A model generated the notes under the pieces. That model worked only from the letters and a program-made list of their open reading frames with translations. It made no database searches and had not been told where the DNA came from. A stretch of DNA of 64,000 nucleotides, taken from assembly GCF_900111455.1 (NCBI RefSeq), contig NZ_FOIE01000005.1:186001-250000 (forward strand). The letters are read 5' to 3'. A program made the translations under genes and the position numbers. Of the stretch, positions 1 to 64,000 are shown in pieces; within the stretch, counting starts at the first letter, position 1; the number at the start of each line of letters is the position of its first letter. This stretch comes from Geodermatophilus poikilotrophus. Lineage in GTDB: Bacteria > Actinomycetota > Actinomycetes > Mycobacteriales > Geodermatophilaceae.

Positions 1-1627
1 GGCGGACCAGCGCCACGGCCCGGGAGCCCATGTGCTTCTCCTGGCAGACGACCTCGGCCACGCCCTCGCCGCGGTAGTGGGCGAACGCCTCGGTGGGGTG
101 CTCGAGCAGTCCCGGCCGCGACGAGGTCGCCGAGGGGCTCATCGTCGGCGGCAGGTACAGCAGCTGCTCCGGCGCGACGGCGAAGCGGCTCATCACCTCC
201 AGGGCCGCCGCGGCGTTCTCCTCGCGCACGGTCACCCGCCCGGCGAGCCGGGTCTCCACGACGCGCTTGCCGAGCACGTCGTCGACGTCCAGGACGCCGT
301 CGGGACGGGCCCCGGCCGGCGGGGCGGTGCCCTCCGCGGGCAGGAACGGGCGGGCCGGGTCGTAGTACGTCTGCCGCGCGGGGACGCCGACCAGCTCGCG
401 CTCCGGGTAGCGCAGCGCGGTCAACCGGCCGCCGAACACGCAGCCGGTGTCCAGGCAGAGGGTGTTGTTCACCCACTCCGGCGTCGGCACCGGGGTGTGC
501 CCGTAGAGCACCATCGCGCGGCCGCGGTACTCCTGCGCCCACGGGTAGCGCACCGGCAGGCCGAACTCGTCGGTCTCGCCGGTCGTGTCGCCGTACAGCG
601 CGAAGCTGCGCACGCGGGCACTGGAGCGGCCCTGCAGTCGCTCGGTCAGCCCGGCGTGCGCGACGACCAGGGCCCCGCCGTCGAGCACGTAGTGACTGAC
701 CAGGCCGGCGCAGAACTCCTCGACCTCGCGCCGGAAGTCCTGGTGCTCCTCCTCGAGCTGGGTCAGCGTGCGCTCCAGGCCGTGGGTGACCTGGACGTCG
801 CGGCCGCGCAGCGCGCGCACCAGCTTGTTCTCGTGGTTGCCGGGGACGCACAGCGCGTGCCCCGCGGCGACCATGCCCATCACCAGGCGCAGCACGCCGG
901 GCGAGTCGGGCCCGCGGTCGACGAGGTCGCCGACGAAGACCGCGCGACGCCCGGCCGGGTGGACGGCGTCGACCGCCCGGCCCCGCTCGTCGCGGTGCAG
1001 CTCGTAGCCGAGCTCCCCGAGCAGTTCCTCCAGCTCGGCGCGGCAGCCGTGCACGTCACCGACGACGTCGAACGGTCCGGTGTCCTCGCGCCGGTCGTTG
1101 TACTGCTTCTCGTAGCCGATGACGGCGCGCTCGACGTCGTCCGGGCCGAGGACGTGCACCTTGCGGAAACCCTCCCGCGACAGGCCGCGCAGCCCGCGCC
1201 GCAGGTCGGCCCGCTGCCGCCGGACGACGCCGGGGGCGAGGTCGCGATCGGGCCGCGCGGCGTTGCGGGCCAGGCACTCGGCCTCGGGCACGTCGAGGAC
1301 GATGGCCACGGGCAGCACGTCGTGCTCGCGTGCCAGGCGCACGAGGGAGGCCCGGTCCTCGGCCTTGACGTTCGTGGCGTCCACGACGGTCAGCCGCCCG
1401 GCGCGCAGCCGGATGCCGGCGATGTGGTGCAGCAGGGCGAAGGCCTCCGGCGTCGCCGACTGGTCGTTCTCGTCGTCGGCCACGAGGCCGCGGCAGGCGT
1501 CGCTGGAGAGCACCTGCGTCGACGCGAAGTGCCGGCGCGCGAAGGTGCTCTTGCCCGAGCCGCTCACCCCGATCAGGACGACCAGGGACAGGTCGGGGAC
1601 GACGAGGGTGCGGGGCCCGTCGGTCAT
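1..1627 (-). CDS. pnkp: Polynucleotide kinase-phosphatase Pnkp (partial, C-terminus off the window)
   Basis: Bacterial RNA-repair enzyme combining 5'-kinase, 2',3'-phosphatase and ligase-adenylyltransferase modules; with Hen1 it repairs and marks ribotoxin-cleaved RNA. The visible ~542 residues read from ATG at 1627. A kinase P-loop (GVSGSGKST, about residues 20-28) comes first, then a calcineurin-like phosphoesterase with GDVHG (about 188), GDLVDRG and GNHE, then the start of the ligase domain with EKHMGSR (about 531), whose Lys is the expected AMP acceptor. The window ends just after this motif. The ATG overlaps the hen1 stop (ATGA), so the two genes are translationally coupled. Domain order matches the known family; only the C-terminal end is unseen. 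Confidence 0.95.
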   Translation of the reverse strand, partial: MTDGPRTLVVPDLSLVVLIGVSGSGKSTFARRHFASTQVLSSDACRGLVADDENDQSATPEAFALLHHIAGIRLRAGRLTVVDATNVKAEDRASLVRLAREHDVLPVAIVLDVPEAECLARNAARPDRDLAPGVVRRQRADLRRGLRGLSREGFRKVHVLGPDDVERAVIGYEKQYNDRREDTGPFDVVGDVHGCRAELEELLGELGYELHRDERGRAVDAVHPAGRRAVFVGDLVDRGPDSPGVLRLVMGMVAAGHALCVPGNHENKLVRALRGRDVQVTHGLERTLTQLEEEHQDFRREVEEFCAGLVSHYVLDGGALVVAHAGLTERLQGRSSARVRSFALYGDTTGETDEFGLPVRYPWAQEYRGRAMVLYGHTPVPTPEWVNNTLCLDTGCVFGGRLTALRYPERELVGVPARQTYYDPARPFLPAEGTAPPAGARPDGVLDVDDVLGKRVVETRLAGRVTVREENAAAALEVMSRFAVAPEQLLYLPPTMSPSATSSRPGLLEHPTEAFAHYRGEGVAEVVCQEKHMGSRAVALVR

Positions 1628-3105
1628 CCCGCCACCTCCCCCGCGCCCCGGGTGAACACGGCCAGCTGGGAGGGCGAGCCGACCTCGGGGTCCTCGGTCC
1701 CGACGCCCAGCAGGCGGACGGCGTACCCGTACCGCTCCCCCACCGCGGTCGCCCACCCGGAGAACTCCGCGCGGGTCCACTCGAAGCGGTGGTCGCGGTG
1801 CCGGAAGGCGCCGGCCGGCAGGTCGGTGTAGCGCACGTTGAACTCCACGTTGGGGGTGGTGACGACGACGGTCGCCGGCGCCGCGGCCCCGAAGACCGCG
1901 TGCTCCAGGGCCGGCAGCCGGTCCGGGTCGAGGTGCTCGACGACCTCCACGAGCACCGCCGCGTCGTAGCCGCGCAGCCGGGCGTCGGTGTAGGTCAGCC
2001 CGCTCTGCAACAGCCGGACCCGCGCGCGCTGCCGCTCGGGCATGCGGTCCAGGCGCAGCCGCCGGGCGGCGACCTCCAGCGCACGGGCGCTGACGTCGAC
2101 GCCGAGCACCTCGGTGAACGTGGGTTCGGCGAGCAGCGCGGGCAGCAGCGCGCCGGCGCCGCAGCCGAGGTCGACGACCCGCTGCGCGCCCGCAGAGCGC
2201 AGGGCGGCCAGCACCGCGCCGTGCCGCTGCAGCGCCAGGGGCAGCGGACGGTCGGCGTCCACGTCGGCGTCCGCGGCTGCATCGGCGTCCACGTCGGCAC
2301 CCCCGGGCCCTCCGGCCGCGGTCACCGGCGGAGCGGTCGCGTCGTCCAGGGCGTCGGGCTCGGCGTCGTCGACCTCGGCGAGCCGCTCGATGGCCCGGCG
2401 GGTCAGCGTGGCCCGGTGCTTGAGGTACCGGCGGGTGATCAGCTCCCGGTCCGGGTGGGCGGCCAGCCAGCCGCTGCCGGCGCGCAGCAGCTTCTCGACC
2501 TCGTCGGCGCCGATCCAGTGGTGCTTGGCGTCGTCGAGCACCGGCAGCGCGACGTAGAGCTGGTTGAGCGCGTCGGCGAGCCGCAGGTCCCCGGTCAGCC
2601 GCAGGTCCACGTACCGGGAGTCCCCCCACCCGGGGACCGCCTCGTCGAGCGGTACCGCCGTCGCCTCGACCCGCCAGCCCAGCGGGGCGAAGAAGCGGTG
2701 CGCCATCTCCGCTCCGCCGCGGCAGGACAGCGCCGGGACGTGCACCTCCAGCGGCAGGGCGACGTCGACCAGCTCCGGCCGCTCCCTGCTCACGCCCCGG
2801 CGGGCGCTGGCGAACGCCTTGCCCAGCGCCACGGCCAGCAGGCTGGAGGCGGCGTAGGGCCGGTCGTTGACGTACTGCGCGAGCGCGGCGCCCTCGGTCC
2901 CGCCGGCGCGGGCGGTGCGCACCAGCCCGACCGGGTCCACCTCGAGCAGCAGCGCCACGGTGCAGCGCTGGTCGGTCGCCTCCGGGTAGAAGACGTGCGC
3001 CGTGCCGGTCGAGACCTCGACCTGCTGCGCCCGCGCGGGGTTCTTGTGCAGCAGGAAGCCCAGGTCGGTCGCCGGCGGGCGGGTGGTGGTCAGCGTGACG
3101 AGCAC
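1624..3105 (-). CDS. hen1: 3'-terminal RNA ribose 2'-O-methyltransferase Hen1
   Basis: Methylates the 2'-OH of the 3'-terminal nucleotide at an RNA break before Pnkp sealing, which protects the repaired site from renewed cleavage. At 493 aa it has the bacterial layout: an N-terminal half resembling the Hen1 N-terminal (ligase-activating) domain and a C-terminal SAM methyltransferase with VVDLGCGAG and VVEVVEHLD. Near residues 435-444 is the metal-binding signature HRDHRFEWT. The start is GTG at 3105, giving the typical N-terminus (MLVTLTTTRPPATDLGFLLH). An Asp/Ala-rich linker separates the halves (about residues 245-290). Its stop overlaps the pnkp start by ATGA. Confidence 0.95.
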   Translation of the reverse strand: MLVTLTTTRPPATDLGFLLHKNPARAQQVEVSTGTAHVFYPEATDQRCTVALLLEVDPVGLVRTARAGGTEGAALAQYVNDRPYAASSLLAVALGKAFASARRGVSRERPELVDVALPLEVHVPALSCRGGAEMAHRFFAPLGWRVEATAVPLDEAVPGWGDSRYVDLRLTGDLRLADALNQLYVALPVLDDAKHHWIGADEVEKLLRAGSGWLAAHPDRELITRRYLKHRATLTRRAIERLAEVDDAEPDALDDATAPPVTAAGGPGGADVDADAAADADVDADRPLPLALQRHGAVLAALRSAGAQRVVDLGCGAGALLPALLAEPTFTEVLGVDVSARALEVAARRLRLDRMPERQRARVRLLQSGLTYTDARLRGYDAAVLVEVVEHLDPDRLPALEHAVFGAAAPATVVVTTPNVEFNVRYTDLPAGAFRHRDHRFEWTRAEFSGWATAVGERYGYAVRLLGVGTEDPEVGSPSQLAVFTRGAGEVAG

Positions 3106-3156
3106 GCCGCAGTGTGACCGCTCGACTCCGGCTGGTCGACCGCTTTCGCCGGTGGC

Positions 3157-3798
3157 TCAGGCGGCGGCGTCGCCGTGCTTGAGGTCGCCGCTCGGATCGC
3201 TGCCGGCCAGCGGCAGTCCGGAGAGCCACCGGGCGAAGCCGTCGGGATCGCGCCGCTCGAGCTCGTCGAGGGTCTGCTCCCGCCGGACGACGATCGCCTC
3301 GCGGGTGCGGGCGTCGAGCGGACCGGACAGCGCCGTCGTCGTCCGGACCCACTCGCGGCCGAGGTCGGCGGTCGACAGCGAGGACACCGGCGGCAGCGGG
3401 GCCGCGGGCCGGCGCGCCGGGGCCACGACGGTCGGGGACGCAACCCCGACCCCGGCACCGCGACTGCGGACGAGCCAGACGACCGTCCAGGTGCCTGCGG
3501 CGGCGCCGGCGACCAGCAGGGTGAGCACCGCCCCACCGAGGACGGCGGTCCCGGAGAGGACCAGCAGCACCCCGACGGTCGCCACGCCGGCCTTCCAGGC
3601 CGCGTCGACGACGGCGGGCTTCCCCGGCCGGGACTCACGGGTCACCCCTGCTGCCAGGCAGGCGGAGACCACCGCGGCGAGCCCCACCGCGACCAGACCG
3701 GGCGGTCGCAGGGCCAGGCCACCGACGACGGCCAGCCCGGCGCCGACGACGGCACCGGACCAGAGCAGGAGGCGGGGAAGCGGACCGCGGGTGGACAC
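3157..3798 (-). CDS. Hypothetical membrane protein
   Basis: A 213-residue protein of no recognised family. It starts at GTG 3798, with GGAGG about 9 nt upstream. Two pairs of hydrophobic segments fill the first ~110 residues (around LLLWSGAVVGAGLAVVGGLA and VGVLLVLSGTAVLGGAVLTLL). A soluble C-terminal region of about 90 residues follows, beginning with a Pro/Ala linker and ending in charged helices (for example REQTLDELERRDPDGFARWL). It ends 51 bp before hen1 on the same strand and could share its transcript, but nothing in the sequence connects it to RNA repair. A much longer frame opens upstream but runs antisense to the stress-protein and permease genes and is a shadow. Confidence 0.65.
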   Translation of the reverse strand: MSTRGPLPRLLLWSGAVVGAGLAVVGGLALRPPGLVAVGLAAVVSACLAAGVTRESRPGKPAVVDAAWKAGVATVGVLLVLSGTAVLGGAVLTLLVAGAAAGTWTVVWLVRSRGAGVGVASPTVVAPARRPAAPLPPVSSLSTADLGREWVRTTTALSGPLDARTREAIVVRREQTLDELERRDPDGFARWLSGLPLAGSDPSGDLKHGDAAA

Positions 3799-3990
3799 GG
3801 GGGCACCCTCCGGGGGCGGGGCCGGACACAGGAGGCGGGCGGTCACCGGCGGAGCGACGACCCGGATCCCGCCCTTACCCAGCCGCACGCGTCTTGCACC
3901 CTCCGTGGCGGCGCGGTCTCTTCCCTGCGGCGCTCCGTGCGAGGACCCTCGACGGCAGCCACGGGGGACGACCGTCATCCGGAGGTGCCC

Positions 3991-4899
3991 GTGCCCACGA
4001 CGACCCCCATCCCCGCCGGGACGCTGCCCACGCCAGGCCCGGCGGACGACCGCCCGCAGGCGCCGCCCCTGGTGGTCGGCGCCGACGGCAGCGAGTGCGG
4101 GCTGCGGGCGGTCCGCTGGGCCGCCGAGGAAGCCGTCCGCCGCGACGCACCGCTGCGGATCGTGCACGCCACCCCGCACCACGGGCGCCAGGGGGTGGCC
4201 GGCTCCCCGGCTCCCGAGCTGCCGCGCGCCCGCGGGGCCACGGCCCAGGCGTACACGGTCGCCCGGCACACCGCGCCGTCGGTCGCGGTCTCCACCGAGG
4301 TGGTCCCCGGTGACCCGGTGGCCGCGCTGCTGCGGGCGGCCGAGGACGCCCAGCTCGTCGTCCTCGGGATCACCACCACCGGGGCCGCCGACGAGCTGGT
4401 GCTCGCGTCCGTCGCCCAGCGGGTGGCCGCCCGCTCGCCCCGCCCGGTGGTCGTCGTCCCCCGGTCCCGGCCGGGTGGCACCGGCTCCCGCCCGCACGTG
4501 GCGGTGGTCGGCCTCGGCGAGCACGAGGACGACGAGCCGGTCGCCGTCTTCGCCGCCGAGGAGGCGCTGCGGACCGGCCGGCCGCTGCTGGTGCTGCACA
4601 CCCGGTCCGACGACGGTGGCGAGTGGGGCGCGGACTCCCCGCGGTGGGCCGAGCGGTGGCCGGACCTGCGGCTGACGCACACCCCGGTGCCCGGGCCGAC
4701 CGGCGGCCGGGTGCTGGCCGCGGCCTGCCCCACCCCGTTGCTGGCGATGACCGCGGGCCACGGTGGGCTGCTGCACCGGCCGATGGACGGGCTGCACCGC
4801 TGGCTGCTGCGGCACTGCACCTCCCCGATGGCCTTCGTGCCGCCGGTGCACCGGGTGACCGGGAAGGAGCCGCGCGAGGAGATCATCGCCGTCGGCTGA
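3991..4899 (+). CDS. Tandem-domain universal stress protein (UspA family)
   Basis: A 302-aa cytoplasmic protein with two Usp folds. The first begins at PLVVGADGSECGLRAVRWA (about residue 26). The second begins near PHVAVVGLGEHEDDEPVAVF (about residue 168) and is degenerate. The first repeat ends with VVVVPRSRPGGTGS, which resembles the nucleotide-binding G-x2-G-x9-G(S/T) region. The start is GTG 3991 with GGAGG at 3981-3985; the open frame extends far upstream but without coding character. Tandem Usp proteins of about 300 aa are common in actinobacteria and bind ATP or cAMP under hypoxia or stress. The specific role here is unknown. Confidence 0.85.
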   Translation: MPTTTPIPAGTLPTPGPADDRPQAPPLVVGADGSECGLRAVRWAAEEAVRRDAPLRIVHATPHHGRQGVAGSPAPELPRARGATAQAYTVARHTAPSVAVSTEVVPGDPVAALLRAAEDAQLVVLGITTTGAADELVLASVAQRVAARSPRPVVVVPRSRPGGTGSRPHVAVVGLGEHEDDEPVAVFAAEEALRTGRPLLVLHTRSDDGGEWGADSPRWAERWPDLRLTHTPVPGPTGGRVLAAACPTPLLAMTAGHGGLLHRPMDGLHRWLLRHCTSPMAFVPPVHRVTGKEPREEIIAVG

Positions 4900-4956
4900 G
4901 GGAGGACCCCGGCCTCCTCGGCCCGCAGGGAGCCCGGCCGGGCATGATCGTCGCCC

Positions 4957-5733
4957 GTGGGTCCCTCCGTCGTCGACCTCGGTCCCCGGCTGGCGGTGGC
5001 ACTGGTCCTGCTGACCGCGCTCGCCGCCGCGGCCGGCCGGCTCTCCGGCCTCGGGGTGGACCGGCCGGTCGTCGTCGCCGCGGTGCGCGCGACGGTCCAG
5101 CTGGCCGTCGTGTCGGCGGTCCTGCTCGTCGTCGTGCGCTCGCTGGCGCTGTCGGGGTCGTTCCTGGTGGTCATGGTCGGCGTCGCGGCGGTGACGGCGG
5201 CCGGGCGGGCCACCGGGCTGGCGCTCCGCGACGCGGGCACGGCCCGCCGGGTGGGCACCGCCGCGGTCCCCGTGCTGGTCGGCGCCGTCCCGGTGGTGGC
5301 CCTCGTGCTGGCCAGCGGCACGGTCCCGCTGCGCGGTGAGGCGGTCATCCCGATCGCCGGGATCCTCGTCGGTGGGGCGATGACCGCGACGTCCCTGGCC
5401 GGCCGCCGGCTGCGGGAGGAGCTCGACGCGCGGCGCGGGGAGGTCGAGGCCGCCCTCGCGCTCGGGCTGGTGCAGCGCGACGCCGTCCGCGAGCTGCTGC
5501 GGCCCGCCGCCTCCACCGCCCTGGTGCCCCCGCTGGACCAGACCCGGACCGTCGGGCTCGTCACGCTCCCCGGCGCGTTCGTCGGGGTACTCCTGGGTGG
5601 CGGCAGCCCGGTGGAGGCCGGCGCGGCCCAGCTGCTGGTGCTCATCGGCCTGCTGGCCGCGCAGGTCACCGCCGCGTGGACGGTGGTGGAGCTGGTCGCC
5701 CGAGGCCGGCTGCTCCCCGACGTCCCCCGGTGA
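4957..5733 (+). CDS. UPF0014 / FetB-like ABC transporter permease
   Basis: A 258-aa polytopic membrane protein of the UPF0014 family, typified by E. coli FetB, the membrane subunit of an iron exporter. About seven hydrophobic segments are visible. The family signature is clear: PIAGILVGGAMTATSLAGRR (about residue 130) and TRTVGLVTLPGAFVGVLLGG (about residue 191). The usual ATPase partner FetA is not adjacent; the neighbours are a Usp protein upstream and a protease downstream. The start is GTG 4957; an ATG at 4944 is in another frame. Substrate by family analogy only. Confidence 0.85.
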   Translation: MGPSVVDLGPRLAVALVLLTALAAAAGRLSGLGVDRPVVVAAVRATVQLAVVSAVLLVVVRSLALSGSFLVVMVGVAAVTAAGRATGLALRDAGTARRVGTAAVPVLVGAVPVVALVLASGTVPLRGEAVIPIAGILVGGAMTATSLAGRRLREELDARRGEVEAALALGLVQRDAVRELLRPAASTALVPPLDQTRTVGLVTLPGAFVGVLLGGGSPVEAGAAQLLVLIGLLAAQVTAAWTVVELVARGRLLPDVPR

Positions 5734-5839
5734 CACGTCCAGGGACCTCACAGGGGACCGCAAGCGCCGGGGCAGCGGCTCCGGTCAGAGTGGATGTCGG
5801 AGGGCGGTGGACGGCCGCCCACGAGGAGGACGAGGACAC

Positions 5840-7156
5840 GTGGACCCCTACGGCACCCCCCACTCGGCGTCGGGCAACTGGGCGCCGCCGACCTGGCCCC
5901 AGCAGCCTGCCGGCGGACGCGCTGCGCCGGGGCAGCAGGCCACGGGGTCCGCCGCGCCGGGTTCCCCCCTCCCCGGCCAGCCGCCGTTCGGGCAGCCGGG
6001 TCAGCACGGCCAGCCGGGCCCGGTCCCCGCGGCGCCCCCCGCACCGTCCCGCCCGGCGGGCCGGTGGCGCATCGGCGTCGCCGGTCTGCTCGCCGGGGCG
6101 CTGATCGGCGGCGGCGCCGGAGCCGGCGTGGCCCTGCTCGCCGACGGGCCGGACGGCAGCACCGGCGGCGGCACGGCCGCCGCGCAGAACGTCACCATCA
6201 CCAACCCGCAGACGGCGACCGCGGTCACCGCGGCCGCGGCCAAGGCGGCCCCCAGCGTCGTGACCGTCTACGTCACCGGCGCCTCGGGCTCGGGCAGCGG
6301 GTCCGGCGTCGTCCTCAGCGAGGACGGCTACGTGCTGACCAACAACCACGTGATCAGCCTGGACGGCGCGGGTTCGGCGGTCGTCTCGGTGCGCACCTCC
6401 GACGGCACGCTGTACGACGCCACCGTCGTCGGCACGCAGCCGGTGTACGACCTGGCGGTGCTGGAGCTGCAGGGCGCCTCCGGCCTGACCCCGGCGACCT
6501 TCGCCGACTCCGACGCGGTGCAGGTCGGCGACCTGGCCGTGGCGATCGGGGCCCCGCTGGGTCTGTCGGACACGGTGACCGACGGCATCGTCAGCGCCAC
6601 GGGCCGGGCCGTGGCCACCGGCTCCACCGAGGGCGACGCCACCGTCATCGACGCGCTGCAGACCGACGCGGCCATCAACCCCGGCAACTCCGGCGGCGCG
6701 CTGGTCGACGGCGCCGGCGAGGTGGTCGGCATCAACACCGCCATCGCCACGGTCGCCTCCGGGGCGCCGGGGCAGTCGACGGAGAGCGGCAGCATCGGCG
6801 TCGGCTTCGCCATCCCGGGGAACACCGCGAAGCGCATCGCCCAGGAGCTGGTGGCCGACGGCTCGGCCGAGATCACCTACCTGGGCGTGAGCGCGCAGAC
6901 CGCCGCGGACCCGGACCATCCCGAGGTCGGCACCGGGGCGCAGCTGGTGCAGGTGCAGCCGGGCACCCCGGCGTCCGACGCGGGACTGCAGTCCGACGAC
7001 GTCATCACCGCGGTCGGCGACCGGGTCGTGACGACCTCGACCGAGCTGACCGCCGCCGTCCGCAGCGCCGCCCCCGGCGACGAGGTCACCCTCACCGTGC
7101 GCCGCGGGCAGCAGTCCGAGCAGGTCGACGTCACCCTGGGCGCCACCGAGGGCTGA
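5840..7156 (+). CDS. HtrA/DegP-type S1C serine protease with PDZ domain
   Basis: A 438-aa membrane-anchored protease. A Pro/Gln-rich cytoplasmic N-terminus (about residues 1-76) precedes one transmembrane helix (about 77-100). The chymotrypsin-like domain then carries the triad His170 (TNNHVIS), Asp204 (YDLAVLEL) and Ser284 (NPGNSGGALVD). A C-terminal PDZ domain (about 345-435) includes VQPGTPASDAGLQSDDVITA. The start is GTG 5840, after a GAGGA-type ribosome site. Such proteases degrade or refold damaged exported proteins, often under envelope-stress control. A terminator-like hairpin follows directly at 7161-7213. Confidence 0.93.
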   Translation: MDPYGTPHSASGNWAPPTWPQQPAGGRAAPGQQATGSAAPGSPLPGQPPFGQPGQHGQPGPVPAAPPAPSRPAGRWRIGVAGLLAGALIGGGAGAGVALLADGPDGSTGGGTAAAQNVTITNPQTATAVTAAAAKAAPSVVTVYVTGASGSGSGSGVVLSEDGYVLTNNHVISLDGAGSAVVSVRTSDGTLYDATVVGTQPVYDLAVLELQGASGLTPATFADSDAVQVGDLAVAIGAPLGLSDTVTDGIVSATGRAVATGSTEGDATVIDALQTDAAINPGNSGGALVDGAGEVVGINTAIATVASGAPGQSTESGSIGVGFAIPGNTAKRIAQELVADGSAEITYLGVSAQTAADPDHPEVGTGAQLVQVQPGTPASDAGLQSDDVITAVGDRVVTTSTELTAAVRSAAPGDEVTLTVRRGQQSEQVDVTLGATEG

Positions 7157-7160
7157 TGGA

Positions 7161-7213
7161 GGACCTCGTCCCCCTCACCCCTCGCAGGCTCGGGGCGAGC
7201 CTCTGGACGAGGC
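7161..7213 (+). terminator. Terminator-like hairpin, intergenic repeat family E
   Basis: CCTCGTCC (7164-7171) pairs with GGACGAGG (7205-7212) around a spacer rich in CTCGCAGG and GGGCGAGCC. It lies just after the HtrA stop. The spacer is nearly the same as that of the element at 35571-35625, so this is a copy of a repeated element and not a unique terminator. Confidence 0.6.
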
Positions 7214-7221
7214 CGCCCTCC

Positions 7222-7227
7222 TAGGCT
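7222..7227 (+). promoter_or_regulatory. Leaderless -10 element of the DUF445 gene
   Basis: TAGGCT lies 7 nt before the GTG start at 7235, the usual actinobacterial leaderless arrangement. No recognisable -35 hexamer. Confidence 0.5.
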
Positions 7228-7234
7228 GGGAGGG

Positions 7235-8515
7235 GTGTCGTCGACTTCCGCGCAGGCTCCGCTGGCTGCCTCCCTCGACGACCCGGAGCGGGCCCGCGAC
7301 CTGGCCCGCATGAAGCGGCTGGCGACCGGGCTGTTCCTGCTCGCCGCCGCCGTCTTCCTCGGCTGCGTGCTGCTCGGCGAGGACGCCGGCGCCTGGGTCG
7401 GCTACGTGCGGGCGACCGCGGAGGCCTCGATGGTCGGGGCGCTGGCCGACTGGTTCGCCGTCACCGCGCTGTTCCGGCACCCGATGCGGCTGCCGATCCC
7501 GCACACGGCGATCATCCCGCGCAAGAAGGACCAGATCGGCGCGAGCCTGGGCACCTTCGTGCAGCACAACTTCCTGACCCGGTCGGTGGTGGAGGACAAG
7601 CTGACCACCATCGACGTGCCCGGCCGGCTGGGCGCCTTCCTCGCCGCGCCGGGGCGCGCCGAGCGGCTGGCCGGGGACGCCGGGGCGGTGCTGCACTCGG
7701 TCGCCGGCCTGCTCAAGGACGACGACCTGCGGCCCGCCGTCGCCGGCCTCGTCGACCGCAAGCTGCACGCCACCCCGGCCGCCCCGGTGGTGGCCCGCGC
7801 GCTGGAGCTGGTCGTCGACGGCGACCGGCACCAGGAGGTGCTCTCGGCGGGGCTGCACGGGCTGGCCCGGTTCCTGCAGGACAACCGCGTCGTCTTCCGC
7901 GCCCAGCTGGGCGACGCCTCCCCCGCCTGGGTGCCGGACTGGGTGGACGACCGGGTGTTCGACCGCGCCTTCGCCGGGATCCAGGACTTCCTCGAGGAGG
8001 TGGGCGAGGACCCCCGACACGAGCTGCGCCGGGCCTACGACGCCCGGCTGCGCGCCTACGTGCACGCGCTGCGCACCGACCCGGGGACGGCGGCCCGCGT
8101 GGAGGACCTGAAGAAGGAGCTCCTCGAGCACCCCGCCGTCCGGACCTGGTCCGGTTCGCTGTGGACCAACCTCAAGGACGCCGCCCTCGCCGCGGCCGCC
8201 GACCCCGACTCCGCGCTGCGGGCCCGCGTCGCCGAGCTGATCCGCGAGGCCGCCCGGTTGCTGCAGAGCGACCCGCGGGTGCGCGAGCTGGTGCAGCGGC
8301 ACGCGCACACCGTCGCCGGATCCCTGGTCGAGCGCTTCTCCAGCGACGTCGCCGACCTGGTCGGCAGCACCGTCGCCCGCTGGGACACCGAGGAGACCAG
8401 CCGCCGCATCGAGCTGCAGGTCGGCCGGGACCTGCAGTTCATCCGCATCAACGGCACCGTCGTCGGCGGCCTGGCCGGGCTGGTCATCTACACCGTCGCC
8501 CAGCTCCTCGGCTGA
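7235..8515 (+). CDS. DUF445 family membrane-associated protein
   Basis: A 426-aa member of the DUF445 family; function unknown. An N-terminal hydrophobic helix (LFLLAAAVFLGCVLLG) and a C-terminal one (INGTVVGGLAGLVIYTVAQL) bracket a long, mostly helical region. The family core around residues 60-85 is obvious: VGALADWFAVTALFRHPMRL followed by PIPHTAIIPRKKDQIG. GTG 7235 is chosen because a -10 element sits 7 nt upstream. It stands alone between convergent neighbours. Confidence 0.9.
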   Translation: MSSTSAQAPLAASLDDPERARDLARMKRLATGLFLLAAAVFLGCVLLGEDAGAWVGYVRATAEASMVGALADWFAVTALFRHPMRLPIPHTAIIPRKKDQIGASLGTFVQHNFLTRSVVEDKLTTIDVPGRLGAFLAAPGRAERLAGDAGAVLHSVAGLLKDDDLRPAVAGLVDRKLHATPAAPVVARALELVVDGDRHQEVLSAGLHGLARFLQDNRVVFRAQLGDASPAWVPDWVDDRVFDRAFAGIQDFLEEVGEDPRHELRRAYDARLRAYVHALRTDPGTAARVEDLKKELLEHPAVRTWSGSLWTNLKDAALAAAADPDSALRARVAELIREAARLLQSDPRVRELVQRHAHTVAGSLVERFSSDVADLVGSTVARWDTEETSRRIELQVGRDLQFIRINGTVVGGLAGLVIYTVAQLLG

Positions 8516-8605
8516 GGGAGGTCCCCGGCGACACCGCCGATCCCGCCCGCTCCGACGGCCGTGTCCGTGCCGGATCGCCGATCTCGCCGCTGGAGGGGCC
8601 GGCGC

Positions 8606-8965
8606 TCACCTACCGGCGCGCTCGTCGAGCACGAGGGCGCCGAGGGCGAGCGCACCCCAGGCCCAGGCCGATGCGGCCACCAGGCGCCCCGTCCCGCGCC
8701 CCGCCAGTGCCGAGGGGAACACGACCGCGTCGGTCCAGTCGCAGAGCACCCGTGCCACGGTCGCGAGCCGTCGCGCCCGGCCGGCGGGTGCCGCCATCAG
8801 GGCCAGGCCGGTGACGGTGTCCCGGGCGCCGAGAGCACGCACGAGGCTGCGGGTGTCGGCCGTGTCGGCGAGCCGGGCGGGTCCGATGAGGACCCCCGGC
8901 GCCACGACCAGCGCGGCCGAGAAGGCCGCCGTGGCGGCGCCGACGGATCAGGTCACGGAGGGCAT
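8606..8965 (-). pseudogene. DUF4267-like small membrane protein with an in-frame TGA near the N-terminus
   Basis: From GTG 8905 the frame encodes 99 aa: hydrophobic segments, an ALGARD motif typical of DUF4267-type proteins, and a final helix (SAWAWGALALGALVL). The same frame continues upstream as the hydrophobic stretch SVGAATAAFSAALVVAPGV, interrupted only by TGA at 8948-8950, five codons after an ATG at 8965. Either translation starts internally at 8905 and loses half of the first helix, or a single-base change created a premature stop. The family assignment is tentative. Confidence 0.5.
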
Positions 8966-9002
8966 GTCCCCAACCAACCAGCCCCGCCGGCCGATGCCCA
9001 GT

Positions 9003-9063
9003 CGCGAGATCTGCGCAGTGGTGGCCATCAGCGCCTGGAGGCCACCACCGTGCAGATCTCGCG
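9003..9063. repeat. 61-bp palindromic element, family P1 copy A
   Basis: Two 24-nt arms (9003-9026 and 9040-9063) are inverted repeats with only two mismatches, around the loop ATCAGCGCCTGGA. The arms begin CGCGAGATCTGC. A degenerate second copy with a closely similar loop is at 29582-29643. It sits just downstream of rlmB and resembles a REP-type element. Confidence 0.8.
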
Positions 9064-9071
9064 AGGCCCGG

Positions 9072-10031
9072 TCAGCGCCGGGCGCTCGCCGCGGCGTAGA
9101 GGGCGATGCCGGCAGCGACGCTGACGTTGAGCGACTCGGTGTCCCGTGCGATCGGGATGCGCACGACCACGTCGCAGCGCTCACGCACCAGCCGGGACAG
9201 CCCCGCCCCCTCGGCGCCGACCACCAGCGCCAGCGGATCGGCGAACCCGTCGAACTCGTGCACGTCGACGTCGCCGTCGCCGGCCAGCCCGACCGTCATC
9301 AGCCCGGCGTCCTGGTAGGAGCCCAGCGCCCGGGCCAGGTTGACCGCGCGGGCCACCGGCAGCCGCGCGGCGGCGCCGGCGCTGGTGCGCCACGCCGAGG
9401 CGGTCATGCCGACCGAACGGCGCTGCGGGACGACGACGCCGTGCGCGTCGAAGGCGGCGGCCGAGCGGACGACGGCGCCGAGGTTGCGCGGGTCGGTGAC
9501 CCCGTCCATCGCGACGACCAGCGGCGGGCGGCCCGAGTCGCGGGCGAGGTCGAGCAGGTCGTCGGGGTGCGCGTACTGGTACGGCGGCACCTGCAGGCCG
9601 ATGCCCTGGTGCAGCGCACCGTTGGACATCCGGTCGAACTCCGCCCTGCCGACCTCCAGCAGCGGCAGTCCCCGGTCGTTGGCCAGGTGCAGCGCCTCGG
9701 TGATCCGCTCGTCGGTCGCCGTCCGCGCGTCGCCGGTGACGACATACAGCGCGGTCGCCGGGATCTGCGCGCGCAGCGCCTCGACGACCGGGTTGCGGCC
9801 GAGCAGCAGCTCCGGCGCCTCCTCGGCGCGCTGCCGGCTGCGGTCGCGCTCGGTCCGCCGCCGGGCGTCGGCCTGCGCCCGGCGCTGGGCCGGGTGCCCG
9901 GGGCGCATCTCGGCCGGCGGGGTGGCGCCGCGCCCGGCCAGCGACCGGCGGTTCTTGCCGCCGGTGCCCCCGGAGGCGCCCTTCTTGTGCGCGCCGGTGG
10001 TGCGTCCACGGCGCTGGCTGTTGCCGGCCAT
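9072..10031 (-). CDS. rlmB: 23S rRNA (guanosine-2'-O-)-methyltransferase RlmB (TrmH/SpoU family)
   Basis: A 319-aa SPOUT methyltransferase that modifies the ribosomal peptidyl-transferase region. After a basic, probably disordered N-terminus (about 1-70) comes the substrate-binding domain starting [14 protein letters not shown]. The knotted SPOUT domain carries the three SpoU motifs: [31 protein letters not shown] and [20 protein letters not shown]. The ATG at 10031 overlaps the cysS stop (TGATG), placing it at the end of the carD-ispD-ispF-cysS-rlmB block, as in M. tuberculosis (Rv3579c). Confidence 0.95.
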
Positions 10032-11434
10032 CAGCGGCTCAGCTCCCATCGGGGTCCCTGCGGGGTGTCCTCGACCTGGACACCGAGTGCGGCGAGCTGG
10101 TCGCGGATCGCGTCCGCTGCTGCGTAGTCCCTGCGTGCGCGGGCGGCCTGCCGCTGCTCGAGCGCCAGCGCGACGAGCCCGTCCGCCACCTCGCCCAGCC
10201 GGTCGCCCCCGCCGGCGGCGGTCCAGTGCGGGTCCAGCGGGTCCAGGCCGAGGACGCCGAGCATCGCCCGGACCGACCCCAGCGCGTCGGCGACCGCCTT
10301 CTCGTCGCCCTCGGCCAGCGCGGTGTTGCCCTCCCGCACCGCCTCGTGCACGGCGGCCACGGCAGCGGGTGTGCCGAGGTCGTCGTCGAGGGCGGCGGTG
10401 AAGTCCGCGCACAGCACCGGGCTCCCGGCGTCGGCTCCCACCCGCTCGGCGGCCCGCTTCACGAACGACTCGATCCGCCGGTAGGCGACACCCGCCTCCG
10501 CCAGCGCCGCGTCGGTGAACTCGATGGTCGACCGGTAGTGCGGCGTGACCAGGTAGTAGCGCAGCTCCACCGGCCGGACCCGCTGCACAACCTCGTCGAC
10601 CAGCGCGGTGTTGCCCAGCGACTTGCTCATCTTCTCGCCGCCGAGGGTCACCCAGCCGTTGTGCAGCCAGTACCGGGCGAACCCGTCACCGGCGGCCCGC
10701 GACTGGGCCTGCTCGTTCTCGTGGTGCGGGAAGCGCAGGTCCAGCCCGCCGCCGTGGATGTCGAACTCCGGGCCCAGGTACCGCTCGGCCATCGCCGAGC
10801 ACTCCAGGTGCCAGCCGGGCCGGCCCCGGCCCCACGGCGTGGCCCAGGACGCGGTCTCCGGCTCGCCGGGCTTGTGCGCCTTCCACAGCGCGAAGTCGCG
10901 GGCGTCGCGCTTGCGCTCGTCGGTGTCGGTGTCCGCGGCCGGCTCCAGGTCCTCCACCCTCTGACGGGTCAGGCAGCCGTACTCCGGGAAGGAGCGGACG
11001 TCGAAGTAGACGTCGCCGTCCACCGCGTAGGCATGGCCGCGGTCGATGAGCCGCTCCATGAGCGCCACCATGTCCGGGACGTGCCCGGTCGCGCGCGGCT
11101 CGTATGTCGGCGGCAGCACGCCGAGGACGTCGTAGGCGCGGGTGACCGCGAGCTCGTTGGTGTAGGCCCAGGCCCACCAGGGCACGCCTGCGGCCTCCGC
11201 CTTCGCGAGGATCTTGTCGTCGATGTCCGTGACGTTCCGGACGTAGGTCACCTCGAGGCCGCTGCACGCCAGCCAGCGGCGCAGCACGTCGAAGGCGAGG
11301 GCCGAGCGGACGTGGCCGACGTGCGGCGGGCCCTGGACGGTGAGCCCGCAGACGTAGACGGAGGCCTGCCCGGCACGCAGGGGCGTGAACTCACGGACCG
11401 CGCGGGCGGCCGTGTCGTACAGGCGGAGGCTCAC
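10031..11434 (-). CDS. cysS: Cysteinyl-tRNA synthetase
   Basis: A 467-aa class I synthetase that charges tRNA-Cys. It shows the zinc ligand region YVCGLT, the HIGH-type motif [10 protein letters not shown] (about residue 37), [13 protein letters not shown] and KMSKSLGN (about residue 265). Its length fits CysRS rather than the shorter mycothiol ligase MshC. The start is GTG 11434. A 57-bp spacer with a tandem repeat separates it from ispF. Confidence 0.95.
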
Positions 11435-11435
11435 T

Positions 11436-11491
11436 GCGCGGAGTCTACGGAGCGCAGCACCAGCTCGGCGCGGAGTCCGCCGAGCGCAGCA
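11436..11491. repeat. Tandem 24-bp direct repeat in the ispF-cysS spacer
   Basis: Two units (11436-11459 and 11468-11491) both begin GCGCGGAGTC and end GAGCGCAGCA; they are identical except for a five-base middle block. Period 32 bp. The units fill nearly all of the spacer between the two genes. Confidence 0.75.
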
Positions 11492-11992
11492 TCAGCCCGG
11501 CGGGGAGTCCACGGACGCCGTCCGGACCACCAGCGCCGTCGCCATCGCCGCCCGCCCCTCCCCCCGCCCGGTGAGCCCCAGGCCGTCGGTCGTGGTGGCG
11601 GCGACGCTCACCGGGGCGCCCAGCGCCTCGCTGAGCACCTGCTCGGCCTCCGCGCGGCGCGGCCCGACCCTGGGGGTGTTGCCGACCAGCTGGACGGCGG
11701 CGTTGCCGACCTGCCACCCGGCCGCCTCGAGGACCTCGCGCACGTGGGCGAGGACGGCCGCGCCGCGCCCCCCGGCCCACCGCGGGTCGTCGGTGCCGAG
11801 CAGGCCGCCGATGTCGCCCAGGCCGGCCGCGGAGAGCACCGCGTCGGTGAGTGCGTGGGCGGCCACGTCGCCGTCGGAGTGCCCGGCGCAGCCGTCGACG
11901 CCCGGCCACTCCAGCCCGGCGAGCCAGCAGGTGCGGCCGGCCTCAACCGGGTGGACGTCGACCCCGACGCCCACCCGCGGCAGCTCGCTCAC
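11492..11992 (-). CDS. ispF: 2-C-methyl-D-erythritol 2,4-cyclodiphosphate synthase
   Basis: A 166-aa MEP-pathway enzyme that cyclises CDP-ME-2-phosphate to MEcPP. Metal ligands are visible in GVDVHP (about residue 10) and [15 protein letters not shown] (about 37). The C-terminal substrate region [14 protein letters not shown] is present. GTG 11992 overlaps the ispD stop (GTGA), so ispD and ispF are coupled. Confidence 0.95.
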
Positions 11993-12651
11993 CGGGACAC
12001 CTGCAGCTCGGCCAGCGCGAGGTCGTGCGGGACCGTCACCTTCGCCCCCCGCTCGTCGCCGGCCACCGTCGCGACCGGGACCCCGGCGGCGCGCACCACC
12101 GCGGCGTCGTCGGTGAGCTCGGCGTCGGGCGGCAGCCAGGCGTAGGCGTCGACGAGGGCATCCCGGGCGAAGCCCTGCGGGGTCTGCACCCGGCGCAGGA
12201 CCGAGCGGTCGACGGTGTCCGCGACACCACCGTCGTCGTCCACCACGACGGTGGTGTCCACGACCGGCAGCACCGGGACGACGGCGCGTGCCCCGGCGGA
12301 CAGCGCCTCGAGGACCCGGACCACCAGGTCCGGCGGGGTCAGCGGGCGGGCGGCGTCGTGCACCAGGACGGCGTCCGCGCCCGTGCCGACCGCGGCGAGG
12401 GCAGCCCGGACCGACGCCGTCCGGGTGCTGCCGCCGACGACCAGCCGCACGTCCAGCGGCAGGACGGTGGCGAAGGCGCAGAGCTCGTCGCCGGGGACGG
12501 CCACCACCACGTCGGCCACCCCACCGTCGCGGAGGGTGTCGACCGCCCAGCAGACCAGTGGGCGGTCGGCGAGCGGGACCAGCGCCTTGGGCCGGTCGGC
12601 CCCCAGACGCAGACCACTCCCGGCCGCTGCGACGATGCCGACAGCGTGCAC
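11989..12651 (-). CDS. ispD: 2-C-methyl-D-erythritol 4-phosphate cytidylyltransferase
   Basis: A 220-aa MEP-pathway enzyme that joins CTP and MEP to give CDP-ME. The nucleotidyltransferase loop [17 protein letters not shown] is at about residues 8-24. [14 protein letters not shown] and the C-terminal TDDAAVV region match the family. GTG 12651 is the first start preceding the conserved [10 protein letters not shown]; no clear ribosome site precedes it, and carD ends 42 bp upstream on the same strand, so translation is probably coupled. Confidence 0.93.
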
Positions 12652-12692
12652 GGGAGTGGTGTGGGGGTGCGGGGAGAGCTCGAGGTCTGAGC

Positions 12693-13175
12693 TCAGCTGG
12701 CGAGGACCTCGTCGAGGAGGACCTCGGCCTTGTCCTCGTTGGTGCCCTCGGCGAGCGCGAGCTCGCTCACCAGGATCTGGCGCGCCTTGGAGAGCATCCG
12801 CTTCTCGCCGGCCGAGAGGCCACGGTCCTTGTCGCGGCGCCACAGGTCACGCACGACCTCGGCGACCTTGTTGACGTCACCGGAGGCGAGCTTCTCGAGG
12901 TTCGCCTTGTAGCGGCGCGACCAGTTGGTCGGCTCCTCGGTGTGCGGGGCACGCAGCACCTCGAAGACCCGGTTCAGTCCGTCCTGACCGACGACGTCGC
13001 GGACGCCGACGATCTCTGCGTTGTCGGCCGGTACCCGCACGGTCAGGTCGCCCTGGGCGACCTTCAGCACGAGGTAGGCCCTCTCTTCGCCCTTGATGAC
13101 CCGCGTCTCGATCGCCTCGATCAGCGCGGCCCCGTGGTGCGGGTAGACAACGGTCTCGCCGACAGTGAAGCCCAT
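12693..13175 (-). CDS. carD: RNA polymerase-binding transcription factor CarD
   Basis: A 160-aa global regulator that binds RNA polymerase beta and stabilises open complexes at rRNA and housekeeping promoters. It begins [20 protein letters not shown], the conserved Tudor-like RNAP-interaction domain. A basic C-terminal helical DNA-binding domain follows ([32 protein letters not shown]). ATG 13175 with an AAAGGGG ribosome site is preferred over a start nine codons upstream. It heads the ispD-ispF-cysS-rlmB block as in mycobacteria. Confidence 0.96.
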
Positions 13176-13297
13176 GTGTGTGTGACCCCTTTCGCTGTCC
13201 ACAGGTTACCACGGCAGACTGGCGAAGGGGACCGCCTGATTTCGTAAACCCGCAGGTCAGGGGCCATACTGAGTGCCGGGGAGGGGTTGACAGGAGC

Positions 13298-14155
13298 ATG
13301 GTGGGTGTGCCTGCGGAACCGATGCGGCCGCCGGTCTCGCTCCGCGCACTGGCCCTCGCGACCCACCCCGGACCGGCCGTCGCGGTCACCGTCGTGGCCA
13401 CCCTGCTGGCCCTCGCCGCGGGGGTGCCCGCAGGACGGGCCGCGCTCGTGGGCGCCGCCGTCCTCGCAGGTCAGGCCTCCATCGGGTGGAGCAACGACTG
13501 GCTCGACGCCGACCGGGACCGGGCCGTCGCGCGGTCGGACAAACCGGTCGTCCAGGGTGCCGTCGCCCCCGAGCTGCTGCGCACGCTGGCCCTCGGGTCG
13601 GCGGCCGCCGCCGTCGTCCTGTCGCTGTCGCTGGGCGTCGGCCCGGGGTTGCTGCTGCTCGTGCTGGTCGTGAGCGGCTGGGCCTACAACGCCGGCCTCA
13701 AGCGCACCGCGGCCTCGGTGCTGCCCTACGTCACCGGCTTCGGCGCACTGCCGGCCGGGGTGGTCGCGGCCGCGCCCGGCGCACCGGAGGCGCCCTGGTG
13801 GCTGGTCGTCGCAGGAGCCGCGCTGGGCGCCGCCGCGCACCTGGCCAACGTCGCCCCGGACCTCGAGGACGACCTGGCCACCGGTGTCCGCGGGCTGCCG
13901 CACCGGCTGGGCGCACGGGCCTCCGCCGCCACCGGGGCGGTCGTGCTGGGCGCAGCGTCGCTGGTGCTGGTGGTGGGGCCGGCCGGGCCGCCGACGGCCA
14001 CCGGCTGGGCCGGTCTGGCGCTGGCCGTGCCGGCCGTCCTCGCCGCCGCGCTGGCGGGGACCGCGCGCTTCCGCCGGCTGGCGTTCCCCGCGGTCATGCT
14101 GCTGACGGTGCTGGACGTGGTGCTGCTGCTGGCCGGCGGGGCCGCGGTCACCTGA
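13298..14155 (+). CDS. UbiA-family prenyltransferase
   Basis: A 285-aa polytopic membrane protein with about eight hydrophobic segments. The first Asp-rich motif is SNDWLDADRDRAVARSDKP (about residue 65), the NDxxDxxxD type that binds the prenyl diphosphate through magnesium. The second, less canonical, is NVAPDLEDDLATG. ATG 13298 has AGGAG directly upstream, and CATACT at 13265-13270 is a possible -10. The acceptor cannot be read from sequence; menaquinone, heme or lipid prenylation are all possible. Confidence 0.85.
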   Translation: MVGVPAEPMRPPVSLRALALATHPGPAVAVTVVATLLALAAGVPAGRAALVGAAVLAGQASIGWSNDWLDADRDRAVARSDKPVVQGAVAPELLRTLALGSAAAAVVLSLSLGVGPGLLLLVLVVSGWAYNAGLKRTAASVLPYVTGFGALPAGVVAAAPGAPEAPWWLVVAGAALGAAAHLANVAPDLEDDLATGVRGLPHRLGARASAATGAVVLGAASLVLVVGPAGPPTATGWAGLALAVPAVLAAALAGTARFRRLAFPAVMLLTVLDVVLLLAGGAAVT

Positions 14156-14172
14156 CGGAGGGCCCTCCTGCC

Positions 14173-14219
14173 GCAGGCTCGCGGCGGGACCCTGTACGGG
14201 GGGGCCGCCGCGAGCCTGC
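14173..14219. terminator. Bidirectional terminator between convergent genes (family E-like)
   Basis: Perfect 15-bp arms, GCAGGCTCGCGGCGG (14173-14187) and its complement (14205-14219), around a 17-nt loop. It lies between the ends of the UbiA gene and the sigma-partner gene, so it can serve both strands. Confidence 0.75.
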
Positions 14220-14225
14220 CGAGGG

Positions 14226-15107
14226 TCACTTCCCGTCGTTGCCCTTGCCGTTGCCCTTGCCGTTGCCCTTGCCGGGGTGCGGCGCCACAGCGGCCGGCTC
14301 ATCGGCGACCGGCGCCTGCTCGGCCGGCTGGAGCGCGGGTTCCTCCGCCGGGGCGGCGCGCTCGGTCCGCCGCTGGTCACGGTTCTCCTGGGCCACCTGG
14401 GGCATCTGCCCGCGGTTCGTCACGCCGTCACGAGCGGCCGCGCTGACCTTCTGGCCGTGGTTGCTGTACTCGGGCTCGGCCGGCGCGTCGGTGTCCGGGA
14501 CGGACGTCTCGGCGGGGTCGTCGAGGACGACCGTCTCAGAGCCGTCGGCCGGGTCCGGGATCGTCGGCGGGGTCACCTCCGTGGGCGTCGGCCCGGGGTC
14601 CAGCGGCGCCTCGATCGGCGCGTCCGCGAGGTCGCCGGTGCGCTCCAGGACGGATCCGGTCTGCTCGGTGCCCGGGGTCTGCTCCCCGGTGGTCGTGGTC
14701 GTGGTCTCGACCATGCCGGTGGTCGACTCGTCCGGCGTGGCCAGGGCGACGGTGGTCGCGGTGCCGGTCAGCGCGACGGCGACGACACCGCCCGCGGCGG
14801 CCGCCTTGGCGACGGCACCGGCGGCGGCGAACTTGGCGACGAGGGTGGAGATCAGCACGTGGGGCCTCTTCCGTGAGGTCCGGGCGGGTCGCCCGGCCGT
14901 CCCGGGGGACGGTTCCTGGGTGGGGACGAGGAGACCGATCGCCAGCAGCTCGGTCAGGGCCGCGTTCGGCCGCCCGGGCTCCGTGGCGCTCGCCCGGACC
15001 GCGTCGGTGAACGCGGCCAGGCCCTGCGCGCCCGCGGGCACGGGACGGCCGGCGAGGCAGGCCGTGAAGGCCTCCTCGTCGGTCCGGACGTCGGCTGGCG
15101 TGGTCAT
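14226..15107 (-). CDS. Single-pass membrane protein paired with an ECF sigma factor (putative anti-sigma)
   Basis: A 293-aa protein whose ATG overlaps the end of the sigma gene (ATGA), the usual arrangement for an anti-sigma factor. About 65 N-terminal cytoplasmic residues precede a basic patch and one hydrophobic segment (about 85-125). The rest is Pro/Thr/Glu-rich and probably extracytoplasmic, ending in Gly-Lys-Gly-Asn repeats encoded by 12-bp DNA repeats at about 14237-14275. No zinc-binding anti-sigma motif is seen, so the role is inferred from position only. Confidence 0.7.
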   Translation of the reverse strand: MTTPADVRTDEEAFTACLAGRPVPAGAQGLAAFTDAVRASATEPGRPNAALTELLAIGLLVPTQEPSPGTAGRPARTSRKRPHVLISTLVAKFAAAGAVAKAAAAGGVVAVALTGTATTVALATPDESTTGMVETTTTTTGEQTPGTEQTGSVLERTGDLADAPIEAPLDPGPTPTEVTPPTIPDPADGSETVVLDDPAETSVPDTDAPAEPEYSNHGQKVSAAARDGVTNRGQMPQVAQENRDQRRTERAAPAEEPALQPAEQAPVADEPAAVAPHPGKGNGKGNGKGNDGK

Positions 15108-15726
15108 CTCGCTCCCGTCATCGCCGCGCGGGCCGGCAGGGGTGCGCGCGTCGTCCCAGCTGTCTCACCCGTCCGGGGGGTCCCGGCCGGCTCGAGCTCG
15201 GCGCGCAGCCGGCGCAGCCCGCGCCGCTGCAGCGCCTTGACCGAGCCCACCGAGCGGCCCAGCACCTCGGCCACCTGCTCGACGGTGAGTCGGCGAGCAC
15301 GCGCAGCAGCAGGACCGAGCGCTGGTCGGCGGGCAGGCCCGCGCACACCCGGCGCACGGTCTCGGTGCCGAGCCGGGTCAGGACGTCGTCCTCCACGTCC
15401 CCGCCCGGGACCTCGGCCAGCCGGTCGCCGGCGTCGTCGGCCAGCTCGGGACGACGGCTGCGCCGGCGCCAGTCGTCGACCAGCCGGCGGTGGGCGATGG
15501 TGAACACCCACGAGCGCAGGGCGTCCTCGTCTCCCGTGAAGCCGGCGAGGCCGCGGAAGACAGCGAGGAAGGTCTCGCTGGCCAGGTCGTCGGGGTCGAG
15601 GGCACCGTGCAGCCGCAGGTACCCGGTGACCGCCGGGGAGAGGTCCCGGTAGAGCACCTCGAAGGCCCACGCGGCACCCGTCCGGGCCGCCGCGAGGACG
15701 TCGTCGAAGGACGACCCGATCGGCAT
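15104..15726 (-). pseudogene. ECF-type RNA polymerase sigma factor, interrupted by a one-base frameshift
   Basis: Starts at ATG 15726 after GGAGG. Region 2 is intact (YRDLSPAVTGYLRLHGALD, DLASETFLAVFRGLAGF, RSWVFTIAHRRLVDDW). Region 4 begins in the same frame (DQRSVLLLRVLAD), then the frame fails at 15289/15290. The remainder, LTVEQVAEVLGRSVGSVKAL and QRRGLRRLRAEL, is in the next frame and ends at 15104, overlapping the partner gene by ATGA. Restoring one base gives a normal 207-aa sigma factor. The conserved downstream frame and overlap suggest a sequencing error or a very recent mutation. Confidence 0.85.
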
Positions 15727-15799
15727 GCCCTCCTCATCGGCAGCCGAGAGGGGGGAGCGGACTCCGGCCTCCCCCGCTGGGAGGAGGGGCGGTCCTTCC

Positions 15800-17386
15800 T
15801 CAGATGACCTCGGTGCCGCGCAGCCGCTCCTGCTCGACGACCTCCTCCAGACCCTTGAGCCGGTCCAGGCCCTGCAGCGCACGGCGCATCCGCTGGTTGG
15901 GCGCCAGCCGCTCGCGGTTGCGCTCGAGGAAGGCCCAGTAGCCGGCGGTGAAGGGGCAGGCGTCCTCGCCCAGCCGCTTCCGCGGGTCGTAGCGGCAGCC
16001 GCCGCAGTAGTCGCTCATCCGGTCGATGTAGGCGCCGCCGGCGGCGTAGGGCTTGGTGGCGAGCAGCCCGCCGTCGGCGTGCTGGCTCATGCCGACGACG
16101 TTGGCGACCATCACCCAGTCGTAGCCGTCGACGAAGCTGCGGTGGAACCAGTCGGTCATCGCCAGCGGGTCGATGCCGCGCTGCAGCGCGTAGTTGCCGA
16201 GCACCATCAGCCGCGGGATGTGGTGCACCCAGCCGTCGCGGCGCAGGTCGCCGAGGACGTCGGACATGCACGCGGCGTCGACGGCGCCGTCGTCGAGGTC
16301 GGCCAGCCAGTCCGGCACCTCCTCGCGCGCGGCCAGGGCGTTGGCGTGCCGGAAGTCCCGGCCGAAGTGCCAGTAGGTGTGCCAGATGTAGTCGCGCCAG
16401 CCCATGACCTGGCGGACGAACCCCTCCACGCTGTTGAGCGGCAGCGGGTCGCCCTCGGCCACGGAGTCGCGGTAGCGCTGCTCGGCGGCGTGCACCTCCT
16501 CGAGCGGGTCCAGCAGGCCGAGGTTGACGGCCGGGGAGAGCAGCGAGTGCGTCATCCAGCGGTCGCCGGCGAGCATGGCGTCCTCGTGCGGGCCGAACGC
16601 GCCGAGCCGGGTGTCGAGGAAGTCGCGCAGCCGGCGCAGCGCCTCCTCGCGGGTCACCGGGAACAGTCGCGGGCCGTCGTCCCCCACGAAGGCGACGTCG
16701 CCGTCGGCCTCCCAGCGGCCGAGGTCGGCGCGCACCCGCTCGTCGATCTCGTCCTCCTCCGGCCACCACGGCTCGGGGACGTCGAGCCGCCCGTCCGACG
16801 GCGGCGGCTCCCGGTTGTCGTGGTCGAGGTTCCAGCGCCCGCCCACCGGCTCGGCGCCGTCCATCAGGACGTCGTGGCGGCGCCGGTTGTCCCGGTAGAA
16901 GTCCTCCATCAGCAGCCGCCGCCGGCCGCGTCCCTCCGCCCAGGCGGTGAACTCATCCTGCGTGGCGACGAACCCGCGGGCGGCGAGGACGGTGAGGTCG
17001 GGACGGCGCAGGACGTAGTCGCGGCTGCTCCAGGTCGTGGGGGCGCACACGCTCAGCGGCTCGCGCACCCGGTCCAGCGCCTCGGCGTAGGTGTGCACCT
17101 GGGCGAACTCCGCCTGGTCGCCCAGTTCGGCGGCCCGGTGGCGCAGCGCCGACAGCACCAGGTGGGCCTTCTGGCGGTGGAACCGGCGGCGCGCGAACAC
17201 CGCCCTGGACTCGATGAGCAGGACCGGCTGGTCCGGCCGGTCGAGGAAGTGCGGCCCGAGCTGGTCGGCGAAGCACCACCGCCGGGTGCCCGGTGCGCGG
17301 GCGGGGAACGCGGCCAGCGCCGGGTCGCCCCCGGGCCGTCGCGACGTGCCGGGCACCACGCGGCCCATCGCCGGGTCCTGCGGCAC
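15800..17386 (-). CDS. Iron-sulfur bacterial cryptochrome/photolyase (FeS-BCP, PhrB-like)
   Basis: A 528-aa flavoprotein of the prokaryotic (6-4) photolyase group. N-terminal cofactor-domain features include WCFADQLGPHFLDRPDQPVL; FAD-domain blocks include HSLLSPAVNLGLL, FVRQVMGWRDYIWHTYW and GNYALQRGIDPLAMTDW. Four Cys at about 373, 461, 464 and 477 have the same spacing (88, 3, 13) as the [4Fe-4S] ligands of Agrobacterium PhrB (350, 438, 441, 454). GTG 17386 is chosen for its GGAGG ribosome site; ATG 17368 lacks one. It likely repairs UV 6-4 photoproducts or senses light. Confidence 0.93.
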   Translation of the reverse strand: MPQDPAMGRVVPGTSRRPGGDPALAAFPARAPGTRRWCFADQLGPHFLDRPDQPVLLIESRAVFARRRFHRQKAHLVLSALRHRAAELGDQAEFAQVHTYAEALDRVREPLSVCAPTTWSSRDYVLRRPDLTVLAARGFVATQDEFTAWAEGRGRRRLLMEDFYRDNRRRHDVLMDGAEPVGGRWNLDHDNREPPPSDGRLDVPEPWWPEEDEIDERVRADLGRWEADGDVAFVGDDGPRLFPVTREEALRRLRDFLDTRLGAFGPHEDAMLAGDRWMTHSLLSPAVNLGLLDPLEEVHAAEQRYRDSVAEGDPLPLNSVEGFVRQVMGWRDYIWHTYWHFGRDFRHANALAAREEVPDWLADLDDGAVDAACMSDVLGDLRRDGWVHHIPRLMVLGNYALQRGIDPLAMTDWFHRSFVDGYDWVMVANVVGMSQHADGGLLATKPYAAGGAYIDRMSDYCGGCRYDPRKRLGEDACPFTAGYWAFLERNRERLAPNQRMRRALQGLDRLKGLEEVVEQERLRGTEVI

Positions 17387-17486
17387 GGCCTCACCTCCCG
17401 GCGGCCATCCTGGGGTGGGCGTTAGGCTCGGCGCGACTCGGGCCATCGACCTGCGGTGGCCGGCACGTCCCTGGAGGTCGACGGCT

Positions 17487-18314
17487 GTGAACCGCGCACT
17501 GCGCGCCGCCACGATGGGTGCCTTGCTGCTCAGCCCGGTCGCGCTCAGCGCGTGCAGTGCCGGCCAGGTGCCCCAGACGGCCACACAGAACCGCGACAAG
17601 GTCGGCCCCGAGGCCGCGGTCGGCGACCTGGTGATGCGCCAGATCACGCTGGCCTACCCGCAGGACGGGCTCTACGCGCAGGGTGACGAGGCCGAGCTGC
17701 GGATGGCGATCGTCAACAGCGACACCGAGGCCGACACGCTCGTCGGCATCGAGGGCGAGGCCTTCGACGGCGTCGTCGTCTCCGGGCAGGCCACCGCCTC
17801 CCCCGCCGTCCCCGGCTCCCCGTCGGCCGCCCCCGAATCCCCCGCTGCCGCGCCGGCGACCACCCCGGCCACGCCGACCACCCCGGGGACCACCCCGCAG
17901 ACGACGACCCCCGGGGCGACGACCACACCCGAGGCGACGACCACGCCGGGTGCGACGACCACGCCGGGTGCGACGCCGAGCGTCCCGGCCGCGCCGGCCG
18001 CGAGCTCGCGGGTCGAGATCCCCGTCCCCGCCGGCTCCACGGTGTTCCTCGGCGGCGCCGGCGGCGCGATGGTCGAGCTGGCCGACCTGTCCGAGGAGCT
18101 CACCGCCGGTCAGAGCATCGAGGTCACGCTGACGTTCGAGCGCGCCGGTGAGGTCACCGTCCAGGCACTCGTCGCCACGCCCGAGCGCGTGCTCCCCCGC
18201 GAGGAGCCCTTCGACTTCCACCACGAGGAGGGCGGCGGGGGTTCCGAGGGTGCCGAGGACATCGCCCGGGAGGGCGAGAGCGAGGCCGGCAGCGGTCCCG
18301 GCGAGCACGACTGA
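17487..18314 (+). CDS. LpqE-like lipoprotein (PCu(A)C-like fold)
   Basis: A 275-aa secreted lipoprotein. The signal peptide ends in a lipobox (LSPVALSAC, Cys about 23). A beta-rich domain (DLVMRQITLAYPQDGLYA ... AELRMAIVNSD) continues after a low-complexity Pro/Thr/Ala insertion (about residues 110-170) into EIPVPAGSTVFLGG and TLTFERAGEVTVQALV. The position immediately before radA matches LpqE (Rv3584) in M. tuberculosis. I do not see the full Met/His copper motif, so copper binding is not assured. GTG 17487 has TGGAGG upstream; TAGGCT at 17423-17428 is a possible -10. Confidence 0.8.
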   Translation: MNRALRAATMGALLLSPVALSACSAGQVPQTATQNRDKVGPEAAVGDLVMRQITLAYPQDGLYAQGDEAELRMAIVNSDTEADTLVGIEGEAFDGVVVSGQATASPAVPGSPSAAPESPAAAPATTPATPTTPGTTPQTTTPGATTTPEATTTPGATTTPGATPSVPAAPAASSRVEIPVPAGSTVFLGGAGGAMVELADLSEELTAGQSIEVTLTFERAGEVTVQALVATPERVLPREEPFDFHHEEGGGGSEGAEDIAREGESEAGSGPGEHD

Positions 18315-18445
18315 CAGCGGCCCCTGCCCCGCCAGCCGGCGGAGGAGGACCCCGCCCTCCGCACCGCTCGCGAGCTCGGAGCGGGCTGCGCGCGGGCCCG
18401 GGACGGCGAGGCCTCATCCTCCCCGGAACCGTCGCACCCGGCGGT

Positions 18446-18451
18446 TAGCGT
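18446..18451 (+). promoter_or_regulatory. Leaderless -10 element of radA
   Basis: TAGCGT lies 6 nt before the radA GTG at 18458, so the transcript probably starts at the initiation codon. Confidence 0.55.
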
Positions 18452-18457
18452 CGGGGG

Positions 18458-19822
18458 GTGCCACCTGCCGGAGTGAAGTCCCGCCCCGCCCACCGCTGCA
18501 CCGAGTGCGGCTACGCCTCCGCCAAGTGGGTGGGCCGGTGTCCCGAGTGCCAGGCCTGGGGCACCATCCAGGAGGTCGGCACCCCCGCCTCCCCGCTGCG
18601 CGCCGTGGCCGCCGGCCCGGTGACCGCACCGGCGGTCCCCATCGCCCAGGTGGAGCTCGCCGCCGCCCGTGCGGTGCCCACCGGCATCGATGAGTTCGAC
18701 CGCGTCCTCGGCGGCGGGCTGGTCCCCGGCGCGGTGCTGCTCGTGGCCGGCGAGCCGGGCGTGGGCAAGTCGACCCTGCTGCTCGAGGTGGCCCACCGGG
18801 TGGCCGCCTCGAACGGTCCGGCCCTCGTCGTGTCCGGCGAGGAGTCCGCGGCGCAGGTGCGGCTGCGGGCCGAGCGCATCGGCGCGCTGCACGACCGGCT
18901 GTACCTCGCCGCGGAGACCGAGCTGTCGGCCGTCCTCGCCCACGTCGAGGACGTCGCCCCCTCGCTGCTGGTCCTCGACAGCGTGCAGACCGTCCGCTCC
19001 CCCGCCGTCGAGGGCACCGACGGCGGCTCCACCCAGGTGCGCGCCGTGGCCAGCGCGCTGACCGCCGTCGCGAAGAGCCGCGGGATGACCACCATCCTCG
19101 TCGGCCACGTCACCAAGGACGGCGCCATCGCCGGGCCCCGCACCCTCGAGCACCTCGTCGACGTCGTCGTCTCCTTCGACGGGGAGCGCCACTCGACGCT
19201 GCGCCTGATCCGGGCCATGAAGAACCGGTTCGGCCCGGCCGACGAGATCGGCTGCTTCGAGATCGGCGACAACGGCGTGGTCGGCGTGCCCGACCCCTCG
19301 CACCTGTTCGTCTCGCGGCGCACGGCACCGGTGCCGGGCAGTTGCGTCACGGTCACCCTCGAGGGCAGCCGGCCGCTGCTGGCCGAGGTCCAGGCGCTGG
19401 TGGCCGCCAGCGGCGGGGGCGGCTCGCCCCGGCGGGCGGTGAGCGGGCTGGACTCGCAGCGGGTCGCCATGGTCAACGCAGTGGTGGAGCGGCGCGGCCG
19501 GGTCAGGCTCGCCGACGCCGACGTCTTCGCCGCCTCCGTCGGCGGGGTGCGCATCGCCGAGCCGGCGGCCGACCTCGCGCTGGCGCTGGCCATCGCCTCC
19601 GCGGCCAAGGACGTCCCGCTGCCCCGTGGCCTCGTCGCGGTCGGCGAGGTGGGTCTGTCCGGGGAGATCCGGCGGGTCGGCGGCACCGGCCGGCGGCTGG
19701 CCGAGGCGGCCCGCCAGGGCTACAAGGTCGCCCTCGTGCCGGAGGACGCCGGCAGCGCACCCAAGGGGATGCGGCTGGTCGAGGTTCCCGACCTCGGGGC
19801 TGCCTTCGCCCGTCTCTTCTGA
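18458..19822 (+). CDS. radA: DNA repair protein RadA
   Basis: A 454-aa RecA-related branch-migration helicase. It has an N-terminal four-Cys zinc finger (CTECGYASAKWVGRCPEC), Walker A GEPGVGKST (about residue 98), the RadA-specific KNRFG motif (MKNRFGPADEIGCF) and a C-terminal Lon-like domain (PLPRGLVAVGEVGLSGEIRR). It processes recombination intermediates. In many bacteria RadA also affects DisA activity, and disA follows 114 bp downstream. Confidence 0.97.
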   Translation: MPPAGVKSRPAHRCTECGYASAKWVGRCPECQAWGTIQEVGTPASPLRAVAAGPVTAPAVPIAQVELAAARAVPTGIDEFDRVLGGGLVPGAVLLVAGEPGVGKSTLLLEVAHRVAASNGPALVVSGEESAAQVRLRAERIGALHDRLYLAAETELSAVLAHVEDVAPSLLVLDSVQTVRSPAVEGTDGGSTQVRAVASALTAVAKSRGMTTILVGHVTKDGAIAGPRTLEHLVDVVVSFDGERHSTLRLIRAMKNRFGPADEIGCFEIGDNGVVGVPDPSHLFVSRRTAPVPGSCVTVTLEGSRPLLAEVQALVAASGGGGSPRRAVSGLDSQRVAMVNAVVERRGRVRLADADVFAASVGGVRIAEPAADLALALAIASAAKDVPLPRGLVAVGEVGLSGEIRRVGGTGRRLAEAARQGYKVALVPEDAGSAPKGMRLVEVPDLGAAFARLF

Positions 19823-19896
19823 GCCCGGCGGAGCCCGTGGTCACCCGGCGCGGGTGAGGTGGGTCACCGGCGACCGCCGGTACCGTGGCAGCCACG

Positions 19897-19902
19897 TAGA
19901 AT
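19897..19902 (+). promoter_or_regulatory. Probable -10 element of disA
   Basis: TAGAAT, 34 nt before the disA GTG. With AGGAG at 19927-19931 this gives a short leadered transcript independent of radA. Confidence 0.45.
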
Positions 19903-19936
19903 CGGCCCCCACCACGTCGAAACGTCAGGAGCGCTC

Positions 19937-21022
19937 GTGCCCCCCGCTGTGGACTCCGAGGTCGCGCTCCGCGAACTGCTCGGCCGCATAGCACCGGGGA
20001 CGGCGCTGCGTGACGGCCTGGAGCGGATCCTGGCGGGGCGTACGGGCGCGCTGATCGTGCTCGGGTACGACCGCGTGGTCGAGTCGATCTGCACCGGCGG
20101 CTTCGCCCTCGACGTCGCCCTGTCGGCCACCCGGCTCCGTGAGCTGGCCAAGATGGACGGTGCGGTGATCGTCTCCTACGACGGCACCCGGATCGTCCGG
20201 GCCGGCGTCCACCTGATGCCGGACCCGACCGTCCCGACCGAGGAGTCCGGCACCCGGCACCGCACCGCCGAGCGGGTCGCCATCCAGACCGGCTTCCCGG
20301 TGATCTCGGTGAGCCAGTCGATGCACATCATCAGCGTCTACGTCGCCGGGCGGCGGTACACGCTGGAGCACCCGACGACGATCCTGGCGCGGGCAAACCA
20401 GGCGCTGGCCGCGCTCGAGCGCTACAAGCTGCGGCTCGACGAGGTGGCCAGCACGCTGTCGGCGCTGGAGATCGAGGACCTCGTCACCGTCCGCGACGCG
20501 ATGAGCGTGAGCCAGCGGCTGGAGATGGTCCGCCGGATCGCCGACGAGATCGAGGGCTTCGTCGTCGAGCTGGGCACCGACGGGCGGCTGCTGGCGCTGC
20601 AGCTCGACGAGATGCTCGCCGGGGTGGAGGAGGACCGCGCCCTGCTGGTGCGCGACTACCTGCCGGCCGGGCTGCGGCGGCCGAGGAGCATCGAGGAGGT
20701 CCTGGCCGACCTGCGCGCGCTCTCGGCCACCGAGCTGCTCGACCTGTCCGCCGTGGCCCGCTGCTACGGGCTGCCGACCTCCGCCGACGCGCTCGACTCC
20801 CCCGTCAGCCCCCGCGGCTACCGCCTGCTGGCCCGCGTCCCGCGGCTGCCGGCCGGCATCATCGACCGCCTGGTGGATCACTTCGGCGGGCTGCAGAAGC
20901 TGCTCGCCGCCACCATCGAGGACCTGCTGGCCGTCGAGGGCGTGGGCGAGGCCCGGGCCCGGGGTATCCGCGAGGGGCTCTCGCGGCTGGCCGAGACCTC
21001 GATCCTCGACCGCTACAGCTGA
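19937..21022 (+). CDS. disA: DNA integrity scanning protein DisA (diadenylate cyclase)
   Basis: A 361-aa octameric enzyme that makes c-di-AMP from two ATP and scans DNA for branched structures. Diadenylate-cyclase motifs are visible: [30 protein letters not shown] and [11 protein letters not shown] (the RHR motif). A helical linker follows, and a C-terminal helix-hairpin-helix domain ([20 protein letters not shown]). GTG 19937 is preferred because of AGGAG six bases upstream; the frame's earlier start (19859) has none. Confidence 0.96.
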
Positions 21023-21026
21023 GGGA

Positions 21027-21077
21027 CCTCCCTCCTCCCCAGCACTCGCGGGCTCGTGGCCGGCCCCTGGAGGGAGG
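21027..21077 (+). terminator. Terminator-like hairpin, family E
   Basis: CCTCCCTCC (21027-21035) pairs with GGAGGGAGG (21069-21077). The spacer contains CACTCGCGGGCTCG, as in other family E copies. It follows the disA stop by 4 nt and faces the convergent gene ending at 21081. Confidence 0.65.
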
Positions 21078-21080
21078 CCG

Positions 21081-21755
21081 TCAGCCGAGGGTGATCGCTG
21101 TCTCGGCCGACGTCTTCGTGTCGAGCCGACCGCGCAGCGCGTACTGCCCGGGAGCCGGCGCCGTCCGTGCGGCGGTGCAGGTCGGCTCGCTGGTCAGACC
21201 ACCCCAGACGAGCGGGAAGGCCACCGACTCCCCCGGCGCCAGGGTGCGGGTGTCGCTGCTGTTCTCGGGGAAGCAGTCGTTGCTGCCCCACACCCGGTTG
21301 CCGGACGCGTCGGACATGACGATCTCCTGCAGGCCCTCGTCGAGCACCCGCACGCACGGCACCGACGAGACGTTGGTGACCACGAGCTCGAAGGTCGGCT
21401 TGCCACCGACCGGGACGCTGCCGGGACCGCGGACCTCCAGCTCGATCATGTCGTCGCCGCAGGGGTCGCCGGGCGCCGGGCTCGCTGGAGCCGGCTCGGC
21501 GGCCGGCTCGGGCGCAGGGGTCGGCGTCCGCACGCCGGCCAGCGAGGGCACCACCCGCGCCAGCGCTGGGGGCTCACCGGCCGCGGTGCTCGCCTCGGTC
21601 GTCGCCGCGGCCGCCGTCGTCTCGCCGGACCCCCCGCTCAGCGCGGTGAACGCGAGCCAGCCCCCGCCCCCCAGGACCGCCAGCAGCAGGAGCAGGACGA
21701 GCAGTCGCCGCCGCCAGTAGACCGCCGCGGGCAGGGGGCCGACCGGGTGGAGCAC
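21081..21755 (-). CDS. Conserved membrane-anchored protein, Rv3587c-like
   Basis: A 224-aa protein with an Arg-flanked N-terminal transmembrane helix (RRRLLVLLLLLAVLGGGG), a Thr/Ala/Pro linker, and an extracytoplasmic beta domain (about residues 110-224). The domain has four Cys in the contexts DPCGDD, VPCVRV, DCFPEN and PTCTAA, which could form two disulfides. Its place between disA and mutY matches Rv3587c. Function unknown; the domain resembles DUF4232-type exported folds. GTG 21755 lies 7 nt after a TACGGT -10 element. Confidence 0.75.
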   Translation of the reverse strand: MLHPVGPLPAAVYWRRRLLVLLLLLAVLGGGGWLAFTALSGGSGETTAAAATTEASTAAGEPPALARVVPSLAGVRTPTPAPEPAAEPAPASPAPGDPCGDDMIELEVRGPGSVPVGGKPTFELVVTNVSSVPCVRVLDEGLQEIVMSDASGNRVWGSNDCFPENSSDTRTLAPGESVAFPLVWGGLTSEPTCTAARTAPAPGQYALRGRLDTKTSAETAITLG

Positions 21756-21762
21756 GCCGAGA

Positions 21763-21768
21763 ACCGTA
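21763..21768 (-). promoter_or_regulatory. Leaderless -10 element of the Rv3587c-like gene
   Basis: TACGGT on the minus strand, 7 nt before the GTG at 21755. Confidence 0.5.
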
Positions 21769-21790
21769 GTGCGCGGCGGGAGGCCGACCC

Positions 21791-22735
21791 GTGGCGGCAC
21801 GCCGTCCCCCGCAGGCGGCACACTGGGACCTCGTGGACAGCCCGGCCCGCACCCTGCCGCCGTCACCCGACCCCGTCGGCGACGTCCTCGTCGACTGGTT
21901 CGCCGAGGCCGCCCGCGACCTGGCGTGGCGCCGCCCGGGCACCGACCCGTGGGCGGTGCTGGTCAGCGAGGTGATGCTGCAGCAGACCCCGGTCGCCCGG
22001 GTCGAGCCGGTGTGGCGCGACTGGATGGACCGCTGGCCCACGCCTGTTGCGCTGGCCACGGCGTCGCCGGCCGAGGTGATCCGCGCCTGGGGCAAGCTCG
22101 GCTACCCGCGGCGGGCGCTGCGGCTGCGCGAGACCGCCGTCGCCCTCACCGAGCGGCACGGCGGCGTCGTCCCCGCGGACGTGGCGGCGCTGGAGGCGTT
22201 ACCGGGCATCGGGACCTACACCGCCCGCGCCGTCGCCTGCTTCGGGCACGGACAGCCACAGCCGGTGGTCGACACGAACGTGCGCCGGGTGGTGGCCCGG
22301 CTGGTGCACGGGCGCGCGGAGGCGGCACCGGCGCGCGCCGCCGACCTCACCGACGTCGCGGTGCTCGCCCCTGCCGACCCCGAGCGGGCGGCGCGCTTCT
22401 CGGTCGCGGTCATGGAGCTGGGCGCGCTGGTGTGCGTCGCCCGGACGCCGCGGTGCGCCGTCTGCCCGGTGCGGACGGACTGCGCGTGGCGGCTGGCCGG
22501 CTGTCCGGCGCCGGACGGTCCGCCGCGCAGGGTGCAGAGGTTCGCCGGCACGGACCGGCAAGTGCGCGGGCGGCTGCTGGACGTCCTGCGGGGCGCTGAG
22601 GGCTCCGTGGCGGCACCGCAGCTCGACGAGGCCTGGGCCGACGCCGTGCAGCGCTCCCGCTGCCTGGACTCGCTGCTCGCCGACGGCCTGGTCGAGCAGA
22701 CCGCCGACGGCCGCTTCACCCTGCCGGCGGGTTGA
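21791..22735 (+). CDS. mutY: A/G-specific adenine glycosylase MutY
   Basis: A 314-aa base-excision enzyme that removes adenine opposite 8-oxoguanine. Visible are the catalytic Glu region SEVMLQQTPV, the helix-hairpin-helix LPGIGTYTARAV, VDTNVRRVVARL, and a [4Fe-4S] loop with C-x6-C-x2-C-x5-C spacing (CVARTPRCAVCPVRTDC). The C-terminal NUDIX-like domain of E. coli MutY is absent; a short winged region is present instead, consistent with the short mycobacterial enzyme. GTG 21791 or GTG 21833 could be the start. Confidence 0.93.
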   Translation: MAARRPPQAAHWDLVDSPARTLPPSPDPVGDVLVDWFAEAARDLAWRRPGTDPWAVLVSEVMLQQTPVARVEPVWRDWMDRWPTPVALATASPAEVIRAWGKLGYPRRALRLRETAVALTERHGGVVPADVAALEALPGIGTYTARAVACFGHGQPQPVVDTNVRRVVARLVHGRAEAAPARAADLTDVAVLAPADPERAARFSVAVMELGALVCVARTPRCAVCPVRTDCAWRLAGCPAPDGPPRRVQRFAGTDRQVRGRLLDVLRGAEGSVAAPQLDEAWADAVQRSRCLDSLLADGLVEQTADGRFTLPAG

Positions 22736-22795
22736 CCATCGGCAGGTGGCTGCCCGACACGCCGCCGACCGCAGCCCTCTGCCGGTGATCGCGGC

Positions 22796-22863
22796 CGAGT
22801 GAGCAGGTGCGGTCGCCGACACGGGCGGACACGCCCGCGCGCGCGACCACGACTGCTCACTCG
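22796..22863. repeat. 68-bp palindromic element, family P2
   Basis: Arms 22796-22816 (CGAGTGAGCAGGTGCGGTCGC) and 22843-22863 are inverted repeats, mismatched only in an internal four-base block. The 26-nt loop contains a nested GGGCG/CGCCC hairpin. It lies between mutY and the clpC terminator. Confidence 0.7.
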
Positions 22864-22895
22864 CGTGGAGGACCAGCGGGGACAGCACAGGACGA

Positions 22896-22932
22896 CGAAG
22901 GGGCCGCCTCCCACTGGGAGACGGCCCCTTCG
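22896..22932. terminator. Strong bidirectional terminator between mutY and clpC
   Basis: An 11-bp arm CGAAGGGGCCG, then CTCCC pairing with GGGAG, then CGGCCCCTTCG. It ends 17 bp from the clpC stop and can serve both convergent genes. Confidence 0.8.
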
Positions 22933-22949
22933 CACGGGCTACCCGAGGC

Positions 22950-25475
<2,526 letters not shown>

Positions 25476-25789
25476 CTGCTGCTTCTCCTCTGACCGGCTG
25501 GTCCGGCGCTGCCCTCCCCTGGTGGGGAGGAGCACCCGACGTCCGTCGGCGCGCGGGGCACCGGTCTTTCCACTGTAGTCGCGGACTCCGACCCTCCGTC
25601 GGTACACAGTCCGTTTCGGAGGAGAGGAGCTGCCCGGTCCAACCGATGGTCCCGGACGGGTGTTCCGCTCCTGTTACGCCCACAGCGGACGGCTCGGCAC
25701 CGGCGACCGCGTCGCGGCCAGGACGGTGGTCCCGTCCGTCCCCGCCTCCAGCGGACGGCGTGCCGGGATCCCGCGCGAGGAGCCCTCGC
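25476..25789. other. Intergenic region upstream of clpC
   Basis: 314 bp without a supported gene. It must hold the clpC promoter. On the minus strand TACAGT near 25573-25578 is the best -10 candidate, with no clear -35. I see no ClgR-type operator and no RNA gene. Confidence 0.4.
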
Positions 25790-26068
25790 TCAGCAGGTGA
25801 GCGCGAGGCAGACCCAGCAGAGCGGCCACTCCTCGTCGCCGTCGTCCGGCCACACCCACAGGGCCGGGTCGAGCAGGGTGACCGGCGCCAGGCAGAGGGC
25901 TCGGCCGGCGACCAGCCCCGCGTCCCCGACCGCGTGCAGCCGGCTGGGTGCCGTCCCGCCCCAGGGCGAGCGCGGCGCCTCGGCGTCCACGCCGACGGTC
26001 CACCGGTGCTGACCGGGGGCGGCCGAACGGCGTCCCGCTGCCGACCAGGGCCCCTCCACGGTGCTCAC
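25790..26068 (-). CDS. Hypothetical 92-aa protein with a C-terminal CxxC
   Basis: Starts at GTG 26068, overlapping the stop of the STAS gene (GTGA), so the two are coupled. It is rich in Trp and small residues and ends with an acidic segment followed by WPLCWVCLALTC, a CxxC that might bind metal or form a disulfide. No family recognised. Coupling suggests a shared function with the STAS protein. Confidence 0.6.
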   Translation of the reverse strand: MSTVEGPWSAAGRRSAAPGQHRWTVGVDAEAPRSPWGGTAPSRLHAVGDAGLVAGRALCLAPVTLLDPALWVWPDDGDEEWPLCWVCLALTC

Positions 26069-26388
26069 TCGACGACCAGCCGCACGCCGTCGGTGGCCAG
26101 CGTATCGGCGAGGCGGGCGAGCAGCTGCCGGGCGTCGTCGTCGACGGTCGCCAGGGGCTGGAGGCGGACGGTCACCTGCCGGTGCCCCTGGCGCTGCAGC
26201 GCGATGATGCTGCCGCACAGCAGGTCCGCCGAGAGGGCGTCGAGGTGCCCTCGCGCCCGGACGACGCCCTGTCGCTGGTCGAGGCTGGCGGTGAAGCTCG
26301 GGGCCAGGGGGCTCGGGTCGACGGCCCCCCGGCCGGCGGCGGCCGCTGGGCCGGGTGGAGCGGTGGTCTCGGCCGCGTCCTGGCTCAT
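26065..26388 (-). CDS. STAS-domain protein (anti-sigma antagonist-like) lacking the phospho-Ser
   Basis: A 107-aa protein. After about 30 Ala/Pro-rich residues comes one STAS fold (FTASLDQRQGVVRARGHLDA ... VTVRLQPLATVDDDARQLLA). In SpoIIAA/RsbV proteins the regulatory loop reads D-S-S-G; here it reads D-D-D-A, so the phosphorylatable Ser is replaced by Asp. It may be constitutively phosphomimetic or insensitive to a kinase. The nearest sigma gene is the frameshifted one at 15104. ATG 26388 is used. Confidence 0.75.
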   Translation of the reverse strand: MSQDAAETTAPPGPAAAAGRGAVDPSPLAPSFTASLDQRQGVVRARGHLDALSADLLCGSIIALQRQGHRQVTVRLQPLATVDDDARQLLARLADTLATDGVRLVVE

Positions 26389-26588
26389 GGCACAACCGTC
26401 ACGAATCGGTCCGAAACGCCCCAGGGTCGAAAGTCCCTGCCCCGGCCGCCGGTGACGCGAAGTGAGCAGGTGACCGCGGTGCGGACGGCGGCGGCCCGGC
26501 GCCCTCGAAGGAGGGTGCCGGGCCGTTCCCAGTTGTGCTGCGCCCCCGTCCAGAGGCTCACCCCGCTGGCGAGGGTGGGGACGGGTGG

Positions 26589-26639
26589 CCCCCTTGCAGG
26601 GCCCCGCCGCCAGCCTGCGAGCGGTGGGGGGCAAGGGGG
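26589..26639 (-). terminator. Terminator-like hairpin downstream of lsr2 (family E)
   Basis: CCCCCTTGC (26589-26597) pairs with GCAAGGGGG (26631-26639), with a family E-type CACCGCTCGCAGG spacer on the minus strand. Located 7 nt beyond the lsr2 stop. Confidence 0.65.
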
Positions 26640-26646
26640 TCCTCTT

Positions 26647-27000
26647 TCAGTGAGCGGCTTCGTACGCCTCGACGACGCTGGCCGGGATGCGCCCGCGGTC
26701 GCTGACGGCGTGACCGTTCTTGCGCGCCCAGTCGCGGATCGCGCCGGCCTGCTCGCGGTCCATGCGGCCACCGCCCCCGGTGGCCCGCGACCGGCCGCCG
26801 CCGGAGGCCCGGCCGTTGCCGCGACCGACCTTGCGCGCGGCCTGCACATAACGGGAGAACGCGTCTCGCAACTCCTGCGCGTTCTTCTCCGACAGATCGA
26901 TCTCGTAGTTCGTGCCGTCGAGCGAGAAACTCACCGTCTCGTCCGCGGGCACGTTCTCGTCGAGGTCGTCACTGAGGATGACCTGCACCTTGCGCGCCAT
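26647..27000 (-). CDS. lsr2: Lsr2-family nucleoid-associated xenogeneic silencer
   Basis: A 117-aa H-NS-like protein that bridges AT-rich DNA and silences horizontally acquired genes. The N-terminal dimerisation domain ([40 protein letters not shown]) is followed by a Gly/Arg linker. The C-terminal DNA-binding domain ([20 protein letters not shown]) carries the RGR AT-hook-like motif. ATG 27000 with GGAG upstream. Orthologue of Rv3597c, between clpC and lysS as in mycobacteria. Confidence 0.97.
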
Positions 27001-27079
27001 TGCTTCTCCACTCCCGCGTCGCTCCGCAGAACGGGGACCTCCGTCCCCGAGCTCGCAGCCCTTTTCTCTGTCGGACAGG

Positions 27080-27107
27080 ACCATAGACCATTCACGGCAC
27101 GGAGAAA
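27080..27107 (-). promoter_or_regulatory. Probable lsr2 promoter
   Basis: On the minus strand, TATGGT (27080-27085) with TTTCTC (27102-27107) 16 nt upstream. The leader to ATG 27000 is about 75 nt. The region is locally AT-richer than its surroundings, which would permit Lsr2 autoregulation; that is inference. Confidence 0.5.
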
Positions 27108-27149
27108 CACATCCCCCGCACAATGGAGTGAGAGAGGGAGCTGCGCGGA

Positions 27150-28736
27150 TCAGGAGGAGAGCGGCCGCACCAACGGAAAGAGGATGGTCTCCCGGATGCC
27201 CAATCCGGTGAGCGTCATCATCAACCGGTCCATGCCCATCCCCATGCCACCGGTCGGCGGCATGCCGTACTCCAGCGCCTCCAGGAAGTCCTCGTCGAAC
27301 GCCATCGCCTCGGGGTCCCCCTCGGCGGCCAGCACGGCCTGCGCGACCAGGCGCTCGCGCTGCGCCACCGGGTCGACCAGCTCCGAGTAGGCCGTCGCGC
27401 GCTCCACCCCGGCGATGTAGAGGTCCCACTTCTCGGCCAGACCGGGCTGCGACCGGTGTGCACGGGTCAGCGGCGAGGTGTCCAGCGGGTAGTCGACGAC
27501 GAAGGTCGGCTCCTGCAGCGAGTCCTGGACCAGCGCCTCGAACAGCTCCTCGACGACCTTGCCCGGGATCCACGCCGGGTCGACGCCGACGTCGTGGCGC
27601 GCGGCGAGGGCGCGCAGCGTCTCCAGCGGCGTCCCGGGGGTGACCTCCTCGCCGACGGCCTCGGAGACCAGCGCGTGGAGCGGCGCCTGCCGCCACTCCC
27701 CCGACAGGTCGATCTCGGTGCCGTCGTTGTGTCGCGCAACGTGGTCGCCGAACAACGCTGCGCAGCATTCCTGGGTCAGTTCGCGGGTGAGCGTGGCCAT
27801 CACCTGGTAGTCGGCGTGGGCCTGGTAGGCCTCGAGCATCGCGAACTCCGGCGAGTGGGTGCTGTCCACACCCTCGTTGCGGAAGTTCCGGTTGATCTCG
27901 AAGACGCGTTCCAGCCCGCCGACGATGCACCGCTTGAGGAACAGCTCGGGTGCGATGCGCAGGTACAGGTCGAGGTCGAATGCGTTCATGTGCGTGCGGA
28001 ACGGCCGCGCGGCGGCGCCCCCGTGCACGGTCTGCAACATGGGCGTCTCGACCTCGAGATAGCCGCGCCCGACCAGTTCCCGCCGCAGCGTCGACATCAC
28101 CGTGGCGCGCTGACGGACGGTCCGGCGCGCCTCGTCGCGGACGATGAGGTCGACGTACCGACGGCGGACGCGCAGTTCCTCGCTCATCGGCTTGTGCGCC
28201 ACCGGCAGCGGCCGCAGCGCCTTGGCGGTCAGCTGCCAGGAGTCGGCGAACACGGACAGCTCGCCGCGCCGCGACGTGCCGACCTCGCCCTCGACGAACA
28301 CGTGGTCGCCGAGGTCGATGTCGGCCTTCCACGCGGCCAGCGACTCCTCGCCGACCCGGTCGAGGGAGAGCATCACCTGCAGCTCGGCGTCGCCCTCGCG
28401 CAGCGTCGCGAAGCACAGCTTGCCGGTGTTGCGGACGAAGATGACCCGCCCGGTGACGCCGGCGCGGTCCCCGGTCATGGTGTCCGGCTCGAGGTCGGGG
28501 TGCTCCGCCCGGACCTCCGCCAGGGTGGTCGTGCGGGCGACGGCGACCGGGTAGGGGTCGACGCCGGCCTCGCGCATCCGGTCCAGCTTCGCCCGGCGCA
28601 CCCGGAGCTGTTCGGGGAGTTCGTCGTCCGGCGGCGGGACCGTGCCCGACTCCGCGCCCCGTTCCGCTCCTCGCTCGTCCCTCGCTGCGGTGCCCGTCGG
28701 GGAACGGCTGTCGTCGGGCGGTGGTACCTCGGTCAC
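27150..28736 (-). CDS. lysS: Lysyl-tRNA synthetase (class II)
   Basis: A 528-aa enzyme that charges tRNA-Lys. The OB-fold anticodon-binding domain includes [20 protein letters not shown]. Class II motifs are present: [12 protein letters not shown] (motif 1), [20 protein letters not shown] (motif 2) and [16 protein letters not shown] (motif 3). About 50 N-terminal residues are disordered and acidic. The start GTG 28736 lies 12 nt after the coaX stop, suggesting co-transcription. Confidence 0.95.
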
Positions 28737-28747
28737 GGGTCGCCACC

Positions 28748-29569
28748 CTACGGGGAGGCCGATCTCCGGGTGGGCGGGGAACGGAGACCGGCCTCGTGCC
28801 GCTCGAAGGCCAGCCGCAGCCCGTGCACGGTCAGGTCGGGCTCCCGCTCGCCGATCGAGCGGCAGCTGTCGGCCACCAGGGGCGCCAGCCCACCGGTGGC
28901 GACGACGACCGGCGCGGCGCCGAACTGCGCGACCAGCTCGGCGGCGATCCGGGCCACCAACCCGTCGACCAGGCCGGCGAAGCCCAGCACCAGGCCCGAC
29001 TGCAGCGCCGCGACGGTGTTCTTGCCGATCGCCTGCGGCGGCACGGTGAGCTCCACCGAGCGCAGCTGCGCCGCACGGGCGGCCAGCGCCTCCAGGCTGA
29101 CCTCGACGCCGGGGGCCAGCGCGCCGCCGAGGAACTGCCCGTCGGGGCCCACGGCGTCGACGTTGGTGGAGGTGCCGAAGTCGACGACGACGACCGGGCG
29201 CCCGCTGCCGTCGGGACGGCGTCCGTGCAGCTCGTGGGCGGCCAGCGCGGTGACCACGCGGTCGGCACCGACCTCGCGCGGGTTGTCCACGTGCAGCGGG
29301 ACGCCGGTCCGCACACCCGGCCCGATGAGGACCACCGGCACCTCGAGGGAGTCCAGCAGCGCGCGCAGCGCCGGGAGCAGCGCGGGCACCGTCGAGCAGG
29401 CCGACACCCCGGTCACCTCGGTGTCCCGCAGCAGCCCGCGCCACAGCATCCGCAGCTCGTCGCTGGTGGCCCGCGGCGCGGTCGTCACCCGCCAGCAGCC
29501 GACCCGGCGCGGACCGTCGAAGGTGGCCAGGACGGTCTGGCTGTTGCCGACGTCGACGGTCAGCAGCAC
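28748..29569 (-). CDS. coaX: Type III pantothenate kinase
   Basis: A 273-aa ASKHA-fold enzyme performing the first step of coenzyme A synthesis. It begins [18 protein letters not shown], the phosphate-1 motif. [19 protein letters not shown] supplies the family's GADR motif, and [14 protein letters not shown] and [15 protein letters not shown] are also present. GTG 29569. Grouped with panC and panD in one pantothenate/CoA and NAD block. A palindromic element separates it from nadC. Confidence 0.95.
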
Positions 29570-29581
29570 CGGTCGGTCCTC

Positions 29582-29643
29582 CGCGAGGTCTGCACAGTGG
29601 CGGCCATCAGGGCCTCGAAGACCACGAGAGTGCAGATCCCGCG
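29582..29643. repeat. Palindromic element, family P1 copy B (degenerate)
   Basis: Left arm 29582-29605 begins CGCGAGGTCTGCACAGTGG; the loop ATCAGGGCCTCGA matches copy A except at two positions. The right arm (29619-29643) pairs well only in its outer half (GTGCAGATCCCGCG). The element covers the last codons and stop of nadC. Confidence 0.7.
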
Positions 29644-30557
29644 CCTTCCGCCCGCAGGTCGAGCGCGAGGTCGAGGATCGGCGCGGAGTGGGTGAGCCCG
29701 CCGACCGACAGGTAGTCGACACCGGTCTCGGCGACCGCCCGGGCCACCTCCAGGGTCAGCCCGCCGGTGGCCTCGAGCTCGGCCCGCCCGCCGACCAGGG
29801 CGACGACCTCGCGCAGGACCTCCGGCGGCATGTTGTCGCAGAGCAGGAAGTCCGCGCCGGCCTCGACCGCCTCGACCGCCTGCCCGGGCACGTCGACCTC
29901 GACCTGCACCGCCACCCGGGGGGCCCGCTCGCGCACCGCGGCGATGGCGGCGGCCACCGAGCCCGCGGCGGCGACGTGGTTGTCCTTGACCATGGCGACG
30001 TCGTAGAGCCCCATGCGCTTGTTCGACCCACCTCCGCAGCGGACGGCGTACTTCTCCAGCGGCCGCAGCCCGGGCGTGGTCTTGCGGGTGTCGAGGACGA
30101 CGGCGCCGGTGCCTGCGACGGCGTCGACCCACCGGCGGGTGAGCGTGGCGATGCCGCTGGCCCGGCTGGCGACGTTCAGCGCGCTGCGCTCGGCGGCCAG
30201 CAGCGCGCGCACCGGCCCGCGGACGGTCAGCAGCACGTCACCCCGGACCACCCGGTCCCCGTCGGCGGCACTTGCGGTGAGCGTGGCCCCGGGGGCGAGC
30301 CGGGTGAAGACGCGCGCGGCGACCGGCAGGCCGGCCACGACGCCGTCGGCCCGGGCCACGAGGTCCGCGGTGCCCAGCTGCGCGGCCGGCACGGTGGCGG
30401 CGCTGGTGACGTCGTGCGCGACGGCCAGGTCCGGGGCGCTGGGCAGGGGTGCGCCGCCGGTGAGGTCCTCGACCAGGGTGCGCTCGACCAGCTCGGCCAC
30501 CCACTGCTCCGACAGCCCGGTCCCCGTCAGGTCACGGGGGTCGGCGGCCGCGGTCAC
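29607..30557 (-). CDS. nadC: Nicotinate-nucleotide diphosphorylase (quinolinate phosphoribosyltransferase)
   Basis: A 316-aa enzyme that converts quinolinate and PRPP to nicotinate mononucleotide. Typical blocks are VEDLTGG, LNVASRASGIATLT, VLDTRKTTPGLRPLEKYAVR and GGSNKRMGLYDVAMVKDNH. GTG 30557 overlaps the nadB stop (GTGA). The final residues (SALSWSSRP) are encoded inside palindrome P1-B, whose loop contains the TGA stop, so the C-terminus has been extended or replaced by the repeat. Confidence 0.94.
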   Translation of the reverse strand: MTAAADPRDLTGTGLSEQWVAELVERTLVEDLTGGAPLPSAPDLAVAHDVTSAATVPAAQLGTADLVARADGVVAGLPVAARVFTRLAPGATLTASAADGDRVVRGDVLLTVRGPVRALLAAERSALNVASRASGIATLTRRWVDAVAGTGAVVLDTRKTTPGLRPLEKYAVRCGGGSNKRMGLYDVAMVKDNHVAAAGSVAAAIAAVRERAPRVAVQVEVDVPGQAVEAVEAGADFLLCDNMPPEVLREVVALVGGRAELEATGGLTLEVARAVAETGVDYLSVGGLTHSAPILDLALDLRAEGAGSALSWSSRP

Positions 30558-32230
30558 CACGGCTGCACCACCGGCGTCCCCACCGGCCGGCGGGTCACCT
30601 GCGGGGAGCCGTCCTCGCCGAGCCGCACGTCCAGGTGCACCTGCCAGTCCTCCTCGGTCTCGGGGTGGTCCTCGCGCCAGTGGCAGCCGCGGGTCTCCTC
30701 CCGGGCCGCGGCCGCGGTGGCGAGCGCGGTGGCGACGGTGAGCAGGTCGGTGGCCTCCCAGCCGGTCACGCCGGGGGCTGCGTCCGTGTCGAGCCCGGCG
30801 GCCAGGGCGGCCAGCCGGCCGGTCGCCTCGGCCAGCCCCGCCCCGCTGCGCAGCGCGCCGACGCGGGTCGACATCGTCTCGGTGACCGCACGGCGGCCCT
30901 CGGGGTCGAGCAGCCCGGACGGCGCGGTGTCCTGCGGCACGAGCGGGGACGGCGGCGGCAGCCGCTCGGCCAGCTCGGCCCCGATGCGCGCGGCGAAGAC
31001 CAGCCCCTCGAGCAGCGAGTTCGACGCCAGCCGGTTGGCCCCGTGCACGCCGGTGCAGGCCACCTCGCCGCACGCGTAGAGGCCGGGCACCGTCGTCCGC
31101 CCGGCCAGGTCGGTGACCAGGCCGCCCGAGGCGTAGTGCGCTGCCGGGGTGACCGGGATCAGCTCGGTGACCGGGTCGATGCCGGCCGCGCGGCAGCTCG
31201 CCACGATCGTCGGGAACCGCCGGGCGAGGTCGGGGACGCTGCGGGCGTCGAGCTCCACGTGGTCGACGCCGTCGCGCAGCTGCACCCGGGTGATGGCCTT
31301 GGCGACGACGTCGCGGGGGGCCAGCTCGGCCAGCGGGTGGACGCCGACCAGGAACCGCTCCCCCGACCGGTCGCGGAGGACCGCGCCCTCGCCGCGCAGT
31401 GCCTCGCTGACCAGCGGCTGCTGGCCGCGCGCACCCGGGCCCAGGTAGAGCGAGGTCGGGTGGAACTGCACGAACTCCAGGTCGGTGGCGACGGCTCCGG
31501 CGCGCAGCCCCAGGGCCACGCCGTCCCCGGTGGAGACCGGCGGGTTCGTGGTCGCGGCGTAGACCTGCCCCATGCCGCCGGTGGCGAGCACGACCGCGCG
31601 GGCGCGGACCGCGCCCACGCCGTCGGCGCTGCCCTCCCCCAGCACGTGCAGCGTCACCCCGGCGGCGCGACCGGCGGCGTCGGTGAGCAGGTCGAGCACC
31701 ATCGCGTGCTCGACGAGGGTGACCCCGGGGTCGGCCCGGACGGCGTCCTGCAGCGCGCGCTGCACCTCCGAGCCCGTGGCGTCGCCGCCGGCGTGCACGA
31801 TCCGGTCGGCGGAGTGCCCGCCCTCGCGGGTGAGCAGCAGCGTGCCGGCGGGGTCGCGGTCGAAGGCGGCGCCCCAGCCGATCAGCTGGCGCAGCCGCTC
31901 GGGGCCCTCGTGCACGAGCACGGAGACCGCCGCGGGCTCGCACAGCCCCACCCCGGCGACCTCGGTGTCCCGGGCGTGCGCCGCAGGGGTGTCCGCAGGG
32001 TCGAGCACGGCCGCGATGCCGCCCTGCGCCCAGCGGGTAGACCCGTCGTCCACCCGGACCTTGGTGACGACGGCGACCGACAGCCCGGCCGCCCGGGCGT
32101 GCAGCGCGACGCACAGCCCGGCGATGCCGGAGCCGACGACGCAGACGTCGGCGGCCAGCTCCCAGCCGGGCGCCGGCGCGGTCAGCCGCACCGGCAGCCC
32201 GGTGACGCGCCCGGCCGCCAGCGTGCTCAC
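30554..32230 (-). CDS. nadB: L-aspartate oxidase
   Basis: A 558-aa FAD enzyme that oxidises aspartate to iminoaspartate for quinolinate synthesis. It has an N-terminal dinucleotide fold ([20 protein letters not shown]), [39 protein letters not shown] and [18 protein letters not shown] 32230 overlaps the panD stop. Quinolinate synthase NadA is not in the window, so that step is encoded elsewhere. Confidence 0.95.
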
Positions 32231-32661
32231 CGGACGGGACGAGGCCGTGACGCGAGCGGGCTCCGCTCGTGGTCCGTTGCGCCGGGGACCGGGGCCGAGG
32301 GGTCGCCGCCGAGCTCGAGGACGCGGTTGGCGGCGTCGACGTGCACGACCCTGGGGATGTGGGACTTCGCCTCGGTCTCGTCCATCAGGCCGTAGCTGAT
32401 CAGGATGACCAGGTCGCCGGGGTGCACCAGGTGCGCGGCGGCGCCGTTGATGCCGATGACGCCGCTGCCCCGCTCACCGGGGATCACGTAGGTCTCCAGC
32501 CGCGCGCCGTTGGTGACGTCGACGATCGCGACCTGCTCGCCGGGGACGAGGTCGGCAGCGTCGAGGAGGTCCTCGTCGATGGTCACCGAGCCCACGTAGT
32601 GCAGGTCGGCCTGGGTGACCGTCGCACGGTGGATCTTGGACTTGAGCATCGTGCGCATCAT
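32227..32661 (-). CDS. panD: Aspartate 1-decarboxylase
   Basis: A 144-aa proenzyme producing beta-alanine. The self-cleavage site Gly-Ser is visible in [14 protein letters not shown] (about residues 24-25); Ser becomes the pyruvoyl group. [17 protein letters not shown] matches the core. ATG 32661 overlaps the panC stop (ATGA). The last ~20 residues are a Pro/Arg/Ser tail beyond the usual fold. Confidence 0.96.
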
Positions 32662-33560
32662 CGCGGGTCCCCCAGCTGGATCTCGGTGTTGTCGATGAGT
32701 CGGGTGCTGCCGGCGCGGGCGGCGACGAGCAGCCGGGCGGGGCCGGCGGGCGGCGGGGGCCCGAGGTCCGGATCGGTCAGCTCCAGGTAGTCCTGGAGCA
32801 GGTCGGGCGCCTCGGCGAGGACGGCGGTGGCCGCGGCGAGGACGGCGTCCGCGCCCCGCGGGCCGGCCGCCGCCCCGGCGCGCAGCGCGCGCGAGAGGGT
32901 GGCGGCGGTGGCCCGCTGCTCCGGCGAGAGGTAGCGGTTGCGGGAGGACAGCGCCATGCCGTCGTCCTCCCGGACGGTGGGCACGCCGACGACCTCGACG
33001 CCGAGCGCCAGCTCGCGGGCCATCGCCCGGACGAGCGCGAGCTGCTGGTAGTCCTTCTCGCCGAAGACGGCCAGGTCCGGGCGGACCAGGCCGAACAGCT
33101 TGGCGACGACGGTCAGCACGCCGGCGAAGTGGCCGGGGCGGACGGCGCCCTCGAGCACGTCGCCGAGCGGGCCGGGGTGCACGGTCACGCCCAGCGCGCC
33201 GGGTGGGTAGACCTCCTCCACCGGCGGGTGGAGCACGACGTCGGCGCCCTCCTCGGCCAGCGCGGCGAGGTCGGCGTCCCAGGTGCGCGGGTAGCGGTCG
33301 AAGTCCTCGCCGGGGCCGAACTGGGTCGGGTTGACGAAGACCGAGACGACGACGCCGCCGGCCCGCTCCCGCGCGGCGCGGACGAGGGCGCGGTGGCCCT
33401 CGTGCAGGGCGCCCATCGTGGGCACCAGCGCGACCGGCCCGGGGAGCCCGGCGACGAGCTCGCGCAGCTCGGCGGCGGTCCCGGCCACGGCGGGAGCCGG
33501 CGGGGCGGTGGCGCGGGTGGCGGTCACGGCGGTCGGGCGGGGCGACGGCACCGCGCTCAC
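32658..33560 (-). CDS. panC: Pantothenate synthetase
   Basis: A 300-aa ATP-dependent ligase joining pantoate and beta-alanine. Signatures include [19 protein letters not shown] (HxGH), [35 protein letters not shown] and [12 protein letters not shown] (KMSKS-equivalent region). The ~28 N-terminal residues are low-complexity, so the start (GTG 33560, or GTG 33551) is not certain. Followed by panD, nadB and nadC with 4-bp overlaps. Confidence 0.95.
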
Positions 33561-33588
33561 CGGGAGCCGGCCGGTGGGAGGACCACGG

Positions 33589-34548
33589 TCAGCCCTCCGC
33601 CCGCTCGCTCGCGAGGGAGCCCGGGACGTGGCCGTCGAGCAGTTCAACGAGCGGGGCGCCCTCGTGCCGCTTGAGCCGGCCGGTCGCCAGCGCCCGCTCG
33701 GTGGTGCGCTGGGCGAGCGCGACGTAGGCCGCGACCGAGTCCGGCGCCCGCTCGGTGAGGGTGTCCAGGTGCTGCCGCACGGTGCCGACGTCCCCGCGGC
33801 TGACCGGGCCGGTGAGCCCCCGGTCGCCGCGGCGCAGGCCGTTGTCGAGGGCGGCGGTGAGCAGCGGGGCGAGCACCCGGCCCGGCTCGGCGACGCCCGC
33901 GGTGCGCAGCAGGTCCGCGGCCTCGGCGACCAGCGTGACCAGGTGGTTGGCGCCGGTGACCAGGGCCGCGTGGTAGAGCCCGCGGTCGGCCTCGGCGACG
34001 AAGAAGGGCTCGCCGCCCATCTCCAGGACGAGGGTCTCGGCCACCGGACGGTGCTCCGGCGCGCTGGTGACGCCGAAGGGGGCACCGGCGAGGCGGTCGG
34101 CGTCCTCGGGGGCTCCGGTGAAGGTCATGGCCGGGTGCAGCGCCAGCGGCAGCACGCCGGCCCGCGCGGCGGGGGCCAGGACGGCCAGGCCGTGCGCCCC
34201 GGAGGTGTGGAACGCGAGCTGGCCGGCCCGCCAGACGCCGGTCTCGGCCAGCCCGGAGACCAGGCCGGCCAGGCTGTCGTCGGGGACGGCGAGCACGACG
34301 AGGTCGGCGGCGGCCACGACCTCGTCGGTGGGCAGCAGCGGCACGCCGGGCAGCAGCCGGGCGGCGCGCTCGGCGGAGGCGGTGGAGAGACCGGCGGCGG
34401 CGACCACGTCGTGGCCGGCGGCGGTGAGGGCGGCGCCGAGGACGGCGCCGACGCGCCCGGCGCCGACGATGCCGACGCGGAGGCGGGCGGGAGCGGTGTC
34501 CGCCGGGATCAGGCCGGCAGCGCGGAGCGTCCTGCGGGCAGCAGGCAT
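33589..34548 (-). CDS. Rossmann-like and DUF2520 domain protein (Rv3603c-like)
   Basis: A 319-aa protein with an N-terminal NADP-type Rossmann fold ([20 protein letters not shown], about residue 23) and a C-terminal DUF2520 helical domain ([20 protein letters not shown]). It resembles ketopantoate reductase and similar dehydrogenases, and lies directly upstream of panC as in mycobacteria. It may supply pantoate, but that is inference. ATG 34548 has GAGGTG upstream. Confidence 0.88.
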
Positions 34549-34813
34549 CGGTGCACCTCTCGTTCCAGTCCCTCGCGGGGTACCGGACTCGTGGTCGCGG
34601 GCTCCGCCGTTGGAGCCCGTCGGGTGTTGCGGTCCTGCGGTCGTGCCGACGCGTGCCCCGCTGCGACCAGGTGTGTCACGCGGGTGTCGCGTCGAAGGCG
34701 AGTGTGTGACCGGTTCGGGGCGCGTGCAACGCCTCCCCCCTGTGGTGTGGGTCACCCCTGGACCCACCTACGGTGTCCGACGGCGACCGCAGACGCACGG
34801 CGAGAGGACACGG

Positions 34814-35566
34814 GTGGGCACCTTCGAGGGACGGACGGCGCTGGTCACCGGCGCGAGCCGGGGCATCGGCCTGGCGATCGCGCGGAGCCTGGTGGCCCGG
34901 GGCGCGCGCGTCGTGGTGACCGGCCGCCGGCCCGACGCGTTGGCCGAGGCGGTGACCGCCCTGGGCGGTCCGGAGGCGGCCGTCGGCGTCGCCGGGAACG
35001 CCGGGGACGCCGAGCACCGCGCCGCGGCCGTGCGCACCGCCGTCGAGACCTTCGGCAGCCTGGACGTGCTGGTCGGCAACGTCGGCATCAACCCGGTCTA
35101 CGGCCCGCTGGTCGACCTCCCCCTGGACGGCTTCCGCAAGATCCTCGACACCAACGTCGTCAGCACGCTGGGCCTGGTGCAGGAGGCCTGGCGGGCGTGG
35201 ATGGCCGAGCACGGCGGCTCGGTGCTGGTCGTCGCCTCGGTGGCCGGGCTCAAGGCCTCGCCGATGATCGGCGGCTACGGGGTGAGCAAGGCGGCCCTGG
35301 TCAACCTGGTCACCCAGCTCGCGGTCGAGCTCGGACCCACGGTCCGGGTGAACGCGGTCGCGCCCGCGGTGGTCAGGACCCGCTTCGCCGGGGCGCTCTA
35401 CGAGGGCCGGGAGGCCGAGGCGGCAGCGCAGTACCCGGTGGGCCGCCTCGGCGAGCCCGAGGACGTCGGCGAGGCCGCGGCGTACCTGCTCGGGGACGGC
35501 GCGGGCTGGGTCACCGGCCAGACCCTGGTGCTCGACGGCGGCGCGCTGTCCCGCGGTCCCGCGTGA
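34814..35566 (+). CDS. SDR-family oxidoreductase (FabG-like)
   Basis: A 250-aa classical short-chain dehydrogenase. It has TGASRGIGLAIARSL (cofactor loop), VGNVGIN in place of NNAG, and catalytic Ser-Tyr-Lys in VVASVAGL ... YGVSKAALVN. The C-terminus ends VTGQTLVLDGGAL. The Arg near GRRPDAL after the second strand suggests NADP(H). Start GTG 34814 has a GAGAGG site upstream. It stands between two divergent/convergent backbone genes and looks inserted relative to M. tuberculosis. Confidence 0.9.
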   Translation: MGTFEGRTALVTGASRGIGLAIARSLVARGARVVVTGRRPDALAEAVTALGGPEAAVGVAGNAGDAEHRAAAVRTAVETFGSLDVLVGNVGINPVYGPLVDLPLDGFRKILDTNVVSTLGLVQEAWRAWMAEHGGSVLVVASVAGLKASPMIGGYGVSKAALVNLVTQLAVELGPTVRVNAVAPAVVRTRFAGALYEGREAEAAAQYPVGRLGEPEDVGEAAAYLLGDGAGWVTGQTLVLDGGALSRGPA

Positions 35567-35570
35567 AGAA

Positions 35571-35625
35571 GGACCCCGTCCTCCTCACCGCTCGCGAGCT
35601 CGCGGCGAGCCTCTGGACGGGGCCG
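35571..35625 (+). terminator. Terminator-like hairpin, family E
   Basis: CCCCGTCC (35574-35581) pairs with GGACGGGG (35615-35622). The spacer carries CTCGCGAGCTCGCGGCGAGC and is closely similar to that of 7161-7213. It directly follows the SDR stop. Confidence 0.7.
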
Positions 35626-35639
35626 CGAGGGTTCCCCGT

Positions 35640-36863
35640 TCAGCCGCGGCCCAGCACCCGCGCGAGGACGTCGTCGCTCTCGCCGTCCTCGCGGTAGCGG
35701 CGCCGGCGGCGACCGCCGGACGGCGGGGTGAGGCCGCTCTCGGCGACCAGCTCCGCCGGCCGCCTGGCCGAGTCCTCCTCCGCCGGGGCGGGCGCGGCCG
35801 CCACCGGGGCGGGCGCAGCGGGCCCGGGGACCGGCGGGCGTTCCCGCCGGGCGACCGGGCGCTCGACGGTCAGCTGCCCGGCGAGCGGGGCTCCGGGGAG
35901 GAGGTCGTCGGTACGGCGCCGGCGCCACTCGGGCTCGGGCTCGGGCTGCGGCGTCGGCGGCGGCACGTCGAGCAGCGATCGCCGGGCCAGCCAGTCCAGC
36001 GGCTGCGGTGGTGCGGTCGGCCGGGGCTCGACGCGGACCTCCTCCAGTCGACGGGTGCCGGGGGCCGGCTCGTCGGCGCGGACGGCCGGCCACGCGGCGG
36101 TCGGCTCCGACGCCGGCCGGTCCCAGCCGTCGGCCTCGACGGTGGGCAGAGCGGTCGGTTCCGGTGCCGCGGGGGCTGTCCGGGTGGACTGGGTCCGCAG
36201 CATGACCCGCTCGACGAGCATCTCGCCCGACAGCTGCTCGGTGAGCTCGCTGCGCAGCCGGCCGACGTCGGTGCGCAGCTCGGCCAGTCCGGTGAGGTCG
36301 AGGCCGGCCAGGGCGGTGCGCAGCTCGGCGAGGCCGGCGACATCCCGGCGCAGCTCGGCGAGGCCGGCGACATCCCGGCGCAGCTCGGCGAGGCCGGTGA
36401 GATCCCGGCGCAGCTCGGCGACCTGGGCCAGCTCCGTGCGCAGCGCCTCGAGCTCGGTCCGCATGGACTGCTCGGCGGTGCGCCGGAGGTCGTTCTCCAC
36501 CCGGAGCTCGTGCTCGCGGCGGGCGGCGACCTCGCGCTCCAACTCCAGCTCGTAGGCCAGGCGCAGCTCGGCCTCGCGCTCGGCGGCCGTCCGCTCGAGG
36601 TCGGCACGCTCGACCGCGGCCCGCGCCGCGCCGTCCACCGGGGCGCCGTCCGCGGTGCGCCGGGACGCGACCAGCGCGGCGAGCACGAAGGCCCAGGCGG
36701 CGGCGACGACAGCCAGTCGCAGCACCTGGGGGTCCTCGGTGAGGAGGACGGCGACGGTGGCTGCCACCGAGAGGCAGAAGCCCCCGGCCAGCCCGACCGT
36801 CCGCAGTGCCGCGGTCCCCGGTCCGGAGGGGCGCGCCGACACGTCGTCCCGGTCCCCCCGCAT
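35640..36863 (-). CDS. DUF6779-type membrane protein with a long coiled coil (Rv3604c-like)
   Basis: A 407-aa protein from ATG 36863. Two N-terminal hydrophobic helices (TVGLAGGFCLSVAATVAVLL and LAVVAAAWAFVLAALVA) precede a charged coiled coil of roughly 150 residues. Within it a 33-bp repeat (about 36310-36420) encodes the 11-residue unit LAELRRDVAGL. The remainder is Pro/Ala/Arg-rich with a basic RRRRR cluster near the end. Position and composition match the Ala/Arg/Pro-rich Rv3604c. Function unknown; possibly a membrane-tethered scaffold. Confidence 0.75.
   Translation of the reverse strand: MRGDRDDVSARPSGPGTAALRTVGLAGGFCLSVAATVAVLLTEDPQVLRLAVVAAAWAFVLAALVASRRTADGAPVDGAARAAVERADLERTAAEREAELRLAYELELEREVAARREHELRVENDLRRTAEQSMRTELEALRTELAQVAELRRDLTGLAELRRDVAGLAELRRDVAGLAELRTALAGLDLTGLAELRTDVGRLRSELTEQLSGEMLVERVMLRTQSTRTAPAAPEPTALPTVEADGWDRPASEPTAAWPAVRADEPAPGTRRLEEVRVEPRPTAPPQPLDWLARRSLLDVPPPTPQPEPEPEWRRRRTDDLLPGAPLAGQLTVERPVARRERPPVPGPAAPAPVAAAPAPAEEDSARRPAELVAESGLTPPSGGRRRRRYREDGESDDVLARVLGRG
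36310..36420. repeat. 33-bp tandem repeat within the DUF6779 coding sequence
   Basis: About three in-frame copies containing GCAGCTCGGCGAGGCCGG. Two adjacent units are identical, implying recent slippage. Each adds one 11-residue turn of the coiled coil. Confidence 0.75.
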
Positions 36864-36923
36864 GGCGCACAGGGTAACGCTGCGGAGGCCTCCGACCACG
36901 GAACCGATCGTCGGATGCCGGGA

Positions 36924-36953
36924 CGCCCCGCCCTGACGGTCAGGGGCGGGGCG
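36924..36953 (-). terminator. Terminator of the LamG-protein gene
   Basis: CGCCCCGCCCTGA pairs with TCAGGGGCGGGGCG with one bulge; it lies immediately after the stop at 36955. Confidence 0.75.
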
Positions 36954-36954
36954 C

Positions 36955-38646
36955 TCAGAAGCTCGCGCCCCAGTGGACGGCGACCTCCTCCGGGGTCAGC
37001 TCCCGATCGTACACCGATGCCTCGTCCAGCCGGCCGGAGAAGAAGTCCGCGCCCGGCCGGGTGGCGAAGGCGCTGTAGTCGCCCCCACCGCCCCAGCGCC
37101 AGAAGCCCGAAGGGAGCCCAGGACTGGCGGACGACGCGTTCTCCCCCACCTGGACGCCGTCCAGGTACAGGCTCATGCGCCCGTCCGAGCGCATCGTGGC
37201 GGTCACCAGGTGCCACCCGCCGTCGCGGTGGTCGGTGGTGGTGACGACGGTCCGCTGCGGGCTGCGGACCGTGAAGGCCAGCCGGCCGGTGGCCGTCAGG
37301 TAGACGGCGATGTCCGGCAGCGTCGCGCTGCCCGTCTGGGTGGAGCCGAAGCTGACCAGCGGTCCCGTGCCACCGGAGGAGCTGAACCACACCTCGGTGG
37401 AGAAGGCGGTGGGCAGGGGGCGGCTCGCGCCGCCGGAGATGTCGTTGACACCCCTGAGCCGGACCGCGACCCCGGCCGGCGCCGTCCCGGTGGGCGCCCC
37501 GGCCACCTGCAGGTCGGGGTGGCCGTGGAACGTGCCGCGGTTTTGGCCGGAGGCGTCGGCCACGGTGAGGACCCCGGCCGCCGGCTGCTCCTCCAGCTGC
37601 CAGTACATGCGCAGGGACGCGAAGCTCGTCACCGACGTCGCGTAGTTGCCGGCGACGGTGCCCTTGCCCAGGTCGTAGTGCTTCTTGATCTCCGTCGCGT
37701 TCAGCGCCGCGGCGTAGACGGCGACCTCGTCGATGCCGCCGGACCACGTGTCCCGCGCCGGGGTGCCGCCGTCCGTCGCGATCGGTGCCGTACCCACGCG
37801 CACCCGCCCGGTCACGCTCTCCGGCCAGCCGGCGCAGAGCGCGCTGTCGTACTGCACGACGCCGTCGAGATAGACGCTCACCTGCGCGCCGTCGTTCCTG
37901 CACAGCCCGCTGCCCGGCGCGGCGGTGGGGTCGACGACCGCGGCGATGTGGCGCCACACGGGGGTGTCGGTGGAGGAGCTCCACACCTTGAGGTCCGTGC
38001 TGTCTGACCCGCACACCTCCTGGGTGCCCGAGGACAGGGTCAGGCCGACGCAGGCCTCCCCGCTGGTGTTGATGTACAGCTGCGTCGCGCCCGCGGTCGG
38101 GGTGGAGGGGTCGGGGAGCAGGCTCACCACCGCGCCGCCGTAGCCGTACCCGGTGTGCACCCAGGCCTCCAGGGTCAGCCTCGGGAGCTCACCGGCGCCG
38201 GCGGTGCCGGAGCCGGTGATCGAAGTCGTGCTGTCGGCCGTGGCGTAGGCGCGCTCGGGGAAGTGCACCGCGCGCCGGGGATCCCCCGAGCTCGCCACGA
38301 TCGCCCCGGTCGGGATCGAGGTGGCCGCCGCGGCGCCGTTGTACGTGCCAGGGGCGCCGGCCAGGGCCGCAGCGGTGGAGCTGCCGTAGGGGTCGTCGAA
38401 GGGGTGGTGGACGACGGGGCCGCTCCGCTGGACGGCGGCGCGGTAGTCCGGGAAGGTCGCCTCGGTCACCAGCCGGTTGCCCGTGCCGGCGGTGGTGCCG
38501 GTGAACGCCGCCCAGGCCCCGCCGGGTCCGGCGACGGCGAGGGCGACGGTCACCAGGACCGCGCAGCCGGCCAGCACGGCGCGAGGCGCAGGACCGCGCA
38601 GCCGGATCCGCCCGGCCCGGACCCCGTGGGGGTGGGATCCGCTCAC
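36955..38646 (-). CDS. Exported protein with two LamG/concanavalin-like domains and SipW-type signal region
   Basis: A 563-aa secreted protein. A basic N-terminus and hydrophobic helix end in GGAWAAFTGTTAGTGNRL, the AAFxGTTAxxxN pattern of SipW/TasA-type exported proteins. Two LamG-like jelly rolls follow, about residues 120-315 (LTLEAWVHTGYGYGG ... GGIDEVAVYAAALNATEI) and 370-560 (STEVWFSSSGGTGPLVSFG ... GRLDEASVYDRELTPEEV). LamG domains bind glycans or surface ligands. GTG 38646 overlaps a 36-codon leader ORF (GTGA). No sorting motif is seen. Confidence 0.8.
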   Translation of the reverse strand: MSGSHPHGVRAGRIRLRGPAPRAVLAGCAVLVTVALAVAGPGGAWAAFTGTTAGTGNRLVTEATFPDYRAAVQRSGPVVHHPFDDPYGSSTAAALAGAPGTYNGAAAATSIPTGAIVASSGDPRRAVHFPERAYATADSTTSITGSGTAGAGELPRLTLEAWVHTGYGYGGAVVSLLPDPSTPTAGATQLYINTSGEACVGLTLSSGTQEVCGSDSTDLKVWSSSTDTPVWRHIAAVVDPTAAPGSGLCRNDGAQVSVYLDGVVQYDSALCAGWPESVTGRVRVGTAPIATDGGTPARDTWSGGIDEVAVYAAALNATEIKKHYDLGKGTVAGNYATSVTSFASLRMYWQLEEQPAAGVLTVADASGQNRGTFHGHPDLQVAGAPTGTAPAGVAVRLRGVNDISGGASRPLPTAFSTEVWFSSSGGTGPLVSFGSTQTGSATLPDIAVYLTATGRLAFTVRSPQRTVVTTTDHRDGGWHLVTATMRSDGRMSLYLDGVQVGENASSASPGLPSGFWRWGGGGDYSAFATRPGADFFSGRLDEASVYDRELTPEEVAVHWGASF

Positions 38647-38753
38647 GACGGGTGCCGTCCCGCCCGGCCGCCGCCCGTGGCGACGGGGGTCGCGGCGCGG
38701 CGCGAGCAGCCTGCGCTCCCGCCGTCGGCCGTCGTCGTGCGGTGCTCGGGCAT
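38643..38753 (-). CDS. 36-aa leader ORF coupled to the LamG gene
   Basis: ATG 38753 is preceded by GGAGGACGAGGAACCG, and its TGA overlaps the LamG GTG (GTGA). It begins MPEHRTTTADGGSAGC and is low-complexity. No family. It probably acts by translational coupling; whether the peptide matters is unknown. Confidence 0.5.
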   Translation of the reverse strand: MPEHRTTTADGGSAGCSRRAATPVATGGGRAGRHPS

Positions 38754-38796
38754 CGGTTCCTCGTCCTCCGGGGTGCTGGCAGCCACGGTCACGGCC

Positions 38797-38825
38797 TCAT
38801 CGGCCGATCGGGGGGAGCCCTTGAG
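38797..38825 (-). promoter_or_regulatory. Sigma-28/FliA-like promoter of the leader-LamG transcript
   Basis: On the minus strand CTCA (38822-38825), 17 nt, then GCCGATGA (38797-38804). The extended -35 region is CTCAAGGG. Spacing and both boxes match the promoter at 39573-39601. The motif resembles FliA-type consensus (CTCA ... GCCGA). Confidence 0.6.
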
Positions 38826-38837
38826 CCGACGTGCGCG

Positions 38838-39545
38838 TCAGGCGCCGGGGGTGTGGCTCCGGGCCTCCCAGGTGAAGGTCATGCCGACCTCCTTGCCCTG
38901 GATGCTGGTGGGGTGCGAGTCGGCCGGGAGGCGGTAGGAGATCTTGTAGGTCCGCGCTCGGTCCGTCGTCGCGGTCGGGCGCCAGTCGCTCACGGTGTCC
39001 CCGTTCGCGTTCCCGAGCCCCGTGCTGTAACCGGAGGGGAAGGCGCTGAGCGTGCTGGTGGGGTAGGTGTACGGCGACGCCCCGAGGCCGGAGAGGCAGT
39101 CCGCGTCGGGGACGGGGCTCAGGGGCGTCGCGGACATCTCCACCGTGACCTGGAGCGCGTTGGCCAGCTCGGTGCTGCCTGTGAGCGACCCGTACAGCCG
39201 CACTCCGGTGGCGGCGGTGTCCACGTTGCCGGAGTAGGTGACGGTGATGCACCTGTGTCCCGAGCTGCCGGGCACCAGCAGCCCCTCGGAGGTGGTGTCG
39301 AACAGGACCTGGGCGCGGTTGTTGCTCAGCTGTACGACGCCGGTCCCCCAGGTGTTCTGCGGGGTGGCGGTCGTGCCGACGAACGCGGCGTGGGAGGAGG
39401 ACCAGACCAGCGTGACGCTGGCGACCAGGCCGACGGGCACAGCCGCCGCGAGCACGGTGAGCCGCCTCGGCGCGCGGCTCGCGGTCCGGGCGTGCCGGCG
39501 CGGGGGTGTGGCGTGGCGGCTTCGCCGCCGACGGCCGATGATCAC
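38838..39545 (-). CDS. Exported TasA/CalY-like protein with SipW-type signal region
   Basis: A 235-aa secreted protein. An Arg/His-rich N-terminus and hydrophobic helix end in SSSHAAFVGTTATPQNTWGT, matching the pattern of the LamG neighbour. The mature part is beta-rich with two Cys (HRCITV and DADCLS) and Thr/Ser-rich segments, ending GKEVGMTFTWEARS. Bacillus TasA/CalY proteins with this leader form surface fibres; that role here is inference. GTG 39545 has GGAGG four bases upstream. No dedicated signal peptidase is in the window. Confidence 0.7.
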   Translation of the reverse strand: MIIGRRRRSRHATPPRRHARTASRAPRRLTVLAAAVPVGLVASVTLVWSSSHAAFVGTTATPQNTWGTGVVQLSNNRAQVLFDTTSEGLLVPGSSGHRCITVTYSGNVDTAATGVRLYGSLTGSTELANALQVTVEMSATPLSPVPDADCLSGLGASPYTYPTSTLSAFPSGYSTGLGNANGDTVSDWRPTATTDRARTYKISYRLPADSHPTSIQGKEVGMTFTWEARSHTPGA

Positions 39546-39572
39546 GGTTCCTCCAGTGGGCGCGTTGAGAGC

Positions 39573-39601
39573 CCATCGGCGGCACGCGTGCTCCCCTTGA
39601 G
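39573..39601 (-). promoter_or_regulatory. Sigma-28/FliA-like promoter of the TasA-like gene
   Basis: CTCA (39598-39601), 17 nt, GCCGATGG (39573-39580) on the minus strand. The -35 side again reads CTCAAGGG. The transcript would start about 20 nt before the GTG at 39545. Confidence 0.6.
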
Positions 39602-39764
39602 CCCCTCGGGCGATCAGGCGGCGACCCCACCCGGAGGGGGGGTGCGCACGGGACCCGAGGTGACGTGGGGGCGCCGGCTGTTGCTCGCTCTCGTGCCGGC
39701 CGCCCCGGGGGCCGGTCGCCGACCGGCCCGGCGCCTGGGAGGCCGTGGTCTCCAGGTGCGAGCA

Positions 39765-39800
39765 GCTCCCGCCGGCGACGGGCGCCGCCCCGGCGGGAGC
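39765..39800 (-). terminator. Terminator of the osmoprotectant-binding protein gene
   Basis: GCTCCCGCCGG (39765-39775) pairs perfectly with CCGGCGGGAGC (39790-39800); it follows the stop at 39807. Confidence 0.7.
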
Positions 39801-39806
39801 GCCGGC

Positions 39807-40820
39807 TCAGCCCTGCTGCGCGAGCGCGCCGTCCGAGCTGAGCACCAGGCCGAGGGAGATCTCGCCCTGCTGCAGGGCCGCCTTGGTCAGCGGGCCGCCG
39901 GCGTCCAGCTCGCGGAAGCCGTCGAACTGCAGGCCGTAGGCCTCCTCCAGGCCGGGCTGGCACTGAGGCCGCTGCGGGCACTCGGTGGGACCGCCGAGGA
40001 TCAGCGAGCCGTCGCCGCAGGCGTCGGCGAGCTCGGACAGGGTGGCGACACCCAGGCCGTCGGCGAAGGCCTGGGTCACGGCGAAGGCGTTCTGGTCGGC
40101 GGCCTCGGAGGGCTCGCCGAAGACCAGCCCGGCCTGCTCGGCGATCGGCCTCAGCGCGGTCAAGGTCTCCTGCACGTCACCGGTGGCCGGGCCGTCCTCG
40201 GTGGGGCCGTTGGCCAACTCGTCGAGCTCGTCGGTCACCGTGGCCAGGTACTCCGGGAACACCTGGATCTCCGAGCCGGAGATCAGCGCGGGCAGGTAGA
40301 GCTCGCGGTTGCCGACCTCGCGCACCGAGGCGTCGAAGCCCGCGGCGCCCAGGACGTCGGCGTAGACGTTCGCCAGGATCGTCGACTCGGTGAAGTTCGC
40401 GCCGCCGACGACGATCGGGCCGCTGCCCTGCTCGAGCGCGGCGGTGTCGACGTTCTCCTCGACCCAGCCCGCGGCGACGTCCTCGGCGCTCCGCCGTTCG
40501 AGGTCGACGGCGGCGTTGAGCTCGATCAGCTCCTCGGTGGTCATGGCCGCCGACACCGCGTCGAGGGCGGGCAGCAGCGCCGGGTTGGCCATCGCGGTGG
40601 CCATGTTGACCGCCGGGACGACGTTGTCCGCGTTCTGCAGCTGCTTGTCGTCCTCGAGCACGACGAGCTGGTCGCCGGCCACGGGAGCGCAGGCGTCGCC
40701 GGACGCGCCACCGCCGCTGGCCTGGGCCCTACCGGTGCCCGAGGAGCCGGACTCGCCGCAGGCGGTCAGCAGGAGCCCGGCGAGGGCGAGGGGAACGAGG
40801 GTGCGTGCACGGCTGCGCAT
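39807..40820 (-). CDS. Osmoprotectant ABC transporter substrate-binding lipoprotein, apparently circularly permuted
   Basis: A 337-aa lipoprotein (lipobox LLLTAC, Cys about 21) of the OpuCC/ProX type. In the usual order the mature protein starts with the GGANFTES strand and ends after VVLEDDKQLQNADNVVPAVN and the LTTEDLxELN helices. Here QLVVLEDDKQLQNADNVVPA and MTTEELIELNAAVDLE come first (about 55-125). They are followed by IVVGGANFTESTILANVYAD (about 140), FGEPSEAADQNAFAV and a C-terminus LGLVLSSDGALAQQG, exactly where VVLEDD normally continues. ATG 40820. It binds betaine- or choline-like solutes by family analogy. Confidence 0.88.
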   Translation of the reverse strand: MRSRARTLVPLALAGLLLTACGESGSSGTGRAQASGGGASGDACAPVAGDQLVVLEDDKQLQNADNVVPAVNMATAMANPALLPALDAVSAAMTTEELIELNAAVDLERRSAEDVAAGWVEENVDTAALEQGSGPIVVGGANFTESTILANVYADVLGAAGFDASVREVGNRELYLPALISGSEIQVFPEYLATVTDELDELANGPTEDGPATGDVQETLTALRPIAEQAGLVFGEPSEAADQNAFAVTQAFADGLGVATLSELADACGDGSLILGGPTECPQRPQCQPGLEEAYGLQFDGFRELDAGGPLTKAALQQGEISLGLVLSSDGALAQQG

Positions 40821-40979
40821 GTGGCCCGCCTTCTGTCCCGCGCGACCCGACGGCCGCGGCGCGTGTCTGGCGGGGAGGACCCCGCGCCCGCCATGCAACA
40901 GCCGGACCACCCCACCCGGCCACGTGCACCGGCCAGCTGTTGCCCGGTTGTTACGGACGGCCCCTCTGTAGACGGAGGA

Positions 40980-41036
40980 CCCGTCCTCCCCACCCTGCGG
41001 AAGCTCGGGGCGGTGCCCGGGACGGGGCCGCGGCGA
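40980..41036 (-). terminator. Terminator-like hairpin, family E
   Basis: CCCGTCC (40980-40986) and GGACGGG (41030-41036) bracket a CACCCTGCGGAAGCTCGGGG spacer, a diverged family E copy between the second permease and the binding-protein gene. Confidence 0.5.
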
Positions 41037-41108
41037 GCCCCGGGACGCGGCCGGGTGGCGGCCTGCGCGGCCGGGTGGCGGCCCGCGGGTGAGGCCCGGA
41101 GTGGTCCC

Positions 41109-41840
41109 TCAGAGCGGTACGCCGGACGACGTCGGCTCCGGGCGGCCGGCCCGCGCCGCCCGGACCGGGCGCAGCGGCCACCGGCGCGGGCCGGGCGTGA
41201 CCGCCGTCGAGGCGAGGACCAGGAGCAGCTCGGTGAGCAGCGCCAGAGCGGCCACCAGCACGGCACCGGCGAGGATCTCGCCGTGGTCCTGCTGGCCGAA
41301 GCCGAGGTTGATGATCCGCCCGAGGCCTCCGCCGCCGACGAGCGCGGCCAGGGTCGCGGTGGCGACGACCTGAACCGCCGCCGTCCGGACGCCGGTCGCC
41401 ACCAGCGGGGAGGCGAGCGGGAACTCGACCCGGGTCAGCATCTGGCCGCGGCTCATGCCCATCGCGCGGGCCGCCTCGCGGACGTCGCGGTCGACCTCGC
41501 GGAACCCCACGTAGGTGTTGGTCAGCATCGGCGGGACGGCGAAGGCGGCCAGCGCCAGGACGGTGCCGGTCTCGCTGAAGCCCAGCGGGGTCACCGCCAG
41601 CACGGTGAGCAGGGCGAGGGTGGGGACGGCGCGGCTGACGTTGGACAGGACGACGAGCGCGCCCGCGCCGCGGCCGCTGCGGCCCAGCAGCACCCCGGTG
41701 GGGACGGCGAGGACGGCGGCGAGCAGCACGGCCAGCGCGGAGATCCGCAGGTGCTGAACCAGCAGGTCGAGGATGCCGCCGGGCCGGGTCCAGTTGAACG
41801 GGTCGTTGAGGTAGACGAACGCGTCGCCGACGGCGGTCAC
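41109..41840 (-). CDS. Osmoprotectant ABC transporter permease (second)
   Basis: A 243-aa inner-membrane subunit of the OpuC/YehW type, with about five or six hydrophobic helices. The EAA-like loop REAARAMGMSRGQMLTRVEF (about residue 130) contacts the ATPase. GTG 41840 overlaps the first permease stop (GTGA), so two different permeases form a coupled pair. It is followed after 288 bp by the binding-protein gene on the same strand. Confidence 0.92.
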   Translation of the reverse strand: MTAVGDAFVYLNDPFNWTRPGGILDLLVQHLRISALAVLLAAVLAVPTGVLLGRSGRGAGALVVLSNVSRAVPTLALLTVLAVTPLGFSETGTVLALAAFAVPPMLTNTYVGFREVDRDVREAARAMGMSRGQMLTRVEFPLASPLVATGVRTAAVQVVATATLAALVGGGGLGRIINLGFGQQDHGEILAGAVLVAALALLTELLLVLASTAVTPGPRRWPLRPVRAARAGRPEPTSSGVPL

Positions 41841-42559
41841 CGGGCCGCCCGCGTCCACGGGGTGAATAGCCGCTGCAGGCCGGCCAGCAGCACGTCGGCG
41901 ACCACCGCGAGCAGCACGCAGCCGACCGCGCCGGTGACGATCTCGGCTCGGTAGAAGTTCGCGTTGAGGCCGCCGATGATCAGCTGGCCCAGTCCCCCGT
42001 TGCCGGTGATCACCCCGACGGTGACCAGCGCGACGGTCGAGACCGTGGCGATGCGCAGGCCGGCCATGAAGGCCGGCAGCGCCAGGGGCAGGTCGACCCG
42101 GAGGAACAGCCGCGCGGGGCCGTAGCCCATGCCGCGGGCCGCCTCGCGCACGTCGTCCGGGACCCCCTGCAGGCCGGCCAGGAAGTTGCGCACCAGGATG
42201 ACGAGCGTGTAGACGGTCAGCCCGACCAGCACCGTGACCGGGGACAGCGCTCCGGTGAACGGTGCGAGGAAGGCGAACAGGGCCAGCGACGGGATCGTGT
42301 AGACGACCGAGCTGAGCCCGAGGACCGGGCCCGCCAGCAGCCGGGTGCGCCGGGCGAGCAGCGCCAGGGGCAGCGCGACCAGCGTCCCGAGCAGCACCGC
42401 CCCGACGGTGAGCCTGACGTGCTGACCGAGGTGGCCCACAATGGTGTCCCAGTTGTCGGTCACGTACGACGGGTCGAACCAGGGGTTCGGCGCCTCGTCC
42501 GCGGCGAGCACCGGGGTGCCCGGGTCGCTCGTCGCGCTCAGCGCACCCAGGGAGGCCAC
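41837..42559 (-). CDS. Osmoprotectant ABC transporter permease (first)
   Basis: A 240-aa permease with the EAA-like loop REAARGMGYGPARLFLRVDL and YTIPSLALFAFLAPFTGALS. GTG 42559 has no ribosome site but lies 6 nt after TAGCGT on the minus strand, so it is probably leaderless. Its start codon is two bases from the start codon of the divergent ATPase gene. Confidence 0.9.
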   Translation of the reverse strand: MASLGALSATSDPGTPVLAADEAPNPWFDPSYVTDNWDTIVGHLGQHVRLTVGAVLLGTLVALPLALLARRTRLLAGPVLGLSSVVYTIPSLALFAFLAPFTGALSPVTVLVGLTVYTLVILVRNFLAGLQGVPDDVREAARGMGYGPARLFLRVDLPLALPAFMAGLRIATVSTVALVTVGVITGNGGLGQLIIGGLNANFYRAEIVTGAVGCVLLAVVADVLLAGLQRLFTPWTRAAR

Positions 42560-42571
42560 GCGTGGACGCTA
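42556..42571. promoter_or_regulatory. Overlapping divergent starts: palindrome CCACGCGTGG and minus-strand -10
   Basis: The 10-bp palindrome 42556-42565 holds both start codons (GTG of the permease at 42559, GTG of the ATPase at 42562). The minus-strand -10 TAGCGT (42566-42571) lies inside ATPase codons 2-4. The ATPase has AGGGAGG at 42549-42555, inside permease codons 2-4. Confidence 0.6.
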
Positions 42572-43746
42572 CTGCCGCGCCCTCGTCGCTGCGCGCGACG
42601 TCGGCGGCCGCCCGGTCGGCCGGCCACGCTCCCGAGATCCGGCTGGAGGGGGTCGGCAAGGTCTACCCCGACGGCACCGTGGGGGTGGCCGAGCTGGACC
42701 TGACCTTCGCCGCCGGGGAGCTGTCGGTGCTGGTCGGGCCGTCGGGCTGCGGCAAGACGACGACGATGAAGATGGTCAACCGCATCATCGAGCCGACCAC
42801 CGGGCGCATCCTGCTCGGCGGCGAGGACGTGACCCGGGTCGACGCCGACCGCCTCCGCCGCCGCATCGGCTACGTCATCCAGAGCGTCGGGCTGTTCCCC
42901 CACCAGACGGTGCGCACCAACGTCGCGACCGTCCCACGGCTGCTGGGCTGGGACCGCCGGGAGATCCGCGACCGCGTCGAGGAGCTGCTCACCCTGGTCG
43001 GGCTGGACCCCGCCGTCCACGGCGACCGGTACCCCGCCCAGCTGTCCGGGGGGCAGCGGCAGCGGGCCGGCGTCGCCCGGGCGCTGGCCGCCGACCCCGG
43101 CGTCCTGCTGATGGACGAGCCGTTCTCCGCCGTCGACCCGGTGGTGCGCGAGCGGCTGCAGGCGGAGTTCCTGCGGCTGCAGGAGACGGTGCACAAGACG
43201 ATCGTCTTCGTCACCCACGACATCGAGGAGGCGGTGCGGCTCGGCGACCGCATCGCGGTGATGAGCACCGGCGGGCACGTCGAGCAGTTCGCCCCGCCCG
43301 CGGAGCTGCTGGGCCGGCCGGCGAACGAGACGGTGGCCGACTTCGTCGGCGCCGACCGGGGGCTCAAGCGGCTGGCGGTCACCCCGATCGACCCCGCCGA
43401 CCTCGAGCACCCGCCGGTGGTCGGGGTGGGCGACGGCCTGGCCGAGGCCGGGGCGGCGCTGGACCGCGCCGGCGCGGCCCGGGCGGTGGTGCTGGACGCC
43501 GGCGGCCGCCCGGCCGGGTGGCTGCCCGCCGACCGGGCGTCGGGTTCCGGGACGGTCGCCTCGGCCGTCGTCCGCGACGACGCCGCCGTGCCGCTGCAGG
43601 CCTCGCTGCGGACGGCGCTGGCCACGATCCTGCAGTCCGACGCCGGGTGGGTGCCGGTGCTCGACGGCGACCGTCACCTGGGCGTCCTCACCCCCGCCGC
43701 CCTGCACGCGGCGCTGCGCCGGTCGGTGCACGAGGGCGCCGGCTGA
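42562..43746 (+). CDS. Osmoprotectant ABC transporter ATP-binding protein with CBS domains
   Basis: A 394-aa OpuCA/ProV-type ATPase. It has Walker A VGPSGCGKTTTMKM (about residue 59), Q-loop IQSVGLFP, signature LSGGQRQRAGVARAL, Walker B VLLMDEPF and the H-loop FVTHDIEEA. The C-terminal ~120 residues form a CBS-pair-like region (VVLDAGGRPAGWLPADRA, ILQSDAGWVPVLDGDRHLGV) that in relatives senses ionic strength. Encoded divergently from its permeases rather than in one operon. Confidence 0.93.
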   Translation: MDATAAPSSLRATSAAARSAGHAPEIRLEGVGKVYPDGTVGVAELDLTFAAGELSVLVGPSGCGKTTTMKMVNRIIEPTTGRILLGGEDVTRVDADRLRRRIGYVIQSVGLFPHQTVRTNVATVPRLLGWDRREIRDRVEELLTLVGLDPAVHGDRYPAQLSGGQRQRAGVARALAADPGVLLMDEPFSAVDPVVRERLQAEFLRLQETVHKTIVFVTHDIEEAVRLGDRIAVMSTGGHVEQFAPPAELLGRPANETVADFVGADRGLKRLAVTPIDPADLEHPPVVGVGDGLAEAGAALDRAGAARAVVLDAGGRPAGWLPADRASGSGTVASAVVRDDAAVPLQASLRTALATILQSDAGWVPVLDGDRHLGVLTPAALHAALRRSVHEGAG

Positions 43747-43785
43747 GCGGCTGGGTCCGGCGCCGGGGCCGTCCGTCGGCACCGG

Positions 43786-44292
43786 TCAGGCTCGGGCGCC
43801 CGCCTGCGGTGTCTCGTCGTCGGGGGACGGCGGGATGCGGCAGACCGACTCCAACCAGAGCGCCGCTCCGACCAGCGCGGCCGAGCAGACGACCCCGACG
43901 ACCCCGGTGACCGTGTCGTTCGCGGCGGCCTGCAGGCGCGACACCGACGGTCCCACGTAGAGCAGCAGCCCCACCCAGATGCCGACGAAGGCCGCGCCGA
44001 CGTACGCGCTGGCCTGCGCCAGGACCGCGAGCCGGGCGACCAGCATCGGCTCGACCGGGCGGACCGGCGCGGTGCCGCGCTCGGCCGCGGGACGGCGGTC
44101 CCGCTGGGCGGCCAGCCGGGCCCGCAGCGTGCGGGCGCCGAGGAACTCGGCCAGGGCCAGCACGCCGAGCGGCACCGGCAGCCACCAGCGGAGGGCCGGC
44201 AGGGAGCCGTAGCTCGCCCGCACGACCAGCCACGCGGCGACGGCGAGGCCGGCCGCGAGGACCACCAGGTCCCGCCGGTCCACGGGTCTCAC
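43786..44292 (-). CDS. DUF3180 membrane protein (Rv3605c-like)
   Basis: A 168-aa protein with four hydrophobic segments (LVVLAAGLAVAAWLVV, WLPVPLGVLALAEFLGA, QASAYVGAAFVGIWVGLLLY, GVVCSAALVGAALWLE). Function unknown. Its place after folK matches the mycobacterial order. GTG 44292 overlaps the stop of mini-ORF A (GTGA), which supports this start over GTG 44283. Confidence 0.85.
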   Translation of the reverse strand: MRPVDRRDLVVLAAGLAVAAWLVVRASYGSLPALRWWLPVPLGVLALAEFLGARTLRARLAAQRDRRPAAERGTAPVRPVEPMLVARLAVLAQASAYVGAAFVGIWVGLLLYVGPSVSRLQAAANDTVTGVVGVVCSAALVGAALWLESVCRIPPSPDDETPQAGARA

Positions 44293-44369
44293 GCGCCCTC
44301 CTCGCCGGCGCTCGTCGGACGCGTCCGCGGCCTCGCCCTGCCCGTTCGCGAGCTCGCGAGCTCGCTCAC
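44289..44369 (-). CDS. Mini-ORF A (26 aa) in an intergenic repeat between folK and DUF3180
   Basis: GTG 44369 overlaps the folK stop (GTGA), and its TGA overlaps the DUF3180 start (GTGA). The peptide begins VSELASSRTGRARPRTRP and ends in TSAGEEGA. It is the same length as mini-ORF B and identical at about 17 of 26 positions. Nothing is known of such a peptide to me; it may function only as a translational bridge. Confidence 0.55.
   Translation of the reverse strand: MSELASSRTGRARPRTRPTSAGEEGA
44303..44369. repeat. Family C coupling repeat, copy A
   Basis: A 67-bp unit starting CGCCGGCGCTCGTCG and ending GCGAGCTCGCTCAC. Equal in length to copy B at 44883-44949; the ends are conserved and the middle is diverged. 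Confidence 0.8.
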
Positions 44370-44872
44370 CGGAGGTGCTCCCAGCGGACGACGGCCGCGA
44401 CGTCCTCCGGTGGCAACGCGGCCAGCAGGTCGCTCACCCGGCCGCGGCCCGGTAGCACCGCGGTGGGGTCGAGGCTGGCCCACGGCACGAGCACGAACGC
44501 GCGCTCGTGCGCGCGAGGGTGCGGGAGGGTGAGCGCGGGGTCGTCGGAGAGGACCGGCCGGCCGTCGTCCCCGGTGACCGTGACGACGTCGACGTCGAGG
44601 GTGCGCGGCCCCCAGCGCACGTCGCGGGTGCGCCCGGCGGCCTGCTCCAGCTCGTGCGCGCGGGCCAGCCAGCCGGCGGCGTCCCGGTCCCCGCGCACGA
44701 CCACGACCGCGTTGAGGTACGGCGGCTGCTCGACCGGGCCCCACGGCGGTGTCTCGTACAGCGTCGAGCGGGCCACCAGCACGCCGTCGCCCTTGAGGGC
44801 GGCGACGGCGGTGCGCAGCGCGGCGGCACGGTCCCCCAGGTTGGCGCCCAGCGACAGGACCGCACGGGTCAC
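44366..44872 (-). CDS. folK: 2-amino-4-hydroxy-6-hydroxymethyldihydropteridine diphosphokinase
   Basis: A 168-aa folate-pathway kinase. Signatures are LSLGANLGDRAAALR, LYETPPWGPVEQPPYLNAVV, RWGPRTLDVDVVTV and LPHPRAHERAFVLVPWASLD. GTG 44872 overlaps the stop of mini-ORF B, and its own stop lies in repeat copy A. Part of the folE-folP-folB-folK run. Confidence 0.95.
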   Translation of the reverse strand: MTRAVLSLGANLGDRAAALRTAVAALKGDGVLVARSTLYETPPWGPVEQPPYLNAVVVVRGDRDAAGWLARAHELEQAAGRTRDVRWGPRTLDVDVVTVTGDDGRPVLSDDPALTLPHPRAHERAFVLVPWASLDPTAVLPGRGRVSDLLAALPPEDVAAVVRWEHLR

Positions 44873-44949
44873 GAGTGCTCCCCGCCGGCGCTCGTCGTCC
44901 TCGCGCCCGGGGGTGCTGTGCCCTCGCGTGAGCTCGCGAGCTCGCTCAC
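44869..44949 (-). CDS. Mini-ORF B (26 aa) in an intergenic repeat between folB and folK
   Basis: GTG 44949 overlaps the folB stop (GTGA), and its TGA overlaps the folK GTG (GTGA). The peptide begins VSELASSREGTAPPGART and ends in TSAGGEHS. It is a homologue of mini-ORF A; both are exactly 27 codons including the stop. Confidence 0.55.
   Translation of the reverse strand: MSELASSREGTAPPGARTTSAGGEHS
44883..44949. repeat. Family C coupling repeat, copy B
   Basis: A 67-bp unit with the same conserved ends as copy A (CGCCGGCGCTCGTCG ... GCGAGCTCGCTCAC). Confidence 0.8.
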
Positions 44950-45332
44950 GGCCGCTCCCGCCGGATGGCGACGGCGACGTCGTCGAACGGGACGCCGAGG
45001 TCGGCCTCGGGCTTGTGCACGGTGATCTCGACGGCGTCGACCAGCGGGTCCTCGAGGCAGACGTCGGCCAGCCGCTGGGCGAGGGTCTCCAGCAGGTCGA
45101 CCGGCTCCCCCGTCAGCACGCTGTGCAGCGCGCGGGCCAGCTCGGCGTAGTTGACCGTGCGCTCGAGGTCGTCGTCGGCAGCGGCCGGGGCGGTGTCCAG
45201 CTCGAGGACGGCGTCGACGCGGAAGGTCTGCCCCAGCCGGCGCTCGGCCTCGTACACGCCGTGGAAGGCGTGCGCGGAGAGCCCCTGGATGGCGATGCGG
45301 TCCAGGCGGGTGGACGGGTGGGCGTCAGCCAC
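44946..45332 (-). CDS. folB: Dihydroneopterin aldolase
   Basis: A 128-aa folate enzyme. It has IAIQGLSAHAFHGVYEAERR with the catalytic Tyr/Glu region, TVNYAELARALHSVL, ETLAQRLADV and VEITVHKPEADLGVPFDDV with the active-site Lys. GTG 45332 overlaps the end of folP by 8 bp. Its stop codon is supplied by repeat copy B. Confidence 0.95.
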   Translation of the reverse strand: MADAHPSTRLDRIAIQGLSAHAFHGVYEAERRLGQTFRVDAVLELDTAPAAADDDLERTVNYAELARALHSVLTGEPVDLLETLAQRLADVCLEDPLVDAVEITVHKPEADLGVPFDDVAVAIRRERP

Positions 45333-46185
45333 GGCGCTCTCCCTCGCGACGGGCCGCCTGGACGGCGGCGACGGTCCGGACGGCATCGGCCGAGGCTGCC
45401 GCGTCGTGCACCCGCACGCCCCAGGCGCCGGCCTCGGCGGCCAGCACCGTGGTGGCCAGCGTGGCGGCGTCGCGCTGCTCGGCCGGGCGCAGGGTGTCGT
45501 CGGGGGCGGCGAGCAGGCGGCCGAGGAAGGACTTGCGGGATGCGCCGACGAGCACGGGCAGACCGAGGCCGACGACCCGGTCGAGGCCGGCGAGCAGCCG
45601 CCAGTTGTGCTCGGCGCGCTTGGCGAAGCCGAGGCCGGGGTCGAGGACCAGCTGCTCGGGGGTGACGCCCGCGGCGACGACGTCCTCCACCCGGGCGGTC
45701 AGCTCGGCGCAGACCTCGGTGACGACGTCGCCGTACTGCGCGGCGGCGTACATCTCGCGGCTGTGCCCGCGCCAGTGCATGAGCACCCACGGCACGCCGG
45801 CCTCGGCGACCAGCTCGGCCATGTTCTTGTCGGCCAGGCCGCCGCTCACGTCGTTGACCAGGACGGCACCGGCCTCGAGCGCGGCCTCGGCCACCTCCGC
45901 CCGCGTGGTGTCGACGCTGGCGCGCACACCCGCCGAGGCGAGCTCGCGGATCACCGGGACGACCCGGCCGCACTCCTCGGCGGCGCTCACCCGGTCGGCT
46001 CCGGGGCGGGTGGACTCCCCGCCGACGTCGACGTAGTCGGCGCCGGCGGCGTGCATCACCAGCCCGTGCGCGATCGCCGCACCGGCGTCGGCGAAGCAGC
46101 CACCGTCGGAGAACGAGTCGGGCGTGACGTTGAGGACCCCCATGACCACGCAGCGGCCGGGGCGCGGCAGTTCGGTGCAGGTCAC
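45325..46185 (-). CDS. folP: Dihydropteroate synthase
   Basis: A 286-aa TIM-barrel enzyme, the sulfonamide target. It shows [70 protein letters not shown] and the C-terminal WGVRVHD. GTG 46185 overlaps the folE stop (GTGA). Confidence 0.96.
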
Positions 46186-46820
46186 CGGCCCAGCACGAGG
46201 CTCATCGCCTCGCTGCGGGTCGCCGCGTTGTCCCGGAAGATCCCGCGCACGGCCGAGGTGACGGTCGACGAGCCGGGCTTGCGGACCCCGCGCATGGCCA
46301 TGCACAGGTGCTCGGCCTCGATCACGACGAGCACACCGCGCGGCTTGAGGACGTCGGCCAGCGCGTCGGCGATCTGGCTGGTCATCCGCTCCTGCACCTG
46401 GGGTCGGCGGGCGTAGACCTCGACCAGCCGGGCCAGCTTGGACAGCCCGGTGACCCGCCCGTCCTCCCCCGGGATGTAGCCGATGTGCGCGACCCCGTGG
46501 AACGGGACCAGGTGGTGCTCGCAGGTCGAGTACATCGGGATGTCCTTCACCAGGACCATCTCGTCGTGGTCCTCGTCGAAGGTGGTCGCCAGGACCGCGG
46601 CCGGGTCCTGCCACAGCCCGGCGAAGGTCTCCGCGTACGCGCGGGCGACCCGGTCGGGGGTGCCCTGCAGCCCGGGACGGTCGGGGTCCTCGCCGACGGC
46701 GAGCAGCAGCTCCCGGACGGCGGCCGCGGCCCGGGCGTGGTCGACCCCGGTCCGTGGCGGGCTCAGCAGCAGAGCCGCGCCGTCCTCGTCCCCACCCGCT
46801 CGGGCCGGGACCTCGCTCAC
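46182..46820 (-). CDS. folE: GTP cyclohydrolase I
   Basis: A 212-aa enzyme making dihydroneopterin triphosphate, the first step of folate synthesis. Zinc ligands are seen in [14 protein letters not shown] (Cys and His) and [17 protein letters not shown] (Cys). [19 protein letters not shown] is typical. GTG 46820 overlaps the ftsH stop (GTGA), linking it to the protease gene as in mycobacteria. Confidence 0.96.
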
Positions 46821-48805
46821 CGCTGCGCGGGGGCCCCCACGTCCCCCACAGCGGTGCTGCCGTGGCCGATGTGGCCGTTACCGTTCTGGGCGGCCTGCTC
46901 CGCGGGGGTCAGCACCGGCGGCTGGTCCGACGGGGTGCGCTTGCCGAAGCCGTTGTACGGGGCGAGCGACGGGCGCTTGGTGACCGGCGCGCAGATGCGG
47001 GCCATGTCCTCCTTGGAGAGGGTCTCCTTCTCCATCAGCTCGAGCACGAGCTGGTCGAGGACGCCCCGGTACTCGACCAGGATCTCCCACGCCTCGTCGT
47101 GCGCCGCCTCGATGAGGGCACGGATCTCCGCGTCGATGTCGGCGGCGACGGCCTCGGAGTAGTCCGGCCGGGTGCCCATGTCGCGGCCGAGGAACGGCTC
47201 GGACTCGTTGCTGCCGTACTTCACCGCACCGAGCTTGGCGCTCATGCCGTACTGGGTGACCATCGCCCGCGCCATGGCGGTCGCCTTCTCGATGTCGTTG
47301 CCGGCGCCGGTGGTGGGCTCGTGGAAGACGAGCTCCTCGGCCGCCCGGCCACCGAGGGCGTAGGCGAGGGTGTCGATCATCTCCGACCGGGTCTGGGTGT
47401 ACTTGTCCTCGGTCGGCAGCACGAGCGTGTGCCCGAGCGAGCGGCCGCGCGGGAGGATCGTCACCTTGTGCACCGGGTCCAGGTTGGGCAGTGCGTGCGC
47501 CACCAGGGCGTGGCCGCCCTCGTGGTAGGCGGTGACCTTCTTCTCCTTCTCGCTCATCGCCCGCGTCTTGCGCTCGGGGCCGGCGACGACGCGGTCGATC
47601 GCCTCCTCGAGGAGCTCGTCGGTGATCACCGTGCCGTTGGTGCGGGCGGTGAGCAGCGCGCCCTCGTTGAGCACGTTGGCGAGGTCGGCGCCGGTGAAGC
47701 CCGGCGTCCGGCGGGCCACGGTCCCCAGGTCGACGTCCGGGGCGAGCGGCTTGCCCTTGGCGTGCACCTCGAGGATCCGCTTGCGCCCCTCGAGGTCGGG
47801 CCGGTCGACGGCGATCTGGCGGTCGAAGCGGCCCGGGCGCAGCAGCGCCGGGTCCAGGATGTCCGGTCGGTTGGTGGCGGCGATCATGATGACGCCGCCC
47901 TTGACGTCGAAGCCGTCCATCTCGACGAGCATCTGGTTGAGCGTCTGCTCGCGCTCGTCGTGGCCGCCGCCCATGCCGGCGCCGCGGTGCCGGCCGACCG
48001 CGTCGATCTCGTCGACGAAGATGATCGCCGGGGCGTTCTGCTTGGCCTGCTCGAAGAGGTCGCGCACGCGGCTGGCACCGACACCGACGAACATCTCGAC
48101 GAAGTCGGACCCGGAGATGGAGAAGAACGGCACCCCGGCCTCGCCCGCCACGGCGCGGGCCAGCAGCGTCTTGCCGGTGCCGGGCGGGCCGAACAGCAGC
48201 ACGCCCTTGGGGATCTTCGCGCCCACGGCCTGGAACTTGACCGGGTTGGCGAGGAAGTCCTTGATCTCGTGCAGTTCCTCGATCGCCTCGTCCGCGCCGG
48301 CGACGTCGGCGAACGTCGTCTTCGGGGTGTCCTTGGTGACCTGCTTGGCCTTGGACTTGCCGAAGGCCATGACCCCGCGGCCGCCGCCCTGCATGGAGTT
48401 GAACAGCCAGAACAGCAGGAGCAGGAGGATCACGAACGGCAGGAAGCTGATCAGCAGGCTGACCAGGACGCTGTCCTGCGTGACGTTGGTGTTGAAGTCG
48501 ACGCCCTCGCCGTCACCCAGCCCGGAGACCAGGTCGAAGACGTCGTCGGCCGCCCCGAGCGGGTAGGAGGCGGTGATCTGGTCGCTGCCCTCGACCGGGT
48601 TGGCCAGCTCGAGGTCGAGCGTCTGTTCCTTGTCGTTGATCGTGACCTGGTCGGCGTTGCCGTTCTGGATCTGCTCCAGCGCGACCGCCGTGCTGACCTC
48701 CTGGAAGCCGCCGGTGCCGCGGAACAGCGAGGAGAACGCCAGCGCCAGGAGGACGACGAGGACGACCCAGAACCACACGGAGCGGAAGATCTTCTTGCGT
48801 TCCAT
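46817..48805 (-). CDS. ftsH: ATP-dependent zinc metalloprotease FtsH
   Basis: A 662-aa membrane AAA+ protease. Transmembrane helices are at about 8-27 and 117-138, flanking a periplasmic domain. The AAA module has [28 protein letters not shown] and the [22 protein letters not shown]. The protease zinc site is HEGGH (about residue 425). A Gly/Asn-rich C-terminal tail follows. ATG 48805; no ribosome site is obvious, and TACCGT at 48926-48931 is a possible -10. Confidence 0.97.
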
Positions 48806-49194
48806 ACACCGATGCCGGGCGACCGGGTGCTCCGGCCTGTCCCGTCCACCCTCCTGATCGTCCGGGGGACGCTCCCTGCGGCCCGGGCGGGCACCCTGGC
48901 GCTCGGTGCAGCGTCGTTGCGATCGACGGTACACCGGGGAGTCCCTGCGACAGCCGTGCAGCGGCCGGGTCCGGCCCGACAACCCCCTGGCGGGTGGCCC
49001 GTCGTCGGCAGTGGGCCGCGGTGCGGCTCCGCGCACGACCGCCGCACCGTGAGCCGCCCGCCACCGTCCCGTCCGCCGACGGTCCTCCGCCGAATATCAG
49101 CTCAGCTCACGTCTGCAGGTCCTGGCTCACGACCGATGGGAGCCAGGACCCTCGGTGGGTCAGCTCGGCTGATCACCGAGGACCCGACGGACGG
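48806..49194. other. Intergenic region between hpt and ftsH
   Basis: 389 bp with no supported gene. It carries the ftsH leader and promoter (possible minus-strand -10 TACCGT at 48926-48931) and, at the hpt side, an imperfect palindrome at 49094-49176. Confidence 0.5.
49094..49176. repeat. Imperfect long palindrome (family P3) downstream of hpt
   Basis: Core stem GGTCCTGGCTC (49118-49128) and GAGCCAGGACC (49140-49150) with an 11-nt loop. Outer arms ATATCAGCTCAGCTCACG and the GTCAGCTCGGCTGAT region are recognisably complementary but mismatched. A CCTCGGTG/CACCGAGG stem also covers 49150-49181. Probably the hpt terminator and a mobile repeat in one. Confidence 0.6.
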
Positions 49195-49782
49195 TCAGCT
49201 CGAGTAGACCTCGGGCTTGAGGGTCGCGATGTAGGGCAGGTCGCGGTAGCGCTCGGCGTAGTCCAGGCCGTACCCGACCACGAACTCGTTCGGGATGTCG
49301 AAGCCGACGTAGCGCACCGGCACGTCGACCTTCACCGCGTCGGGCTTGCGCAGCAGTGCGCAGACCTCGATCGAGGCCGGGCGCCGTCCGCCCAGGTTCT
49401 TCAGCAGCCAGGACAGGGTGAGCCCGGAGTCGATGATGTCCTCGATGACGAGCACGTGCCGGTCGCTGATGTCCCGGTCGAGGTCCTTGAGGATCCGCAC
49501 GACGCCGGAGGAGCTGGTGGCCGAGCCGTAGGAGGAGACGGCCATGAACTCCATCTGGGTGGGCAGCCGCAACGCCCGCGCGAAGTCGCTCATGAACAGC
49601 ACCGCGCCCTTGAGCACGCCGACCAGCAGCACCTCGCGCCCGGCGTAGTCGCGCTCGACCTGCTCGGCCATCTCGGCGATCTTGGCCTGGATCTGCTCCT
49701 CGCTGAGCAGCACGTGGTCGATGTCGGGGCCGTAGCCGTGGTCGTTGCCGAGCTCTGCGGGAGCGCTGGCGGGCTCGCTCAC
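49195..49782 (-). CDS. hpt: Hypoxanthine-guanine phosphoribosyltransferase
   Basis: A 195-aa purine-salvage enzyme. It has [20 protein letters not shown], the PRPP loop [18 protein letters not shown] (Glu-Asp pair) and [23 protein letters not shown] 49782 overlaps the tilS stop (GTGA). The tilS-hpt pairing is widely conserved. Confidence 0.96.
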
Positions 49783-50804
49783 GGGCGGGACTCCTCGCGG
49801 GTGGGGGGTGCGTCCTCGGGACGGGTGCCCCGCGTCTCGGGGGGCGACAGGACCAGCCTGCCAGACGTCCGGAGGGCGCCTGCACCGCCGGGTAGGTCCA
49901 CCCGGCCCTGCCCGCGCCAGTGTGTGACGAGGGCCTCCACCGCGTGCAGGTGCACCGCCTGGACGTCGGGGACGCCGGCGGCGCGCAGCCACCCGCGGAG
50001 CACGCGCCGGCGCAGGCCCGCGGGCAGCGCACCGAGCTCCCGGGCGGGGAGCTCGTCGGCGCCGGCGAGGCGGGCCAGCTCGGCCGCGGCGAGCTCGTCG
50101 AGGGCGTCGAGGTCCTCGCGGAGCAGGTCGGCGGTGCGGGCCAGGGCGGGCGCGACACCGCCGCCGAGCACCTCCTCCATCAGCGGCAGCACCTCGCCCC
50201 GCAGCCGGGCGCGGGTGTAGGCCGGGTCGGCGTTCCAGGGGTCGTCCCACACCGGCAGCCCCTGCTCGGCGCACGCCTCCCGGGTGGTGGCCCGGCGGAC
50301 CCCGAGCAGCGGGCGCCACCAGGTGGTCCCGTCCGCCGTCCGCTCGGGGACCATGCCGGCGACCGAACGCGGGCCCGAGCCACGGCCAAGACCCAGCAGC
50401 ACCGTCTCGGCCTGGTCGTCGAGGGTGTGGGCGAGCGCGACGCGGGCACCCAGCTGGACGGCGGCGGCGGCGAGCGCCGCGTACCGCGCCGTCCGGGCCG
50501 CGCCCTCCGGACCGCCGCCCGGGCCGACCGCCACGCGGCGGACGAGGACCGGGTCCAGCCCGAGCCCGTGCAGGACCTCCGCCGTCCGCTCGGCCCGCTC
50601 GGCCGAGCCGGGCTGCAGCCCGTGGTCGACGGTGATCCCCCCGGCCCGGACGCCGGCGCGCCGCGCCTCGAAGGCCAGCGCGGCGGCCAGGGCCACGGAG
50701 TCCGCTCCCCCGCTGCACGCGGCGAGCACCGGCCGATCGCTCCCCCGCAGGCCGGGCCGCACGGCGGTCCGCAGGACCGCGACGGCCCGCGGCGGACCGG
50801 CCAC
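49779..50804 (-). CDS. tilS: tRNA(Ile)-lysidine synthase
   Basis: A 341-aa enzyme that changes the tRNA-Ile2 anticodon cytidine to lysidine. The PP-loop is [16 protein letters not shown] (about residue 34). [54 protein letters not shown] and [16 protein letters not shown] match the family. GTG 50804 follows the upstream stop by 5 nt. Confidence 0.94.
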
Positions 50805-50809
50805 CGAGG

Positions 50810-51895
50810 TCAGGCGGGGATGGCGGGGCGGCCGTGCACCCGCTCGACCCAGCGCGCCGGGTCGGTGAGCTCCTCGATCCGCGGCAGGTTCTCCGGCCCC
50901 TCCCACACCCGGTTGAAGCCCTCCATGCCGACGAGGTCGACGACGCCACCGACGAACACCCGGCCCTCGGCGTACTGCTTCATCTTCTGCTCGAGACCCA
51001 GCAGGCGGCGCAGCACGCGGTCGATCGGGCCGCGGCCCTTGCGGCGCTGGGCGAACCGCTTGCGCAGCGTCCGCACCGACGGGACGACGTCCGGCCCGAC
51101 GCCGTCCATCACGTACTCGGCGTGCCCCTCGACCAGGCTCATCACGGCGGTGACCCGGTCGAGGACGGCGCGCTGCGCCGGGTCCTGCACCAGCGCCATC
51201 AGGCCGGCGTCGTCCCCGCCGTCGGCGCCACGGGCGGCGTCCAGGATGCTGCGCAGGACGTCGCCCAGCCGGTCGCGGAGCACGTCGGGATCCAGGTCGG
51301 TGGCCTCCACGAACTCGGCCATCTGCGCCTCGAGGTGGTCCTTGAGCCACGGCACGGCGGTGAACTGCAGCTGGTGGGTGACCTCGTGCAGGCAGACCCA
51401 GAGCCGGAAGTCGGTGGGGTCCACGCCCAGGCGGCGCTCGGCGTCGACGATGTTCGGCGCGACCAGCAGCAGCCGGCCGCCGGTGCCGAAGACCTCGTAC
51501 TGGCCGAGCACGCGGGAGGAGAGGAAGGCGAGCACGCCGCCGGCCTGCACGCCGGTCGCGCGGGAACCGATGGCGGTGGCCAGCGGGCCGGGCCGGTGCT
51601 CCTGCCGGGCGGCGAGGGCATCGACCAGCGGGTCGAGCAGCGCGGACATCCCCCGCGTGTTGGCGTCCACCCAGCCGGGCCGGTCGACGACGGCGACCTC
51701 GGGCACCGCGCCACCCGGCACGGGGCTGAGCCCGGTGAGGCCCTCGACGTGCGCGACGGCGGTGGCGGCGGCCTCGTGCAGCTCGCGGACGACGGCGGCG
51801 GCCTCCTCGCGCGTCGTCTGCGGGCCGGGGCCGACCAGGCGGCGGGCGGTGCGTCCGGCGAGGTCCCAGTCCACCATCCGTGCGGAGCTGCTCAT
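50810..51895 (-). CDS. Zinc-dependent metalloprotease-like protein (DUF2342, Rv3626c-like)
   Basis: A 361-aa cytoplasmic protein. A metallopeptidase-type motif [10 protein letters not shown] (about residue 169) and a downstream EGHAEYVMD form the expected zinc site. VLGQYEVFG and [20 protein letters not shown] are family-typical. The ATG at 51895 lies 6 nt after TACCGT, suggesting a leaderless transcript running into tilS and hpt. Substrate unknown. Confidence 0.88.
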
Positions 51896-51901
51896 CGGCT
51901 C

Positions 51902-51907
51902 ACGGTA
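51902..51907 (-). promoter_or_regulatory. Leaderless -10 element of the metalloprotease-tilS-hpt operon
   Basis: TACCGT on the minus strand, 6 nt before ATG 51895. Confidence 0.5.
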
Positions 51908-51962
51908 GGCCCTCCGGCAGGGGCCCGCCGCCGGCCCCGTCCCGGCCGGCCTCCTGCAGGGA

Positions 51963-52034
51963 CCCGCCGCGAGCTCGCGAGTGGCGGGAGCAGGGGGTCC
52001 TCCTCCAGAGGACGGGGAGGACGGCGTCCTCCCC
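51963..52034. terminator. Paired hairpins between dacB and the metalloprotease gene
   Basis: CCCGCC/GGCGGG around a GCGAGCTCGCGAG core (51963-51988), then GGGGAGGAC-GGC-GTCCTCCCC (52014-52034). The first resembles family E. The second lies 24 bp beyond the dacB stop and is a likely terminator. Confidence 0.6.
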
Positions 52035-52057
52035 GGGTGGGGCCGGGGAGGTCCCTC

Positions 52058-53476
52058 TCACCTGCAGCCGCAGGCGGCCAGCGCGGAGGCGACGGCGTCG
52101 AGCGCGTCCTCGGCGGCCTCACCGTCGGCGGGGGCGCCGTCGGCGACCACGCCGAAGACCAGCAGCCGCCCCTCGGCGGTGACCACGGTGCCGGCCAGGC
52201 CGTGCACACCCAGCAGCGTGCCGGTCTTGGCGCGGACCGAACCCGGCGCGGTCGCCGGGTCCGCGTCGCCGCGGTCGAACAGGGTGCCGTCGTACCCGGC
52301 CACGGGCAGGCCGGACAGGACGGCGGAGGTGCCGGGCAGCGTGCCGTCGGCGGCGCCGGTCAGCAGCTCGGTGAGCAGCTCGACCGGCACCCGGTCGGTG
52401 CTGGACAGGCCGCTGCCGTCGGACAGCGAGACGCCGGTGACGTCGAGGCCCGCGTCGGCCAGCGCGTCGGTGACCGCTTCGGCGACCCCCTCGAAGGTGG
52501 CCGGCAGGTCACGGGCGAGGGCGACGTGGCGGCCCAGCGACTCGGTCAGCAGGTTGTCCGACTGGGACAGCGCCTGCTCGACCAACCGGGCGACCGGCGC
52601 GGACCGCACGGAGCCCAGGGGCTGCGCGCCCTCCGCCGCATCGCCCAGGACGACGGCCGCGTCGGGGACGCCAAGGGCGACGGCCAGCGCGGTGCCGGCG
52701 TCGGTCCCGGGGGCACCGCTGCGGGGCAGGTCGCCGGAGCGCACCCGGGCGCCGTCGACGGCGGTCGCGGTGACCGGGGCGGCGTAGGTCGACGGCGCGT
52801 CGCCGGGCCCCCAGCCGGCGGCCGTGAGCGGGCCCTGGAACAGCGAGTTGTCGACGACGACGCGGGTGACCTGCGTGCCTGGCGGCAGGCTGCTGCGCAC
52901 CTGGGCGGCGAGGTCGGCCACGGTGGGCGCGCCGGGGTAGGTCAGCGAGGGGACGGTCCGCGACAGCGTCGGGTCGCCGCCACCGACGAGCACCACCTCG
53001 CCGGGCGCGGAGCCCGCGACGACGGTGGTCTCCAGGGTGGTGTCGGGGCCGAGGGTGGTCAGCGCGGCGACGGCGGTGAGCAGCTTGGCGGTGGAGGCCG
53101 GTGTCGAGGGGACGTCGGAGTCCTGGTCGAGCAGCACCTCGCCGGACGCGACGTCGACGACCCGGGCCTCGACACCCGGCCCGAGCGCCGGGGAGGCCAG
53201 CAGCGGCGCCAGCTCGTCGGCGAGCACCGCGGCGTCCGGAGCAGGCGCCTCCGAGGCCAGCGCCGCGAGCACCGGCGCGGCCGGCTCCACGTCGGGCAGG
53301 CGCGCCTCGGCCGCGGCGACCTCCTGGGCGGCGTCGTCCTCCCGCGGGGCGACTGCGAACCAGGCGCCGGCACCCACCACGAGCAGCAGGGCGAGGAGCC
53401 CGAGGACGAGGCGGCGGCGGAACCGGGAGTACTTCGGCGTGACGGTCGTCGACCCGCTCGACGCGATGGTGCCCAC
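52058..53476 (-). CDS. dacB: D-alanyl-D-alanine carboxypeptidase/endopeptidase (PBP4, DacB family)
   Basis: A 472-aa peptidoglycan enzyme of peptidase family S13. One N-terminal transmembrane helix ([20 protein letters not shown]) anchors it outside the cell. Active-site motifs are SxxK in [13 protein letters not shown], SxN in [11 protein letters not shown] and KTG in [12 protein letters not shown] large insertion separates the first two, as in PBP4. GTG 53476 is the best start although its ribosome site is poor. Orthologue of Rv3627c, divergent from ppa. Confidence 0.94.
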
Positions 53477-53519
53477 CCCCCGGAACGACCTCCGGCGGTC
53501 CTCCGGGGTCCGATCCGCC

Positions 53520-53525
53520 ACACTA
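53520..53525 (-). promoter_or_regulatory. Probable dacB -10 element
   Basis: TAGTGT on the minus strand, about 44 nt before GTG 53476 and directly upstream of the divergent ppa start. Confidence 0.4.
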
Positions 53526-53530
53526 CGTCC

Positions 53531-54025
53531 GTGCAGTTCGACGTGACGGTAGAAATCCCGAAGGGCCAGCGGAACAAGTACGAGCTGGACCACGCCACCG
53601 GACGCATCCGCTTGGACCGGATGCTGTTCACCTCCACCCGCTACCCGGCGGACTACGGGTACATCGAGAACACCCTCGGGCAGGACGGCGACCCGCTCGA
53701 CGCCCTGGTGATCCTCGACGAGCCGACGTTCCCCGGGTGCCTCATCACCTGCCGCGCCATCGGCATGTTCCGGATGACCGACGAGGCCGGAGGGGACGAC
53801 AAGGTCCTCTGCGTGCCGGCGACGGACCCGCGGATGGCGCACCTGACCGACATCCACGACGTGTCGGAGTTCGACCGCCTGGAGATCCAGCACTTCTTCG
53901 AGACCTACAAGGACCTCGAGCCGGGCAAGTCGGTCGAGGGCGCCGAGTGGGTCGGCCACACCGAGGCGGAGGCGGAGATCAACGCCTCGCTGCAGCGGGC
54001 CGAGGAAGCCGAGCCCCACCACTGA
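53531..54025 (+). CDS. ppa: Inorganic pyrophosphatase (family I)
   Basis: A 164-aa soluble magnesium-dependent pyrophosphatase. It has [39 protein letters not shown] (containing DGDPLD), and [17 protein letters not shown] 53531 is the conserved start of the family ([12 protein letters not shown]). The membrane pyrophosphatase HppA at the right edge is a second route for the same reaction. Confidence 0.97.
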
Positions 54026-54077
54026 CCCCTGTCCACTGGCCCCTCACCGAGCGGCCGCCGAGCGCACGACGGACCCC

Positions 54078-54111
54078 GACGGCGGCGCACCCCACCGGGT
54101 GCGCCGCCGTC
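54078..54111. terminator. ppa terminator
   Basis: A perfect 15-bp stem, GACGGCGGCGCACCC and complement, with a CACC loop, 53 bp after the ppa stop. Confidence 0.8.
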
Positions 54112-54136
54112 GGCGTGGTGGGGACCGCAGGGACGA

Positions 54137-54168
54137 CAGCGGCCCCGTCCGGGTGGACGGGGCCGCTG
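54137..54168. terminator. tRNA-Thr terminator
   Basis: A 14-bp stem with a GGGT loop (arms CAGCGGCCCCGTCC and complement). It lies 4 bp beyond the CCA end of the minus-strand tRNA. Confidence 0.75.
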
Positions 54169-54171
54169 GGG

Positions 54172-54247
54172 TGGAGCCGCCTGTCGGAATCGAACCGACG
54201 ACCTTCTCATTACGAGTGAGATGCTCTACCGACTGAGCTAAGGCGGC
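54172..54247 (-). tRNA. tRNA-Thr (anticodon CGT)
   Basis: A complete cloverleaf on the minus strand. The acceptor GCCGCCT pairs with AGGCGGC, discriminator T, and CCA is encoded (54172-54174). The anticodon stem TCTCA/TGAGA encloses loop CTCGTAA, giving anticodon CGT for ACG codons. The T-arm reads GTCGGTTCGATTCCGAC. Confidence 0.95.
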
Positions 54248-54305
54248 GGACGTGCGCGGCCAGCTTACGTGACCACTGCGCTCCCCCTGCGCAGGCCCCG
54301 GCGGG

Positions 54306-55466
54306 TCACGCGGGCAGGCGCAGCGCCACGGTGAGCGCCTCCACGGCGACCTGCGGCTTCACGTTCTGCTCCAGCGCCCGTCGGCAGTCCAGGACGGCGT
54401 CGATGCGCCGCAGCGCCCCCTCCGGACCGATCCGCCGCGCCAGCTCCGCGGCGTCCGCAAGCCGGTCCGGGTGGGCGAGGGTCACCCCTTCCGTCCCGCT
54501 CGTGGCGACCACCAGGGCGTCGCGGTAGAGGGCGGCGAGGTCGACCAGGGCCCGGTCCAGCGAGTCGCGGCCCAGCCGGGTGGCCCGCGACTTCTGCCGC
54601 TTCTCCAGCTCCTTGAGCTGCCCGGCCCCGCGGCTGGCCGCGGCGACGCCGGGACCGCGGGCGCCCACACCGAGGCTCTGCTTGACCGCCTCGGTCTCCG
54701 CGCCGTCGAGCTCCGTCGACGCCCGGTCGGACTCCTCCTTGGCCGCGCCGACCAGGTCGTCGGCGGCGTTCAGGCAGGCGGCCAGCGAGACCAGCGAGAG
54801 CGGGACGTCGAGGACGGCCTTGCGGGCGAGCCGGGCGGTCTCGTCGCGGGCCAGGTGCCGGGCGCGCCCGACGTGCCCGCCGGCGGCCGCGGCCGACCAG
54901 GCGGCCAGCGCCGGGTCGACGCCGTCCCGGCGGACCAGCACGTCGGCGACCGCGTCGACGGGCGGGGTGCGCAGGCCGACGACGCGGCACCGGGAGCGGA
55001 TGGTCACCGGCACGTCGTCGGGGTGCAGGCTCGGTGCGCAGAGCAGGAAGACCGTCCGCGCCGGCGGCTCCTCCAGCATCTTCAGCACGGTGTTGGACGC
55101 CTGCTCGGTCATCCGGTCGGCGTCCTCCACCAGGACCACCTGCCAGCGCCCCTGGGACGGTGCCCGCCCGGCGATGCGGACCAGCTCGCGCACCTCGGCC
55201 ACGCCGATGGACAACCCCTCCGGGACGACGGTCTGCACGTCGGCGTGGGTGCCGGCGAGCACCGTCCGGCAGGCGTGGCAGGTGCCGTCGCCGCCGTCCG
55301 GGCACTGCAGGGCCGCGGCGAAGGCGCGCGCGGCGACCGACCGGCCCGAGCCGGGCGGGCCGGTGAACAGCCAGGCGTGGGTCATCGCGGTCGGGTCGGC
55401 CACCGCGGCCTGCAGCTCGGCGACGACCGCCGGCTGGCCGATCACCTGCTCCCACACCCCGCTCAC
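54306..55466 (-). CDS. holB: DNA polymerase III subunit delta'
   Basis: A 386-aa clamp-loader subunit. It begins VWEQVIGQPAVVAELQAAV; the P-loop-like segment is LFTGPPGSGRSVAARAFA. A zinc module is suggested by CPDGGDGTCHAC. VVLVEDADRMTEQASNTVLK and IRSRCRVVGLRTPP match the family; the sensor SRC is present. GTG 55466 overlaps the tmk stop (GTGA). Confidence 0.94.
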   Translation of the reverse strand: MSGVWEQVIGQPAVVAELQAAVADPTAMTHAWLFTGPPGSGRSVAARAFAAALQCPDGGDGTCHACRTVLAGTHADVQTVVPEGLSIGVAEVRELVRIAGRAPSQGRWQVVLVEDADRMTEQASNTVLKMLEEPPARTVFLLCAPSLHPDDVPVTIRSRCRVVGLRTPPVDAVADVLVRRDGVDPALAAWSAAAAGGHVGRARHLARDETARLARKAVLDVPLSLVSLAACLNAADDLVGAAKEESDRASTELDGAETEAVKQSLGVGARGPGVAAASRGAGQLKELEKRQKSRATRLGRDSLDRALVDLAALYRDALVVATSGTEGVTLAHPDRLADAAELARRIGPEGALRRIDAVLDCRRALEQNVKPQVAVEALTVALRLPA

Positions 55467-56140
55467 GAGTGCACCTCCAGCAGGGCGCCGACCCGCTCGC
55501 GGACGTCGGCGGCGAGCTCCTCGACACCGCGTGTGGCGTCGAGCACGAGGTAGCGCCCGGGCGCCGCCGCGGCCAGCGTGCGGAAGGTGTCGCGGACCCG
55601 CTGGTGGAACTCCAGCGACTCCGACTCCAGCCGGTCGGCGGCCGCGCGGCCGCGGGCGCGGGCCAGCCCGGTCTCCGGCGGCAGGTCGAGCAGCACGGTG
55701 AGGTCGGGGCGCAGCCCGAGAGTGGCCCAGCGGGAGATCGCCGCGACGTCGTCCAGGCCGATGGTGCGTCCGGCCCCCTGGTAGGCCAGCGAGCTGTCGA
55801 CGTAGCGGTCGGTCACCACGACCTCGCCCGCTCCCAGCGCCGGGCGCAGGACGGCGTGCGCGTGCTGGGCGCGGTCGGCGGCGTAGAGCAGCGCCTCGGC
55901 GCGCGGGGACAGCCCGGTGTGCGCGCGGTCGAGCACGATCGCCCGGACGGCGGCGCCCGCGGGGGTGCCGCCGGGCTCGAAGGTGGCCCGCGCCGGACGC
56001 CCCCGCGCGGTCAGCCACTCGCACAGCAGCCGCACCTGGGTGGACTTGCCCGCACCCTCGCCGCCCTCGAACGCGATGAACAGGCCACGGGGCCGCCCGG
56101 CGGACTCGACGGACAGGGCGGGCGGACCGTCGTCGGACAC
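55463..56140 (-). CDS. tmk: Thymidylate kinase
   Basis: A 225-aa dTMP kinase. It has P-loop FIAFEGGEGAGKSTQVRLL, ATFEPGGTPAG (DRX/EPG region), VVTDRYVDSSLAYQG and a lid with RGRAAADRLESES. GTG 56140. Coupled to holB, a common actinobacterial pair for DNA replication. Confidence 0.96.
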   Translation of the reverse strand: MSDDGPPALSVESAGRPRGLFIAFEGGEGAGKSTQVRLLCEWLTARGRPARATFEPGGTPAGAAVRAIVLDRAHTGLSPRAEALLYAADRAQHAHAVLRPALGAGEVVVTDRYVDSSLAYQGAGRTIGLDDVAAISRWATLGLRPDLTVLLDLPPETGLARARGRAAADRLESESLEFHQRVRDTFRTLAAAAPGRYLVLDATRGVEELAADVRERVGALLEVHS

Positions 56141-56234
56141 GGGGATCGCGGGCTCCCAGTCGGTGCGGTGGAGGAGGGTGCAGCAGGCGCAACGGTACCG
56201 GGGTGGGCCGACGGTCCCGGGGGTCCGCGGGCCC

Positions 56235-56240
56235 TAGGGT
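56235..56240 (+). promoter_or_regulatory. Leaderless -10 element of tam
   Basis: TAGGGT, 6 nt before GTG 56247. Confidence 0.55.
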
Positions 56241-56246
56241 CGGGAC

Positions 56247-57035
56247 GTGACGAGCACCGCTGCCTGGGACCCGGCCGGCTACCTGCGCTTCGGCGACGAG
56301 CGAGCACGCCCCTTCGTCGACCTGCTCGCGCGCGTCGGCGCCCGGGAGCCGGGGAGCGTGGTGGACCTCGGCTGCGGGGAGGGTGCGCTGACGGCGTCAC
56401 TGGCGCAGCGGTGGCCGGGCGCGCGGGTGACCGGGGTCGACTCCTCACCCCAGATGCTGGCCGCGGCCGCCGCGCACGCCGTCCCCGGCCGCGTGGCCTT
56501 CGAGGCCGGCGACGTCCGGGAGTGGCGGCCCGACGCGTCGGTCGACGTGCTGGTCAGCAACGCCGTCCTGCACTGGGTGCCCGGGCACGACGACCTGCTG
56601 CACCGGTGGGCCGGGGAGCTGGCGCCGGGTGGCTGGCTGGCGGTGCAGGTCCCCGGCAACTGGCGGGCGCCGACCCACGCGCTGCTGGCCGGTCTCTGCC
56701 GCTCGCCGCGCTGGGCCGGGCTCGTGGGCGACGCGGCACCGGCGGAGGACGCGGTGCTCGACCCGGCCGGCTACCTCGAGGTCCTCACCGCCGCGGGCCT
56801 GACCGCCGACACCTGGGAGACGACCTACCTGCACGTCCTGCGGGGGGACGACCCGGTGCTCGGCTGGGTGCGCTCGACCGTGCTGCGCCCGGTGCTGGCC
56901 CGGCTCGGCGAGGACGACGCCGCGGAGCTGACCGCGGAGTACGCAGCAGCGCTGCGCGCGGCCTACCCGCGCCGTCCGGACGGGACGACGCTGCTGCCCT
57001 TCCGGCGGGTGTTCGCCGTCGGGCACGCGGCCTGA
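56247..57035 (+). CDS. tam: Trans-aconitate 2-methyltransferase
   Basis: A 262-aa SAM methyltransferase that detoxifies trans-aconitate, a TCA-cycle inhibitor. It begins WDPAGYLRFGDERARPFVDL, diagnostic of Tam. The SAM motif is VVDLGCGEGALTASLA, and SNAVLHWVPGHDDLL and WLAVQVPGNWRAPTHALL are typical. Full length for the family. Confidence 0.92.
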   Translation: MTSTAAWDPAGYLRFGDERARPFVDLLARVGAREPGSVVDLGCGEGALTASLAQRWPGARVTGVDSSPQMLAAAAAHAVPGRVAFEAGDVREWRPDASVDVLVSNAVLHWVPGHDDLLHRWAGELAPGGWLAVQVPGNWRAPTHALLAGLCRSPRWAGLVGDAAPAEDAVLDPAGYLEVLTAAGLTADTWETTYLHVLRGDDPVLGWVRSTVLRPVLARLGEDDAAELTAEYAAALRAAYPRRPDGTTLLPFRRVFAVGHAA

Positions 57036-57039
57036 GCGA

Positions 57040-57798
57040 TCAGCCCACCGAGTTCGGCAGGCAGGCTCGGACCCCGTCGGTGCCGCCCCGCTCGAAGGCG
57101 TCGATCCGCTCCTGGGCGCTGCCGTGGGTCTCGGTCCGCGGCTGTCCGGACGCGTCGACGTAGACCGTCCCCCAGGCGTTGTCGCTGGCCACGGCGGTCA
57201 GCGACGCGGTGAACTCCTCCGCGTCGCCGGGCTCCAGCCTCAGCAGTCCGGCGTCGACGGCGCCCTGCAGCGCTGCCCCCGCCAGGCAGTCGGCCTGCAG
57301 CTCGTAGGCCTCGGACACCAGGGCCGGGTCGATGTGCGAGACGACGGAGTGGGCCCACTCGTGGGCGACGACCAGGTAGACGAAGGCGTCACCCAGCTCC
57401 TGGGACCGCAGCATCAGGTCCACCTCGAAGGCGAGGAAGTCCCCGATCGGGCAGTGGAAGGCGTTGCCCTCCGGGAGCAGCAGGTCGCCGCAGTACACCT
57501 GCTCCTGCGGGGCGTCGTAGAGCCCGGGTGCGCGGGCGGCCGGAACCAGCCCGGGCGCGGTGTACGAGCCGGGGAAGTACTCGCTCCAGGAGCTGCGCCA
57601 CCAGGCGTCGACGGCGCGCAGCGCGGTGGCGTAGTCGTCGTCGAGGTCGTCGGTGGCGGCGCCGTCCGGACCGGTCACCAGGGCCGGCGGGGGTGCGGAG
57701 CCGGCCGGCCCCGGGGTGGCCGCCGCCGCGGGGGTGCCGACGCCGAGGAGCACGGCGGCCACGAGTGCGGTCAGCAGTAGGCCTGCGCGCGTCGCCAT
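57040..57798 (-). CDS. Secreted neutral zinc metallopeptidase-like protein
   Basis: A 252-aa protein with a Sec signal peptide (LLLTALVAAVLLGVGTPAAAA). The zinc motif VAHEWAHSVVSH (HExxH) is at about residue 145, with a downstream YELQADCLAGAAL whose Glu/Asp resembles the third ligand of YpfJ-type peptidases. Four Cys (YCGD, HCPI, DCLA, ACLP) may form disulfides outside the cell. ATG 57798 has GGAGG upstream, and TAGCCT about 30 nt further is a possible -10. Confidence 0.82.
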   Translation of the reverse strand: MATRAGLLLTALVAAVLLGVGTPAAAATPGPAGSAPPPALVTGPDGAATDDLDDDYATALRAVDAWWRSSWSEYFPGSYTAPGLVPAARAPGLYDAPQEQVYCGDLLLPEGNAFHCPIGDFLAFEVDLMLRSQELGDAFVYLVVAHEWAHSVVSHIDPALVSEAYELQADCLAGAALQGAVDAGLLRLEPGDAEEFTASLTAVASDNAWGTVYVDASGQPRTETHGSAQERIDAFERGGTDGVRACLPNSVG

Positions 57799-57967
57799 GG
57801 CCAGCTCCCTCCGTCGGGGACGCGCAGGCTAGGACGGCGGCCCTGAGAGCGCGCAAGGTGCGGCGCGACGCGGCCGGGCGGTTCGGGTCGGGTGGGGGTG
57901 CGTTCGTGACCGGGGGTGGCTGCGCCGGGCCGGTGGGTCGCCGCCGCGGGGCGGGCGCGGGCCACGG

Positions 57968-58732
57968 TCAGGCGGGCGTCAGCCGGTAGGCGTCGGTCCG
58001 GTACGGCAGGTCGACGACGTCGCGGCCGCGGGTGCCGGGGTGGGTGTCGAGCACCGCGCGCACCTCGCCCAGGAACGCCTCCCGCCGTGCGTCGTCCATC
58101 GTGGCGACGTAGCTGCGCGTGGCGATGCCGGCGACCACCTCCCCGTGGGACAGCCGTTGCACGGTGCCGGAGCGGTGGTGCTCCACCCGGGCGCCCAGCG
58201 CACGGGCGATGACGTCGACGACGCCCCGGTCGGCCTCGTGGCCGCGAGCCTCGTCGGCCAGCACCCGGCCCAGCGCGGCCACCCAGGGGACCTCCTCGTC
58301 ACGGGTGTTCCAGACCAGGCCGACCACGCCGCCGGGGCGCAGGACCCGCCGCAGCTGCGCCGCCGCGGGCTCCGGGTCGAACCAGTGCGCGGCCTGGCCC
58401 GCGACGACGGCGTCGACGCTGCCGTCGGGCAGCGGGACGGCCTCCGCGTCGCCGACGTGCGCGGTCACCTGGGGGTACCGGGCGCGCAGCTCGGCGAGCA
58501 TCTGCCCGTCCGGGTCGACGGCGACGACCTCGTGCCCGGCCGTCAGCAGGACGCCGGTCAGCAGGCCGGTGCCGGCGCCCAGGTCGAGCACCCGCCGCGG
58601 GGACGTCCCGACCAGGAAGGCCACGGCGTCGGCCGGGTAGTCCGGCCGGTGTGCCGCGTAGCCGGCCGCGACGGAGCCGAACGACGTCCGCCGCTGCCGC
58701 CACGTGTCCGGGTCGGGCCCGCCGGCCGGCAC
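57968..58732 (-). CDS. Class I SAM-dependent methyltransferase
   Basis: A 254-aa methyltransferase with SFGSVAAGYAAHRPDYP at the N-terminus, SAM motif RRVLDLGAGTGLLTG (about residue 47), VVAVDPDGQMLAELRA and VPLPDGSVDAVVAGQAAHWF. This layout is shared with many uncharacterised type 11 methyltransferases. It starts at GTG 58732, 7 nt after the topA stop, so it is probably co-transcribed with topA. Substrate unknown. Confidence 0.88.
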   Translation of the reverse strand: MPAGGPDPDTWRQRRTSFGSVAAGYAAHRPDYPADAVAFLVGTSPRRVLDLGAGTGLLTGVLLTAGHEVVAVDPDGQMLAELRARYPQVTAHVGDAEAVPLPDGSVDAVVAGQAAHWFDPEPAAAQLRRVLRPGGVVGLVWNTRDEEVPWVAALGRVLADEARGHEADRGVVDVIARALGARVEHHRSGTVQRLSHGEVVAGIATRSYVATMDDARREAFLGEVRAVLDTHPGTRGRDVVDLPYRTDAYRLTPA

Positions 58733-58739
58733 GGAGACG

Positions 58740-61601
58740 TCAGCCCGCGGGGACGGCGTCGCTGCCCGCCGTCGCCTTCTTCGTGGCCTTCTTGGCCGGC
58801 GTCTTCCCCGTCGTGGTCGCCTTCTTGGCCGTCGTCTTCTTGGCGGCGGCCTTCTTGGTGGCCTTCCTCGTGCTCGGGTTGCTGCGCCGGTCGGCCAGCA
58901 GCTCGGCGGCGCGCTCGAGGGTGATGCTCTCGACGTCGTCGCCCTTGCGCAGGCTGGCGTTGGTCTCGCCGTCGGTGACGTACGGGCCGAACCGGCCCTC
59001 GCGGACGGTGACCGCGCCCTGGGTGACCGGGTCGGCGCCCAGCTCCTTCAGCGGCGCGGCGGCGGCCCGGCGGCCCCGCTGCTTGGGCTGGGCGAAGACG
59101 GCCAGCGCCTCGTCGAGGGTGACGGTGAACAGCCGGTCCTCGGACTCCAGCGAGCGGGAGTCGGTGCCCTTCTTCAGGTAGGGCCCGTAGCGGCCGTTGA
59201 GCGCCTGGATCTCCTCGCCGTCCGGCGCGGCGCCCACGGTGCGCGGGAGCGTGAGCAGCTTCAGCGCGTCGTCGAGGGTCACCGTCTCCGGCGACATGGA
59301 CGAGAAGAGGCTGGCCGTGCGCGGGGCCTCCTTGCTGCCCTCGGGCACCACGGTGGTGACGTAGGGGCCGTACCGGCCGGCCTTGACCACGACGGGCAGC
59401 CCGGACTCCGGGTCGGTCCCGAGCGTGCGGTCGCCGGACGGCGCGGCGAGCAGTTCCTCGACCTTCTCCTGGGTCAGCTCGTCGGGGGCGAGGTCCTCGG
59501 GGAGGCTGACGCGGGGACCGTCCTCGCCGCCGACCTGCAGGTAGGGCCCGTAGCGCCCGACCCGGACGACGACCCGCTCGCCGTTCGGCCCGGTGGCCTG
59601 CAGCGGGATGGAGTTGACCCCGCGGGCGTCGATCTCCTCCAGCCGCTGGCCGATCACCGACTTGAGCCCGCCGGAGGCCGCGATGCCGCCGGCGTGCCGG
59701 CCCTCACCGCCGAAGTAGAACTCGGTGAGCCAGTCGACCCGACCCAGGTCGCCGGCAGCGATCTCGTCGAGCTCCTGCTCCAGCGAGGCGGTGAAGTCGT
59801 AGTCGACGAGCTGGGCGAAGTGCTGCTCCAGCAGGTTGATCACGGCGAAGGCCACGAAGGTGGGCACCAGCGCCGAGCCCTTCTTCCAGACGTACCCGCG
59901 GTCCTGGACCGTCTGCATGATCGAGGCGTAGGTGGACGGCCGGCCGATACCCAGCTCCTCCAGCCGCGCGACGAGGCTCGGCTCGGTGTAGCGGGACGGC
60001 GGGGTCGTCGAGTGGCCCTTGGCCTCCAGCTCCCGGGTGTCGAGCTGCTGGCCGCGCTCGACCCGGGGCAGCCGGCGCTCGGCATCGTCGCTGCCGTGGT
60101 CGTCGTCGCCGGCGGTGCCCTCGTCGCGCGACTCGACGTAGGCGCGCAGGAAGCCGGGGAAGGTGATGGTGCGGCCGCTGGCGGTGAACTCGACCGCCTC
60201 GTCGGTGCTGCTGCGCCCGGCCAGCCGGATGCTGACGCTCTGCCCGACGGCGTCGGCCATCTGCGAGGCGATGGTGCGCTGCCAGATCAACTCGTAGAGG
60301 CGGAACTCGTCGCGGGCCAGCGGGCCGGCGAGCTGACCGGGGGTGCGGAAGCTGTCACCGGCGGGCCGGATCGCCTCGTGCGCCTCCTGGGCGCCCTTGG
60401 CCTTCTTGGCGTAGCGGCGCGCCTCGGCCGGGACGTAGGCGTCCCCGTAGAGCTGGCGGGCCTGGGTGCGGGCGGCGTTGACGGCCTCGTTCGACAGGTT
60501 CGTCGAGTCGGTCCGCATGTAGGTGATGTGGCCGTTCTCGTACAGCCGCTGCGCCACCCGCATGACCTGCGCTGAGGACCAGCCGAGCTTGCGACCGGCC
60601 TCCATCTGCAGCGTCGAGGTGGTGAACGGCGCGTACGGGCGCCGTCGGTAGGGCTTCTCGTCCACCCGGCTGACCGTGACCTGCCGGCCCTCGAGCCGGG
60701 CCGCCAGGCCGCGGGCGCCGGCCTCGTCCAGGTGCACGACCTCGCCGGTCGCCCGTCCGGTGGCGGGGTCGAAGTCACGGCCGGTCGCGACCCGGCTGTC
60801 GTCGACGCTGACCAGGCGGGCGCGCAGCGTGGTCGGCTCGCCCTCGTCCGCGCTGGTGCGCCGGCCGGTGACGGCGAAGGTGCCCTCCAGCGACCAGTAG
60901 TCGGCCGAGTGGAAGGCCATCCGCTCCCGCTCGCGCTCGACGACGATCCGGGTGGCCACCGACTGCACGCGCCCGGCCGAGAGCTTGGGCAGGACCTTCT
61001 TCCACAGCACGGGGCTGACCTCGTAGCCGTAGAGGCGGTCGAGGATGCGGCGGGTCTCCTGGGCGTCGACCAGCGCGGTGTCCAGCTCCCGCGGGTTGGC
61101 CACGGCGCGGGCGATCGCCTCGGGGGTGATCTCGTGGAAGACCATGCGCCGCACCGGCACGCGCGGCTTGAGCGTGTCCACCAGGTGCCAGGCGATGGCC
61201 TCGCCCTCGCGGTCCTCGTCGGTCGCGAGGTAGACCTCGCTGGCGTCCTTGACCAGCTGCCTGAGCCGGCTGACCTGCTGCTTGCGGTCGGGGCTGACCA
61301 CGTACAGCGGCTCGAAGGCGTTGTCGACGTCGACGCCCAGCCGAGCCCAGGACGCGCCCTTGTGCTCGGCCGGCACGTCGGCGGCGTTGCGCGGCAGGTC
61401 GCGGATGTGCCCGACGCTGGCCTCGACGACGTAGCCACTGCCGAGGTACCCCGCGATCTTCCCGGCCTTGGTCGGGGACTCCACGATGACCAGCGGCCGT
61501 CCGCCGCCGGCGGCCGTCCGGCGGCGGGCAGGGGTGGTCGTACCCCCGGCGGTCGCCGCCGCGGTCCGGGTGCCGGTGTGCGTGGTCTTCGTGGGTGCCA
61601 C
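58740..61601 (-). CDS. topA: DNA topoisomerase I
   Basis: A 953-aa type IA topoisomerase relaxing negative supercoils. TOPRIM begins PLVIVESPTKAGKIAGYLG and includes YLATDEDREGEAIAWHL. The catalytic Tyr is in HITYMRTDSTNLS. Actinobacterial C-terminal repeats (GPYLQVG, GPYVTTV, GPYLKKG and GPYVTDG motifs) replace zinc fingers, and a Lys-rich tail ends the protein (KKAAAKKTTAKK). GTG 61601 has AGGAG upstream. A ~40-residue Thr/Ala/Arg N-terminal extension precedes the core. Orthologue of Rv3646c. Confidence 0.96.
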   Translation of the reverse strand: MAPTKTTHTGTRTAAATAGGTTTPARRRTAAGGGRPLVIVESPTKAGKIAGYLGSGYVVEASVGHIRDLPRNAADVPAEHKGASWARLGVDVDNAFEPLYVVSPDRKQQVSRLRQLVKDASEVYLATDEDREGEAIAWHLVDTLKPRVPVRRMVFHEITPEAIARAVANPRELDTALVDAQETRRILDRLYGYEVSPVLWKKVLPKLSAGRVQSVATRIVVERERERMAFHSADYWSLEGTFAVTGRRTSADEGEPTTLRARLVSVDDSRVATGRDFDPATGRATGEVVHLDEAGARGLAARLEGRQVTVSRVDEKPYRRRPYAPFTTSTLQMEAGRKLGWSSAQVMRVAQRLYENGHITYMRTDSTNLSNEAVNAARTQARQLYGDAYVPAEARRYAKKAKGAQEAHEAIRPAGDSFRTPGQLAGPLARDEFRLYELIWQRTIASQMADAVGQSVSIRLAGRSSTDEAVEFTASGRTITFPGFLRAYVESRDEGTAGDDDHGSDDAERRLPRVERGQQLDTRELEAKGHSTTPPSRYTEPSLVARLEELGIGRPSTYASIMQTVQDRGYVWKKGSALVPTFVAFAVINLLEQHFAQLVDYDFTASLEQELDEIAAGDLGRVDWLTEFYFGGEGRHAGGIAASGGLKSVIGQRLEEIDARGVNSIPLQATGPNGERVVVRVGRYGPYLQVGGEDGPRVSLPEDLAPDELTQEKVEELLAAPSGDRTLGTDPESGLPVVVKAGRYGPYVTTVVPEGSKEAPRTASLFSSMSPETVTLDDALKLLTLPRTVGAAPDGEEIQALNGRYGPYLKKGTDSRSLESEDRLFTVTLDEALAVFAQPKQRGRRAAAAPLKELGADPVTQGAVTVREGRFGPYVTDGETNASLRKGDDVESITLERAAELLADRRSNPSTRKATKKAAAKKTTAKKATTTGKTPAKKATKKATAGSDAVPAG

Positions 61602-61795
61602 GGTGCTCCTGTCGGTGGTGCTCGGTGCAGGCGCCGGTGGTCCGGCGCCGGACGACGCGGTCGCTCCCCGCGTGCCCTCGGCGACGCCACGGTAGGCCAC
61701 GGGGCCGACCGGGAGGCCAGTGGCGACCCACCGTGGGCGTGCCGTCACCCGATCCAATGGACGGGGGCGACTGCGTGTTCCCGGGCCTGACGGGG

Positions 61796-63316
61796 TCATG
61801 CCGGCTCCCGGACCCCGCCCACGACCTCGCCGATCGGGGTCAGCGTCGGGAACCACTCGTCGTAGTACTCCCAGTGCATCATCACCGGGTCGGTCGGCAG
61901 CTCGATGGCACCGTAGGAGTCCTCCCACGTCTGCTCGCCGTGGAACTCGGCCCAGGTGATCGGGTCGACCGGCGCGGAGGCCTCGTACACCCGCTCGACC
62001 TCGAGCTCGACCGCCCTGTTGTCCATCCCCGGGCTGCCGAGCAGGACCACGTCGTCGGCAGCCAGCCGACCCGGTGCGTCCGCCGCCCGGTCGATGACGA
62101 GCGTGCCGTAGCTGTGCCCGATGACGGTGGTGTGCGGACGTCCCCCCGAGGTCTCCGCGCGGGCTGAGGCGAGCCCGTCCAGCGTTGCGTCGAGCGCCCG
62201 GCCGCCGGGCCAGGAGTGGTGCGGGCTCGGCGCCTTGGTCAGGTTCGACGGCGCCCGGTAGCCCATCCACGCGATCGTCGCGACGGCGGCCGCCGGAGCC
62301 GCCGCCGTCGCGACACCCGCGACAGCACCCGCGTCGCCGACGAGGCCCGCCAGGTCCTCGCTCGGGTCTTGCCCGGTGCCGGGCACGAGCAACGCCACGT
62401 GGTCCGCGGTGTCCAGGTCCCCGACCGCCAGGGCGACCAGCCCCTCCTCCGGCTGGAACTGGAGGAGCTGCACGTCCTCGCCTGCCACCTCCTTCCTGGT
62501 GATCTCTGCGGCCACCGAGACGGCGATCGCGTGCCCCGGCAGTGACGGGTCGGCCAGCGCGCGCTCCACCAGCACCCGGTTCCCCTGGTCGCGAGCCCAG
62601 GCCGGCACACCGTCCAGCCGGCCGATCCGGCCGGGGATCTCGGAGATGGCGGTCGACCGGTCCGCGGTCGACAGACCGGCCCACCAGGCGGCCCGCTCGT
62701 CAGGTCCGCCGGGCGGCGGGAGGACCGCCGCCCGGCCGGCTCCGGCGACGACCGTGCCGAGCAGGTCCGTGAAGGTGACCGGGGCGCTGCCTCCTCCCAT
62801 CCCGAGGCGGGTCAGTGCGGCCTCGGCCTCACCCGCCGCTCGGTCCCCCCGCGCCGCGGCAGCCGAGGCATCCTCGGCCAGCTCCTGCGCCTGCAGGGCG
62901 ACGGCCGTCCGGTCGGCGCCGACGCCGGGCTCGGCGCCGACCGCCACGACCGGCAGCGCCACCAGCCGCCCGGCGCCGTCCAGGACGACGGGGACCGACG
63001 CGGCAGCAGCCAGGGCCCGCTCGGCCAGCTCCTGCGCGGTCTCCGCCTCCGCCAGTAGGCGCTGCGCGTGCTCGAGCGACTCGTCCAGGGCCGCGGTGAC
63101 CGCCGTGGCGACCGTCGAGACCTCCACGAGCGCGGCACCGGCGGCCTGCGCGGCCGGCCCGTACCAGCAGGAGGCGTCCTCCAGCGAGCGGCCGACGGCC
63201 TCGACCCGGGCCCGCCAGGCGGGCAGCCCACCGGCGACGGAGTCGAGGGTCCAGACCGCCCCCCGCAGCAGCGGGACGTCCCACCCGGCGACCTCGGCGA
63301 GGGTGCGGACGCTCAC
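61796..63316 (-). CDS. DUF1023 alpha/beta-hydrolase
   Basis: A 506-aa protein. The first ~190 residues are helical and Ala/Glu-rich, resembling ESX-secreted helical modules. The C-terminal alpha/beta-hydrolase of the DUF1023 type has HTTVIGHSYGTLVIDRA with nucleophile Ser (about residue 406), preceded by VALLVPGTGQDPSEDL. GTG 63316 overlaps the stop of the small partner gene (GTGA). The fusion of a secretion-like helical part with a hydrolase suggests an exported effector or cell-wall enzyme; that is inference. Confidence 0.83.
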   Translation of the reverse strand: MSVRTLAEVAGWDVPLLRGAVWTLDSVAGGLPAWRARVEAVGRSLEDASCWYGPAAQAAGAALVEVSTVATAVTAALDESLEHAQRLLAEAETAQELAERALAAAASVPVVLDGAGRLVALPVVAVGAEPGVGADRTAVALQAQELAEDASAAAARGDRAAGEAEAALTRLGMGGGSAPVTFTDLLGTVVAGAGRAAVLPPPGGPDERAAWWAGLSTADRSTAISEIPGRIGRLDGVPAWARDQGNRVLVERALADPSLPGHAIAVSVAAEITRKEVAGEDVQLLQFQPEEGLVALAVGDLDTADHVALLVPGTGQDPSEDLAGLVGDAGAVAGVATAAAPAAAVATIAWMGYRAPSNLTKAPSPHHSWPGGRALDATLDGLASARAETSGGRPHTTVIGHSYGTLVIDRAADAPGRLAADDVVLLGSPGMDNRAVELEVERVYEASAPVDPITWAEFHGEQTWEDSYGAIELPTDPVMMHWEYYDEWFPTLTPIGEVVGGVREPA

Positions 63317-63630
63317 CGGGCGGCCGGGCCGTGGTGCCGGGCGAGCACCCGGTCGGCCAGTGCTGCGTCGGCCGCCCGGTAGGAGTCGACGGCCGCGGAC
63401 AGGGTCGCGGCGAGCGCCCCGGTCTGCTGGCCCAGCAGCGCCAGGGCGGTGCCCCAACCCGAGCCCGCGGCGCCGGCGCTCTCCGCGGCTCCCCCGCTGA
63501 CCGCCGTCCCCAGGGAGACCGCGGTGGACCGGCACAGCCGCGCCTCCCCGGCCAACTCGGCGGCGAGGCCGGCCAGCTCGGCGGCGAGCGCGTCGACGGC
63601 GTCGAACTGGGCGGCGATGGTTCCGGACAC
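63313..63630 (-). CDS. Small helical protein, putative type VII secretion target (EspC/WXG100-like)
   Basis: A 105-aa, Ala-rich, two-helix protein (AAQFDAVDALAAELAGLAAE and LLGQQTGALAATLSAAVDSY) separated by a Gly/Ser turn (SGGAAESAGAAGSGWG). It is coupled by GTGA to the DUF1023 gene, a common arrangement for type VII partners. There is no canonical W-x-G, so assignment rests on size, fold prediction and context. Confidence 0.65.
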   Translation of the reverse strand: MSGTIAAQFDAVDALAAELAGLAAELAGEARLCRSTAVSLGTAVSGGAAESAGAAGSGWGTALALLGQQTGALAATLSAAVDSYRAADAALADRVLARHHGPAAR

Positions 63631-63724
63631 GTCAGGACCTCCCGGCGTCTGCCGGGCCCACGGCGGGACCGGCGCGGCGGGACGCTAGGACGGCGGGGCG
63701 ACGCCTCCCGCGTGCTCGTCCACA

Positions 63725-63752
63725 GCGCCGGTCGCCGTCCACAGACCGGCGC
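63725..63752 (-). terminator. Hairpin downstream of hppA
   Basis: GCGCCGGTC (63725-63733) pairs with GACCGGCGC (63744-63752); 49 bp past the hppA stop. Confidence 0.5.
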
Positions 63753-63800
63753 CGGGCCGGCCGGGCGGCGCCTCGGTGCCGCAGTGTCCGGTGCGTGCGA

Positions 63801-64000
63801 TCAGGGGACGGTGGTGGTCAGCGTGGACGAGGCGTCGGTGGAGGCACCGCCCACGACCACCGAGCGGCGCTTGGAGATGACGACCGAGATCACGATCACC
63901 AGGACGGCCCCGAGCGCGATGAGCAGGCGCGCGGTCGTGTTGGCGCCCTCCCCGACCGACAGGCTCACGATCGCCGGGGCGATGAGCAGGGCGACGAGGT
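63801..64000 (-). CDS. hppA: Membrane-bound proton/sodium-translocating pyrophosphatase, C-terminal fragment
   Basis: Only the last ~66 codons are in the window. The visible part has a hydrophobic helix LVALLIAPAIVSLSVGEGAN, another helix ARLLIALGAVLVIVISVVI, a basic SKRRS stop-transfer and a Ser/Thr tail. This matches the C-terminal end of actinobacterial HppA as I remember it (...LLIAPAIVSLS...). The core catalytic motifs are beyond the edge, so the assignment is good but not certain. Confidence 0.7.
   Translation of the reverse strand, partial: LVALLIAPAIVSLSVGEGANTTARLLIALGAVLVIVISVVISKRRSVVVGGASTDASSTLTTTVP

Follow-up and report, generated by a model that had tools for sequence, protein, structure and literature searches.

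Twin-hairpin repeats on the gene starts of Geodermatophilus and its relatives, a probable mobile element of the MIRU kind

The folB-folK and folK-DUF3180 spacers of a Geodermatophilus genome each hold an 81-base unit that is very probably a copy of a MIRU-type element, small, mobile and non-autonomous. The units belong to a family that recurs in the genome and its relatives, lies on start codons, points the way of the next gene and is missing from the same junctions in near relatives. Its copies have two hairpins whose pairs covary, and they place a Shine-Dalgarno-like motif before the downstream start. The sequence-only reading had proposed either a mobile repeat adapted to operons or a family of tiny coupled proteins; the many copies, the single NTGA at empty sites, the shared direction with genes and the NTGA rebuilt on both sides all speak for the former.

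Two units in a fol gene cluster

The units lie in a window of 64,000 nucleotides (G000:C13:186001-250000, G000 being the units' own genome), where the minus-strand gene order is GTP cyclohydrolase I, a pterin-binding (folP-type) gene, folB, unit 1, folK, unit 2 and the DUF3180 gene. A check of the letters on the minus strand bore out the earlier description of two 81-base units with GTGA at both ends. In each, the stop of the preceding gene shares bases with the first GTGA, the following gene starts at the second, and the mini-ORF between the two encodes VSELASSREGTAPPGARTTSAGGEHS in unit 1 and VSELASSRTGRARPRTRPTSAGEEGA in unit 2, each followed by a stop. The identical mini-ORF length noted earlier holds for these two units and not throughout the family: in a set dominated by Geodermatophilaceae, 145 of 175 measured copies have the 77-base spacing. 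The features are as follows.

44946..45386, minus strand: folB (dihydroneopterin aldolase, TIGR00525), upstream neighbour; longest frame, start provisional
44869..44949, minus strand: unit 1, folB-folK junction, 81 bases from GTGA to GTGA; letters checked
44928..44949, minus strand: unit 1 left hairpin, its 5' foot containing the folB stop/start overlap; from covariation, letters checked
44871..44904, minus strand: unit 1 right hairpin, its 3' foot reaching two bases into the folK GTG start; from covariation, letters checked
44878..44883, minus strand: unit 1 Shine-Dalgarno-like GGGGAG, for folK; from the letters and the family tally
44366..44872, minus strand: folK (TIGR01498), flanked by both units
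44289..44369, minus strand: unit 2, folK-DUF3180 junction, 81 bases from GTGA to GTGA; letters checked
44348..44369, minus strand: unit 2 left hairpin; from covariation, letters checked
44291..44324, minus strand: unit 2 right hairpin; from covariation, letters checked
44297..44303, minus strand: unit 2 Shine-Dalgarno-like GAGGAGG, for the DUF3180 gene; from the letters and the family tally
43786..44292, minus strand: DUF3180 gene (PF11377), downstream neighbour

A search of five sources against Rfam at the gathering score gave no match for the units. The sole Rfam match in the window is a tRNA gene at 54175-54247 on the minus strand.

A family of copies with filled and empty sites

About 50 copies of the unit are present in its own genome. 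The 20-base left end, with up to two mismatches, occurs at 27 genomic places, two of them palindrome echoes, and the reversed-pattern control occurs at none, so the recurrence is not a matter of chance. From these places 23 units were aligned, after dropping the two echoes, one 35-base short unit and one ending in TGATG. The covariance model R1 gave 53 own-genome matches at a rough E-value of 0.1 or below, of which 51 were examined, the two weakest being left out. The search for further copies in relatives, which the sequence-only reading had put forward as a check, returned them: R1 was positive in all 25 genus genomes, with 4 to 94 matches per genome, and in the wider scans, where E-values are rough and counts are lower bounds because 11 to 15 candidates were scored per genome (11 in the scan of the order), matches at E ≤ 1e-4 occurred in at least 72 of the 75 Geodermatophilaceae genomes among 397 genomes of the order, and in at least 46 of the 322 others, many of these being weak. 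When R1 was run on 16 genomes from other families of the order, 13 gave no match and 3 gave a single weak one. The wider model R2 found relatives, mostly with a 65-base period, in at least 48 of 297 genomes of genus g8, which is inferred to be Mycobacterium from its MmpL and MlaE-type neighbours. Class-wide, at least 28 of 389 genomes matched at E ≤ 1e-5, at least 23 of them outside the order, and 17 of those loci were read.

Among the matches listed, at least 80 loci in all, named records assign the unit to Geodermatophilus, Blastococcus, Modestobacter and Goekera, with two loci in Pseudonocardia and one in Sciscionella. Thirty loci read from 14 genomes of other families share this build in most cases and differ in length. 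Outside the family, relatives in actinobacteria have a period of 65, 74, 77 or 80 bases, for instance 74 with five units in tandem in G397 and 65 in G074 and G186. Within the genus, G016 carries units that are 95% identical between unrelated flanks, as well as an array of four 77-base repeats. The spacing is 77 in 154 of the 240 copies with both ends measured, and a spacing of 61 (6 copies) is an artefact of tandem calls. Derivatives of 35 bases bounded by GTGA were also seen, one at the folK-DUF3180 junction of L238, which retains only the left hairpin, and one in the own genome at C9:312070, in which the left end is fused to the right end.

Comparison of orthologous junctions with and without the insert was another of the proposed checks, and it returned a single NTGA at the empty sites. 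Among 25 genus genomes, the folB-folK junction holds the unit in three (G000, G024 and G041), a direct overlap with one NTGA in 15 and other spacers in seven. One contrast is G009, which has one GTGA where G000 and G024 have the unit and whose FolK is 97% identical; a second sets the single GTGA of G016 against the unit of G041. At folK-DUF3180, read by eye in the 23 genomes that remain once two incomplete loci are left out, there are four units, one 35-base form, one 17-base spacing and 17 direct stop/start overlaps. Elsewhere, L112 on the one hand and L172 and L039 on the other are reciprocal at two junctions, each having the unit where the other's junction is empty. The empty-site evidence is restricted to these three comparisons because many other seemingly unfilled matches proved to be tandem neighbours or one locus fetched twice. 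The contrasts could also be read as precise losses.

In 49 of the 51 own copies, a co-directional frame of 90 codons or more begins at the last NTG; of the other two, one has its frame truncated by a tandem neighbour and the other is a weak, ambiguous match, so that at most one weak match of the 51 may lie away from a start. Across all loci, nearly all copies are bounded by NTGA and point the same way as the gene that follows. Of 248 distinct copies, 234 pass a looser downstream test or run into the next copy. The 14 that fail include tandem neighbours, locus ends and a start without TGA, the others being unexplained. Since 49% of control sites also pass the downstream test at a loose GC3 cut, only the two-sided figure is used as evidence: good frames lie on both sides of 152 of the 248 copies, compared with 6.9% of 3382 control NTGA sites. 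TGA is missing from the called 5' end in 16 of the 248, and in 174 of the remaining 232 that end closes a good upstream frame. A rough gene call for the window counts 93 NTGA sites that fall entirely outside genes, and 31 genes for which NTGA is a candidate start. With equal acceptance of noncoding sites and starts, most copies would be expected off starts, which is not what the own copies show; either starts are targeted, or copies elsewhere are disfavoured or lost. Insertion at NTGA followed by purging of gene disruptions does not, on its own, explain the missing clear intergenic copies.

Hairpins, start codons and the mini-ORF

Each unit consists of two hairpins, whose feet contain the two NTG codons. 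In units of the Geodermatophilaceae type, NTGAGC pairs with GCTCAN in the left hairpin, and in other families the outer and inner pairs are kept with GA opposite GA between them. The right hairpin has an 8-base arm, again with GA opposite GA. The covariation score is 0.248 for the 23 own copies, compared with 0.127 ± 0.013 after shuffling, and 0.354 for 23 copies from several families, compared with 0.142 ± 0.014; none of 500 shuffles reached the latter score, and the signal in this multi-family set is lost when the partner is shifted by 1 to 3 columns. Single units fold with unremarkable energies (z from -1.07 to +1.05), which were set aside as uninformative about structure, and it is covariation that carries the structural claim.

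In both hairpins, the base on which the identity of the start codon depends is paired, and it covaries with its partner. Among 245 distinct aligned copies, the left foot pairs are A-T in 32, A-C in 2, G-T in 5, G-C in 192 and other or gapped in 14; for the start base and its partner in the right foot, the corresponding numbers are 42, 2, 4, 184 and 13. The association holds separately in Geodermatophilaceae, in g8 and in the remaining families, with Fisher p from 3e-7 to 2e-4, values that overstate it because the model structure guided the alignments and the copies are related. In G012 a TTGA foot is partnered by A, and TTGA also stands at that junction in many relatives that lack the unit; a second TTGA foot has its T opposite C in the alignment. 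This covariation could stem from target pairing, from selection on the RNA or from template-switch repair of imperfect palindromes.

A Shine-Dalgarno-like motif precedes the 3' NTG in 173 of 175 copies, a set dominated by Geodermatophilaceae, so the unit brings its own ribosome-binding site. The 5' NTG has one in 98 of the 175, some of which are the right ends of tandem neighbours. In the favoured reading, the element is found after an NTGA at a gene start, often one that overlaps the TGA stop of the preceding gene, and its commonest form adds 77 bases that close with another NTGA. The original NTG then serves as the start of a 26-codon mini-ORF while the old stop stays intact, and the terminal TGA of the mini-ORF overlaps the rebuilt start of the downstream gene, for which the right end of the element supplies a Shine-Dalgarno. 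The operon would thus keep its -4 translational coupling, and the insertion would be tolerated. The twin hairpins with NTG codons in their feet, which are the conserved part, are probably what the mobilising machinery recognises, and the peptide is probably just a track for ribosomes.

Could the units instead encode tiny functional proteins, coupled to the genes of the operon? No internal stop interrupts the reading frame in 142 of 145 canonical 81-mers or in any of the 28 69-mers, and the common spacings of 65, 74, 77 and 80 are all 2 mod 3, as such proteins would have it. Against this, the mean entropy of codon positions 1, 2 and 3 in canonical units is 0.65, 0.62 and 0.53, so that the third position is no more variable than the others, and peptide function was rejected on this ground. 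GC by codon position in the linker is 0.63, 0.83 and 0.69, the last figure comparing with 0.93-1.00 at third positions of the downstream genes. The peptides also differ by family (SELASSR, SEACERI) while the hairpins persist, and four own copies run in frame into the following gene. The mini-ORF frame is kept in 160 of the 175 measured copies and not in 15, of which 10 have the 5' NTG in phase with the next start and 5 do neither. Length changes other than in threes, which the sequence-only reading had named as refuting it, are therefore found in a minority of copies; the strict in-frame reading falls with that minority and the element reading stands. A coding role, the second proposal of the sequence-only reading, is thus very unlikely.

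Two further rivals turn on the hairpins. A non-mobile cis-regulatory RNA, selected at junctions where its hairpins hold start codons and tune coupling, would account for start-codon pairs that covary at both ends and for the few, if any, copies away from starts; it fits poorly with a junction that is filled or empty among near relatives and with neighbour genes of many kinds, and we regard it as unlikely. REP/RAYT and IS200/IS605 elements have end hairpins of another familiar sort, with short palindromes, a tetranucleotide foot and dispersed copies, all of which the units share. A passenger of this type, mobilised by a Y1 single-strand transposase that works on hairpins whose foot is a tetranucleotide, would match the two hairpins, the tetranucleotide of the left foot, the fixed direction relative to the target and the single-base foot changes that are matched within the hairpin. 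The units, however, sit on and rebuild start codons, and an identical search found Y1_Tnp in 0 of 26 genus genomes and in 5 of 14 control genomes; Y1/RAYT mobilisation was discarded accordingly, and such a passenger is extremely improbable. Carriage by plasmids or phages was likewise dismissed, as a consensus-like 81-base unit had no match in either and a 65-period pair had none in plasmids.

Relation to MIRU and a second junction repeat

The sequence-only reading knew of no description of such a unit; a close one exists in the mycobacterial MIRU. MIRUs run in the same direction as the downstream gene, and the 1997 abstract of Supply and colleagues reportedly describes how they transpose into DTGA sites that take part in translational coupling. 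In the published passages available, they are short, apparently mobile repeats of many mycobacteria that insert at start codons with an internal ORF coupled at -4 spacing (PMC12548453, citing Supply 1997). Further passages describe a 77-bp MIRU confined to M. leprae and the tuberculosis complex (PMC4213456), tandem units of 77 and 53 bp (PMC2453075) and a class I MIRU that forms a 77-nt 5' UTR (PMC4128351). As far as these passages go, the units described here are like MIRU in their length of about 77 bases, their tandem arrangement, their start-codon site with a short ORF set, judging by position, for -4 spacing, and their presumed mobility; they also share the direction of the downstream gene. 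They differ in host family, the MIRU passages being concerned with mycobacteria alone, and in the twin-hairpin covariation, which is absent from those passages. The likeness is close in build and place, as compared by description and not with the sequences of tuberculosis units. No exact match to a published senX3-spacer primer occurred in 396 g8 genomes, and in the order there were only two-mismatch matches, in 43 of 397 genomes. At the level of listings and passages, the open literature yielded no MIRU-like element outside mycobacteria, the sole match for "MIRU-like" being the species name Trichodesmium miru-like.

MIRU loci are classic tuberculosis typing markers, and the passages that describe them stop at apparent mobility, with the mobilising enzyme unnamed. 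A family of the MIRU kind in soil bacteria, with empty sites, 4 to 94 copies per genome within a single genus and covarying ends, makes both movement and start-codon choice tractable by comparative genomics and in laboratory strains. A broader proposal is that a class of actinobacterial mobile elements reads the target NTGA through a complementary stretch in its own hairpin, G, A and T starts having C, T and A partners, and that machinery other than Y1 inserts it at start codons, a start-codon-guided transposition of which MIRUs would be one branch; this we consider speculative and rather doubtful. For annotation, there is a risk that units show up as 26-codon genes or false N-terminal extensions. 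In four own copies (C18:45789, C18:129867, C14:310380 and C8:258167) the spacing is 78 and the mini-ORF frame enters the downstream gene, which might lengthen its product by about 26 residues at the N-terminus.

A different, C-rich spacer occupies the folB-folK junction of G003, G004, G006, G010, G017 and G021 (loci L224, L241, L229, L238, L234 and L242). It reads AAGGACCC or similar, with a CTCGCACGCTCG-like palindrome and GGGCC, and adds 77 or 78 bases over the direct overlap in five of the six genomes and 89 in G003. This is perhaps a second junction repeat, similar in size and unrelated in sequence.
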